Below, one piece after another: positions 1-40,966 of a stretch of 40,966 nt of DNA. The notes under the pieces are model-generated. The model made no database searches, was not told where the DNA came from, and worked only from the letters and a program-made list of their open reading frames with translations. The DNA is from a virus. Location of the stretch: positions 1-40,966 of IMG/VR virus record IMGVR_UViG_3300031840_000210; one strand, 5' to 3'. Each line of letters begins with the position of its first letter. The first letter of the stretch is position 1. The position numbers and the translations under genes were made by a program.

Positions 1-2
1 CC

Positions 3-191
3 CAAGAAGTTAAAGAAGTAATAGACAAACACAACTTAAAAGAAGGCTTTGATATGTGGTCTGAAGATAGTGCAGATGGCAGACAAAGAATTGGGGATGC
101 TGCTTTAATGCCAATCATGGTTAAAGCAATCCAAGAACTTTCAGCACAAAATGCTGAATTAACAACAAGAATAGAAGCCCTAGAAGGCTAA
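3..191 (+). CDS. Tail fibre/spike, C-terminal end (partial)
   Basis: The reading frame is open from the left edge and stops at 189-191, so only the last 62 residues are present. The end shows a DMWSEDSADGRQRIGDAALMP stretch split by a short turn, then a helix of the type MVKAIQELSAQNAELTTRIEAL. This pattern (an ALMPIMVKAIQEL helix followed by a heptad coiled coil ending the protein) is typical of the intramolecular chaperone domain (peptidase S74 type) that trimerises phage tail fibres and spikes and is then cut off by self-cleavage. The protein would be a host-recognition fibre. The catalytic Ser lies upstream, outside the window. The small genes that follow start 20 bases later, on the same strand. 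Confidence 0.75.
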   Translation, partial: QEVKEVIDKHNLKEGFDMWSEDSADGRQRIGDAALMPIMVKAIQELSAQNAELTTRIEALEG

Positions 192-211
192 CAACAATAG
201 GAGTATAAAAA

Positions 212-481
212 ATGGCAACAGTAACAGAAGTCTTAACAGCAGCAACCGATAGCGTAACGCTTATTAATGCTGTCAATGATGGTACACATGATGTAACAGG
301 CATGACTCAAGAAGAAATTAACGATATGGTTCAAAGAAATGTAGACCATCTTGAAATTATCTTGGCTTATGCACCAGTAGACGAAGATGATGATACGCCT
401 GACGTAGCAGGAGACTCATCAGATAAGTCTAGCTATACAGATGCGATTGCAACTGGTAAAGCTTACATCGCAGCTAACTAA
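212..481 (+). CDS. Hypothetical acidic small protein, 89 aa
   Basis: An 89-residue acidic protein of unknown function. A good ribosome site (AGGAG, 201-205) precedes the ATG. The N-terminal half reads as a helix-turn of mixed polarity, and the middle holds an Asp-rich linker (VDEDDDTPDV). The C-terminal part (YTDAIATGKAYIAAN) resembles the ends of small phage virion-associated proteins placed after fibre genes, but I do not recognise the family. It lies 20 bases downstream of the fibre gene and 16 bases upstream of the next gene, so it is probably cotranscribed with both. Confidence 0.7.
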   Translation: MATVTEVLTAATDSVTLINAVNDGTHDVTGMTQEEINDMVQRNVDHLEIILAYAPVDEDDDTPDVAGDSSDKSSYTDAIATGKAYIAAN

Positions 482-497
482 TTTAACCTTAGAATAA

Positions 498-722
498 ATG
501 AGTGAAGAAGCAACAGTAACACTAGACGGACAAGAGCTAGAGGTAAAAGACTTTAGCGATCAACAAAAATATCTGTACAATCAGATGGTTGATTTAAAAA
601 ATAAACAAGGTCGAATCAATTTTGAGCTTGACCAAATAAACGCATCTTTAAGTGTGTTTGAAAATGCTTTTAAGGAATCTTTTAAAGAAGAAACTGAAGA
701 AGCTGAAACCGAGGAAAAGTAA
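498..722 (+). CDS. Small coiled-coil protein, DUF6447-like, 74 aa
   Basis: A 74-residue protein that begins with a short beta segment (TVTLDGQELEVKDFSD) followed by a long charged helix with heptad spacing (LKNKQGRINFELDQINASLSVF) and an acidic Glu-rich tail. This arrangement resembles a small family (DUF6447 as I remember it) that is common in marine phages next to fibre genes. Function unknown. It is followed after one base by a 35-residue membrane peptide gene. Confidence 0.7.
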   Translation: MSEEATVTLDGQELEVKDFSDQQKYLYNQMVDLKNKQGRINFELDQINASLSVFENAFKESFKEETEEAETEEK

Positions 723-723
723 A

Positions 724-831
724 ATGGAAGTATTAATACCTTTAGCTATTATGGTGCTTATTGTTGCACTATTTATGAGAAGATTTAAACCTGAACTTTG
801 GAAAAAAGCAATATCTAAGTTTAAGAAGTAA
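724..831 (+). CDS. Single-span membrane peptide, 35 aa
   Basis: A short gene in the gap between its neighbours: ATG at 724, stop 829-831, and the next ATG directly follows the stop. The product starts with a hydrophobic span (VLIPLAIMVLIVALF) and ends in a basic tail (MRRFKPELWKKAISKFKK), which predicts one membrane helix with the C-terminus in the cytoplasm. Small spans of this kind are often holin, antiholin or spanin accessories in phages, but position alone cannot assign it. The tight spacing on both sides supports a real gene. Confidence 0.6.
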   Translation: MEVLIPLAIMVLIVALFMRRFKPELWKKAISKFKK

Positions 832-1020
832 ATGACAACAATAAAAGAATCTATGTCTAAAATAGAATCACATGAAAAAGAATGTGCTATTCGATATGAA
901 AACATAGAAAAAAGATTAGACCAAGGACAAGATAAGTTTAAAAGACTTGAAAATATGATATGGGGTTTATATCTTTTGCTTATTACTTCTAGTATTGGAA
1001 TCATATCTAAGTTATTGTGA
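832..1020 (+). CDS. Coiled-coil plus C-terminal membrane helix protein, 62 aa
   Basis: A 62-residue protein with a charged coiled coil (about residues 1-42) and one C-terminal hydrophobic helix (WGLYLLLITSSIGIISKLL, about 44-62). This is the layout of XhlA/hemolysin-type lysis accessory proteins, which sit on the cytoplasmic membrane with the coiled coil inside. The start codon abuts the stop of the 35-residue peptide gene, and the stop overlaps the GTG start of the next gene (GTGA, 1017-1020), which suggests translational coupling. A role in lysis is inference; the true holin candidate is at 7505-7984. Confidence 0.6.
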   Translation: MTTIKESMSKIESHEKECAIRYENIEKRLDQGQDKFKRLENMIWGLYLLLITSSIGIISKLL

Positions 1021-1202
1021 GCAGAGCTAAAAAAAAATCTAGAGTAAATGAAGCTGGTAATTACACTAAACCATCTTTAAGAAAAAGATTATTTAATAGC
1101 ATTAAAGCAGGTGGTAAAGGTGGTAGACCTGGACAATGGTCTGCTAGAAAAGCACAAATGCTAGCAAAAAAATATAAGGCAAAAGGCGGTGGCTACAAAT
1201 AG
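1017..1202 (+). CDS. Lys/Gly-rich basic small protein, 61 aa
   Basis: A 61-residue, very basic protein that starts with GTG inside the GTGA overlap with the previous stop. It has the pattern SRAKKKSRVNEAGNYTKP, then RKRLFNSIKAGGKGG and QWSARKAQMLAKKYKAKGGGYK. I recall near-identical small proteins in many marine podoviruses, where the function is unknown; a nucleic-acid-binding or virion role is plausible from the charge. It overlaps the start of the methyltransferase gene by 14 bases. Its lysine content makes it a possible methylation target, which is speculative. Confidence 0.75.
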   Translation: MSRAKKKSRVNEAGNYTKPSLRKRLFNSIKAGGKGGRPGQWSARKAQMLAKKYKAKGGGYK

Positions 1203-1791
1203 TCTATGGGTTAAAAACGTAGAAATACCCACATCATCTCATCCAGAGATTAAAAAACTTAAACGTAAAACAAAAGTTCATACTTTACACGGAAATAAAG
1301 TCTGGGATTCTTCTATGGTTATTATAGAGTCACTAGATGAAATGGAAATTATTAATAATAAAATTTTAGATTTAGGTTGTGGTTGGGGTGCATTAACACA
1401 TTATTTACAAAGCAAAGGAGCATATGCTGTTGGCATGGATGCTGATGAAAATGTTAAACCATACTTTGATTTAATGTCTAGTTTAATGAATGTAAAACCT
1501 AAATTTATTTTACAAGATATTTTTTCTAAACCTTTGCCTTTAAATTTTGATACATACATAGCAGTAGATGTTTGTTTTTGGAATACACATACTGACTTAT
1601 GGATTAATCTTATTAAATATTTAAATAATAATGATAAACAATTAATTATGGTTGATCCTGGTCGAGAATCATTTTGGGAATTATTAGATAACATTTCTGA
1701 TGGTAAACATGATATATGCTTTAATTATGAAAGAATGTATATTAATCAACCAAAAAAAACAGATGCATATATAGTTATATTCGGAGAATAA
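1189..1791 (+). CDS. SAM-dependent class I methyltransferase, 200 aa
   Basis: A class I methyltransferase fold. Motif I is ILDLGCGWG at residues 59-67, and the acidic ribose-binding residue follows in VGMDAD (about residue 84). A later strand-loop DTYIAVDVCFWN fits motif IV. The pattern and size resemble ETFB/calmodulin-type lysine methyltransferases more than DNA methyltransferases: there is no DPPY/NPPY motif and no target-recognition domain. The start is GTG at 1189, inside the preceding gene. It lies between two small lysine-rich genes, which suggests, without proof, that one of them could be the substrate. The substrate cannot be read from sequence. Confidence 0.75.
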   Translation: MATNSLWVKNVEIPTSSHPEIKKLKRKTKVHTLHGNKVWDSSMVIIESLDEMEIINNKILDLGCGWGALTHYLQSKGAYAVGMDADENVKPYFDLMSSLMNVKPKFILQDIFSKPLPLNFDTYIAVDVCFWNTHTDLWINLIKYLNNNDKQLIMVDPGRESFWELLDNISDGKHDICFNYERMYINQPKKTDAYIVIFGE

Positions 1792-1792
1792 A

Positions 1793-2035
1793 ATGCCATT
1801 AAAAAAAACACAAAGAAGTTTAAAAAGATGGACAAAACAAAAATGGACTACTCCTAGCGGTAAAAAATCTAGTGAAACTGGGGAAGTATATGCACCAAAA
1901 GCAACAATTAAAAAATTAAAATCTAGTGCATCAGGAAGAAAAAAACTTTCAGCAGCAAATAAAAAGAAAAGAGAAGCAACAAGAAAAGGTAAACAACACG
2001 CAAGACATGGCTTGCATAAAGGTAAAAAAAGATAA
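1793..2035 (+). CDS. Highly basic small protein, DUF5872-like, 80 aa
   Basis: An 80-residue protein in which about a third of the residues are Lys or Arg. It has the layout SLKRWTKQKWTTPSGKKSSETGE, APKATIKKLKSS, and a basic tail ending HARHGLHKGKKR. This is the recognisable pattern of a small phage and giant-virus family (DUF5872 from memory) of unknown function. It starts one base after the methyltransferase stop, with the ribosome site GGAG inside the methyltransferase end. Its stop shares a base with the nuclease start that follows (TAATG). Confidence 0.75.
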   Translation: MPLKKTQRSLKRWTKQKWTTPSGKKSSETGEVYAPKATIKKLKSSASGRKKLSAANKKKREATRKGKQHARHGLHKGKKR

Positions 2036-2457
2036 TGTATGAATATAATTGCACAGTTACTAGAGTTGTTGATGGCGATACTATTGATGTTATTCTTGAC
2101 CTTGGCTTTTCTATTCTTCACAAGTGTCGTGTACGTCTTTATGGGATTGATACACCTGAATCAAGAACCAGAGATAAAGATGAAAAAGCTAGAGGAAAAT
2201 TAGCTGCAAAATATCTAGAAGACTGTATTAATTATGGCACTGAAATAATATTAAGATCAAAACTAAAAGATTCTAAAGGTAAATATGGTCGTGTATTAGG
2301 AGAAATTATTGTAGATAATATAAATATTAACCAGTCAATGATTGAAAAATATTTAGCAGTGCGATATACAGGTCAAAGCAAAAAAGATGTAGAAGCAGAA
2401 CATTTACTTAATAGAGATAAACTAATAGAACTAGGCAAGTTTATACCAATAAAATAA
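2035..2457 (+). CDS. Staphylococcal nuclease-like (thermonuclease) protein, 140 aa
   Basis: An SNase-fold nuclease. The calcium and phosphate-binding signature is intact: VVDGDTID (residues 11-18), CRVRLYGIDTPES (31-43, with Arg34, Asp39, Thr40 and Glu42 in the catalytic positions) and KYGRVLGEI (83-91, Arg86). The family hydrolyses single- or double-stranded DNA or RNA with calcium. There is no signal peptide, so the enzyme would act in the cytoplasm or virion; host DNA degradation or nucleotide recycling is the usual guess for phages. It overlaps both neighbours by one base and is part of the same rightward run. Confidence 0.88.
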   Translation: MYEYNCTVTRVVDGDTIDVILDLGFSILHKCRVRLYGIDTPESRTRDKDEKARGKLAAKYLEDCINYGTEIILRSKLKDSKGKYGRVLGEIIVDNININQSMIEKYLAVRYTGQSKKDVEAEHLLNRDKLIELGKFIPIK

Positions 2458-2807
2458 TGGATTCTATAGTTCAATTAATTAATGAAGTTGGCTTTCCAAT
2501 AGCAGCAGCTATAGGTTTAGGTATGTTTATTTGGAAACTTATTAATAAAATTATTGATGGAATGGAAACTAAAGTAGATGTTTTAGATGAAAAAGTATCT
2601 GCTCAAATATCAGAAATAGAAGCAAGATTAGGTCAAAAACTAGATTCACAACATGGTATTTTAGTAGCACTTATAGATAGAGTTAGGTCTGTAGATAATG
2701 AGATTATTAGACAAGACACTCTTTTAAAAACTATACTAGGTGTACCACAACTTATGCATACAGATAGACTAGCAAAAGCAGACAGAGATGACCAAAGAAA
2801 AGATTGA
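2457..2807 (+). CDS. Membrane-anchored coiled-coil protein, 116 aa
   Basis: One N-terminal membrane helix (about residues 12-31, FPIAAAIGLGMFIWKLINKI) followed by a long amphipathic helix with heptad repeats (DEKVSAQISEIEARLGQKLDSQ) and a charged C-terminus. Function not recognised. Such proteins in phages are sometimes holin or antiholin partners; here it directly precedes the curli-like cluster, and the CsgF-like gene starts inside its last 20 bases. It may simply be a membrane accessory of that cluster or of lysis. Confidence 0.65.
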   Translation: MDSIVQLINEVGFPIAAAIGLGMFIWKLINKIIDGMETKVDVLDEKVSAQISEIEARLGQKLDSQHGILVALIDRVRSVDNEIIRQDTLLKTILGVPQLMHTDRLAKADRDDQRKD

Positions 2808-3261
2808 TTGGATGCTTATATTTGGAATTATTGGATTGATAATAACCATTATTATTTCTATGTTTGTTCATAGTGATGAAATGGTGCATAAATTTAAAAA
2901 CCCTAGTTTTTCAGGTGTAGGTACATCAGCACATTATTTAACTATTGAAAATCAAGAAACTAGCAGAAAAGATGCAATTAAAGCAGAAATAAAAGCATAT
3001 CAAGAAGACTTAGAAAGAGAAGCTAACAATACTACATTAGCTAGATTTATAAGAAATTTAGAAAGCAGAATTTATGCACAGCTTAGTAGACAACTTGTAG
3101 ATAATTTATTTGGTGAAACTGCTAATACTTCAGGCAGTCTAGAGCTAGAAGGTAATACAATAGAATATTCTGTAGATGGTGACTATATAACTTTAATAAT
3201 TACGGATGCAAATGGAAACACAACAGAAATTACTTTGCCTATTGGCGATTTTTCTTTCTAG
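2788..3261 (+). CDS. csgF: CsgF-like curli assembly factor, 157 aa
   Basis: Recognised by three segments in the CsgF order. FKNPSFSG (residues 36-43) matches the conserved FRNPNFGG that plugs the CsgG pore. A helix FIRNLESRIYAQLSRQLVDNLF corresponds to FTQAIQSQILGGLLSNI of the E. coli protein. The C-terminal strand pair, with LIITDANGNTTEITLPIGDF, corresponds to the LNVTDRKTGQTSTIQVSG end. It begins with a hydrophobic segment (about residues 9-27) that serves as signal peptide or anchor. The middle is longer and more charged than in E. coli CsgF. CsgF acts outside the outer membrane, coupling secretion of curlin to its nucleation. The next gene, overlapping by 50 bases, is CsgG-like, as in bacterial curli operons. 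Confidence 0.82.
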   Translation: MTKEKIDWMLIFGIIGLIITIIISMFVHSDEMVHKFKNPSFSGVGTSAHYLTIENQETSRKDAIKAEIKAYQEDLEREANNTTLARFIRNLESRIYAQLSRQLVDNLFGETANTSGSLELEGNTIEYSVDGDYITLIITDANGNTTEITLPIGDFSF

Positions 3262-4042
3262 TTGTACTAACTGGTCTATATTAAATAATTATGCACCACC
3301 TGTTAGTTTAATTAAACAAGCAGAAGTTGGTTCTTTAATAAATAAAGAATTAGCTGAAATAGGTAAACCATTTGTAAAACCTACAATAGCTGTATATCCA
3401 ACAGGATTTACAGATCAAACAGGACAACGTAGAAGTAATAGTAGTTATGCATCTTTTTCTACTGCTATTACTCAAGCACCACACGCTTTTTTAATTAGAG
3501 CATTAAAACACGCAAATAATGGTGAATTTTTTGATGTAGTTGAAAGAGTTGGATTAGATAATCTTACAAAAGAAAGACAATTAATTAGATCAACAAGAAA
3601 AGATTTTAATGAAGATGAAAAACTTTTGCCTTTAGCTTTTGCAGGATTAATAATGGAAGGCGGTGTAATTGGCTATGAAAGCAATATTAAATCTGGTGGT
3701 TTAGGTGCTAGATATTTAGGTATTGGAGGACAAAAAGAATACAGGCAAGATACTGTAACAGTATCTTTAAGAACAGTATCTGTAAGTACAGGGAAAGTTT
3801 TAATAGAAGTATTAACTACAAAAACTATATTAAGCATTGCAATTAGCCAGGATGCGTTTCGTTTTATTTCTAATAATACGGAACTTGTAGAAATAGAAAA
3901 TGGTATGGTTGAAAATGAATCTGTAAATATTGCATTGCAAAATGCTATCGAAACAGCAGTATTAGAAACTATACAAATTGGATTAAAACAAAATTTATGG
4001 AAGATACTAGATGAAGAAATACTTAATGCTATTCGTGGTTAG
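3212..4042 (+). CDS. csgG: CsgG-like outer-membrane curlin secretion channel, lipoprotein, 276 aa
   Basis: Strong match to CsgG. A lipoprotein signal ends in the lipobox LSSC (Cys18), fitting the acylated mature CsgG. Hallmark segments are YASFSTAITQAP (which keeps the Phe of the pore constriction, but with Ser where E. coli has Asn), GLIMEGGVIGYESN, KSGGLGARYLGIGG, TVSLRTVSVSTGKVL and the C-terminal IALQNAIETAVLE. In bacteria nine copies form an outer-membrane channel that exports curlin subunits. I chose ATG 3212; ATG 3206 is equally possible. The gene overlaps the CsgF-like gene by 50 bases, too long to be chance in a coding run, and its end overlaps the curlin-like gene by 32 bases. There is no sign of decay: no frameshift, and length is close to the bacterial protein (about 277). 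Confidence 0.92.
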   Translation: METQQKLLCLLAIFLSSCTNWSILNNYAPPVSLIKQAEVGSLINKELAEIGKPFVKPTIAVYPTGFTDQTGQRRSNSSYASFSTAITQAPHAFLIRALKHANNGEFFDVVERVGLDNLTKERQLIRSTRKDFNEDEKLLPLAFAGLIMEGGVIGYESNIKSGGLGARYLGIGGQKEYRQDTVTVSLRTVSVSTGKVLIEVLTTKTILSIAISQDAFRFISNNTELVEIENGMVENESVNIALQNAIETAVLETIQIGLKQNLWKILDEEILNAIRG

Positions 4043-4709
4043 TTTTTTATACGCAGACAATGAAGTTTATATAGATCAAGTTGGTGCTACATTTAATCTT
4101 GATATAGAACAACTAGGCTCATCTAACATCATTGGTGGTTCTGATGCTATTTCAGGAACTATGACAGCCCTTGATTTAGACGGCACAACAATGACTTTAG
4201 ATATAAATCAAATTGGTGATACCAATAAATTTCTTGGTGACATTACCGCAGATACTTTTACAGGTTTTTTTGAATTTGATGGCGATGGAAATACTTTTAA
4301 TATACAAGTTGACCCTACAAATACTTATGGTGCTGACAGTGGTAACTTTAATGTAGATGTTACTGGTAGCAGTAATACTTTTACTTTAGATGTTGCAACC
4401 AATGATTTAGCTAGTACATTAGATTTAGATTGGATTATACAGGGTGATAGCAATGTTTTTGATTTTGATATTGACTATGACTTAGCAACAAACTATGTTG
4501 ATGTAGATGGAGATTCAAACACAATTAATTTTGACGCAGATGGATATTCAGGTGGATATTTCTATCTGGATCACACAGGTAATTCTAGAACTTTCAATAT
4601 AGATCAACAAAGTACATTAGCAAGTGATTGGTTACAAATTAATTCAAATGGCAACAGTGGTACTGTTTGCGTCATTCAAAATGATGGCGGAACAAGCACA
4701 AGTTGTTAA
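4011..4709 (+). CDS. Secreted curlin-like repeat protein, 232 aa
   Basis: A Sec signal peptide (MKKYLMLFVVSFLYA) is followed by about eight imperfect repeats with a G-x-S/G-N core flanked by alternating hydrophobic and Asp/Thr residues: QLGSSNI, QIGDTNKF, GDGNTFNI, TGSSNTFTL, QGDSNVFDF, DGDSNTINF, TGNSRTFNI, and a last NGNSGTVCVIQNDG. Spacing is about 22-30 residues. CsgA/CsgB repeats have the same Q-x-G-x-x-N strand-turn-strand layout, and the gene lies directly after CsgF- and CsgG-like genes, so this is the probable secreted amyloid-type subunit. Differences from E. coli CsgA: far more acidic residues, fewer Gln, and two Cys in the last 13 residues. Whether it forms fibres is not known. 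Confidence 0.78.
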   Translation: MKKYLMLFVVSFLYADNEVYIDQVGATFNLDIEQLGSSNIIGGSDAISGTMTALDLDGTTMTLDINQIGDTNKFLGDITADTFTGFFEFDGDGNTFNIQVDPTNTYGADSGNFNVDVTGSSNTFTLDVATNDLASTLDLDWIIQGDSNVFDFDIDYDLATNYVDVDGDSNTINFDADGYSGGYFYLDHTGNSRTFNIDQQSTLASDWLQINSNGNSGTVCVIQNDGGTSTSC

Positions 4710-5733
4710 TATTGGTGATGTTTCAGAATTAACAGGAAATGCACAAGTATTAAGAGATAAGCCTTATATAGCTGAATTAGATTTTAATATTCAGCAAAAT
4801 GATAATGTTGAAACAACAAATGGTCGTATAGCTATAAAGTTTCTTGATGATTCAACAGTTAAGCTAACAGAACACTCTCAACTCACCATAGATGAGTACA
4901 TCTTTGACCCTAATCCGACTAAATCAAAACTAGCCTTAAACTTTGCAAGTGGCACTGCTCGTTTTATCACAGGGCAATTAGGCAGGATAGACAAAGAAAA
5001 TATAACCATACAAACGCCCACTGCAAATATAGCCATTCGTGGAACAGACTTTACTGCTACTGTAGATGAGTTAGGTCGCAGTTTAATTATTCTATTGCCT
5101 GATGCAGACGGCATATCTAGTGGTGAAATTATGGTTACTACTGCTATGGGTACTGTATTGTTGAATAAGCCTTATGAAGCAACCACGACCACAGTGTTTG
5201 AAAGCTCACCAAGCAAGCCAGTCATTTTAGATTTAACTTTAGACCTAATAGACAATATGCTTATTGTTAAACCGCCACAAGAAGATGTACTGCAAAAAGA
5301 AGAAAGCACCATATCTTCTGACAATGTTTTGGATGTGGACTTTTTGGAGTTTGATGGTCTAGATGCTGACTACTTTGCAAAGGATGAGCTAGAGTTCACT
5401 GAACTGGATATCAACTTTCTTGATGTAAATTTCTTTGAGGATTTATTAAAAATCATTGACGAGTTAGACAAGCTTAATGAGGATGATCTAAACCAAGAGC
5501 AAACAATAACAAGGGTAACTGGTACAAAAGTCGGACAAGATACTGAAACGCAAATTATTACTTTAGTACAAGGTGAACTTATCTCATTGCGTAGGCAGGT
5601 TGAACAATCGGCACAAGTTGATCTAAACTCTAGTCAGGGGTACACAGTTATATTTATACAGAACGGTGTATCTAATACTGTTAAGATTAATGGTGGTGGT
5701 GATTCAGTGATAAAAATAGTACAAGGCTCATGA
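4624..5733 (+). CDS. FecR-domain exported protein with curlin-like tail, 369 aa
   Basis: After an N-terminal hydrophobic export signal (about residues 1-22) comes a FecR domain: VVNIGDVSELTGNAQVLRD, NDNVETTNGRIAIKFLDDSTVKL, LTIDEYIFDP, then LALNFASGTARFITGQLG and TPTANIAIRGTDFTATV. FecR-type domains are periplasmic and sense or bind partners. The middle (about 210-290) is very acidic. The last 30 residues (YTVIFIQNGVSNTVKI, then DSVIKIVQGS) look like one more curlin repeat. In bacteria, FecR-domain proteins are often encoded beside CHASE2 cyclases, as here (4-base ATGA overlap with the next gene). ATG 4624 was chosen because it gives a positive N-terminal region; ATG 4648 is the alternative. 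It overlaps the curlin-like gene by 86 bases. Confidence 0.82.
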   Translation: MIGYKLIQMATVVLFASFKMMAEQAQVVNIGDVSELTGNAQVLRDKPYIAELDFNIQQNDNVETTNGRIAIKFLDDSTVKLTEHSQLTIDEYIFDPNPTKSKLALNFASGTARFITGQLGRIDKENITIQTPTANIAIRGTDFTATVDELGRSLIILLPDADGISSGEIMVTTAMGTVLLNKPYEATTTTVFESSPSKPVILDLTLDLIDNMLIVKPPQEDVLQKEESTISSDNVLDVDFLEFDGLDADYFAKDELEFTELDINFLDVNFFEDLLKIIDELDKLNEDDLNQEQTITRVTGTKVGQDTETQIITLVQGELISLRRQVEQSAQVDLNSSQGYTVIFIQNGVSNTVKINGGGDSVIKIVQGS

Positions 5734-7508
5734 AGAAAACTATTGTATTCATAGCTCTTATAATTGGCTTGTCATTGCCTATGGTTTATCAAACCACGCC
5801 ATATCAAACTCTTAAGTTAAAAACATTTGATTACCTTGTACCCAAGCAAGACCCTACAGGTTTTTTCACAATACTTAACATTACTGAAGAAGATGTTATA
5901 GCTGAAGGTGGTTATCCGTTTCCTAGAAAAAGATTAGCAGAGATACAAAAGCGTTTATATGGCAATGGTGCTATAGGCGTTGGATGGGTTATAGCATTTA
6001 CAGAAAAAGATAGGTTTGGTGGAGATGCTGACTTTGCTATGTCTATGCGTATGACCTTTCCAACCGTATTGGCTATGTTTGACAATGAAAGCAAAGACTA
6101 TCCACCAACTACAGGCACAGTGATTCTAGGAGATGACATACAAGGCATAAAAGCCAATGGTGTAAGACAAAACATACCCATGTTTCAAACATCAGCTTCA
6201 CAAGGCGTAGCTTCTGCCCCCACTGAGGTTGATAACTTGGTGAGACAAATACCTTTGTTAATGCAAACTCCTGATGGTTGGGTTGCATCTTTTGGTACTG
6301 AAGTTTTAAAAGCATTAGCACAACAAAAAACTTACATTATTAAAGGTTCAGAAAACGGAATTGAAGAAATATCTGTTAAGGGAATACCGCCTACAAAATT
6401 AGATAAGTACGGCAGACAATGGATTAGTTGGGTAGATACGCCACAAACAACATTACAAGAAATGGATGTTAAAGGCAAGTTTGTTTTTGTTGGTGTTACA
6501 GCTAAAGGTGTTATGCCACAGATAGCAACACCAGTTGGTCTTTTAGAGCCACATAAAATACAAGCAGCACTATCTGAATCTATATTGCTTGAAAGCAGTT
6601 CATATGTATCAAACTGGAATTTAACAGCAGAATTGTTAATTTTTGTCATTTTAGGCTCACTGACATGGCTTCTATTAAACGCTTTGGGTATAACATGGGG
6701 TTTAGTATTAACGAGTTTATTGCATTTATCTGTAGCTTATGGTGGTTACTGGATAATAAATAAGGGTATTTTGCTTGATGTTACATGGTCTTTAATTTCA
6801 GGATTTATTATTGCATCAACCGCATTCTATTTAAGGTTTAGAGAGCAATATAAACTTAGACAACAAATCAAGAAACAATTTGAGCATTATCTAGACCCAA
6901 GACAGGTCAAACAATTGCAAAAGAATCCTGATCTTTTGAAACTCGGTGGAGAAAAAAGAACCTGCACATTTTTGTTTACTGATCTAAGAGGTTTTACCGC
7001 ATTGTCTGAATCTGTAACGCCTGAAAAAGTTACTTACATTATGAATAAAGTTTTGACAGCACAACAAATAGCTGTTCAAGAACATGGGGGTATGGTTGAT
7101 AAATATATAGGTGATGCAATGATGGCAATATTCAACGCACCTTTAGACTTAAAAAATCATAGCAAGGTGGCTGTAGATTGTGCATTGGACATACTGCAAA
7201 ACATTAAAAACCTTAATGAAGAATTAATGTCAGAGGGCTTGCCAAGTATTGCTATTGGCATAGGAATTAATAGTGGCGAAGCCATCATAGGCAACATGGG
7301 AAGTGAAAGTAGATTTGATTATACAGCTATAGGTGATGCTGTGAACACAGCAGCTAGATTGGAAAGTGCTACAAAAGATAGGAGCGTTGATTTGCTTATA
7401 GGCGAACAAACAGAAGTTTATTGTGGTTACCATTTGCAACCTTTAGAGTCTATAATGGTTAAAGGTAAAGCCAAAGCACTTAAAATATTTACTTTGGAGA
7501 AAATATGA
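5730..7508 (+). CDS. CHASE2-domain class III adenylate cyclase, 592 aa
   Basis: An N-terminal membrane helix (residues 4-20) leads to a CHASE2 sensor domain outside the inner membrane (about 25-290, with FTILNITEEDV, GGYPFPRKRLAEI and GAIGVGWVIAF). Three membrane helices follow (about 300-368), then a class III cyclase domain (410-592). The catalytic set is complete: metal Asp418 (FTDLRGF) and Asp462 (DKYIGDAM), adenine-specifying Lys458 and Thr532, and transition-state Asn539 and Arg543. This predicts cAMP, not cGMP. The domain order is that of full-length bacterial proteins, with no truncation. The ATGA overlaps on both sides tie it to the FecR gene and to the holin. A phage with an intact membrane cyclase is unusual. 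The signal sensed is unknown; the FecR protein is a likely periplasmic partner. Confidence 0.93.
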   Translation: MKKTIVFIALIIGLSLPMVYQTTPYQTLKLKTFDYLVPKQDPTGFFTILNITEEDVIAEGGYPFPRKRLAEIQKRLYGNGAIGVGWVIAFTEKDRFGGDADFAMSMRMTFPTVLAMFDNESKDYPPTTGTVILGDDIQGIKANGVRQNIPMFQTSASQGVASAPTEVDNLVRQIPLLMQTPDGWVASFGTEVLKALAQQKTYIIKGSENGIEEISVKGIPPTKLDKYGRQWISWVDTPQTTLQEMDVKGKFVFVGVTAKGVMPQIATPVGLLEPHKIQAALSESILLESSSYVSNWNLTAELLIFVILGSLTWLLLNALGITWGLVLTSLLHLSVAYGGYWIINKGILLDVTWSLISGFIIASTAFYLRFREQYKLRQQIKKQFEHYLDPRQVKQLQKNPDLLKLGGEKRTCTFLFTDLRGFTALSESVTPEKVTYIMNKVLTAQQIAVQEHGGMVDKYIGDAMMAIFNAPLDLKNHSKVAVDCALDILQNIKNLNEELMSEGLPSIAIGIGINSGEAIIGNMGSESRFDYTAIGDAVNTAARLESATKDRSVDLLIGEQTEVYCGYHLQPLESIMVKGKAKALKIFTLEKI

Positions 7509-7984
7509 AATTTAATTTAATTAAAAATGTAGTAGGAGCCATAGCACCAACACTAGGCTCTGCTTTGGGTGGACCATTAGGCGGACAAGCAGCTTCTATT
7601 GTCGCACAAGTCCTTGGCTGTTCTCCTGAGCCAAAAGCTATCAATCAAGCCATTCAATCAGCCACTCCAGAACAAATGTTAGAACTTAAAAAAGCTGAAC
7701 AAAGTTTTGAATTGCAAATGAAAGAACTAGAAGTAGATGTATTCAAGCTAGAAGTAGCTGACAAACAAGATGCAAGAGGTAAATTTAGCAAAGATTGGAC
7801 AGCTAGAATTATGGGTATTGCTGTTGTTGGTGGTTTTATGGGTTATATATTTTTAGTAACTTTACAACCACCAGAACAAAATAGTGAAGCACTAATAAAT
7901 TTAGTTCTTGGATATCTTGGAGGGTTAGCAAGTGCGGTTATTTCGTTTTATTTCGGAGCATCTGATTCAAACAAAAAGGATTAA
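7505..7984 (+). CDS. Holin, three-helix gene-transfer-release type, 159 aa
   Basis: Small protein with a Gly/Ala-rich amphipathic N-terminus (about 7-40), a charged helix (55-90) and two or three membrane segments, including MGIAVVGGFMGYIFLVTL (about 102-119) and LVLGYLGGLASAVISFYFGASDSNKKD at the end (too long to be a single motif; last span 132-150). The DARGKFSKDWTARIMG segment before the span and the FYFGASDSNKK end are typical of the holin family with three TM segments. It would make the inner-membrane lesion that releases the endolysin encoded next. It overlaps the cyclase by 4 bases (ATGA), so cyclase and lysis genes are translationally coupled. Confidence 0.8.
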   Translation: MKFNLIKNVVGAIAPTLGSALGGPLGGQAASIVAQVLGCSPEPKAINQAIQSATPEQMLELKKAEQSFELQMKELEVDVFKLEVADKQDARGKFSKDWTARIMGIAVVGGFMGYIFLVTLQPPEQNSEALINLVLGYLGGLASAVISFYFGASDSNKKD

Positions 7985-7985
7985 T

Positions 7986-8429
7986 ATGAAAATATCAAAT
8001 GAAGGCATATCACTAATTAAAAAGTTTGAAGGTTGCAAATTGCAAGCATACTATGATGCTGTTAATGTTCCAACAATTGCTTATGGAAGAACAAAAGGAG
8101 TCACAATAGGCGATACTTGTACACAGGAACAAGCTGACAAGTGGCTTGAAGAGGAGTTGAATGAATATGGTGGCTATGTAAATGATGCTGTTACAGTTGA
8201 TCTCACACAAAATCAATTTGATGCACTAGTAGCTTGGACATACAACTTAGGTCCAACCAATCTTAATAAAAGCACCATGTTAAAAAAAATTAATGAAAAA
8301 GATTGGGATGAAGTACCTAATCAAATAAAGCGTTGGAATAAAGCAGGTGGAAAAGTATTAGAAGGTTTAGTAAGACGAAGAGAAGCTGAATCACTTTTAT
8401 TTCAAAATAAAGAATGGATAGAGGTATAA
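7986..8429 (+). CDS. Endolysin, GH24 lysozyme, 147 aa
   Basis: T4/P21-type muramidase that cleaves the glycan strand of peptidoglycan. The catalytic triad is intact with the family spacing: Glu15 (KFEG), Asp24 (YYDA) and Thr30 (PTIAYG). Further signatures are LTQNQFDALVAWTYNLG and a C-terminal GLVRRREAESLLF. ATG 7986 follows one base after the holin stop and is preceded by AAGGAT; upstream in-frame starts lie inside the holin and would add an unrelated leader. There is no signal peptide or SAR helix, so export depends on the holin. No spanin pair is evident nearby. Confidence 0.93.
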   Translation: MKISNEGISLIKKFEGCKLQAYYDAVNVPTIAYGRTKGVTIGDTCTQEQADKWLEEELNEYGGYVNDAVTVDLTQNQFDALVAWTYNLGPTNLNKSTMLKKINEKDWDEVPNQIKRWNKAGGKVLEGLVRRREAESLLFQNKEWIEV

Positions 8430-8430
8430 A

Positions 8431-10299
8431 ATGCCATTTTCTAAATTTGTTTTTAAACCAGGAATAAATAAAGAAGGAACAAATTATTCTAATGAAGGCG
8501 GATGGTTTGACTCCGATAAAATTAGATTTAGAAAAGGTAGACCTGAAAGAATTGGTGGTTGGGCAAAAAATTCATCTAATTCTTTTATTGGAACTTGCAG
8601 AAAAATTCATGTCTATAAAGATGCTGATCAAATTCAATACAATTTACTAGGAACACATAAAAAATTATATGTGCAACAAGGTAATGCTTTTTACGATATA
8701 ACTCCTATAAGATTAACTACAGCAGCAGGAGATATTACTTTTGCAGCAGTAAATGGAGATGCAACACTTACTGTTTCAGATACTGCACATGGTGCAGTAT
8801 TAGGAGATTTTGTTACATATACTGATGCAGTTACTTTAGGTGGAAATATTACTGCTACAGTTTTAAATCAAGAATATGAAATTGCAAGTATTATTGATGC
8901 TAATAGTTATACCATTGAAGCAAAAGATACTGATGGTAGCACAGTGCTAGCAAATTCTTCTGATACAGGTAATGGTGGGTCATCAACAGTAGGAGCTTAT
9001 CAATTAAATATAGGTCTTGATGTTTATGTTCCTTCATCTGGTTATGGTGTAGGAGCTTGGGGTGCAGGAGCATGGGGTTCTGCTACAGCATTATCTTTAA
9101 CTAATCAATTAAGATTATGGTCTTTAGATAATTTTGGTAATGATGGATTGTGTTTGCCTAGAAGTGGTGCATTGTATTATTGGGATGAATCATCAGGAGT
9201 AACTACAAGAGCAGTTATTGCAAGCAGTGTTGGTGGTGCAAGTAATCCTCCAGTTGTTGCTTTACAAATAATGATGTCAGATGTTGACAGGCACGTTATT
9301 GCTTTTGGATGCAATCCTATAGGATCATCTGCTATAGACCCATTATTAGTAAGATTTTCAGATGCAGAAAGTGCAATAGATTGGACACCAACAGCTACAA
9401 ACTCAGCAGGTGGTGTACAGTTATCTACAGGTTCTTCAATTATTGGAGCACTGCAAACAAGACAAGAAATATTAATATGGACAGATGCAGGTATTGTATC
9501 TATGCGTTTTGTTGGTGCACCTTTTGTGTTTAGTTTTAATGAAATTGCAACAGGAATGTCTTTAATATCTCCAAATGCTATGGCAACAGGAGGTAACATT
9601 GTATTCTTTATGGATAATGGTGCTTTTTATCAATACGCTGGTTCAGCACAGAGATTGCCATGCACAGTTTTAGATTATGTATTTAGTGATATAAATTTAG
9701 AACAAGCATTTAAAATATTTGCTGCACCTATTCCAAAACATAATGAAGTTATTTGGTTTTATCCTAGTGCAGATTCACAAGAAATAAATAAATATGTTTC
9801 TTATAATTATTTAGAGCAATCTTGGACTGTAGGCACAACAGACGATGGATTTACAAGAACAGCTTGGAATCCTGCATATATATTATCTTATCCTATAGCT
9901 GCTGGTAAGTTAGACGATACTGATAACAATTATTTATATAATCAAGAATTTGGTTTTAGTGCAGATGGTTCAGAATTTACAGCATATATAGAATCATCAG
10001 ATTTTGATTTAGACCCTGATGGTGAAAGATTTATGTTTGTATCTAAATTATTGCCAGATATTAAATTTCAAAATACGACTGATAGTGGAGATACAGTAGA
10101 TGTTGTTTTAAAAGGTAGAAACTATCCATTAGAAAGTTTATCTACCTTACAAACAGTATCTGTAAATCCTAATTCTACATTTAGCAACATGAGAGCTAGA
10201 ACTAGACAAAGTGCTATAAGAGTAGAAAGCACAGCTAATGATTATAGTTGGAGACTGGGTGATCTTAGATTAGAGTTAAGACAGGATGGTAAAAGATAA
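8431..10299 (+). CDS. Virion tail nozzle/stabilisation-like protein, 622 aa
   Basis: A beta-rich 622-residue protein that begins FSKFVFKPGINKEGTNYSNEGGWFDSDKIRFRKGRPERIGGW, with an N-terminal shape (segments about 5-45) like P22 gp10-type nozzle or packaged-DNA-stabilisation proteins: a loop region followed by repeated strand blocks with W and G at the ends. An insert at about residues 100-190 is Thr/Ala/Asp-rich and looks like an Ig or coiled-coil-free decoration (QEYEIASIIDANSYTIEA). Later segments (LRLWSLDNFGNDGLCLPRSG, IIGALQTRQEILIWTDAG) fit propeller blades. It follows the lysis genes by one base and leads the virion block. Role inferred from position and shape; sequence identity to P22 is not obvious. 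Confidence 0.6.
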   Translation: MPFSKFVFKPGINKEGTNYSNEGGWFDSDKIRFRKGRPERIGGWAKNSSNSFIGTCRKIHVYKDADQIQYNLLGTHKKLYVQQGNAFYDITPIRLTTAAGDITFAAVNGDATLTVSDTAHGAVLGDFVTYTDAVTLGGNITATVLNQEYEIASIIDANSYTIEAKDTDGSTVLANSSDTGNGGSSTVGAYQLNIGLDVYVPSSGYGVGAWGAGAWGSATALSLTNQLRLWSLDNFGNDGLCLPRSGALYYWDESSGVTTRAVIASSVGGASNPPVVALQIMMSDVDRHVIAFGCNPIGSSAIDPLLVRFSDAESAIDWTPTATNSAGGVQLSTGSSIIGALQTRQEILIWTDAGIVSMRFVGAPFVFSFNEIATGMSLISPNAMATGGNIVFFMDNGAFYQYAGSAQRLPCTVLDYVFSDINLEQAFKIFAAPIPKHNEVIWFYPSADSQEINKYVSYNYLEQSWTVGTTDDGFTRTAWNPAYILSYPIAAGKLDDTDNNYLYNQEFGFSADGSEFTAYIESSDFDLDPDGERFMFVSKLLPDIKFQNTTDSGDTVDVVLKGRNYPLESLSTLQTVSVNPNSTFSNMRARTRQSAIRVESTANDYSWRLGDLRLELRQDGKR

Positions 10300-10505
10300 T
10301 GGCAGAAAAAACATCAATACCCTTACTTACTCCTGATATAGAATATAATCAAGAAAACGAAAGAGTTACTCGTAGAACTATTGAACAAGCAATACAAGAT
10401 TTAAACTCTGAAATAGGCAATCTTAAAACAATGCAACAATCAGTTGTTAGCAGATCATTGCGTAGACATCAATTTTTATTAATGGGGAGCAAAGGCAGTG
10501 TCTGA
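10299..10505 (+). CDS. Hypothetical small virion-block protein, 68 aa
   Basis: 68 residues, mostly helical and charged (ENERVTRRTIEQAIQDLNSEI), ending in a basic segment. The start overlaps the previous stop by one base, and the next gene starts with GTG inside its last codons. Not recognised. Small helical proteins of this kind between nozzle and internal-protein genes are common in marine podoviruses. Confidence 0.65.
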   Translation: MAEKTSIPLLTPDIEYNQENERVTRRTIEQAIQDLNSEIGNLKTMQQSVVSRSLRRHQFLLMGSKGSV

Positions 10506-10836
10506 TATATTAAAAGTATTAGGACAATCAGACCCAGCAGCTACTACTGAAACAGTTTTATATACAGTTCCTGATAAAACACAGACAACTATAAGTTCCA
10601 TAGTAGTTTGCAATCGTGCAGGAACTGCTGGTACATATAGAATCAATGTGTCTGTAGCAGGTGCAACAACTGGAGATAAAGAATATTTGTTTTATGATAA
10701 AGCAATAAATGCTAATACCACTGATACAATAGTAATAGGTATAACATTAGGACAAACAGACGAATTAAAAATATACTCAAGCTCAAGCGATTTTAGTTTT
10801 TCAGCATTTGGGTGTGAAACCTTAGAGGAAAGATAA
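10498..10836 (+). CDS. Beta-sandwich virion-associated protein, 112 aa
   Basis: A 112-residue, strand-rich protein (ETVLYTVPDKTQTTISSIVVCNRAG, TYRINVSVAG, YLFYDKAINANTTDTIVIG, LKIYSSSSDFSFSAFG). Short Thr/Ser-rich strands with tight turns suggest a small beta-sandwich of the decoration or tail-accessory kind that I recall from other marine phages, where it is annotated only as a structural or conserved protein. It starts with GTG 10498, 8 bases inside the preceding gene, and ends 3 bases before the next. Confidence 0.65.
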   Translation: MSDILKVLGQSDPAATTETVLYTVPDKTQTTISSIVVCNRAGTAGTYRINVSVAGATTGDKEYLFYDKAINANTTDTIVIGITLGQTDELKIYSSSSDFSFSAFGCETLEER

Positions 10837-10839
10837 AGA

Positions 10840-13290
10840 ATGGATATAAAGCAACAAACTAAAAACGTAGCATCACAAGGTCGTTATGGAGACTCTATGC
10901 TTTTGCACGTTAATCCAGCAGAAGTAAAAGGCTTGGCACAAGCTGTGCCTATAACAATTAATCCACAAACAGGACAGCCAGAAGCCTTCTTACCTTTTCT
11001 TGCACCAGTATTAGGTTCTTTAGCAGGTAGTACATTATTAGCAGGAACAGGTGGATTATTAGCTGGTAAAACTTTACTTGCATCTGCTATAGGTTCTGGT
11101 CTTGCACAATATGCTGTAACAGGCGATCTTAAAAAAGGTTTATTAGCTGGTTTAACAGGATATGGTATTGGTTCTGCATTACAAGGTGCAGGAGCAGCAG
11201 CCCAAGGTGTAGAAGCAGGAGCAGCAGCAGAAGGTGCAATTACAGACGCAGCAACAAAAGCAGCAACTGATGCAGCTATGTTAGACCCAACCATGATTAA
11301 TCCTGCTATAGCTGGACCACCAATAGAAGGTGCAGCAGGCGTTGGTCTTAATACAGCAGGACAAAAAGCAGTAAATACTGCTACAACACAAGCATTAGCT
11401 GCTGGACAACCAACTATTGCACAAGCTACACAAACAGGTTTTGGAACTGCTGGTGCACCAGGATTTGTTGAGGGTTCTCAACAATATTTAGCTGCTGATC
11501 CTACACTAGGACAAGCATTTACAGATGCAGGTGGATTTAGTCTAGAAGGTGGCAAAAATGTATTAACTGGTTTAACAAAACCAGGAGCTTATATACCAGC
11601 ATCAATAGGTATGGGTGGTACATCTATTATGGAATCACAAGAAGCATTTGAAAATATGCTTGCAAGAAATGCTAGAGAGCAAGAAGAAGAAAGACAAAGG
11701 ATAATAGCTGAAAATCCAGAAATGATACCTATAGCTACAGGTGGCGTTACTAAAATGCAAGAAGGTGGTGATACTAGTATAGGTGAAGAAGAATATAATC
11801 AAGTTGCAAATAAAACAAATATTTATGATGGAACTTATAATCCTTATAATCCTTATAATTCTTATAATATAGGTAGCTATACAGGCACAGGATATGTACA
11901 AAAAAGAGAAGCAGCACCTATAGACCCATATTTTATGCCAGGATTTCAAGGTGAAGCTACATATTTTACTAATTTAAATCCTAGTGCTACAGACATAACT
12001 AGTGGTGAAGCACCAGTTTTAGATACATCAGCAGGACAAGCACCCTCTCTTATGCCTAGAAGATTTGATCCTACACAAACTACTGGTTATCAAAATTTCT
12101 ATGGAGATCAAGCACAAGATATAGTTCCACAAATGGTTGATCCATATGCACCAGTACAGTTTGAACAAATGCCTCCTCCTGTATTAAATCAACCAAGTCC
12201 TTTCCCAACAATGCCTATAGCAGGACCTCCTACTCAATTAGGAGATGTAGTAGAGCCAATGCCTGGTGATGCAAGTGTGGGTGGTGGTATGGGTAATATA
12301 GGTAATTTAGTTCCTGGTGAACCAACTCCTAAAGCTATAGCACAACCAGCAACTCCAGAAGAAAGCGTAGATATAAATAATTATGTAAGTCCTAACTTGC
12401 AAAATATGCCCCCAGATTTTAGTAATTTACCTCCTATACCAGCAACTCTAGAAGAAAGTATAGATACAGCTAATTTTGTAAATCCTAACTTGAAAAATAT
12501 GCCCCCAGATTTTAGTAATATACCTCCTGTAGATATAAATAATTTTGTAAATCCTAACTTGAAAAATATTCCACCTTTAGATTTTAGTAATTTACCTCCT
12601 GTAGATACAGCTAATTTTGTAAGTCCTAACTTGCAAAATATTCCACCTTTAGATTTTAGTAATCTACCTCCTGTAGATTTGAATAATTTACAAATGCAAG
12701 ATTTTAAAAGAAATTTAGATTTTGATTTTAGAGCAGAAGGTAAACAAACAGATATAAAAGTAGATAAATTACCAGAAGGTCTTAAAAAAATGTATGAGTC
12801 TGGACCAGAAGGCAAAGAAGGAGTTGCTAAAATTGCTGCTAAAACTGCTAAATTTGAAGCAGGTGGACCTACTGAAATTATGCAAGACCCTTTAACTGCA
12901 CAGTTAATACAGTTTTTAATGGGTGAAGTACAAGATGATACTATTGTTGGAGACTTTATTAATAAATATGGTAATGAAGTATTTATGCAAGTAAGAGAAC
13001 AAGTATTGCAAAGTATAGTTCCTGGATCACAAACTCAAGGTCAAATACAAGGCATGGCTAATGGCGGTATGCAAGATGATGTAACTGGAATGATAGGTTC
13101 AACACAACCAGTAGCTGTATCACAAGATGAATATATAATACCAGCAGATGCTATGTCTATGCTTGGTGATGGCAGTTCAGATGCAGGTGCTAAAAAATTA
13201 GATGCAATGCTTGATAGGATTCGCATGACTAAAACAGGAACAACAAAACAAGCTAAAGAAATTGATGATAGCAAGGTAATGCCAGCATGA
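10840..13290 (+). CDS. Large Ala/Gly/Pro-rich internal virion protein with tandem repeats, 816 aa
   Basis: The N-terminus (SQGRYGDSMLLHVNPAEVKGL, then NPQTGQPEAFLPF) is a signature I recall from marine podoviral internal or tail-assembly proteins. Residues about 50-130 are Gly/Ala-rich hydrophobic helices, suggesting a membrane-interacting ejection protein. The middle is Pro/Gln-rich and largely disordered; residues about 507-625 hold tandem copies of a unit NFVNPNLKNIPPLDFSNLPP (DNA 12361-12690). The C-terminal part holds IATGG-, EAGGP- and MANGGMQDD-type turns common in phage structural proteins. The ribosome site GAGGAAAG lies just before ATG 10840. Likely DNA-ejection or internal core protein; the assignment is by pattern and position. 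Confidence 0.6.
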   Translation: MDIKQQTKNVASQGRYGDSMLLHVNPAEVKGLAQAVPITINPQTGQPEAFLPFLAPVLGSLAGSTLLAGTGGLLAGKTLLASAIGSGLAQYAVTGDLKKGLLAGLTGYGIGSALQGAGAAAQGVEAGAAAEGAITDAATKAATDAAMLDPTMINPAIAGPPIEGAAGVGLNTAGQKAVNTATTQALAAGQPTIAQATQTGFGTAGAPGFVEGSQQYLAADPTLGQAFTDAGGFSLEGGKNVLTGLTKPGAYIPASIGMGGTSIMESQEAFENMLARNAREQEEERQRIIAENPEMIPIATGGVTKMQEGGDTSIGEEEYNQVANKTNIYDGTYNPYNPYNSYNIGSYTGTGYVQKREAAPIDPYFMPGFQGEATYFTNLNPSATDITSGEAPVLDTSAGQAPSLMPRRFDPTQTTGYQNFYGDQAQDIVPQMVDPYAPVQFEQMPPPVLNQPSPFPTMPIAGPPTQLGDVVEPMPGDASVGGGMGNIGNLVPGEPTPKAIAQPATPEESVDINNYVSPNLQNMPPDFSNLPPIPATLEESIDTANFVNPNLKNMPPDFSNIPPVDINNFVNPNLKNIPPLDFSNLPPVDTANFVSPNLQNIPPLDFSNLPPVDLNNLQMQDFKRNLDFDFRAEGKQTDIKVDKLPEGLKKMYESGPEGKEGVAKIAAKTAKFEAGGPTEIMQDPLTAQLIQFLMGEVQDDTIVGDFINKYGNEVFMQVREQVLQSIVPGSQTQGQIQGMANGGMQDDVTGMIGSTQPVAVSQDEYIIPADAMSMLGDGSSDAGAKKLDAMLDRIRMTKTGTTKQAKEIDDSKVMPA
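12361..12690 (+). repeat. Tandem Pro/Asn repeat inside internal virion protein
   Basis: Imperfect in-frame tandem copies of a 60-66 base unit encoding variations on NFVNPNLKNIPPLDFSNLPPVD. At least five copies are readable. Most changes keep the protein pattern, and copies 3-5 are nearly identical in DNA, so recent expansion by slippage or recombination is likely. Such units usually give length variation between relatives. Confidence 0.85.
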
Positions 13291-13751
13291 ATGAAACAGC
13301 ACAAAAACTAGACCAAGATATTGATATATCGTTAGTTTTACCTGGACAAGTAAGTATGATCTGGGATAAATGCGAAAAAATATTATTGCGTTCTTGCAAA
13401 AGGTCTGGTGGCAGAATAAATCCAAAAGACATTTATGCTAGATGTATTGAAAATAGAAGCAGTCTTTGGATTATATTTGAAACAGATACTTTAAATATTA
13501 TAGGTTGTGGCGTAACACAACTGCATGATTATCCAAGTGGTTTGCGTATGTTAAATCTAGAACATTTAGCTGGTAAACAATATTCAGAGTGGGTCGACAA
13601 AGGTTTTGATACCCTATACAAATGGGCAAAAGACAATAAATGTGATGGCATAGAAGCATTAGGAAGACCAGGATTTTGGAACTGGATAAAAAAAGAAAAG
13701 GGCTGGAAGGAAACTTCTAGATTTTATGAACTTAAATTTGACAAGGATTAA
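13287..13751 (+). CDS. GNAT-like acetyltransferase-fold protein, 154 aa
   Basis: A 154-residue protein in the virion block, overlapping the previous gene by 4 bases (ATGA). The pattern is that of a GNAT fold lacking a strong acetyl-CoA loop: strand SSLWIIFETDTLNIIGCGVTQLHDY (antiparallel pair), then LRMLNLEHLAG, helix EWVDKGFDTLYKWAKDN, strand DGIEALGRPGF and a final YELKF. Similar proteins occur in this position in marine and enterobacterial short-tailed phages. Whether it acetylates anything is uncertain; the substrate is unknown. Confidence 0.55.
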   Translation: MNETAQKLDQDIDISLVLPGQVSMIWDKCEKILLRSCKRSGGRINPKDIYARCIENRSSLWIIFETDTLNIIGCGVTQLHDYPSGLRMLNLEHLAGKQYSEWVDKGFDTLYKWAKDNKCDGIEALGRPGFWNWIKKEKGWKETSRFYELKFDKD

Positions 13752-13753
13752 TT

Positions 13754-15187
13754 ATGGGCGGAGGAAGTGGAGGAAGTAGTGCACCTACTGAACAAACAGT
13801 CTACAGTGAATCGTTACCACCTTATGTAGAGCCATATTTTAAAAGGCTTTTACAAAGAACTGAAGGAGAGTCTTTACAAGGCTATACACCTTATGGCGGA
13901 CAAAGATTAGCGTATTTCTCACCAGACGAAAGAAAAGCTCAAGCTATGACTAGAGGTTATGCTCAAGCAGGTACACCTCAAGAATTTGGTCAAGCACAAC
14001 AAACGCTTACTGGTTTATCACAGCCATACACAGCAGGTTATCAAGCTGGTACTGGACCACAAACATATCAAGCTGGTACTGGACCACAAACATATCAAGC
14101 TGGTACATTGGGTCCATCACAATATGCTGCTGATCAGTTTGATGCAGGATATGACCCATCTATAAGAGCATCTGGTTATACAGCTACAGCACCTACAGAA
14201 CAATATCAACCTTTAGGTTTTGAACAAAACTTACAAAGGTTTATGTCTCCCTACCAACAGAATGTTATTGATATACAAAAAAGAGAAGCTAGAAGACAAT
14301 CAGATATTACAGGTGAACAAATTGGATCACAGGCTGCACAAGCTGGTGGTTTAGGTGGATATCGTGAAGCTATCTTACAAGCAGAACGTGAAAGAAATCT
14401 AGGACAACAACTAGGTGATATTCAAGCTAGAGGTTCTCAACAAGCATATCAACAAGCAGTTCAACAAATAGGTGCAGAAAGAGCAGCAGATTTACAAGCT
14501 GCACAATTTGGTTTACAACAATACGGAATTGGTGAACAGGCTGCACAAACACAAGAACAACTTAGTCAACAAGCATTTGCATTTGGAGAACAAGCCAGAC
14601 AACAAGCAGCCCAGCTTGGTCTTAGTGCTCAACAACAACAAGAAGCAGCTAGACAAGCACAAGAGAAATTTAGACAAACTGGATTTCAAACAGATCAACA
14701 GGCTTTACAAGCTCAAGGTCAACAAGCTCTTGCAGGATTTCAAGCAGATCAACAGGCTTTGCAAGCTCAAGGTCAACAAAATCTTGCAGGATTTCAAGCA
14801 CAAGAAGCTGCACGTCAAGCACAAGAAAGATTTGGTCAATCAGCTTATGACTTATCACAACGATATGGACAGTCTGCTGCTCAACAACTTGCAGGTCTTG
14901 GTCAAGCTAGACAAGCAGATGTTCAACAGAGAATTGCTGCATTAACAGGCATTGGTTCTCAACAGAGAGCATTACGTCAAGCTGGACTTGATCTTGGATA
15001 TGAAGACTTTTTACGTCAACAACAATATCCACAACAACAACTTGGGTTCTATAGTAATATATTAAGAGGTGTGCCAGTTCAACCACAAAGAACTGTCAGC
15101 ACATACACACAGCAACCTGGATTATTTCAACAAACTTTAGGACTTGGACTTAGTGGTCTAGGTTTATATAAAGGTTTACAGGGATAA
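13754..15187 (+). CDS. Gln/Ala-rich internal virion (DNA ejection) protein, 477 aa
   Basis: Begins with a Gly/Ser-rich start (MGGGSGGSS) and a segment PPYVEPYFKRLLQRTEGESLQGYTPYGGQRLA (residues about 22-53) that I recall from podoviral internal proteins. Most of residues 150-430 is Gln/Ala-rich long helix (QAQGQQ, EAARQAQE), fitting a helical ejection-tunnel protein. Two sets of in-frame tandem repeats are present: three copies of YQAGTGPQT (about 14038-14108) and two copies of a 60-base unit around QADQQALQAQGQQ (14688-14810). The end carries Pro/Gln (YPQQQLGFYSNILRGVP) and a Gly/Leu-rich tail that could touch membrane. Part of an unbroken rightward run. Confidence 0.65.
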   Translation: MGGGSGGSSAPTEQTVYSESLPPYVEPYFKRLLQRTEGESLQGYTPYGGQRLAYFSPDERKAQAMTRGYAQAGTPQEFGQAQQTLTGLSQPYTAGYQAGTGPQTYQAGTGPQTYQAGTLGPSQYAADQFDAGYDPSIRASGYTATAPTEQYQPLGFEQNLQRFMSPYQQNVIDIQKREARRQSDITGEQIGSQAAQAGGLGGYREAILQAERERNLGQQLGDIQARGSQQAYQQAVQQIGAERAADLQAAQFGLQQYGIGEQAAQTQEQLSQQAFAFGEQARQQAAQLGLSAQQQQEAARQAQEKFRQTGFQTDQQALQAQGQQALAGFQADQQALQAQGQQNLAGFQAQEAARQAQERFGQSAYDLSQRYGQSAAQQLAGLGQARQADVQQRIAALTGIGSQQRALRQAGLDLGYEDFLRQQQYPQQQLGFYSNILRGVPVQPQRTVSTYTQQPGLFQQTLGLGLSGLGLYKGLQG

Positions 15188-15193
15188 CATATT

Positions 15194-16516
15194 ATGAATT
15201 TAATAGAAAAAGGAAAAGAATTAGAATATATTCCAGAGCCACAACTTATAGAAATGGCTCGAACTCCTAATGGGGAATATCCACAATTTTTAGTTTTAGA
15301 TGAAGTATTAAGACGCAATAAAATGAGGCGTGCTTATGAAAATCAAATAGCTAAAATGAATCAACCTACCACAACTGTTGCAGAAGAATCAGTTATGGAG
15401 TTAGCTGGTCAAGGTGCTGTACCCATGATGGATTCGCTTTCATCTCTCTCTTCATCCGAAGGTGGTCTTAGGAGTATGGCACCGACCCCCATGAAGTCTG
15501 GTGGAATAACAGAAATGCAATCAGGTCGTAGCACAGCATTAGAACAAAGTTTTATGCCACCAGGTAGAAATCCTTTAGGAGCTACACCTCCTCCTGCTTT
15601 TTTACAAAGTATAAAAGAAAGATATACAGACCCAGATGGTACATTTAATTATTCACAGGCTTTAAAAGATGGATTTAATGCAACAACACTTGCTTTAATT
15701 GTTGCACCAGAACCTACTACAACTGCATTAGGAACAGGTTTAAGAGGTCTTGGAACTCTTTTAAAATCACCTTTTAGTTCTAAAGCAAAAGATTCATTAC
15801 TAAGAACTTTTGGTCGAAGACAATCAAGAAAAGATGAAGGAAAATTATTACCAACAGGTAGACAAACTATAGATGATGCACCTGTACCAGCAGGATATTT
15901 TGAAGGTCTAGGTAAACAATATTTAAAAGAATCAGTTAAACCAATAGCTACTAGATTAAGTGGTTTAGCAGCATTGGGTATTATGAACGCACCTGATGAA
16001 TCAACAGATATTGTTAAAAAAGATGAGCTAACAGATGCACAAAAACGTGCAGAATCTTCTTTACAAGATTTACAAAAATTATTAGATAAACCAACTGATA
16101 CAACTACTACAGAAAAACAAGGATTTGCATCAGATGATTTCTTAACACTAGCACAACTTGGTGGAATTTTAGGTGGTGCAACTAATCTTGGTGAAGCTGC
16201 TATGGGTATCGGTAATTTAGCAGGACAAATACAAACAACTAGACGTGAAGGTAAATTAGAAGGTTTACAAGGAAGAGTCCTTGCAGCACAAGCTGATAAA
16301 TATGAAGCTGATATTGCTAATATGAAACCAACACAAATAAATGCTCAATTACAGACAATAGAAAATTTAATACAAGCTGCAATAGATTCAGGTAATCAAG
16401 ATGAAGTTTCTGAATTATTTTTATATCAACAATTATTAAATAAAAGACTATTAGAACTTCAAGGCATTGATATACCAACAGGTGGAGATATATTAGATAA
16501 AAATAGAGTTGCATAA
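15194..16516 (+). CDS. Internal virion-block protein, 440 aa
   Basis: N-terminal helix (LEYIPEPQLIEMARTPNGEYPQFLVLDEVLRRNKMR) is a conserved pattern in short-tailed marine phages upstream of the giant virion protein. Next are a Ser/Met-rich linker, a hydrophobic patch (ALKDGFNATTLALIVAPEPTTTALGTGLRGLGTLL, about 155-190), a linker and a C-terminal coiled coil (QAAIDSGNQDEVSELFLYQQLLNKRLLELQ). This helix-linker-hydrophobic design suits an ejected internal protein. The stop overlaps the start of the giant gene (TAATG). Function inferred from position. Confidence 0.6.
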   Translation: MNLIEKGKELEYIPEPQLIEMARTPNGEYPQFLVLDEVLRRNKMRRAYENQIAKMNQPTTTVAEESVMELAGQGAVPMMDSLSSLSSSEGGLRSMAPTPMKSGGITEMQSGRSTALEQSFMPPGRNPLGATPPPAFLQSIKERYTDPDGTFNYSQALKDGFNATTLALIVAPEPTTTALGTGLRGLGTLLKSPFSSKAKDSLLRTFGRRQSRKDEGKLLPTGRQTIDDAPVPAGYFEGLGKQYLKESVKPIATRLSGLAALGIMNAPDESTDIVKKDELTDAQKRAESSLQDLQKLLDKPTDTTTTEKQGFASDDFLTLAQLGGILGGATNLGEAAMGIGNLAGQIQTTRREGKLEGLQGRVLAAQADKYEADIANMKPTQINAQLQTIENLIQAAIDSGNQDEVSELFLYQQLLNKRLLELQGIDIPTGGDILDKNRVA

Positions 16517-19500
16517 TGAGTATTTACAAAGCACCAGATGGAAGTAAATACAATATTCCATCAGACCCAAATGAAAGAGTTCAATTTGTTGCTGCTGTTA
16601 AAGAAAAATATGGTCAAGATATAGATCAAACTACTGTATTAGGTAGAGCAGCAGAATTGCCTAAAGGAATAGCCAGAGGTGCTATAGGTTTAGGTCTTGA
16701 TGTTCCACTAGGTATTGCATCTTTATTTGATGTTGGTGATGACGGCAAAATAGTTAAAGGCTTACAAAGTTATAAAAAGAAAATAAGAGAAGAGTCTCCA
16801 TTAGCTGCTGAACCAGGATATGAAGATTTGTGGACTACCAAACTTAGTGAAGGATTAGGTTCATTTGTACCTTTTCTTGGTGTAGGTCTTGCAGGTCGAG
16901 CATTAACTCAAGCTCCAAAACCATTTTTTAGTAAAGGTTATTTTAAAACTCCAGAATTTACTTTACCTCTTGCATTATCAGTACCCACTGGTGTTGCACA
17001 GCAAGCCGATAGAGTGCAGATGGCTAGAGAGATGGGTGAAGATGTCGGAGGTATCTCTGAAACAATAGCAGAGCTAGCAGGTGGTATCATAGGTATATCA
17101 GAAATATTACCTATTGGTGCATTATTAGCTAGAACATCTAAAACTGCATTAAAAGATTATGCACTTAGAGATAAAATTAAGTCAGCTTTATTACAAGGTA
17201 CACAAGAAGGTGCACAAGAAGTATTTGCTAGTCTTGCACAAGACCTTACAGCTAGAGGTTTATATAGTGATGAACTACCAATAGGTGAAAGTTTAGCTGA
17301 TGAATTTACTATTGGTGGTGTTATTGGTGCAGGTGCTGATCTTGTTGTTAATAGTTTTGCTGGTCGTAGAGGCATTGGCAATGAAAATCTTAAACAAAGA
17401 GAAGCACAGTTAAGACAAAATAGAATACAGCTACAAGATGAAAAACGATTTGATAAAGCTGTAGAGCAAGGTTTAGTAGAAGAAATACAACCAGTAGAAG
17501 TTAAAGATAAACCAGATATACCTATACCTATAGGTGAAATACAACCATTACCAAACTTTGAGATTATTCAAGATACTCAAGGTAATTTTAATTTACTTGA
17601 TACAAGCAAAGAAGGTAGCCCTGTTCTTAAAACATTTGAAGCAGAAGCAGAAGCTATTGTTGCTAAAGAGAAAGAACTTAATAAGTTAAGAGTAAAAAAT
17701 CTTAAAATAGATATTGAAAATGCCCTATACAATCAAGGACTTATTAACAGTGCTTCTGGTTTTGATTTAGGTGTAACTCTATTAGACCCTAATAGTATTC
17801 AATTAAACCCTCAATCAATATTAAACTTTGATTCAAAAGTTAAAAAAGTAGATCGTAAAGATATTGAATCTTACTTTACTAATAAAAAAGTTGATTTAAA
17901 ACCAACATACTCAATGCAAGAAGTAAGAAAAATTCTTGCACCTAAAGACCTCAATAGATTGCAGTCAGACATGGCTCAACAAATATTTAGACAATCTGAA
18001 AAACGAGGCGAACCATCCATTCGTGATGATAAATCCCAAGTTAATGTAAACAATAAATATATTAAAGAAATAGCAGCATCTAAGAATATTGAATTAGATT
18101 TCAAAGACCCTGCTGTTCAACACTTTACCAGAGAAGTTACTGGTTATGATGATATATCTAAAGTAAAAAATCGTGGTGCAAAAGAATTATTTTTAGCACG
18201 TTTACATTCCCTACCTAAGTTTAATTTCAAAACAAAACTCCCAGACTTTAGACCAAGACAGTATTCAGCAGAAGATATGGCTAATTTTGTAGCTAATATG
18301 GGTATTAACAATACTGAGTTTTCTGTTGCTGATCTACTTAAAGCTGGTCCTACAGCAGGAAACAAGCCTGCAACGGAACAATTTGTAAGAGATTTAACAA
18401 CCAGTGGTAGAGCTAATAAAGTTGAAGGCACTAACAAATATAAAATAAATAAAAACTACGAGTTTGAAGTAGCTAGGAAAGCAGAAGGATTTAATGAAAC
18501 ACCAGAAGAGTTTGGTGAAAGACTTGTAAGAGAAGGTATATTACCTCAAGAAACTATTGACCAGTTAATTGAGGCTGAGAAGGTGCGTCAAGAAAAATAT
18601 TTACCACCGAAAGAAGTAGCTCCAAAAATGATTAACTTTGCACAATCTGTAGAAGAAGGCAGGGTTAATAAATTTGCACAAGAAGCTAGAAAAATACTAG
18701 ATAAAGCTGGTCTTAAAGAAACTGGTGTAATTATTAGTGATGATATTTTATCTACAACCAGTTTAGTTCAGACACCAGATGGTGTAATTAAACGTGATCC
18801 TAAAATAACAGATATAGCTGAAGCTGAATATGATAGAGATACAGACATAGTATTTGTTTCTTTAAATGCAGTAAATCCAGATGGTTTAGCTACTGATGCT
18901 GAGATACAACAACGTATAAATAGAATCATTGATCATGAGATGATTCATGCTTTGCGTAATAAAGATTTAATTAATGAACAAGAATATCAATATTTACGAC
19001 AAGAAGTAAAACGCAGAAAAGTGCCAGAGTCTGTAGATGCTACAGCATTTAATAATAAAGAAACTTATTATGCTCGTTCAAAAAGAATTAATACCCAAGT
19101 AGAGCAAACTCAACGTGGCAAAGATTATCAAGAAGAAATTTATGTAGAAGAAGCTATTGCTGAACTATATCGTAATAGATTCTCTCAACCAGCCATCCCA
19201 AAGAAAGCTGAAACTATATTTGAAAAGATTACACAGTTCTTTAAGTCTCTTGGTCAAGCATTTAGACGTTCTGGATTTGACAAGTCAAGCGATATATTTA
19301 GAGCGATAGAAGAAGGTGAAGTTGGTAAAAGACAGCGTGGTGAAATAAGAACATTACGAGAAATAGATCGTGTGCCTCTTGCTGATGAACTACAACCTAT
19401 TGTAGAAATAGATGAAACAAGACCTAGAACTCCATACACAACTATAGGAGTTAATGAAGATGGTAATGAGGTTATTATTTCCACAACACCTATAGAACAG

Positions 19501-22500
19501 TTTCCAGGCAGTGTACCTTCAAGACCTCTTACAGGTTTAACACTTAGACCTAGAGCAGGAGTAGGTGGTCCAGATGCAACACCTGTTGGTGAAGTATATG
19601 ATGTAGACAAATTAACACCAGAAGAATATTTAGATACTAAAAATTTTATTTTAGATAATTATAAAAAGATTTATAAAGACGTTCCTAAAGGTGTAAGAAA
19701 AGATGGAAGAAAATTTCTTCAATGGATGAGAGATAATGCACCCAACGAAGATTACAAAATGATTTCTTCCAAAGTTTTAGAAACTTTAAATAAACTAGCT
19801 AATGCAGGTATAGATACATTTATAGAAATTAAAGCATTGCCTCGTGGTAGAAGAGGACAAAATGCATATAGTCCATTAGAAGGACAAAATACAGTTAGTG
19901 TAGCTAATAGAAGAGATTCAGGTCGTGATGATGGAATAAATTATGAAACTATATTGCATGAGTTTATACATTCAGCGACTGTTCCTATTATTTATAAAAG
20001 AAAATTAGGTGGATTAAATAAAAAAGCAGATAAATTATTTAAAAATTTAGAAGAAATACAAGAAAAATTTGCAACAGAAATTTCTAGTCGTTGGAAAAAT
20101 TTAAGAGATAAAATAGAAGAATATCAATCCACAGGAAATGAAGATATAGCATTAGAACTTGATAAATTAATATTAGAACCAGCAGAAAAATATTTACTTG
20201 AAGGAAGTCGTTATATAGATAATGGTAAATTTGAAAGAATAACCTCTCCATTAAACGAAGATAGACTTAAAGGTAGGATGCGTGAGTTAAATTTTAGAAT
20301 TTTGCAAATGGGCAGACATTTTATTGGCTATCAAACATATGGATTACAAGAACCAAAAGGAAAAACTTTTAAAGAATTAAAAAAAAATAAACAAGCTGAT
20401 CTTTCTGAATTTTTAACTTTTGGTTTTACAAATAGACAGTTCCAAGAATTATTAGAAAGCGTTGATTTTGTACCTAAAAAACAAAGTGCATGGTCTAAGT
20501 TTGTAGATTCTATTAGAGAATTTATAGGACTGCCTGTAAAAGCTAATACTGCTTTGTCAGGATTTTTAGAAAATGCTTCTACATTAGTGGATATTGCTGC
20601 AATAGAACCAAGTGATGTTTTATCAGGGCAAAAAGATGTAATTATAACAACATCAGATCGGCAATCTTTAGATGATGAAATAAATAAACTAGGCACACAA
20701 ATATATAACCTAGAACGTAGAGCAGAAGCTGATAGGCAATATCTTAGCAATGATGCATATAACCAAGATATGCGTAGGATTGGTAACTTAAAAGCTAGAC
20801 AAGAAGATTTAATACGACAACGTGCAGAGTTGCCTCCAGAACAACCACCTTTATTTAGTAGAACAACAAATAAACTTAAAAAAATAGAATCAGGTCTTTA
20901 TGAATATAGAGGTTTTGCAATTGAAGATTTACAACAAAGAGCAGGTGCTCCTTATAAAGTTTGGGGTTTTGGTAAAATTCCAGAAGGAAAAGATGTTTAT
21001 TCTTATATAAATGAAGATTCTGCAAATTCATTAAAAGAAGCAAAAGAATTTATTGATAGAGTATATTTTAATGAAACAGATGTACCTTTATTTAGTAGAG
21101 CACAAGATATTGGATCACCTCTTAATGAGCCACTTAGTTATAGATTAAATGATAGAACTTTAGAACGTTGGTTAAAATATCATAACTATGAAAACTTAAA
21201 TGAAAGACCAGGTGCACCTAGAACAGAAGGTGAGATAGATGCAGCATATAGAAGAAATGATCCTGCTCTCAATGAATCTTATGTTTTATACCCAGATAGA
21301 GTAGAAACTTTCTTTGCACCTACTGGTGATAAGTTATCTAAAAAAACATACAAGAATCCAACACATAGACAATTACTTGTAGACTTTGATTACATACCTC
21401 GTACACAAGAAGCAGATATATCTAAAAGATTTGAATCTTATGATGGTGATGTACCTACATTTAGCAGAGCACAATTAAAAGTTGAGCCAATAAGAAGGGT
21501 AGATCAAATAAATATGGATGCAGATGAAGTTAGCAATATAGCTGAATTTGCAAGACGATCTAGAATTGCGTATAACAAAAAATTAAAAACTATACCTTTG
21601 GATTTAGTTAATAAATATCCAAAGTTACGAGAATTATCTTTAAAAAATTTACGCAAACTTCTTAATAAAAATGGAAACTTAGTTGTTTATAGAAGTTTAA
21701 ATCTTTCTGAAAATGAAGAGATTATAAATAATGGACAATTACCAGATGATCCATTTGCAAGCACAACTTTAGATAGTAAATATGCTCAAACTATTGGAAA
21801 AGATATAGCAGTTCAAAATGTTATTAATACTAAATTAATAAATAGGTTATACAAAGATAATAAAATATCAGAATCTGATTATAAAGTTTTAACTACACAG
21901 TCTTTAGATATGTTTGACAGAATGGATAAAGATGCAGTTATAACTAAATTAAGAAATGAAGGTATTGAATTAATAAGAAAATTTGAAAGACCTATTAATG
22001 TTTTAAGATATGAAATACCTTTAGATAGAGTCATATTACATATGCCTATTATTCCATCTATTATTAAAAATGATTTAAAAGAAGTAGCTGATCGAATGAA
22101 TAGTGAAGGTGGTGGAACTATTGAGCCTGATTACAATGACTATGTTCAAGATGGAATGACTGAAGAGCAGATTGAAGATGGAGAAATAGAATATGAAGAT
22201 GATTTATTAAGTTACAATAGTGAAATAGATAGTCTTACATCAGAAATTGAAGATGGTTTGCTTAACATGGAAGAGGAATCTGAGGTTATTGCAAATCTTG
22301 ATGGCATAACACCCACATATATTTATAAACCTACCAGTGGTGAATTAGAATTTAAAGATACTTTTAGACGTGGCAAACGTTTTGCTAAAGAAAGTAATAC
22401 ATCAGAGAATAAAAAGCTCGTAGAAGCTACTGAGAGAGTCGAAGAGATCGTTAAATCTACACCTAATGGTGAAATACCACCTGTTAATCCAAACGCTTCT

Positions 22501-25311
22501 GACGTAGCATTTAAAGCATTTCTAGATTTTAACGATACTAGCAATACATCTACCCCACCAGATGATATACCTACATTCTCTGTTGGTGCTATCCCAGAAG
22601 AGTATCAAGACCAAGTAGATAAAATTGGTTACACAGAACCAAGAAAATCATTTGGTGCAAGAATGATTGACTTTACTTCTGATCCTATTAGTAATATTAA
22701 AAATTCATTTAAATTTGTAAGAACTCAACTTATTGATAAGTTAGATTTAATAGATAAAAAAATTACTCAAGCCATAGAAGATAATGACGAAGTAAGAGCT
22801 AATAATAATACAGCAGATACAGCAACTATGGCTGCATTACGCATGGCAGATAGAGCCAGAGGATTATTTCAAGGAATGCTTACAAGAGGTTTTGTTAGTG
22901 ATTCTGTAAAAGGTGAGGATGCTCTAGCTAATGTTAATGATCTTGAGTTAAGCACAGTCTACAATCCTTATATTGAGGGTGATACTGGAACTGGTGGTCT
23001 TATGCAAATAATATCACCACTGTATGCAGACCCTACTGTAAACAGAGAGTTTTTATTTAAGTTATATGCAACATCAAAACGAACAGAAAATTTTGATAAG
23101 AACGGACAACTTGTTGAATCACCATTAACAAGAGAAAAAGCACAAGAAAATATACGAAATATTGAGCAAAATTATCCTAGTGTTGTAGAGGTTTACAATA
23201 ATTATCAAAACTGGAATAACCAGTTAATAACCTTTGCAGAAAATAAAGGATTGCTTGATCCACAACAAGCAAAATTATGGAGAGAACACTCAGCGTATTA
23301 TCCTTTCTACAGGAAGATGGTGGATGAAGAAAATATTTTAGGTCCTCGTATTGCAGCAGGATCACTACCTAACAATCCATTAAGCATACAAATTACTGGA
23401 TCAGAGAATCCATTAGACGTTGATCCTATAGAAGCTATAGCTAGAAACTCTTTATCTATATTAACAGCAGCTTTAAAGAATGATGGCACATCAAAATTAC
23501 TTAGAGATTTACAAGCTATTGGTAGTGCAAAAAGACTAGAATCACCTGACGAAATTAAAAGAGCATCACAAAATAGAATATTTGTTTTTGAAAATGGTCA
23601 AAAAACTTTCTATAGTGTAGAAGACCCAGAACTATTCTATGGCTTACAGTCTGTAGGTGGTATGAACACTGACTTTATTACTAAGATACTTGCAATGCCA
23701 GCCTCTATATTAAGAGATACAGTTACAAGAGACCCAGGATTTGTTGTAGTTAATATACTTAGAGATACCCTGTCATCTGCTGTAACATCTGGTGCACCCA
23801 TTGGTGCAGATGGATTCAGACCTGTTATAGATTCATTTAAGAATATGTTTGAGGACATGGAAAACTTAGAGAAGTTTGGTGTTCTTGGTGGATATGATTT
23901 CCAAAATGATGAGGGTACTGTCAAACAATTTATTGATAGAAGTATGAGACAAGAGGGTTTAATGCCTGACAACTCAGCCAGTGCACAAGATATGTTCTTT
24001 AAACTTTGGGATGGATTAGGTGCATTAACAACTAAATCTGATGGTGCAACAAGAAAAGCTGTATATGATTCAGTCTATAAAGACCTTATAAAACGAGGAT
24101 ATACAGAGGCACAAGCACAATCAGAAGCAGCCTATCAAGCACTTGAGATAATTAACTTTGGTAGACGTGGACTATCACCAATGTTTAGAACAATTACGGC
24201 TGCGATTCCATTTTTAAATGCAAGGATTCAAGGTCTTGATGTCTTGTTTAGATCATTTACTGGTAAATATTCTGCTGTTGAAAAACTCCAGGAAGGAGAA
24301 ACCAGAGAAGATGTTAGAAAAAGAATATTAAAAACAGCAATTACAAGAGGTGGATTCTTGATGGCTCTAACAGCCATGTATTACATGATGGTTAGTGATG
24401 ATGAAGAGTATCAAGGTCTTAGACGTGAGATTCGTGATGACAACTGGATTATTCCATTAGTGGATGGCATACCTGCTCTCAAGATTCCTATACCATTTGA
24501 GGTTGGAATGATCTTTAAAACATTTCCAGAAAGGTTTATAGATGAGTTTATGGGCAGAGAAATAGAGCCAGAGCCTTTAACATCAGTTAAAAGACAATTA
24601 GGAACATCAGCCAAAGTACCTTTCTTTGATGGCGGTTTAGGTTTCCAATTATTAAAACCAATAGCAGAGGTATATCAGAACAGAAATACCTTTACTAACA
24701 CAGAGATTGTTCCCTACTATCAACAAAAATTAGAGGCAGGACTACAATCTAGGCGTAGCACCAACGAATTACTAAGGGTTGTAGGTGAAACATTTAACGT
24801 ATCACCAGCAAAGCTAGAGCATCTATTTAGAGGTTATACAGGAACGCTTGGGGGTTATGTATTGGATGTGGCAGATGTTACTGCTAGAAGTGTTACAGGA
24901 ACGCCTCTGATACCACCTAATCTTAATTCTATACCAGTGCTTAGAAGATTGCTTCAAGACATAGACAGGTCTGGAGGAGGACTACAGCAACAGTTCTATG
25001 AATTAAGAAGTGAAGTAGATACAGCAGTTCAAACTATGAACAAACTTAGAAAAGATGAAAGGTTTGATGAATATTCAGCTTATCGTTCCAATATGCAAGG
25101 TGTCTTGAATATTAAAGGGCAAGTCAGAAGTATAGAAAGATACATGGATAACTGGAGAAAACGCAGAGATAGACTTCTCAGAAGAACAGATATTTCTCCA
25201 ACAGCGAGAGGTGAATTGCTGAAACAAATGGAATTAGAAAGAGACAGACGACTAGCAATAGTGCCAGAATTAAGGGATAGAGCAAATATCCCAGTGATTA
25301 GAGGTGTTTAA
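16516..25311 (+). CDS. Giant polyvalent virion protein with two HExxH sites and LPD38-like C-terminus, 2931 aa
   Basis: One uninterrupted 8.8-kb frame. The N-terminus (about 1-300) is Gly/Ala-rich with several hydrophobic helices. HEMIH at 807-811, with YVEEAIAELYRN about 65 residues later, fits a polyvalent metallopeptidase. A second site, HEFIH, is at 1148-1152. Residues about 1710-1840 (VYRSL, FASTT, LRYEIPLDRVIL) are a tentative ADP-ribosyltransferase fold. The motif P-x-F-S-R/V recurs at 1445, 1524, 1647 and 2019, at domain borders. Residues about 2390-2800 (ILRDTVTRDPGFVVVNILRD, NFGRRGL, NWIIPL, LKIPIPFEVGMIF, LLKPIAEVYQNRN) match the large-polyvalent-protein LPD38 pattern. Such proteins are packaged and injected with the DNA. 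It is the last gene of the rightward virion run; its stop overlaps that of the convergent next gene. Confidence 0.75.
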   Translation: MSIYKAPDGSKYNIPSDPNERVQFVAAVKEKYGQDIDQTTVLGRAAELPKGIARGAIGLGLDVPLGIASLFDVGDDGKIVKGLQSYKKKIREESPLAAEPGYEDLWTTKLSEGLGSFVPFLGVGLAGRALTQAPKPFFSKGYFKTPEFTLPLALSVPTGVAQQADRVQMAREMGEDVGGISETIAELAGGIIGISEILPIGALLARTSKTALKDYALRDKIKSALLQGTQEGAQEVFASLAQDLTARGLYSDELPIGESLADEFTIGGVIGAGADLVVNSFAGRRGIGNENLKQREAQLRQNRIQLQDEKRFDKAVEQGLVEEIQPVEVKDKPDIPIPIGEIQPLPNFEIIQDTQGNFNLLDTSKEGSPVLKTFEAEAEAIVAKEKELNKLRVKNLKIDIENALYNQGLINSASGFDLGVTLLDPNSIQLNPQSILNFDSKVKKVDRKDIESYFTNKKVDLKPTYSMQEVRKILAPKDLNRLQSDMAQQIFRQSEKRGEPSIRDDKSQVNVNNKYIKEIAASKNIELDFKDPAVQHFTREVTGYDDISKVKNRGAKELFLARLHSLPKFNFKTKLPDFRPRQYSAEDMANFVANMGINNTEFSVADLLKAGPTAGNKPATEQFVRDLTTSGRANKVEGTNKYKINKNYEFEVARKAEGFNETPEEFGERLVREGILPQETIDQLIEAEKVRQEKYLPPKEVAPKMINFAQSVEEGRVNKFAQEARKILDKAGLKETGVIISDDILSTTSLVQTPDGVIKRDPKITDIAEAEYDRDTDIVFVSLNAVNPDGLATDAEIQQRINRIIDHEMIHALRNKDLINEQEYQYLRQEVKRRKVPESVDATAFNNKETYYARSKRINTQVEQTQRGKDYQEEIYVEEAIAELYRNRFSQPAIPKKAETIFEKITQFFKSLGQAFRRSGFDKSSDIFRAIEEGEVGKRQRGEIRTLREIDRVPLADELQPIVEIDETRPRTPYTTIGVNEDGNEVIISTTPIEQFPGSVPSRPLTGLTLRPRAGVGGPDATPVGEVYDVDKLTPEEYLDTKNFILDNYKKIYKDVPKGVRKDGRKFLQWMRDNAPNEDYKMISSKVLETLNKLANAGIDTFIEIKALPRGRRGQNAYSPLEGQNTVSVANRRDSGRDDGINYETILHEFIHSATVPIIYKRKLGGLNKKADKLFKNLEEIQEKFATEISSRWKNLRDKIEEYQSTGNEDIALELDKLILEPAEKYLLEGSRYIDNGKFERITSPLNEDRLKGRMRELNFRILQMGRHFIGYQTYGLQEPKGKTFKELKKNKQADLSEFLTFGFTNRQFQELLESVDFVPKKQSAWSKFVDSIREFIGLPVKANTALSGFLENASTLVDIAAIEPSDVLSGQKDVIITTSDRQSLDDEINKLGTQIYNLERRAEADRQYLSNDAYNQDMRRIGNLKARQEDLIRQRAELPPEQPPLFSRTTNKLKKIESGLYEYRGFAIEDLQQRAGAPYKVWGFGKIPEGKDVYSYINEDSANSLKEAKEFIDRVYFNETDVPLFSRAQDIGSPLNEPLSYRLNDRTLERWLKYHNYENLNERPGAPRTEGEIDAAYRRNDPALNESYVLYPDRVETFFAPTGDKLSKKTYKNPTHRQLLVDFDYIPRTQEADISKRFESYDGDVPTFSRAQLKVEPIRRVDQINMDADEVSNIAEFARRSRIAYNKKLKTIPLDLVNKYPKLRELSLKNLRKLLNKNGNLVVYRSLNLSENEEIINNGQLPDDPFASTTLDSKYAQTIGKDIAVQNVINTKLINRLYKDNKISESDYKVLTTQSLDMFDRMDKDAVITKLRNEGIELIRKFERPINVLRYEIPLDRVILHMPIIPSIIKNDLKEVADRMNSEGGGTIEPDYNDYVQDGMTEEQIEDGEIEYEDDLLSYNSEIDSLTSEIEDGLLNMEEESEVIANLDGITPTYIYKPTSGELEFKDTFRRGKRFAKESNTSENKKLVEATERVEEIVKSTPNGEIPPVNPNASDVAFKAFLDFNDTSNTSTPPDDIPTFSVGAIPEEYQDQVDKIGYTEPRKSFGARMIDFTSDPISNIKNSFKFVRTQLIDKLDLIDKKITQAIEDNDEVRANNNTADTATMAALRMADRARGLFQGMLTRGFVSDSVKGEDALANVNDLELSTVYNPYIEGDTGTGGLMQIISPLYADPTVNREFLFKLYATSKRTENFDKNGQLVESPLTREKAQENIRNIEQNYPSVVEVYNNYQNWNNQLITFAENKGLLDPQQAKLWREHSAYYPFYRKMVDEENILGPRIAAGSLPNNPLSIQITGSENPLDVDPIEAIARNSLSILTAALKNDGTSKLLRDLQAIGSAKRLESPDEIKRASQNRIFVFENGQKTFYSVEDPELFYGLQSVGGMNTDFITKILAMPASILRDTVTRDPGFVVVNILRDTLSSAVTSGAPIGADGFRPVIDSFKNMFEDMENLEKFGVLGGYDFQNDEGTVKQFIDRSMRQEGLMPDNSASAQDMFFKLWDGLGALTTKSDGATRKAVYDSVYKDLIKRGYTEAQAQSEAAYQALEIINFGRRGLSPMFRTITAAIPFLNARIQGLDVLFRSFTGKYSAVEKLQEGETREDVRKRILKTAITRGGFLMALTAMYYMMVSDDEEYQGLRREIRDDNWIIPLVDGIPALKIPIPFEVGMIFKTFPERFIDEFMGREIEPEPLTSVKRQLGTSAKVPFFDGGLGFQLLKPIAEVYQNRNTFTNTEIVPYYQQKLEAGLQSRRSTNELLRVVGETFNVSPAKLEHLFRGYTGTLGGYVLDVADVTARSVTGTPLIPPNLNSIPVLRRLLQDIDRSGGGLQQQFYELRSEVDTAVQTMNKLRKDERFDEYSAYRSNMQGVLNIKGQVRSIERYMDNWRKRRDRLLRRTDISPTARGELLKQMELERDRRLAIVPELRDRANIPVIRGV

Positions 25312-25667
25312 CCAAACAGTCTAGTTACTTTGTTATAGCCTTTTGACTTGTAATACTCTATTTCTTTTTCTTCTTTCAAGGGTTTTAGATGAAAGAAGTC
25401 AGCGTATTGTGTATGCCTAGCATGAAATAACCTAGCGTAGAAACAAATGTAATCATTGCTGATCTTAAATTCCCCACCTTTGGTTTCAATCTCCTTGTTC
25501 CACCTAATACGATTAATAATCGCCCAGTGTGAGTAGTGCTTTCTACCACTGTTAATGGCATCAAACGTATACTCTTCAAACTTTTCCCACACTTTAGGAT
25601 TGGCTTTATGCCACGCCCACCACTTCTGCTTTCTCTCTTCTAATTGTTTTTCTAATTCTTCAATCAT
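25308..25667 (-). CDS. Conserved phage protein of unknown function, 119 aa
   Basis: A 119-residue protein with a charged coiled start and the core NPKVWEKFEEYTFDAINSGRKHYSHWAIINRIRW, then KISNDYICFYARLFHARHTQYADFF (split here across residues about 24-100). I recall this family as a widespread conserved hypothetical of phages and prophages; no function is known to me. The His/Arg/Tyr-rich core may bind nucleic acid. It is the last gene of the leftward early operon, and its stop overlaps the stop of the giant virion gene by four bases (TTAA), a minimal convergent junction. The ribosome site is GGAGGCGATAG before ATG 25667. Confidence 0.75.
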   Translation of the reverse strand: MIEELEKQLEERKQKWWAWHKANPKVWEKFEEYTFDAINSGRKHYSHWAIINRIRWNKEIETKGGEFKISNDYICFYARLFHARHTQYADFFHLKPLKEEKEIEYYKSKGYNKVTRLFG

Positions 25668-25705
25668 CTATCGCCTCCAACTTTGTGTTTCCCGAAGGAT
25701 CATAG

Positions 25706-25772
25706 ACCAGTAAATATTTATTGAATCCCGATCCAGGCTGCCGTTCAAACATTGACTGGTAAATATTTTATT
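25706..25772 (-). repeat. Two copies of an AT-palindrome repeat in a gene gap
   Basis: The gap 25668-25791 carries two related units read on the minus strand. Each begins with GCAGCCTGG and ends with AATATTTAC followed by CTGGTC or CAGTC. The core on the plus strand is ACCAGTAAATATTTATT (25706-25722) and CTGGTAAATATTTTATT (25756-25772). The same core recurs at 34388 and 34464 and in looser form elsewhere. TAAATATTTA is a perfect palindrome, so a dimeric protein could bind it. The function is unknown. Confidence 0.6.
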
Positions 25773-25774
25773 TA

Positions 25775-25802
25775 GCAGCCCCCAGGCTGCGTTACTTTTT
25801 TT
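25775..25802 (+). terminator. Candidate rightward rho-independent terminator
   Basis: On the plus strand GCAGCC, loop CCCA, GGCTGC forms a perfect 6-bp GC-rich hairpin, followed after GTTAC by seven T. It lies about 460 bases after the end of the giant virion gene, facing the end of the rightward virion transcript, which would otherwise run into the opposing early operon. The 5-base gap before the T run makes it less than ideal. Confidence 0.5.
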
Positions 25803-26184
25803 CATCCAGTAAAACCTCAATCCAAGGTGCAAACCTAGGTTTCTCTTCTTCACCCTCTTTAAATAAAGATACAAAGTGTTCTGCATCTACAAGCACCAAT
25901 GGTTTACTTCTGTTTCTTTTAATGACTACAAGTGGTTCATAGCCTTTGCAGTTCTCTTCTGCTTGTGCATACGCTTTCCAAACATTAACTGCTTCTTGAT
26001 TCTTACATTCTATGGAATAGGGAAACTTCTCCCTTGATTGTTTGCCAAGAATGATATCCTCACCTTGACTTCCCATAGGTCTTGATTCCAAGTCCTCTTC
26101 ATCAAAACCCAACTTATCTATTAATAATTTAGCAAACCACTGCTGTAATTTGCGACCTTTCGCTTTGGCACTTGATGTTTTCAT
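25792..26184 (-). CDS. PD-(D/E)XK nuclease-like protein, 130 aa
   Basis: A short restriction-fold nuclease. N-terminal helix GRKLQQWFAKLLIDKL, then G-E-D (residues 41-43) and I-E-C-K (58-61) form the G-x-D...E-x-K active site, followed by QEAVNVWKAYAQAEENC and strand PLVVIKRNRSKPLVLV. This resembles archaeal Holliday-junction resolvase-like and VRR-type nucleases found in phage replication regions. The substrate may be branched DNA, which is inference. It overlaps the upstream gene by four bases (ATGA). Confidence 0.7.
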   Translation of the reverse strand: MKTSSAKAKGRKLQQWFAKLLIDKLGFDEEDLESRPMGSQGEDIILGKQSREKFPYSIECKNQEAVNVWKAYAQAEENCKGYEPLVVIKRNRSKPLVLVDAEHFVSLFKEGEEEKPRFAPWIEVLLDEKK

Positions 26185-26357
26185 TCTTCGTAAACAAAAA
26201 CCATGATCTCGTTTTCGCTTAGTTTAGCCATTCCAATTATCTCTTGCCCTTTAAACTTCTTTTCTGCTGTAGCAAAAGTTCTTGATTTAACCACAGGAGT
26301 ATTAATCTTATGTTCTCCATCATCCCCATCCACAATAATTGACTTAATGATATTCAT
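26181..26357 (-). CDS. Small hypothetical protein, 58 aa
   Basis: A 58-residue protein with the pattern VDGDDGEHKINTPVVKSRTFATAEKKFKG and a C-terminal strand ENEIMVFVYEE. No family recognised. The start chosen is ATG 26357, because AAAGGAG lies six bases upstream and the ATG forms an ATGA overlap with the preceding stop; GTG 26363 would sit on the ribosome site. The ATGA overlap at the other end joins it to the nuclease gene. Confidence 0.65.
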   Translation of the reverse strand: MNIIKSIIVDGDDGEHKINTPVVKSRTFATAEKKFKGQEIIGMAKLSENEIMVFVYEE

Positions 26358-26665
26358 CCACACTCCTTTAATAATTTATTTACTTGATCTAATAACTCTT
26401 GCTCAGTTCCATAAGCCTTAACAAATCTACTTTTATAAGGATGCCTACTGATAAAAGGCTCTTCCATACCACCTTGTCTATGATGTTGAAAGCATAAGGG
26501 CAAAACCAATAAATGTGCATCATCTTTTGTCTTACCCTCTATGTGGTGAATCTCAGCAGGTGTATTTAAAAATCCTTTGTTGCGACACACTATGCATCCA
26601 AGCTGAACAACTTTGTCCATGTGTTGCTTTTCATTTTTGTTTGGATTTCTTCCTTTTAGAGCCAT
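26354..26665 (-). CDS. Ref-like HNH nuclease (RecA-dependent family), 103 aa
   Basis: The protein has the zinc and HNH pattern of the P1 Ref family: C-x2-C at Cys24/Cys27 (LGCIVCRNKG), AEIHHIEGKT with His40-His41, LPLCFQHHR with Cys58 and His61-His62, and a YGTEQELLDQV ending. P1 Ref is a RecA-filament-dependent DNA endonuclease. Here a role in phage recombination or host DNA cutting is plausible; the gene sits in the same operon as the annealing protein. ATG 26665 was chosen; a TTG at 26677 is the other candidate. It overlaps the 37-residue gene upstream by 35 bases. Confidence 0.75.
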   Translation of the reverse strand: MALKGRNPNKNEKQHMDKVVQLGCIVCRNKGFLNTPAEIHHIEGKTKDDAHLLVLPLCFQHHRQGGMEEPFISRHPYKSRFVKAYGTEQELLDQVNKLLKECG

Positions 26666-26744
26666 CTTTGTTTCCAAATATCCTTTCCCAATTATCTTGG
26701 TATTGTGTTCCCTTTTCTGGTCTACGTTTACTTCCTTTCGACAT
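26631..26744 (-). CDS. Small basic conserved phage protein, 37 aa
   Basis: A 37-residue gene overlapping both neighbours. The product (MSKGSKRRPEKGTQYQDNW, then ERIFGNKDGSKRKKS) matches a small protein I recall from many phages, with the pattern MSKGSxPRP...WDxIFG. The function is unknown. The ATG lies inside the end of the 43-residue gene, with AAAACTACTGTAAG and no clear ribosome site, so translation may be coupled to it. Confidence 0.6.
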   Translation of the reverse strand: MSKGSKRRPEKGTQYQDNWERIFGNKDGSKRKKSKQK

Positions 26745-26859
26745 CTTCATCCCATATAAAACTTACAGTAGTTTTACCAAAAGAATCATACTGAATCTTC
26801 CATACTTTGAAAGGACAAGCATTAAGCCATGCAAAGAAGTCTCTAGCTTTTTGGTTCAT
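26728..26859 (-). CDS. Small hypothetical protein, 43 aa
   Basis: A 43-residue frame starting at 26859 and ending at TAA 26728. The product is MNQKARDFFAWLNACPFKV followed by WKIQYDSFGKTTVSFIWDED and a basic end. A helix followed by a beta hairpin is the simplest fold reading. The AAAAGAGAAAA before the ATG is purine-rich. It overlaps both flanking small genes by about 17 bases, as is usual in this operon. Confidence 0.6.
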   Translation of the reverse strand: MNQKARDFFAWLNACPFKVWKIQYDSFGKTTVSFIWDEDVERK

Positions 26860-26986
26860 TTTTCTCTTTTCCTAACCATAATTTAGTTTCTAAAGTATCG
26901 CCTATAAACTCCCAAACAAAATCCCAATTATTTCCATAATATTTTTTTAAAAGTTTTTCTAATTCTTTTTCAAATTGTTCGTTCAT
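26843..26986 (-). CDS. Small hypothetical protein, 47 aa
   Basis: A 47-residue, Lys/Glu-rich, aromatic protein (MNEQFEKELEKLLKKYYGN, then NWDFVWEFIGDTLETKLWLG). ATG 26986 forms an ATGA overlap with the end of the preceding gene. No family recognised. The regular packing of stops and starts supports a real gene. Confidence 0.6.
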   Translation of the reverse strand: MNEQFEKELEKLLKKYYGNNWDFVWEFIGDTLETKLWLGKEKNEPKS

Positions 26987-27324
26987 GCACCATACCTCTT
27001 GCGTTCTTCTCTAGCGTTTACCATCTTAGTTCTCCACTCTTCAAAACCAATCTCTAATGCTTTCAACTGCACCTTACAAGAAGATAAAAATCCTTTAGCA
27101 ACTCCTACCTTTAATCTAGCTTGATACAATTCATCTTGATTCTCAGCGTAAGTCTCTTGTGCAATATTAGTTTTATGACCCATAGACATTGCTTTAGTCT
27201 TTAATACAGCAAATATCTTTTTTACATCTGCCTCAGATTTAAACAACTCATACTCAGCTTTCTCTATAACTGGTGCAAGATTTCTAATTTCTTGCATCCA
27301 GTTTTCTTGTTGTTGCTCATCCAT
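26983..27324 (-). CDS. Helical hypothetical protein, 113 aa
   Basis: A 113-residue all-helical protein (IEKAEYELFKSEADVKKIFAVLKTKAMS, then QDELYQARLKVGVAKGFLSSCKVQLKALEIGFEEW). The pattern suggests a two-helix antiparallel coiled coil. I recall similar short helical proteins in early regions of podoviruses, without a known role. The start shares one base with the stop of the preceding membrane peptide gene, and the stop forms an ATGA overlap with the next gene. Confidence 0.7.
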   Translation of the reverse strand: MDEQQQENWMQEIRNLAPVIEKAEYELFKSEADVKKIFAVLKTKAMSMGHKTNIAQETYAENQDELYQARLKVGVAKGFLSSCKVQLKALEIGFEEWRTKMVNAREERKRYGA

Positions 27325-27461
27325 TAATCTCTATCCCACTTACAATTAATAATATCGTCAAAGACTTTTGGTTTAAACTTTTTCATAAAATAAAAAAATA
27401 TAAGAGAGCCAACATACAAAAATGCCAAAATTAATAAAAAATTTATAAAAAGATCAAACAT
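27324..27461 (-). CDS. Single-span membrane peptide, 45 aa
   Basis: The product is MFDLFINFLLILAFLYVGSL followed by IFFYFMKKFKPKVFDDIINC: one membrane helix with a basic cytoplasmic tail. ATG 27461 has AGAGAGG at five bases upstream; ATG 27464 is equally possible and adds one Met. In-frame starts further upstream lie inside the preceding gene and would give an unlikely basic leader. Function unknown; small membrane peptides in early operons often act on host membrane processes. Confidence 0.6.
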   Translation of the reverse strand: MFDLFINFLLILAFLYVGSLIFFYFMKKFKPKVFDDIINCKWDRD

Positions 27462-27690
27462 CATAACCTCTCTCTTGGAGTTCAGTTCTTTGCTTTTCAG
27501 TAAGTTTTTTTGTAGCTTCAATAACTTCTTCTCTTTTAGATTGAAATTTATTCCATTCCATAGTTTTTAGTTCTTTCTTATCATTCAAAGTGCTTTGATA
27601 ATAATGAAATGCTAACTTCTCTTCTTTTTCTTCTTCTTGCAATTCTGCTTTTCTTTTTTCCACAAGTGCTTTTTTATCTGGATATGCCAT
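27454..27690 (-). CDS. Charged helical protein, 78 aa
   Basis: A 78-residue highly charged helix protein (KKALVEKRKAELQEEEKEEKLAFHYYQ, then KRTELQERGYDV-like end). ATG 27690 was chosen because GGGGGA lies six bases upstream; upstream in-frame starts have none. The pattern is that of a small coiled coil of unknown function. It overlaps the previous gene by 17 bases and the next by 8. Confidence 0.6.
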   Translation of the reverse strand: MAYPDKKALVEKRKAELQEEEKEEKLAFHYYQSTLNDKKELKTMEWNKFQSKREEVIEATKKLTEKQRTELQERGYDV

Positions 27691-27895
27691 TGAGAATCCC
27701 CCTATCTTCAATTATTTTTTGAACAGCTTCGCTGTGTTTAAATTCTAAGTATTGCATCAAAACATCATGTGCTTCTTTGCCATACTTACTTCTTAGTTCA
27801 GTCAGCAACTCTTGGTAAGCCGACAGGAATTGGAAAAATATATACTCGTCTATATTATTTTCCAACTCCATTACATCTTCTTTAGTTCCAAGCAT
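27674..27895 (-). CDS. Small helical protein, 73 aa
   Basis: A 73-residue acidic helical protein (ENNIDEYIFFQFLSAYQELLTELRSKYGKEAHDVLMQYLEF). ATG 27895, just after the SSB-like stop, is the first start that leaves that gene intact; the ATG eight codons later (MELENN) is possible. Unknown family. Longer in-frame versions would cover the SSB-like gene and are not credible. Confidence 0.55.
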   Translation of the reverse strand: MLGTKEDVMELENNIDEYIFFQFLSAYQELLTELRSKYGKEAHDVLMQYLEFKHSEAVQKIIEDRGILNGISR

Positions 27896-27896
27896 A

Positions 27897-28181
27897 CTAG
27901 AAAGGTATATCTTCGTCAGAGAATGTAGGCTCTGCTTTTGGTTGTTCCTGTTTCTTAGGCATAGGAATGTCCATTCTTGCATACTTATAGTCCTTACCAT
28001 TCTTGGAAGTCCTATCCCATAAGGCAACTCTTAACTCTGGTGTAGTACCAGACTTTACCTTTTCTACTAACTCTTTTAAGAGTTCTTTGGGTAACTCGAT
28101 AGTACCAGTCCAGTCTGGTTGTTTCTCGTTATCCTTAAAGTCATTGGTGAAAATTGCACCATCACATTGCACTTTGTCCAT
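27897..28181 (-). CDS. SSB-like protein with DEDIPF tail, 94 aa
   Basis: A 94-residue protein with a compact beta-rich body (DWTGTIELPKELLKELVEKV, LRVALWDRTSKNGKDYKYARMDIPMP) and a Pro/Gln/Glu linker ending exactly in DEDIPF. That acidic-IPF tip is the partner-binding tail of bacterial SSB (DDDIPF in E. coli), which recruits RecO, PriA, exonuclease I and others. The body is shorter than a normal SSB OB fold, so either it is a reduced phage SSB or an SSB-tail mimic that diverts host partners. It lies directly downstream of the annealing protein and Cas4-like nuclease genes. Confidence 0.65.
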   Translation of the reverse strand: MDKVQCDGAIFTNDFKDNEKQPDWTGTIELPKELLKELVEKVKSGTTPELRVALWDRTSKNGKDYKYARMDIPMPKKQEQPKAEPTFSDEDIPF

Positions 28182-28880
28182 TTAGCTTTCCTCCTTTTTA
28201 TCAAGCTGTTTAACAAATTCAGCAATCTTCTCTTGGAAAGAATCATGCTGTTCCCTATAGTGTTCTTTGATATAAGCTATATCTTCCATGTTTGCCTTGT
28301 ACATAGACCTTATAGAATCCTTATCATCTAAACCTTTAGCTATGGTAAGAATCCCATTAACTTTAGCCACTGCCCATGCTTCTGATTTATCATCATCAAC
28401 ATTTTTAGGTTCTTCTTTAGGCTCTGCCTTTGGTTCTTCTTTAGCTTTTTTAACTGGTTTAGATTCTTTGTCATCACTGGTTGGTAAATCTTCACCACCA
28501 TAGATGTAATGCCCTAGACCAAACATAGCCAAACACTTAACAAGACAACGCATTTTAGTATCGCTAACTTGTCTTGAATTAGGATTCTGAATAGCATTGT
28601 TTCTATTATCCATGACTGGTAGCCACATATCTCTTGTAAGAGTTCCTATCTTAACTTGGCATCTTACTTCTGCTGTACCATCTGGCATCTGCACATAGGG
28701 AATACTATTATCTTTTTGTTCATAGAACCTTACTTGTGCATCTGGATAGTTCTCCATGAGAATACCCCACGCCCATGCCCATGATAAATAAGACAAGTTC
28801 ATCTTCTTTTCTATGTGATCGCTACAATCAACTTTTGATAGCGTATCCCACACATCTTTATAACTAAGTTCTTTAGCCAT
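28182..28880 (-). CDS. Single-strand annealing protein, Sak/DUF1071-like (Rad52 fold), 232 aa
   Basis: The conserved block is seen: YLSWAWAWGILMENYPDAQV (about residues 30-49), PYVQMPDGTAEVRCQVKIG, WLPVMDNRNNAIQNPNSRQV and a DTKMRCLVKCLAMFGLGHYIYGGEDLP helix. This is the DUF1071/Sak-type annealing protein of phage recombination systems, which pairs complementary single strands exposed by a 5'-3' exonuclease. The C-terminal half is a Lys/Glu linker and a helix. It sits between a Cas4-like nuclease (start overlap of 8 bases) and an SSB-like gene, a lambda Red-type arrangement. Confidence 0.88.
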   Translation of the reverse strand: MAKELSYKDVWDTLSKVDCSDHIEKKMNLSYLSWAWAWGILMENYPDAQVRFYEQKDNSIPYVQMPDGTAEVRCQVKIGTLTRDMWLPVMDNRNNAIQNPNSRQVSDTKMRCLVKCLAMFGLGHYIYGGEDLPTSDDKESKPVKKAKEEPKAEPKEEPKNVDDDKSEAWAVAKVNGILTIAKGLDDKDSIRSMYKANMEDIAYIKEHYREQHDSFQEKIAEFVKQLDKKEES

Positions 28881-29766
28881 TGTTTACCTCCTCTTGGTAT
28901 TGATTACAAAACTCAGCGACATTACAGTAATTACCTGTGCAACGCATACATTCTCCCTTAGAATGTTCTATTGACACGCCTGTAAGTTCGCCATCCTTTA
29001 TATACTTTTCAGCATCATCAAGACTAGGTAAAACCCTAACAGCAGTTTTTCTACCTTTCTTCATAACCCTGTAAGTATCTTCTTTCTTCCACCTTTCCTC
29101 GTCAGAACACAAGGGAAGTTCATCATTCAACAAAGCACTTAACTCTGAATCTTGATGTAGTGAAACTCTTTCTTCTATAAACTTTGTTTGTTCTTCGTAA
29201 GACCAAACTGGTATTTCAACAACAGTGATTGCACTAACTGGATAATCACCACCACGTCTTTGACGTTCACGCTTGTTCCAGTCTCTAGCTACAGCAATAA
29301 TATTTAACTGGTCAATAGTTTCTCCTGTGTTGTGTTTGTGTAACCAAGCATAACAATTCAGTTGTTGTTCCCAATCTGATTTGCCACCTTTCATTGCAGA
29401 CATAATAGTCCATACAGAAGTTACCTTATAATCTTTTAAAGTGTTTTCATCTTTTGCCAAGCTATCTGTTTGACCACTGATAGTCCACCCATTTACATCT
29501 GCAAAGTATCTTTGCTCAGTAACAGTATCGTCATGGTTTTCGTTGGCTCTTTCTAATACAGCATGGATGCCTTGACCTAAAAGTTTCCATACCTCATCTG
29601 AATAATCTACAGTGATTTGTTCTTGATGCTGATCGTTTAACAATCTAATTCTAGGAGGTTGCAATAAACCAGTAACAGATATAACTGATTCCCCTTTGGT
29701 GTATTGATCGTTCTTTAATGCTCTGATGATCTCTACTGGTACATTGTGTTTGTTTGTGTATTTCAT
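28873..29766 (-). CDS. Cas4-like PD-(D/E)XK exonuclease with Fe-S cysteines, 297 aa
   Basis: Nuclease motifs: GQTDSL (Asp101), LKDYKVTS (Asp112-Lys114) and the helical motif WEQQLNCYAWL (132-142). Four or five cysteines fit a 4Fe-4S cluster: Cys220 (LPLC), then Cys273, Cys276, Cys281 and Cys287. This is the layout of Cas4/RecB-type 5'-3' or 3'-5' exonucleases that work with phage annealing proteins. It would resect double-strand ends for recombination or concatemer formation. It overlaps the upstream membrane peptide gene by four bases (ATGA) and the annealing protein by 8. Confidence 0.85.
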   Translation of the reverse strand: MKYTNKHNVPVEIIRALKNDQYTKGESVISVTGLLQPPRIRLLNDQHQEQITVDYSDEVWKLLGQGIHAVLERANENHDDTVTEQRYFADVNGWTISGQTDSLAKDENTLKDYKVTSVWTIMSAMKGGKSDWEQQLNCYAWLHKHNTGETIDQLNIIAVARDWNKRERQRRGGDYPVSAITVVEIPVWSYEEQTKFIEERVSLHQDSELSALLNDELPLCSDEERWKKEDTYRVMKKGRKTAVRVLPSLDDAEKYIKDGELTGVSIEHSKGECMRCTGNYCNVAEFCNQYQEEVNNG

Positions 29767-29837
29767 TTTTTAATATATATCCAAAAAGTTATTGCCCACA
29801 CTAAAATAAATAAAGGTATGAATAACAGTTCTATCAT
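29763..29837 (-). CDS. Membrane micropeptide, 24 aa
   Basis: A 24-residue frame: MIELLFIPLFILVWAITFW followed by IYIKK. It is one hydrophobic helix with a basic end. Both ends form ATGA overlaps with the neighbours. The ribosome site AAAGGAG is strong but only one or two bases from the ATG, so coupling to the upstream gene is more likely. Function unknown. Confidence 0.5.
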   Translation of the reverse strand: MIELLFIPLFILVWAITFWIYIKK

Positions 29838-30010
29838 TCTCCTTTATTATTTCTGTGCAATACTGTTATTTTTTTATTGGTTGTTTCAAACCAAACTTTT
29901 CTTTCTTTCATGCTTTCAGCAACAAGTTTTATACAGTCATCAAATTTCAACGTGCCAAAGTCAATATCATTTCTAGTGATAACAGCTTTAATTGTTACTT
30001 GGTTCGCCAT
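29834..30010 (-). CDS. Small hypothetical protein, 58 aa
   Basis: A 58-residue protein (MANQVTIKAVITRNDIDFG, then TLKFDDCIKLVAESMKERKVW). Beta strand, turn, amphipathic helix and a final strand suggest a small alpha/beta domain. ATG 30010 lies 16 bases inside the end of the preceding gene. No family recognised. Confidence 0.65.
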   Translation of the reverse strand: MANQVTIKAVITRNDIDFGTLKFDDCIKLVAESMKERKVWFETTNKKITVLHRNNKGE

Positions 30011-30240
30011 ATACCTACTCCATTTGGTCTTTGTGCTACAGTAAAATTTTTACCTTCATTCTTTTTCTTATATCTAAGAACAAAATTCCTAATGGTTTTG
30101 ATCTCAGTTTTAATTTTATCTGTTGCCATAGGCACAAGCACCATTTCACCTTTCTTTAAATCGTCTAGTGGTAGATCATATTTTCTTGGTTTACCTCTAT
30201 TCTTAGGAATGGGCACTCCACTTTTTATTTCAAACTCCAT
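29995..30240 (-). CDS. Conserved phage protein, DUF7303-like, 81 aa
   Basis: 81 residues with the pattern IKSGVPIPKNRGKPRKYDLP, LKKGEMVLVPMAT and GKNFTVAQRPNGVGIWRTK. I recall this as a small, common phage family (DUF7303 from memory) made of a short beta-barrel-like domain that binds nothing known. The start and the preceding stop share one base. Early position suggests a host-directed or replication-accessory role, not proven. Confidence 0.7.
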   Translation of the reverse strand: MEFEIKSGVPIPKNRGKPRKYDLPLDDLKKGEMVLVPMATDKIKTEIKTIRNFVLRYKKKNEGKNFTVAQRPNGVGIWRTK

Positions 30241-30482
30241 TAAACATCTCCATTTTTTACTTTATTAATTAATTTTTTAGCTTTAGCATTTACAGACTTA
30301 GCTTCTTCTAACATTTCTGATGCACAAACATTGTATAAAAAAGCCTTAGTAACAGCTTCATCATCATTGCGAAAAGAAATTAAATACTTGAGTTGTTTTG
30401 CCTTGTTGATACCAGTATCTTTGTGTATTTCATCTAAAATATCCCAAAGATTTTTATCTACTTCAACATTGATAAATGCCAT
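30240..30482 (-). CDS. First early-operon gene, possible ribbon-helix-helix protein, 80 aa
   Basis: An N-terminal strand INVEVDKNLW followed by two helices (DILDEIHKDTGINK, AKQLKYLISF) fits a ribbon-helix-helix DNA-binding start, with an unrelated Lys-rich helix at the C-terminus. It is the promoter-proximal gene of the leftward operon, and the ribosome site GAGAGGAAGG precedes ATG 30482. A promoter-proximal position is typical for an autoregulator, but the match to RHH is moderate. Confidence 0.55.
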   Translation of the reverse strand: MAFINVEVDKNLWDILDEIHKDTGINKAKQLKYLISFRNDDEAVTKAFLYNVCASEMLEEAKSVNAKAKKLINKVKNGDV

Positions 30483-30516
30483 AAACCTTCCTCTCTCAAT
30501 AAATGTTTATATGATA

Positions 30517-30545
30517 ATGTTAAGATGATGTGTTGCATTTGTCAA
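30517..30545 (-). promoter_or_regulatory. Candidate leftward early promoter
   Basis: Reading the minus strand, a perfect TTGACA (-35, 30545-30540), 17-base spacer and TAACAT (-10, 30522-30517) stand upstream of the gene starting at 30482. The divergent gene starts at 30570. The -10 matches the consensus at 4 of 6 positions. This 87-base gap is the only divergent control region between the early operon and the primase operon, so a promoter is expected here. Confidence 0.6.
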
Positions 30546-30569
30546 TAAGATTATTTAGTATAGATAAAT

Positions 30570-30851
30570 ATGAATGAATCCACAAACAAAGAAAAAAAAT
30601 TAGATAGCTTGGTACTTAAACAAGCAGTCAGAGATTTAGCTTCTAAAGATGTAGATTTATCCACTAATGCAGAGGACTACTTTTATTCAAAAGATTTTAA
30701 AGAGTTATGTGAAAGGCTAGATATTGATATGGAAATAATGCGTAAAGCCATTAGGGAATTAGTTGAATATCCAATTATATCTAAAAAGAAAATTGCTAAT
30801 GATATAGCGAGAATGATAGATAAGAGTTTTATGCACTTAGATAATTATTAG
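30570..30851 (+). CDS. Small conserved helical protein before the primase, 93 aa
   Basis: 93 residues: LVLKQAVRDLASKDVDLSTNAEDYFYSKDFKELCERLDIDMEIMRKAIRELV in two or three helices, then IISKKKIANDIARMIDKSF. The pattern resembles small proteins preceding primase-helicase genes in other short-tailed phages, perhaps helicase loaders or replication accessories; function not established. No clear ribosome site lies before ATG 30570, and a TATAGA-like -10 is at 30559, so a short or absent leader is possible. Confidence 0.65.
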   Translation: MNESTNKEKKLDSLVLKQAVRDLASKDVDLSTNAEDYFYSKDFKELCERLDIDMEIMRKAIRELVEYPIISKKKIANDIARMIDKSFMHLDNY

Positions 30852-30938
30852 TATGTACATACTATATATATGTACTTACTAATTTTTTTTATTATTAGGT
30901 AACTACTAAAGTAGTTAATTATATACATAGTAAGGAGG
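30851..30938 (+). promoter_or_regulatory. Candidate operator and ribosome site before primase-helicase
   Basis: The gap holds GTATGTACATAC (30851-30862), a perfect 12-base palindrome, then a related ATGTACTTAC, a T-rich stretch, and an inverted repeat TAACTAC-TAAA-GTAGTTA (30900-30917). A strong ribosome site AAGGAGG (30932-30938) follows, six bases before ATG 30945. The palindrome would suit a dimeric repressor, and the hairpin could modulate initiation. Neither has been matched to a known operator. Confidence 0.5.
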
Positions 30939-30944
30939 TTAAAT

Positions 30945-32690
30945 ATGTATGTCAATCAAAAAGTAGAAAATTCAATAAGTGATTTGCCAATAGGACAACA
31001 CAAAATTAGTTGCCCAGATTGTCAAGGCACTAGATCAAAAAACAAAAGAGACAAACCTTTATCTGTAAATATAGATTCAGAGAGGGTTGTTTTCAATTGT
31101 CATCACTGTGGCAGTAACGGAGTTATATCAAAAAAAAGGAGTTTTAAAATGGAGGTTGTAAAAGAACCAGTCAAGAATGTAAAAGTTGTCAAGCCAAAGA
31201 AAGAAACAGAGGGAGAATCAGCTAAGTGGTTGGCAGAAAGAGGTATATGTTTGCAAACTGCAATCACATCTGGTTGCATCCCAGCTCAAAAGAAATATAA
31301 ACCAGTTATAGGTTTTTCCTATCTTGACGAGGATGGCAACGTCATTGCTATGAAGTATCGCAGTGCAAATGGCGACAAGATGTTTTGGTGGGAGGGCAGT
31401 GAGAACAGATTGTGGGGTTTGAATCCAAAGAACAAAGCATTAAAAGACATTGAAGATACGATAGTCATTACAGAGGGAGAAATGGATTGTCTTGCTATCA
31501 AAACAGCTTTCAAAGACTATGCCAACATAGAAGTTTACTCAGTTCCCAATGGTGCACCAAACAAAATAAACGATAACAAGATTGACCCAAGTGAAGATAA
31601 CAAATTCAAATACATATGGGAGGATAGAGCCAAGTTTGAGAAAACAAAAAGGATAATACTTGCAACAGACAATGATTCGGCAGGTGATGTACTGGCACAT
31701 GAATTGGCTAGAAGATTAAACATAGCTAGATGTTATCGTATTGATTACAAAGGACACAAAGACAGCAATGATGTCTTAATGGTCGAGGGTTCAGATGTAT
31801 TAAGAAAGCAAGTTCTCAATGCAAAACCAATACCTTTACATGGACTCAATAGCATTGACCACTATCAAGAAGAGTTACAAAACCTTTATGAGCAAGGCAA
31901 ACCAACAGGTGTTACAACTGGGTTTCCAACAGTAGATGAGCTATTTACTCTGGCTACAGGAAATTTATTTGTTGTAACTGGCTACCCTGGGGATGGCAAG
32001 TCAGCATTTATTGACCAGTTAATAATCAATGTTGGCAGAACGTCTGGTTGGAAAACCTGTTACTGCTCTTTTGAAAAGCCACCAAGTCTCCACGCTGTAC
32101 AACTTGCACAGGTACTAACTGGCAAACCATTCTTCGAGGGTCAGAATCCAAGAATGAATCAAGAAGAGAAAGACTTTGCTGAATCATGGATTAGAGATCA
32201 TATACTGTTTCAAGACTATCTTGGAGGAGAATTGCCTACAATTGAAGCAATTTTAGAGAAAGGTCAGTCAGCAGTTATGCGTTATGGCATTAGATGTTTG
32301 GTCATAGACCCTTACAACTTCATCCATAACGATAAGCACACTGGTCTAGAAACAGATATGGTCAGTGAAATGCTCACCAAGGTACAGCTTTTCGCCAAGC
32401 AACATGATGTATTGGTATTCTTTGTAGCACATCCAACAAAACCATTTGTAAGAGATGGAAAAAAGAATGTCTGCACTGGTGTTGATATAGCTAAATCTAT
32501 GGCATGGTTTAGTAAAGCAGACATGGGAATGACAGTCTATCGAGGTGATGAGGGAGTAGAGATTCATTGTTGGAAGTGTCGTTGGGGTTGGAATGGTAGT
32601 TTAGGCAGTGTAAAATTAACTTTCAATCCTGTTAATAATCAGTATGAACAAGCAGAAGTTATTGCAGACAACTACGACTGGGATTTCTAA
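30945..32690 (+). CDS. Primase-helicase, T7 gp4-like, 581 aa
   Basis: N-terminal zinc-binding module with Cys23, Cys26, Cys52 and Cys55 (CPDC and CHHC); TOPRIM primase core with TEGEMD (Glu178), VPNGAP and ATDNDSAGD (Asp242, Asp244); and a RecA-type DnaB helicase with Walker A GYPGDGKS (346-353) and LVIDPYNF (Walker B). It would prime lagging strands and unwind DNA. The length fits T7-like enzymes (566 residues). It begins an operon with its own strong ribosome site. No DNA polymerase gene is in the window, so it must lie elsewhere or be the host's. Confidence 0.93.
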   Translation: MYVNQKVENSISDLPIGQHKISCPDCQGTRSKNKRDKPLSVNIDSERVVFNCHHCGSNGVISKKRSFKMEVVKEPVKNVKVVKPKKETEGESAKWLAERGICLQTAITSGCIPAQKKYKPVIGFSYLDEDGNVIAMKYRSANGDKMFWWEGSENRLWGLNPKNKALKDIEDTIVITEGEMDCLAIKTAFKDYANIEVYSVPNGAPNKINDNKIDPSEDNKFKYIWEDRAKFEKTKRIILATDNDSAGDVLAHELARRLNIARCYRIDYKGHKDSNDVLMVEGSDVLRKQVLNAKPIPLHGLNSIDHYQEELQNLYEQGKPTGVTTGFPTVDELFTLATGNLFVVTGYPGDGKSAFIDQLIINVGRTSGWKTCYCSFEKPPSLHAVQLAQVLTGKPFFEGQNPRMNQEEKDFAESWIRDHILFQDYLGGELPTIEAILEKGQSAVMRYGIRCLVIDPYNFIHNDKHTGLETDMVSEMLTKVQLFAKQHDVLVFFVAHPTKPFVRDGKKNVCTGVDIAKSMAWFSKADMGMTVYRGDEGVEIHCWKCRWGWNGSLGSVKLTFNPVNNQYEQAEVIADNYDWDF

Positions 32691-33177
32691 TCTACAGTTA
32701 AATGAAATAGGCAATGCCTACTTACATAAACGTAATAAAGTAGGCATAGTTCCAATCGAAAAAAGTAGGCAAGGCAGAGCCATAGTCTACGATCAACACA
32801 TAATCGACAGACTGTATATCGACAGTCATATCAACGAACAACAACATAACATACTAAATAAGTATCTTTCGGTGATATCAAGGAGTGGTTGTTTTCCATC
32901 CTGCTTCCCAGACGCAAATAAAATATTTACTGGTCAATATCTAAACTCGCCTCCGAAAGCAATCATACTCGTTGGTGTACAAAAACATTTGAGGAAAGAT
33001 TTGGGTGTAAAAAATGAATCAAGATTGTGGAAAATCTTTGTAGATAACCCAAAGAAATTGAGTAAAAGAGATATTAAATTAGTTAATGCTTTAGCTGAAA
33101 GCCTTATGACCTATTGGTTTATTGGTCATCAAAATCCTGTTTCTTTGTTTCAACAAGCCCTGTCAAACCCCATTTAG
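32644..33177 (+). CDS. Hypothetical protein after primase-helicase, 177 aa
   Basis: Mixed alpha/beta 177-residue protein (NLQLNEIGNAYLHKRNKVGIVPIE, YDQHIIDRLYIDSHINEQQHNILNKYL, PPKAIILVGVQKHLRKDLG). The gene begins inside the last 47 bases of the primase gene and overlaps the convergent RHH gene by 59 bases. Not recognised; proteins in this slot in related phages are also unnamed. It contains the repeat core AAATATTTACTGGTC (32921-32935). Confidence 0.7.
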   Translation: MNKQKLLQTTTTGISNLQLNEIGNAYLHKRNKVGIVPIEKSRQGRAIVYDQHIIDRLYIDSHINEQQHNILNKYLSVISRSGCFPSCFPDANKIFTGQYLNSPPKAIILVGVQKHLRKDLGVKNESRLWKIFVDNPKKLSKRDIKLVNALAESLMTYWFIGHQNPVSLFQQALSNPI

Positions 33178-33373
33178 GCTCAACAGGTGAAGTGTGGACT
33201 ATCACTTCTTCTTTAACAACATGGTCATCAACTGTTACATTTTTTTCATCAGCTAACGAATGTATCATGTGAATCATTTGTTTGTTTAATGATCTATTTT
33301 CTTTTTTTGCTAAAGCATGAGCAAGTTTATATGTTTCTTCTGAACATCTAATGAATAAACTTTTGTGTGTCAT
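33119..33373 (-). CDS. Arc-like ribbon-helix-helix DNA-binding protein, 84 aa
   Basis: N-terminal SLFIRCSEETYKLAHALAKKENRSLNKQMIHMIHSLA (about residues 5-40) is a ribbon-helix-helix unit: a strand, helix A, the N/S-x-S-turn and helix B. The rest is acidic and disordered. Such dimers bind paired operators and often repress phage early genes. The AT-palindrome repeats and the 30851 palindrome are candidate sites. The gene overlaps its convergent neighbour by 59 bases and the upstream gene by 26. Confidence 0.7.
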   Translation of the reverse strand: MTHKSLFIRCSEETYKLAHALAKKENRSLNKQMIHMIHSLADEKNVTVDDHVVKEEVIVHTSPVEPKWGLTGLVETKKQDFDDQ

Positions 33374-33653
33374 TTTCTAAATCCTCGTAACTTACATTAA
33401 TCAACCCCTCTACTTTACCCACAGCAACACTCTCTCTACCAACTTGCCAAAACTTACCTTCTCGTAAAGTTTCTATTGCATGAGCAAGGTATTCTTTGTT
33501 GGCAACTAACAGAGGATGATCTAATAAAGTAATAGCAAAAGACATTGCATCTAATTCTGTTTCAAACAACCATACTAGATGTTTCCACTCTCCTACAGAG
33601 TTATATTTATCTTCCACATCTAGTTCAAAGGTATGTCTAATAACAGCAAACAT
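33348..33653 (-). CDS. Hypothetical protein, 101 aa
   Basis: 101 residues with beta-alpha pattern FAVIRHTFELDVEDKYNSVG, then WLFETELDAMSFAITLLDHPLL and GLINVSYEDLEND. No family recognised. It heads the short leftward pair with the RHH gene. There is no ribosome site, and a TACAAT box ends 8 bases before ATG 33653, so a leaderless message is possible; that is inference. Confidence 0.65.
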   Translation of the reverse strand: MFAVIRHTFELDVEDKYNSVGEWKHLVWLFETELDAMSFAITLLDHPLLVANKEYLAHAIETLREGKFWQVGRESVAVGKVEGLINVSYEDLENDTQKFIH

Positions 33654-33682
33654 TCAATTATTGTAAGCGAAGTGCTATCAAA

Positions 33683-33874
33683 ATGAAAGTAAATGTTCCA
33701 CATAGAACACAATATATAGTGGTTTTTTTGAACGGAAAACACAAGATGTTGTGGATCAGGTATTGCGAACAAAACAAATATTTACTAGTCTCAGGTTTTT
33801 CTAGAAGGACAAAAAACACAAATATATTGGAACAAACGTATATGATTGCTTCGGTGTTTAAAAAATATTTTTAA
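33683..33874 (+). CDS. Possible small protein, 63 aa (doubtful)
   Basis: A 63-residue frame (VPHRTQYIVVFLNGKHKML, WIRYCEQNKYLLVSGFSRR). It reads like a folded beta-rich protein and fills the gap between divergent leftward genes, but has no ribosome site and no same-strand neighbours, and contains the repeat core AAATATTTACTAGTC. I keep it as a weak call. Confidence 0.3.
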   Translation: MKVNVPHRTQYIVVFLNGKHKMLWIRYCEQNKYLLVSGFSRRTKNTNILEQTYMIASVFKKYF

Positions 33875-33904
33875 ATCAGGATACATGGGATGGTAAGTTT
33901 TACA

Positions 33905-34123
33905 CTAATCCCAATCTTGAATATCATTATTTGAATGTGAAAGCACACTTCTCATAGCACTCATAATTCCATTTTTATTTGGCTCAAATTCAATTACATT
34001 TAATTCAAGGCTTGACTCTTCATCAGTTTCTTGTTCCTTAATATATCTCTGAGCATCTTTCTTATTTCTAAACAAAGCACAGTGTGTTATCTCATTCTCA
34101 TCTGAAACAAAATAAATTTTCAT
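33905..34123 (-). CDS. Small hypothetical protein, 72 aa
   Basis: A 72-residue protein: MKIYFVSDENEITHCALFRN then KKDAQRYIKEQETDEESSL and a beta end LNVIEFEPNK. The pattern of strand, Asp/Glu turn and KKDAQRYIKEQ helix is one I know from many small phage proteins of unknown role. The ribosome site AGAGAGG precedes ATG 34123, and a promoter plus an upstream terminator give it its own transcription unit. Confidence 0.7.
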   Translation of the reverse strand: MKIYFVSDENEITHCALFRNKKDAQRYIKEQETDEESSLELNVIEFEPNKNGIMSAMRSVLSHSNNDIQDWD

Positions 34124-34158
34124 ATAAAACCTCTCTATTTTTTTGTCTTACTTACAAG

Positions 34159-34187
34159 ATAACATGACATTTTTAATTTGGTCGCAA
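34159..34187 (-). promoter_or_regulatory. Candidate promoter for the 72-residue gene
   Basis: On the minus strand TTGCGA (34187-34182), 17-base spacer and TGTTAT (34164-34159) lie just past the T run of the strong terminator at 34193-34226 and 36 bases before the gene start. The position right after a terminator supports an independent promoter. Confidence 0.45.
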
Positions 34188-34192
34188 GTGGC

Positions 34193-34226
34193 AAAAAAAA
34201 AGGGAAGATTTTTACATCTTCCCTTT
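34193..34226 (-). terminator. Rho-independent terminator, leftward
   Basis: On the minus strand AAAGGGAAGAT, loop GTAAAA, ATCTTCCCTTT forms an 11-bp hairpin that runs directly into nine T. It is a textbook intrinsic terminator. It is the second of two that stop leftward transcripts before the 34123 gene. Confidence 0.88.
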
Positions 34227-34334
34227 AGGTGTTAGGTTATTACTAACTTATTAACACAGTAGGAGGTTTTAATTACTATGTTAATCAAACATACTTGTTT
34301 TTAATATAGGTCAAAAGATTGCAAAACGCAATAG

Positions 34335-34365
34335 TTATCCACAATTTATTAACAACTTATCCACA
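34335..34365 (+). other. Two perfect DnaA boxes, possible origin
   Basis: TTATCCACA occurs at 34335-34343 and again at 34357-34365, same strand, 22 bases apart (two helix turns). Both match the strict R-type DnaA box. The surroundings are AT-rich with repeats. By analogy to plasmid and bacterial origins this could recruit host DnaA. No Rep gene lies next to it, so an origin function is inference. Confidence 0.5.
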
Positions 34366-34387
34366 GGTTGTTTACATCCATATTTTT

Positions 34388-34480
34388 ACCAGTAAATATT
34401 TATTTTGAGCTACCTGAAGCACGTTAGCAACTACTATCACCCAACTACCAACAATCAATATATACCAGTAAATATTTATA
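34388..34480 (-). repeat. Second pair of AT-palindrome repeats
   Basis: ACCAGTAAATATTTATT (34388-34404) and ACCAGTAAATATTTATA (34464-34480), direct repeats 76 bases apart on the plus strand. They match the pair at 25706-25772 and weaker copies at 32917, 33774, 37365 and 38738. In two of these loci (25.7 and 34.4 kb) the repeats sit as a pair in non-coding DNA next to leftward genes. Confidence 0.65.
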
Positions 34481-34535
34481 TAATCAGGTATAGCCGACTG
34501 CTGTATTATTAGATGCGTGAGGGAAAATTTTTGCC

Positions 34536-34576
34536 AAAAAAAAAGGCGATAACTACTAATTAAAGTAGCTATCGCC
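34536..34576 (-). terminator. Rho-independent terminator of the ribozyme operon
   Basis: On the minus strand GGCGATAGCTACT, loop TTAATT, AGTAGTTATCGCC, then nine T: a 13-bp hairpin with one mismatch or wobble. It closes the leftward ribozyme operon about 205 bases after its last gene. Confidence 0.88.
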
Positions 34577-34780
34577 CATGACAATTTTTCGTGTAAGTTT
34601 GTCAGACTTACTGCTATTCAAATTAATTGCCTGTTATTTATCGTTAGCATTTATTATTTATTTTGCTTGGCACTCGCACTCTAGCAACTGGCAAGTCTAG
34701 TTTTTGTTTTCAAGAGCCAAACTAACAGACTCATGCAATTTCAGTTATTTTATTTTATGTCGCATAACTGGGAACAACTC
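34577..34780 (-). other. 3' untranslated region of the ribozyme operon
   Basis: 204 bases between the last gene's stop and the terminator. No gene. A segment on the minus strand with GCAAAATAAATAATAAATGC and TAACAGG resembles part of the loop-III insert of the ribozyme at 37398-37647, and GTAAGT-CTGACAA-ACTTAC is a small hairpin. UGACAA/UUGUCA could form a helix near 34577-34607. The region is probably structured RNA. Confidence 0.45.
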
Positions 34781-34933
34781 TCAAGATCGACAATCATTTT
34801 CAATTTCTGATAGCCATTTATCAAAGTCTGCTTGTAATTGACTAGGCATATTAGCAAGTAAGACTACTAATGCTGGACTATCACTCCACTCTACTAAAAT
34901 TTGTGTAGCAACAATTTTTTTATTCTCTTCCAT
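34781..34933 (-). CDS. Small acidic protein, last gene of ribozyme operon, 50 aa
   Basis: A 50-residue frame with a strong ribosome site (AGGAGG, four bases before ATG 34933). The product is MEENKKIVATQILVEWSDSP then ALVVLLANMPSQLQADFDKW: an N-terminal helix or strand and a C-terminal amphipathic helix. Unknown family. A hammerhead ribozyme (34962-35029) lies 29 bases upstream, so its message should begin with a processed 5' end. Confidence 0.65.
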   Translation of the reverse strand: MEENKKIVATQILVEWSDSPALVVLLANMPSQLQADFDKWLSEIENDCRS

Positions 34934-34961
34934 AAAACCTCCTATTTTTTATGAATTTATT

Positions 34962-35029
34962 TAAGTTTCTGTTTCGCCTATTTTTAGGCTCATCAGTGAA
35001 AAACACCCATTTTTCAGACAAAAACTCAG
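34962..35029 (-). ncRNA. Hammerhead ribozyme HHR1, type III
   Basis: Minus strand, 5' to 3': stem III strand UGAGUUUUUG, then UC (cleavage after C at 35017), stem I hairpin UGAAAAA-UGGGUG-UUUUUCA (7 perfect bp), core CUGAUGA, stem II GCCUA-AAAA-UAGGC, core GAAA, stem III strand CAGAAACUUA (10 bp, three wobbles). All conserved core bases are present. It lies after the VWA gene and before the 50-residue gene. Cleavage leaves the ribozyme on the 5' end of the downstream message. Confidence 0.9.
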
Positions 35030-35070
35030 ATTTCGACCTCTCAGAATCCTCTCTATTGCATTAAGACGAT

Positions 35071-35110
35071 AAGGGTAAGGGTCTAGCATAGGCTAGATTA
35101 CCCTACCCTT
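35071..35110 (-). other. Long GC-rich hairpin after the VWA gene
   Basis: On the minus strand AAGGGTAGGGTAATCTAGC, loop CTAT, GCTAGACCCTTACCCTT pair over about 16 bp with one internal bulge (TAA against C) and one wobble. No T run follows, so it is not a classic terminator. It begins 15 bases after the VWA stop and stands upstream of HHR1. It could protect the 3' end of the upstream message or attenuate transcription. Confidence 0.7.
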
Positions 35111-35125
35111 AAATCGAATCAGACG

Positions 35126-36382
35126 TTAGTGAAACTCAGAAACATTGACGTATACGTTCTCTCCAAAAGGAAATTTAGGGTCATACTCATAACCATTATG
35201 AGTTATCGCCCAAATTACAGGAACGCTTGGCTCTACTTTTGCATCCACTTCGCCATAAGCATCAGTGAAATAAATAAAGGCACATACATCATCAACATCA
35301 TCTGAATGGTCATTAAAGAGATTAAAAGGAGGGTCAAAATCTGTTCCTCCTCCACCTCTTACCTCCAGTTCAATATTTTCACCCATTGAGAGATCAAATA
35401 TATCCCACCATTCACCCTCGCTATTTTTTCTTACAGTAGTGTCGCAATAGCAAACTCTTACTTTATCAATATTGCAAGATTCACATATTGCCTGTAATTC
35501 CTCAGAAAAAATGTTGAGTTCAAATTGTGAAACTGAACCACTGGTATCAATAGCAACTGCAATTTCCCCACCCTCATTAGAACGTATCTTGCTAGGTAAA
35601 TTAATACCCCTCCAAGCATGACGTTTATTCAGTCTTGACCATGATTGATCTTTTAGGGTCATTGAAGTTAGTAAATCAGATAACAAGTCTTTCCAGTTAA
35701 GAGTTCCACCCTTAACAGCATCAACTCTTCCAGTCATTGAGGAAGTTCCACTCAGACTGGCGATCTTATCAGCGAAAAACACTTGCGATCTGATAGCATT
35801 AGACATTTCTTCCTTTTCAGATTCATTCAGAGGTTTACCCTCTTCATTCACTGCATCCCATACCTCACCTATAAGTTTAGGTATGTCTGAATACTTATCA
35901 TCACTTGATGATTGTGAATTGCTATCTGAATCATCAGAATTGCCATTTGCACTATTGCACTCATTTATTGCTTGTTGCAAAGCATCATCATTAGTATCAA
36001 GTTCTCGATAGACTTGTTCAGCAGTCCATTTACGATACTTAGAATTAAATAATCCACCTTGAGGTAAATCCATGCCTAGATCAATTTTGATATAAGCATT
36101 GATTACATAATCAGTAGCTACATTCCATAGTTCGTGATTACGTTTACCTCGTCTAAGTGGATGTTCCCATACAACGTGCATAGATTCATGGATAAGGACA
36201 CACTCTATTTCTTTATCTGTTATCTCTTTAACAAACTTGGGATTCCAGAGTATCTCTTTTCCATTGGTAGCCATAGTGTCGCATTTATCAGTTTCTACTA
36301 ATTCAAGATTAAGTAGCATTGATGCAATTCCTACATCATGTTTCATTAATCTTGCTCTTGCTTGTAAAACTCTATCAGTCAT
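35126..36382 (-). CDS. Metallopeptidase-like/VWA protein, DUF2201 type, 418 aa
   Basis: N-terminal putative metallopeptidase domain with HESMH (65-69) and VATDYVINAYI; Asn/Ser/Asp-rich linker (about 135-165); C-terminal VWA-like domain with a MIDAS motif DTSGS and GGGGTDFDPPF, then FIYFTDAYGE. This is the DUF2201 architecture, found beside MoxR-type AAA ATPases in bacteria and phages (N4-like phages carry an ATPase/VWA pair). The pair is thought to act as a metal-dependent protein remodelling machine; the client is unknown. ATG 36382 chosen: GGTGG lies upstream, and the start overlaps the previous stop by 8 bases (ATGACTGA). A GTG at 36391 is possible. Confidence 0.85.
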   Translation of the reverse strand: MTDRVLQARARLMKHDVGIASMLLNLELVETDKCDTMATNGKEILWNPKFVKEITDKEIECVLIHESMHVVWEHPLRRGKRNHELWNVATDYVINAYIKIDLGMDLPQGGLFNSKYRKWTAEQVYRELDTNDDALQQAINECNSANGNSDDSDSNSQSSSDDKYSDIPKLIGEVWDAVNEEGKPLNESEKEEMSNAIRSQVFFADKIASLSGTSSMTGRVDAVKGGTLNWKDLLSDLLTSMTLKDQSWSRLNKRHAWRGINLPSKIRSNEGGEIAVAIDTSGSVSQFELNIFSEELQAICESCNIDKVRVCYCDTTVRKNSEGEWWDIFDLSMGENIELEVRGGGGTDFDPPFNLFNDHSDDVDDVCAFIYFTDAYGEVDAKVEPSVPVIWAITHNGYEYDPKFPFGENVYVNVSEFH

Positions 36383-37343
36383 CTTTACCACCTAGTTTTT
36401 TCATTAATCCACCTTTCAATGGGTCAATGGCTTTATCTAGATCATCAGCAACTTTTTTACGTTTTGCATCTCCAATATCAGTCTCATCTCGAAGAGAATC
36501 AATACTGTTAATGGTAGACAAAACAGCTACTAGACTTTGATGAGCATTAGCTATATCAGAGTCATTGCCTAATATGTCTTGATTGACGTTAGGTATAACT
36601 TCAACTGCTTTTCGCAATTTGTCGAAACTAGAATCTTTAAAAAATCCACCCTGTTTATTAGTAGGGTCATAAGATTTAAGCTTCTCTGATATATGCTCAA
36701 CTTGTTCTACTAGAGCATCAACAGTGGTCTGAAAGATTGTCTTAACATTTTTGCTAAGTCTCTTTTCAGCATCCTGTTCGATACGTTTTCGCAAGTCAGC
36801 AGATACGTTTAATCTGATATCGTTGCTATAGCTAGGTATTAAAGAAATCTCAAAATCAAATTTGAATTTATCTTTAATATCATCCACTGGAGGATAATCA
36901 CCCATATTGAAAGCATGACCTAAAACGCCTTTAGCATCATCAATCATCTTGGGGTAGTTCTTACAAAACTCATCAACCTCTTTAAAGAAGTCTTGCCTTG
37001 CTTGATCTACTGCCTTCTGCAAATTGTCTAATTGACTATTTGGGCATAATCTCCACCCACTAACGACCTTGTTATCATCATCCGAGGAATTATCATCCCA
37101 AGGCAAAGTCAGTGGATAGTACCTATCATTTCGCACTTTGTTAATGATTCGTCTAAAGTATTTATTAGCATTGAATCCAACTAAATGCTTGGCAACGTGC
37201 AACATAGATTGATCACTAGTATTAGTAATGTCAGCTAGGCTATCACGAAGTGATTTATCAGTTTTAATGCCACTCCAAAACTTAGTAGTAAGTCTTACCA
37301 AAGTAGCATTTTCACTTAACGTATTAGTATTTTCATTTTTCAT
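36375..37343 (-). CDS. DUF3150-like coiled-coil partner protein, 322 aa
   Basis: Helical 322-residue protein with long coiled coils (LDNLQKAVDQARQDFFKEVDEF, VDALVEQVEHISEKLKSYDP). Position between a MoxR ATPase and a VWA protein, size and composition match the DUF3150-type protein of this triad. It probably bridges ATPase and VWA protein. The overlap of its end with the VWA gene is the only place in this operon with no intergenic gap, and the only junction with no hammerhead ribozyme. The ribosome site AGGAGG precedes ATG 37343. Confidence 0.72.
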   Translation of the reverse strand: MKNENTNTLSENATLVRLTTKFWSGIKTDKSLRDSLADITNTSDQSMLHVAKHLVGFNANKYFRRIINKVRNDRYYPLTLPWDDNSSDDDNKVVSGWRLCPNSQLDNLQKAVDQARQDFFKEVDEFCKNYPKMIDDAKGVLGHAFNMGDYPPVDDIKDKFKFDFEISLIPSYSNDIRLNVSADLRKRIEQDAEKRLSKNVKTIFQTTVDALVEQVEHISEKLKSYDPTNKQGGFFKDSSFDKLRKAVEVIPNVNQDILGNDSDIANAHQSLVAVLSTINSIDSLRDETDIGDAKRKKVADDLDKAIDPLKGGLMKKLGGKDD

Positions 37344-37397
37344 AAAACCTCCTAGAAAAATATATACTGGTTAATAATATTTCCTATCATTAGGAAA

Positions 37398-37647
37398 CAC
37401 CTAGACTAGAGAGTAGTTAGCGTAAAATTTAAAAGTCAGTTCCTTTTATTTAACATATTGTTTTATCCTGTTAGGGCATTTAATATTTATTTTGCCCTGT
37501 ATCACTGGTTGTCATTAAAGGTAGCCACTTCCCACCTTAACTTTTAAATCAATACATAACCAACAAGAAAACTAAAATGCTTAATTGCAATTCAGCGTAT
37601 CTTTACTCTCCAGTTTCGCCTAAATTTCATAGGCTCTTCAGTAGGTT
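37398..37647 (-). ncRNA. Hammerhead ribozyme HHR2, type I, with 188-nt insert in loop III
   Basis: Minus strand: stem I strand ACCUA directly after the MoxR stop, core CUGAAGA, stem II GCCUA-UGAAAUU-UAGGC, core GAAA, stem III CUGGAGAGUA (37613-37604), 188-nt loop, stem III partner UACUCUCUAG (37415-37406, 10 bp with one wobble), UC with cleavage after 37404, stem I strand UAGGU. The insert has its own 9-bp outer helix (UUUAAAAGU with ACUUUUAAA). No gene longer than 11 codons fits in the insert. The ribozyme stays on the 3' end of the upstream message. Confidence 0.82.
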
Positions 37648-38697
37648 TTAATACTCTAAATCTTGATGCTCAACTTTAAATTTTGCATAGACTGAAGTAT
37701 CAATCAATTCACTTCTCCTAGTAATAGATTGTCTTACAAAAAACAAACTAAACTCTGGAGTAGCGAATTTCTGAACATAGGCAAGAGCATTTTCAAAATA
37801 ATCTACAACTAGAGATTCTTTTGCACTCTTGATTACATCCACTAAGGCAACAGCAGTGGCAAAACAAAGTCCTACTTTGTCAACGACTTCCACGTCTTTA
37901 CCACTTACTATGTCGCTTAGATTTGGAACATCATCCATTAGTGAAATGAAGTTAGTAAATTCAATTGCTTGAATCTCGCCAACATCACATTCAGCTATTT
38001 TTTGGATGAGTTCTTTAGGTGGATTGGTTTTCAATGTATCACTCAATCTCGACCATGCCCTAGGACTTGGTTGAGGAGTAGTGATCTTGGCATCAAAGTC
38101 ATTAAGAAATTGAGGTTGAAAGTTCAGATAACCTACTACCCTACTATCAACGTCATTCTCAATTGCCCACTTATCCCAATCTTGAAAATCATGCTCAAAA
38201 TTAATCAATGAGCATCTTCCAATAACATGACTAGGAAGTTTGTTAGAACCAGCACGATCACTCGCCCTGTTTCCAGCACATACCATTTTCCACCCTTTAG
38301 GCAAAACATATTCACCTAAACGCTTTTCATAGATCAATTGACCCACTACTGCTTGAACGCTTGGATGTGCTTGGGCATACTCATCAAAAAATAAGATACC
38401 CTCACCACTCTTAGGAAGATTGCCTAGGAAGGCTCTCTTTTGTCCTCCCTCATCATCTATATAAGGAAGTCCACCAAGATCAACTGATTCATACAACGAA
38501 AGTCTAAAATCAATAAATCCAAACTCTTTTGACTTAGGATTAATGTTATCAACGACTATCTCTCTATCATCAGCTAACTCAGTAGCCAATTGCCTAACTA
38601 CAGCAGATTTACCAACACCAGTTCCACCTAGTAGAAAAGGCGTGTTTCCACCACCTAAAACAGATTTCATAATCTGCAATGCTTGACTTGGTTTCAT
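37648..38697 (-). CDS. MoxR-type AAA+ ATPase, 349 aa
   Basis: AAA+ domain with Walker A GGTGVGKS (24-31), Walker B ILFFDE (101-106) and sensor-1 AGNRASD, plus the MoxR-like beta insert (LSLYESVDLGGLPYI). MoxR ATPases act with VWA proteins on metal insertion or complex assembly. ATG 38697 was chosen because GGAGGG lies seven bases upstream; ATG 38712, five codons earlier, has none and would lie on a hairpin. The upstream gap holds HHR3 plus a hairpin (GATTCACT / GGTGAATC) whose loop contains the AT-palindrome repeat. Confidence 0.9.
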   Translation of the reverse strand: MKPSQALQIMKSVLGGGNTPFLLGGTGVGKSAVVRQLATELADDREIVVDNINPKSKEFGFIDFRLSLYESVDLGGLPYIDDEGGQKRAFLGNLPKSGEGILFFDEYAQAHPSVQAVVGQLIYEKRLGEYVLPKGWKMVCAGNRASDRAGSNKLPSHVIGRCSLINFEHDFQDWDKWAIENDVDSRVVGYLNFQPQFLNDFDAKITTPQPSPRAWSRLSDTLKTNPPKELIQKIAECDVGEIQAIEFTNFISLMDDVPNLSDIVSGKDVEVVDKVGLCFATAVALVDVIKSAKESLVVDYFENALAYVQKFATPEFSLFFVRQSITRRSELIDTSVYAKFKVEHQDLEY

Positions 38698-38770
38698 AAT
38701 AATTCCCTCCATGAAACAAAGTTAGTAAAAAAGATTCACCAGTCAATAATAAATATTTTCCAGTGAATCC

Positions 38771-38834
38771 ACCTAGACTAGATCAAGTCTCCTCAATCTA
38801 GTTTCGCAAGAATCTCACTCGCTCTTCAGTAGGT
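38771..38834 (-). ncRNA. Hammerhead ribozyme HHR3, type I, compact
   Basis: Minus strand: stop codon UAA of the 90-residue gene, then stem I ACCUA, core CUGAAGA, stem II GCGAG-UGAGAUU-CUUGC, core GAAA, stem III CUAGAU-UGAGGAGACUUG-AUCUAG (6 perfect bp), UC with cleavage between 38776 and 38775, stem I UAGGU. Complete 64-nt ribozyme with every core base present. The upstream message ends in the ribozyme. Confidence 0.92.
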
Positions 38835-39107
38835 TTATTGATTCGCTAATGGCACTGCTTTTTTATAAGCATCTTCCCAAGTTAAATTAGGAACATTAGA
38901 TTCAAGTACATTAATAAAATGATAAGCATCATTCTTGTATTTAAAATCATTTATAAAATGGGCAACTCCCTTTCCATTAGATAAAACAACTAAGGTCAAC
39001 AGTCTCCATTTATAAGAACCAGTGATATTAGGTCTAAATAAAATATAGTGATCGCCACTCTTTAAACCCTCGATATAAACTCCCTTCTTTTTAAAGAATT
39101 TATCCAT
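38835..39107 (-). CDS. Hypothetical protein, 90 aa
   Basis: A 90-residue protein: DKFFKKKGVYIEGLKSGDHY, ILFRPNITGSYKWRLLTLVV, a helix NDAYHFINVLESN and a C-terminal WEDAYKKAVPL. A small alpha/beta domain of unknown function. AGGAGG precedes ATG 39107. HHR4 lies upstream and HHR3 begins at its stop codon, so it should sit on its own processed message. Confidence 0.7.
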   Translation of the reverse strand: MDKFFKKKGVYIEGLKSGDHYILFRPNITGSYKWRLLTLVVLSNGKGVAHFINDFKYKNDAYHFINVLESNVPNLTWEDAYKKAVPLANQ

Positions 39108-39135
39108 AATAAATACCTCCTAGTATTTAATAATT

Positions 39136-39202
39136 ACCTAGACTAAACCCTAAATAATTAGGGTCTAGTTTCGCCTGTATTTCAAAGGCTCGTCAGTAGG
39201 TT
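39136..39202 (-). ncRNA. Hammerhead ribozyme HHR4, type I
   Basis: Minus strand: stem I ACCUA, core CUGACGA, stem II GCCU-UUGAAAUAC-AGGC, core GAAA, stem III CUAGACCCUAA-UUAU-UUAGGGUUUAG (11 bp, one wobble), UC with cleavage between 39141 and 39140, stem I UAGGU. All core bases are present. It lies between the 143-residue gene and the 90-residue gene. Confidence 0.92.
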
Positions 39203-39211
39203 AAATTGCTA

Positions 39212-39643
39212 TTACCATGAAGTAATCGCGGTAAGCTTGGCAATTGGCTCATCTAAAAATAGATCATTGTTTACTTCTCTCAATGTATAAACCTTGCTTG
39301 GGTCTATCTCCATGCAAGTGGTGTTGATGTAAAGATATTGATTACCTTTAGATTGTTTCAAGTAAACAGCATCACTTTTAAACAGTTCATAAAATAAAGT
39401 GTTCAATCTCTCTCTCGTTGTAACTGTATCCCACCCACACATTGAAAAACATAAGTGAATATTTTTACTTAAATTAAAGTCCGGATGATTTTTCTCCCAC
39501 CATGCAATTTTATTGTCATGCAGATAGATTCCCATTTCTCCATTACTCACCCATTCAGATACAGGGCAAACTCTGGAATTACCTATACTTTTATTTTTGT
39601 TATTAATAAACGCTTTCGCAATTTCTACAGATATTTTTCTCAT
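39212..39643 (-). CDS. Hypothetical protein, 143 aa
   Basis: Alpha/beta protein (RKISVEIAKAFINNKNKSIGNSRVCPVSEWV, GIYLHDNKIAWWEKN, HLCFSMCGWDTVTTRERLN, QYLYINTTCMEIDP). I recognise the pattern vaguely from small proteins of marine phages, of unknown role. ATG 39643 was chosen: GGAGG is eight bases upstream, while the TTG further up overlaps the ribosome site. That ribosome site is the strand that pairs with the CCUCC upstream of HHR5. Confidence 0.7.
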   Translation of the reverse strand: MRKISVEIAKAFINNKNKSIGNSRVCPVSEWVSNGEMGIYLHDNKIAWWEKNHPDFNLSKNIHLCFSMCGWDTVTTRERLNTLFYELFKSDAVYLKQSKGNQYLYINTTCMEIDPSKVYTLREVNNDLFLDEPIAKLTAITSW

Positions 39644-39650
39644 AAATAAA

Positions 39651-39724
39651 ACCTCCAAGTTTTATGTTTCTTGAATCCCATTGTGGGATTCTCTTCAGCA
39701 CGTTAGTTCGTGGACATAGGAGGG
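39651..39724 (-). ncRNA. Hammerhead ribozyme HHR5, type III, pairing with the ribosome site
   Basis: Minus strand: CCUCC, stem III UAUG, UC with cleavage between 39713 and 39712, stem I CACG-AACUAA-CGUG, core CUGAAGA, stem II GAAUCCC-ACAAU-GGGAUUC, AA, GAAA, stem III CAUA, bulge, GGAGG. The last GGAGG is the ribosome site of the 39643 gene and pairs with CCUCC that follows the previous stop. Two extra A between stem II and GAAA depart from the consensus; HHR6 shares them. Confidence 0.7.
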
Positions 39725-39727
39725 AAA

Positions 39728-39949
39728 TTAATCCCCCCTCTCTTTTAAAATATAATCAATAACATTAACTACAGTTTTAAAAGTTTTAAGCATAGGAAAA
39801 CCACTTTCATAATTAATTGTTTCTCCTCTATCCTCTCTCTGTTTAATATTCTCTAATAACATATTTTTATGTTTAGTTAGACGATCAATAGACCATTCAG
39901 AAAAAGTCTCATAATAAAAATCAAATACAGATTGTTGATTTATTTCCAT
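39728..39949 (-). CDS. Small hypothetical protein, first gene of ribozyme operon, 73 aa
   Basis: A 73-residue, Glu/Lys-rich helical protein (SVFDFYYETFSEWSIDRLTKHKNMLLENIKQRED, then FPMLKTFKTVVNVIDYILKE). No family recognised. The ribosome site TTGGAGG lies eight bases before ATG 39949 and is paired in the HHR6 fold. It is the first gene after the leader. Confidence 0.7.
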   Translation of the reverse strand: MEINQQSVFDFYYETFSEWSIDRLTKHKNMLLENIKQREDRGETINYESGFPMLKTFKTVVNVIDYILKERGD

Positions 39950-39957
39950 AATTCATA

Positions 39958-40027
39958 CCTCCAAGTATGTTTCTTGAATCCCAAAATAGGATTCTCTTCA
40001 GCTTGTTAATTCAAGGACACTGGAGGT
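39958..40027 (-). ncRNA. Hammerhead ribozyme HHR6, type III, pairing with the ribosome site
   Basis: Minus strand: ACCUCCA, stem III GUG, UC with cleavage between 40016 and 40015, stem I CUUG-AAUUAA-CAAG, core CUGAAGA, stem II GAAUCCU-AUUUU-GGGAUUC, AA, GAAA, stem III CAU, ACU bulge, UGGAGGU. The last seven bases contain the ribosome site of the 39949 gene. Stem I differs from HHR5 at two pairs, both compensated. It shares with HHR5 two extra A before GAAA. Confidence 0.72.
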
Positions 40028-40207
40028 TGTGTCGGTAGTTCTTACTCTTCCCTAGTTCCAACTGTTTCAGCTATCGCCTAATTAGGTTGATGTTCAAGAG
40101 GAATTTTATTCCCTTAAAGAATCTCAGAGAGATTCACCCACGCCCATTTGTTTTAAGTCAAGGTCTCGTTCCAACGACTACTGGCTTTATATTTCACCAA
40201 TTCAAGT
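40028..40207 (-). other. Structured 5' leader of the ribozyme operon
   Basis: About 180 bases between the promoter candidate and HHR6, without a gene. On the minus strand it holds hairpins GAATCTC-TCT-GAGATTC, GGAAT-AAA-ATTCC and AGCTG-AAA-CAGTT, and the sequence GTTGGAAC twice (in CGTTGGAACG and in AGTTGGAACT). The repeated motif in two hairpin-like settings suggests a folded RNA, possibly a regulatory or aptamer-like domain. Confidence 0.5.
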
Positions 40208-40236
40208 ATTTAAACAGATTACTGCATCATTGTCTA
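40208..40236 (-). promoter_or_regulatory. Candidate promoter of the ribozyme operon
   Basis: On the minus strand TAGACA (40236-40231), 17-base spacer ending in TGT, and TTAAAT (40213-40208) give an extended -10 promoter. It lies in the divergent gap between the small terminase (starting 40267) and the leftward operon, the only gap upstream of it. Confidence 0.45.
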
Positions 40237-40266
40237 ATCATATTTGTCTATTTATTTGCTATCTAA

Positions 40267-40794
40267 ATGAGAGCATTACCAAGATTCCAGATACCAGTTA
40301 ATATTCAATCTATGAAAGACGACAAAACAAAACCAAAACTCCAAGTTATAAAAACAGATGATCTAACCATAAAGCAGAGGTCATTCGTTAATGAAATTGT
40401 TAAGGGCAAGTTAGGAAGTTATAAAGAGGTCTATGCGAAAGTCTATGATGTATCTCTAACCAAAGGAGGAAAGATTCCTAAGTGGGTAGAAGTGGAGGCT
40501 AGTAAGTTAGTGGCTAACCCTAAGATAGCACTAAGCATACAAAAGGCTTTAGAGCGTAAGGAGGTCAGTTCAGTAGCTTCTAGCCTTAGGACAAGGAACT
40601 ATGTCATAGAACAACTCTACAAAGAGTCCAGAGAGTCTGATAGTGATTCAGCTAGGATTAGAGCATTGGAGTTACTAGGGAAGAGTGTAGCCATGTTCAC
40701 AGATGTAACAGAGCAAAAGGAAACAAGAGATAGCATAGACATAGAACAAGACATAGAAGAGAAGATTAGTAGGCTATTAGATAGGGAGGGGTAA
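40267..40794 (+). CDS. terS: Small terminase subunit, 175 aa
   Basis: The central part (LTIKQRSFVNEIVKGKLGSYKEVYAKVYDV, EASKLVANPKIALSIQKAL) matches the terminase small-subunit pattern: a helix-turn-helix with L-x-x-K-Q-R-x-F-V and a NPK-I helix. The C-terminal half is a coiled coil (SARIRALELLGKSVAMF) and an acidic tail. TerS binds the packaging site and stimulates the large subunit. ATG 40267 gives a 15-residue N-terminal extension over ATG 40312 (MKDDKTK); both lack a clear ribosome site. The large subunit is not in the window and probably follows beyond the right edge. Confidence 0.8.
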   Translation: MRALPRFQIPVNIQSMKDDKTKPKLQVIKTDDLTIKQRSFVNEIVKGKLGSYKEVYAKVYDVSLTKGGKIPKWVEVEASKLVANPKIALSIQKALERKEVSSVASSLRTRNYVIEQLYKESRESDSDSARIRALELLGKSVAMFTDVTEQKETRDSIDIEQDIEEKISRLLDREG

Positions 40795-40966
40795 ACACCA
40801 CCCTATTTTAAAACCAGATAGATAGACCCCCCACCCCCCTATATGTACCCGTCAATCGCAGGACATACATATATAGTGATTTGCACAAACATATAGCTAT
40901 TTTCCCAATAGGGTACTAATTGCATTTTGCTAGCAGGTAGATATTAGACCCCCACCCCCTGTTTTT
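40795..40966. other. Gap after small terminase with two C-tract repeats
   Basis: 172 bases without a gene in view. GACCCCCCACCCCCC at 40826-40841 and GACCCCCACCCCC at 40948-40960 are near-identical C-rich tracts about 122 bases apart, in an otherwise AT-rich genome. On the opposite strand they are runs of five to six G in pairs. Repeats and G tracts next to a small terminase gene may mark a packaging site, which is inference. Confidence 0.5.

Follow-up and report, generated by a model that had tools for sequence, protein, structure and literature searches.

The question raised by this locus is whether the long message of a viral operon can be divided by ribozymes of its own. The window, that is, the whole stretch of DNA analysed here, is the IMG/VR virus record IMGVR_UViG_3300031840_000210 of 40,966 bases. 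Within it, a leftward operon extends from about 40.2 to 34.55 kb, beginning with a leader beside the divergent terminase small subunit gene and ending at an intrinsic terminator of 14 pairs and a run of T (34544..34577, minus strand). An earlier note on this DNA placed six minus-strand hammerhead ribozymes in the operon, with left ends at 39958, 39651, 39136, 38771, 37398 and 34962, and all six were found as placed. We consider it very likely that the operon transcript is self-cut into separate messages, and set out herein the evidence for this reading and for its rivals.

All parts of the operon lie on the minus strand. The structured leader RNA (40016..40240), upstream of gene 1 and aligned across seven relatives, is followed by hammerhead 1 (39967..40020), a type III copy with the loop AAUUAA in stem I and AA before GAAA, whose predicted cleavage point is 40016^40015. 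Gene 1 (39728..39949), encoding an unknown protein of 73 aa, has its Shine-Dalgarno (SD) sequence in the hairpin loop CATAC-TTGGAG-GTATG. Hammerhead 2 (39663..39718; type III with an AA insertion; cleavage at 39713^39712) lies between it and gene 2 (39212..39643), whose product of 143 aa is Kyanoviridae Gp96-like (PF23790). Next come hammerhead 3 (39136..39201; type I; 39141^39140) and gene 3 (38835..39107; 90 aa, unknown), with its SD sequence in the hairpin loop TAAATAC-TAGGAG-GTATTTA. Hammerhead 4 (38771..38834; type I; 38776^38775) adjoins the gene 3 stop codon and precedes the gene for a MoxR/CobS-like AAA ATPase (37648..38712; PHROG 1297). Hammerhead 5 (37399..37646; type I; 37404^37403) starts 1 nt past the ATPase stop codon, and its stem III loop is a large domain of more than 180 nt. 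The genes for a DUF3150 protein (36375..37343) and a DUF2201 metallopeptidase-like/VWA protein (35126..36391) then overlap, with no ribozyme at their junction, and are followed by hammerhead 6 (34962..35028; type III; 35017^35016) and a last small gene of 50 aa (34781..34933). Thus, the claim that every gapped junction carries a hammerhead holds for the window operon, as does the claim that the DUF3150/VWA pair forms its only ribozyme-free junction. The RNA ends predicted by the earlier note (40015, 39712, 39140, 38775, 37403 and 35016) are identical to the recomputed cleavage points.

One transcript presumably crosses the whole operon. A promoter scan returned promoter-like matches more rarely than in shuffled sequence, and neither a tRNA nor a tmRNA was found. 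The motif TTWACTGGTNAA, allowing at most one mismatch, occurs at 19 sites in the window against 3.9 expected, and also in the intergenic regions of relatives; it is possibly a promoter or a protein-binding site. For the VWA protein (35126-36391, minus strand), the best PHROG is labelled HNH endonuclease; this label looks wrong, as Pfam finds DUF2201 metallopeptidase-like and VWA-like domains.

A descriptor comprising the core, three stems and a UH cleavage site, with a score cut-off of at least 13.5, matched the window at exactly six motifs, all on the transcribed strand; 200 shuffled windows gave a mean of 0.095 matches and a maximum of 1. In all six, stems I and III meet at the UH cleavage site, and the cleavage triplet is GUC; GUU, GUA, AUA and AUC also occur among relatives. 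Hammerheads 1, 2 and 6 (40001, 39698 and 34996), with stem I closed, are of type III, and hammerheads 3, 4 and 5 (39196, 38829 and 37641), with stem III closed, are of type I. The elements first read from the letters (CUGANGA, stem II, GAAA and GUC) are indeed present six times over, but in hammerheads 1 and 2 the two bases AA are inserted between stem II and GAAA, so these two cores are not canonical; in hammerheads 3-6, stem II leads to G12 without an insertion. One natural hammerhead variant was impaired by an insertion at another place in the core (PMC3088659). At each of the six sites the hammerhead fold is the minimum free energy structure or lies within 4.5 kcal/mol of it, and for the uncut gene 1/2 site with its flanks an alternative fold is favoured by 4.5 kcal/mol. 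The loops AAYUAA, UGUGUR and UGARAU recur among the hammerheads.

Rfam covariance models, by which the earlier note had proposed to check the motifs, gave no hammerhead match at the gathering threshold in the window, but did give matches below it. RF00008 matched hammerhead 6 (34966-35024) with 41.4 bits (E=2.8e-8; gathering score 48.5 bits) and, with a shifted register, 37608-37697 with 33.8 bits; its best score among relatives, 47.5 bits in L041, is still below gathering, and it has no match to hammerheads 1 and 2. RAGATH-1-hammerhead gave 27.4 bits for the type I copy at 39136 and 25.9 bits for that at 38771 (gathering score 56.3). Besides hammerheads, no named Rfam family was found in the window region or in the leader of L114. 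The window hammerheads are new to Rfam. The purpose-built model R1 scores hammerhead 1 at 100 bits, having been built with hammerhead 1 included.

Hammerheads 1 and 2 belong to a subclass marked by AAYUAA as the loop of stem I and by a conserved AA that separates stem II from GAAA. It is represented by 26 distinct homologues, some in apparently unrelated phages (e.g., in a 190-kb record). Compensatory changes were present among aligned homologues both of this type III subclass and of type I. In the 26 AA-insertion sequences, 338/338 cells are paired and 44 are changed on both sides; stems I and II covary, and the scored 3 bp of stem III are invariant. The 20 type I sequences have 99.2% of cells paired, with 55 cells at nine pairs changed on both sides. 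For either alignment, such double-sided changes were matched by 0/500 shuffles, counts that are not probabilities since the rows are related, and slid controls collapsed. These three-helix statistics leave aside the anti-SD pairing described below, the SD side of which is ribosome-constrained. A plus-strand site at 34218-34275 matches the AA-subclass model weakly, with 16.8 bits (E 0.014) and the catalytic core unmatched; a similar match is present in the L005 record.

The failure to reach an Rfam gathering score anywhere in the window might suggest that these are chance motifs, or DNA- or protein-level features that merely resemble hammerheads. The shuffled windows, the covariation, the absence of the motifs elsewhere in the contigs and the RF00008 E value of 2.8e-8 all speak against this, and we give it practically no credence; the comparative sequence data already refute it.

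Relatives were collected via the ATPase (28 loci) and via two ribozyme patterns, and junctions were surveyed in 26 related operons, with ATPase identity down to 55%. In these operons, which are not mutually independent, a hammerhead is present at 92 of the 103 internal gene junctions that have a gap and at none of the 43 tight ones. By eye, five of the eleven missed junctions have hammerheads (one with a stem III loop of more than 300 nt), one has a degenerate copy without A9, and five are apparent gene-call artefacts. In the contigs that hold these operons, 110 hammerhead motifs lie within the operons and one elsewhere, just beyond the operon limit that was set. The rule extends to many distant relatives, so that these viruses probably divide a long message into single-gene messages without recourse to a host enzyme. 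The junction between the ATPase and DUF3150 genes is particularly telling: it carries a type I ribozyme in the clade of the window, a type III ribozyme in L016 and L011, and a different type I ribozyme in L026, and in L029 the genes overlap and no hammerhead is present. To us, the changes of type at one junction are the strongest argument that the cut there is selected.

Among named phages, the ATPase has relatives only at less than 60% identity (about 27-34% in the records listed), and a search for DUF3150 homologues found none, so that the lineage is an uncultured one; blastn of named phages and genome contigs returned neither a close relative nor a similar ribozyme. Several further observations were made in the collected sequences. 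At about 5870-5900 in L027, in the junction before the ATPase gene, a type I hammerhead-like site has the broken core CTGACGT and has lost A9; it is possibly a decayed ribozyme. Extra hairpins between A9 and stem II are present in type III copies of L011 (6210), L012 (3764), L016 (9719), L022 (2807 and 5423) and L033 (2836), and could be regulatory domains or inactivating insertions. Type III hammerheads also occur shortly before start codons in other phages (L064, L066, L079, L082, L086, L091, L103, L111 and L100), their stem I loops again being AAUUAA or UGUGUR; the 190-kb record has two AA-subclass copies.

Positions relative to genes were determined for 96 unique ribozymes. Measured from the upstream stop codon, type I copies begin at a median distance of 0 nt; type III copies end 13-38 nt before the next ATG. 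Like the motifs, the compensatory changes and the restriction to gapped junctions, this rule of permutation and position is a computed result. From the geometry, cleavage of a type I copy would leave the ribozyme on the 3' end of the upstream message, and cleavage of a type III copy would leave it on the 5' end of the downstream message, so that each ribozyme would be anchored to the message that keeps it. The opposite anchoring of two permutations, like the pairing of stem III with SD sequences, is absent from the earlier note. It suggests one reason for the existence of both permutations in nature, namely the choice of the message that retains the ribozyme.

These distances also bear on whether the hammerheads have spread among phage genes as parasitic or recombination modules, neutral for expression or without effect on it, their positions being tolerated insertion sites. 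Such modules would agree with the turnover of flanking genes between relatives in which the ribozymes recur, and with a clustering near phage genes for which the literature gives no known reason (PMC10085705). However, this operon alone carries the motifs in the scanned contigs, a ribozyme was retained at one junction in spite of changes of type, type I copies keep a constant distance from the stop codon and type III copies from the start codon, and the helices contain compensatory changes. We therefore regard spread of this kind as a very improbable explanation.

Self-processing is the best reading because position, covariation, near-complete junction coverage and the type changes in relatives all fit it. 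In this scheme, a leftward transcript from about 40.2 to 34.55 kb would be cut co-transcriptionally by the six hammerheads into the leader RNA, four single-gene messages (genes 1-3 and the ATPase), the DUF3150-VWA pair and a last small message. The earlier expectation of single-gene messages would therefore hold in the main but not throughout, as the DUF3150-VWA message would be bicistronic. The permutation would decide which product retains the ribozyme: a type I copy would persist as the structured 3' end of its message, terminated by a 2',3'-cyclic phosphate, and a type III copy as a structured 5'-OH leader. Bypass of host RNases and different stabilities of the messages may follow. Cleavage, the fate of the products and any effect on translation are what we infer from this design.

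An effect on translation is suggested by the first two sites. Upstream of the cut at site 1, a hairpin GACAC-AACCUCCA-GUGUC holds an anti-SD sequence in its loop, and its last base is the C of the cleavage site. This strand likewise contributes to stem III, and its CCUCC can pair with the downstream SD sequence. The uncut site 1 RNA of 96 nt is predicted to fold as a hammerhead with the SD sequence paired to the anti-SD, and the separate products are predicted to have CCUCC in one loop and the SD sequence in another. At site 2, CCCUCC can pair with the SD sequence of gene 2 or with GGGGGG at the end of gene 1; as a speculation, a ribosome terminating at the last codons of gene 1 might help hammerhead 2 to form. 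Across relatives, the arms of the leader hairpin are ACAGU/ACUGU, ACAAU/AUUGU, ACAC/GUGU and GACU/AGUC, and in L124 the cleavage-site base changes together with its partner, from G-C to A-U. An arm-swap test of this hairpin was not discriminating, as 174 of 392 swaps still pair; because similar arms blunt that test, the hairpin rests on its recurrence and on the change in L124. The same CCUCC hairpin is found in leaders bearing a different ribozyme subclass. The leader as a whole (40016-40240, minus strand) is a conserved structured RNA whose predicted fold has nine pairs changed on both sides in seven relatives; it matches no Rfam family. After hammerheads generally, SD sequences lie in hairpin loops with arms of at least 5 bp in 40% of 65 contexts, compared with 3% in shuffles.

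Since stem III can pair with the downstream SD sequence at these two sites, cleavage may free translation. In the leader and at the gene 1/2 site, the upstream CCUCC would join stem III via the downstream SD sequence and, after the cut, refold on its own side, leaving the SD sequence in a hairpin loop, so that cutting would also license translation. That the gene becomes translatable only once the message is cut, with release of the leader RNA, is a tentative proposal that we find somewhat doubtful. If it were true, the anti-SD hairpin of the freed leader would trap the 5' product and could have effects on further messages; in combination with the stop-anchored type I copies, this would amount to an RNA-only programme of operon processing.

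A different weighting would make the ribozymes mainly translational switches or 5'-UTR regulators, acting through slow or ligand-responsive cleavage or through SD sequestration, with single messages as a by-product. Such a role would agree with the anti-SD pairing at sites 1 and 2 and the hairpins that compete with it, with the SD hairpins after hammerheads and with the extra domains of some ribozymes (a large stem III loop, hairpins beside stem II), but type I copies lie at stop codons, where they give a short new 5' end with no SD pairing seen, and most copies lack an extra domain. As the main function, regulation of this kind seems unlikely.

The stem III loop of hammerhead 5 contains, at 37420-37600 (minus strand), a conserved domain with the motif GCAAAATAAATANTAAATGC...GATAAA, of which a second copy lies at 34647-34666 (minus strand), past the last gene and ahead of the terminator. 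Hairpins near the motif have paired changes in close relatives (GGGC/GCCC versus GAGC/GCTC). The domain has no Rfam match and was found in close relatives only. It is conceivable that the ribozymes serve to mature small non-coding RNAs, the leader with its anti-SD hairpin and this loop domain being the functional products, as the structured, conserved leader and the recurrence of the loop-domain motif at 34647-34666 might suggest. This would account for at most two of the six sites, however, and the ribozyme at the junction of the loop domain is kept in distant relatives that lack the domain; we think it quite improbable. Processing of the operon transcript remains the preferred reading.

What phage-associated self-cleaving ribozymes do has been an open question since 2011, and a 2023 paper still called the reason for phage hammerhead associations unknown (PMC10085705). 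A quantitative rule, with ribozymes at nearly all gapped and no tight junctions and with permutation tied to stop or start codons, argues for mRNA processing and means that one cloned operon would suffice to test it. In the literature searched, drawn mostly from outside subscription journals, no near-complete punctuation of junctions, permutation rule or SD pairing by stem III was found; these features and the AA-insertion subclass appear to be new.

The statement in the earlier note that hammerheads are known in phage genomes singly was wrong, as prophage clusters were published in 2011. With respect to Rfam, hammerhead 6 and some homologues match Hammerhead_3 (RF00008) with E values of 1e-7 to 1e-9, all below gathering, and RAGATH-1-hammerhead (RF03152) has the same type I core layout, the upstream hairpin of that model being poorly matched here. 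HHphage of haloviruses HF1/HF2 is alike in that it closely precedes the first gene of a polycistronic transcript, for which a 5' end has been mapped near the cleavage site (PMC3088659). It is one ribozyme, with an insertion beside stem I and C3, in a high-salt setting, whereas the insertion in the present hammerheads 1 and 2 separates stem II from G12 and is accompanied by anti-SD pairing. A close parallel is provided by Perreault et al. (2011), who described clustered hammerheads flanking single prophage genes, suggested that these divide a transcript into single-gene mRNAs, and observed that three tandem arrays cleaved in vitro and that one did so in E. coli (PMC3088659). In those clusters (Clostridium scindens, Azorhizobium and the Agrobacterium ardA arrays), several type I/II/III hammerheads likewise flank genes on one transcript. 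Their cleavage was shown, whereas here the motifs are predicted and the single transcript is presumed. On the other hand, the ribozymes described here occupy almost all gapped junctions in an operon of seven genes, and do so across a phage lineage; they involve other genes, accompany stop codons as type I and start codons as type III, and can pair with SD sequences.
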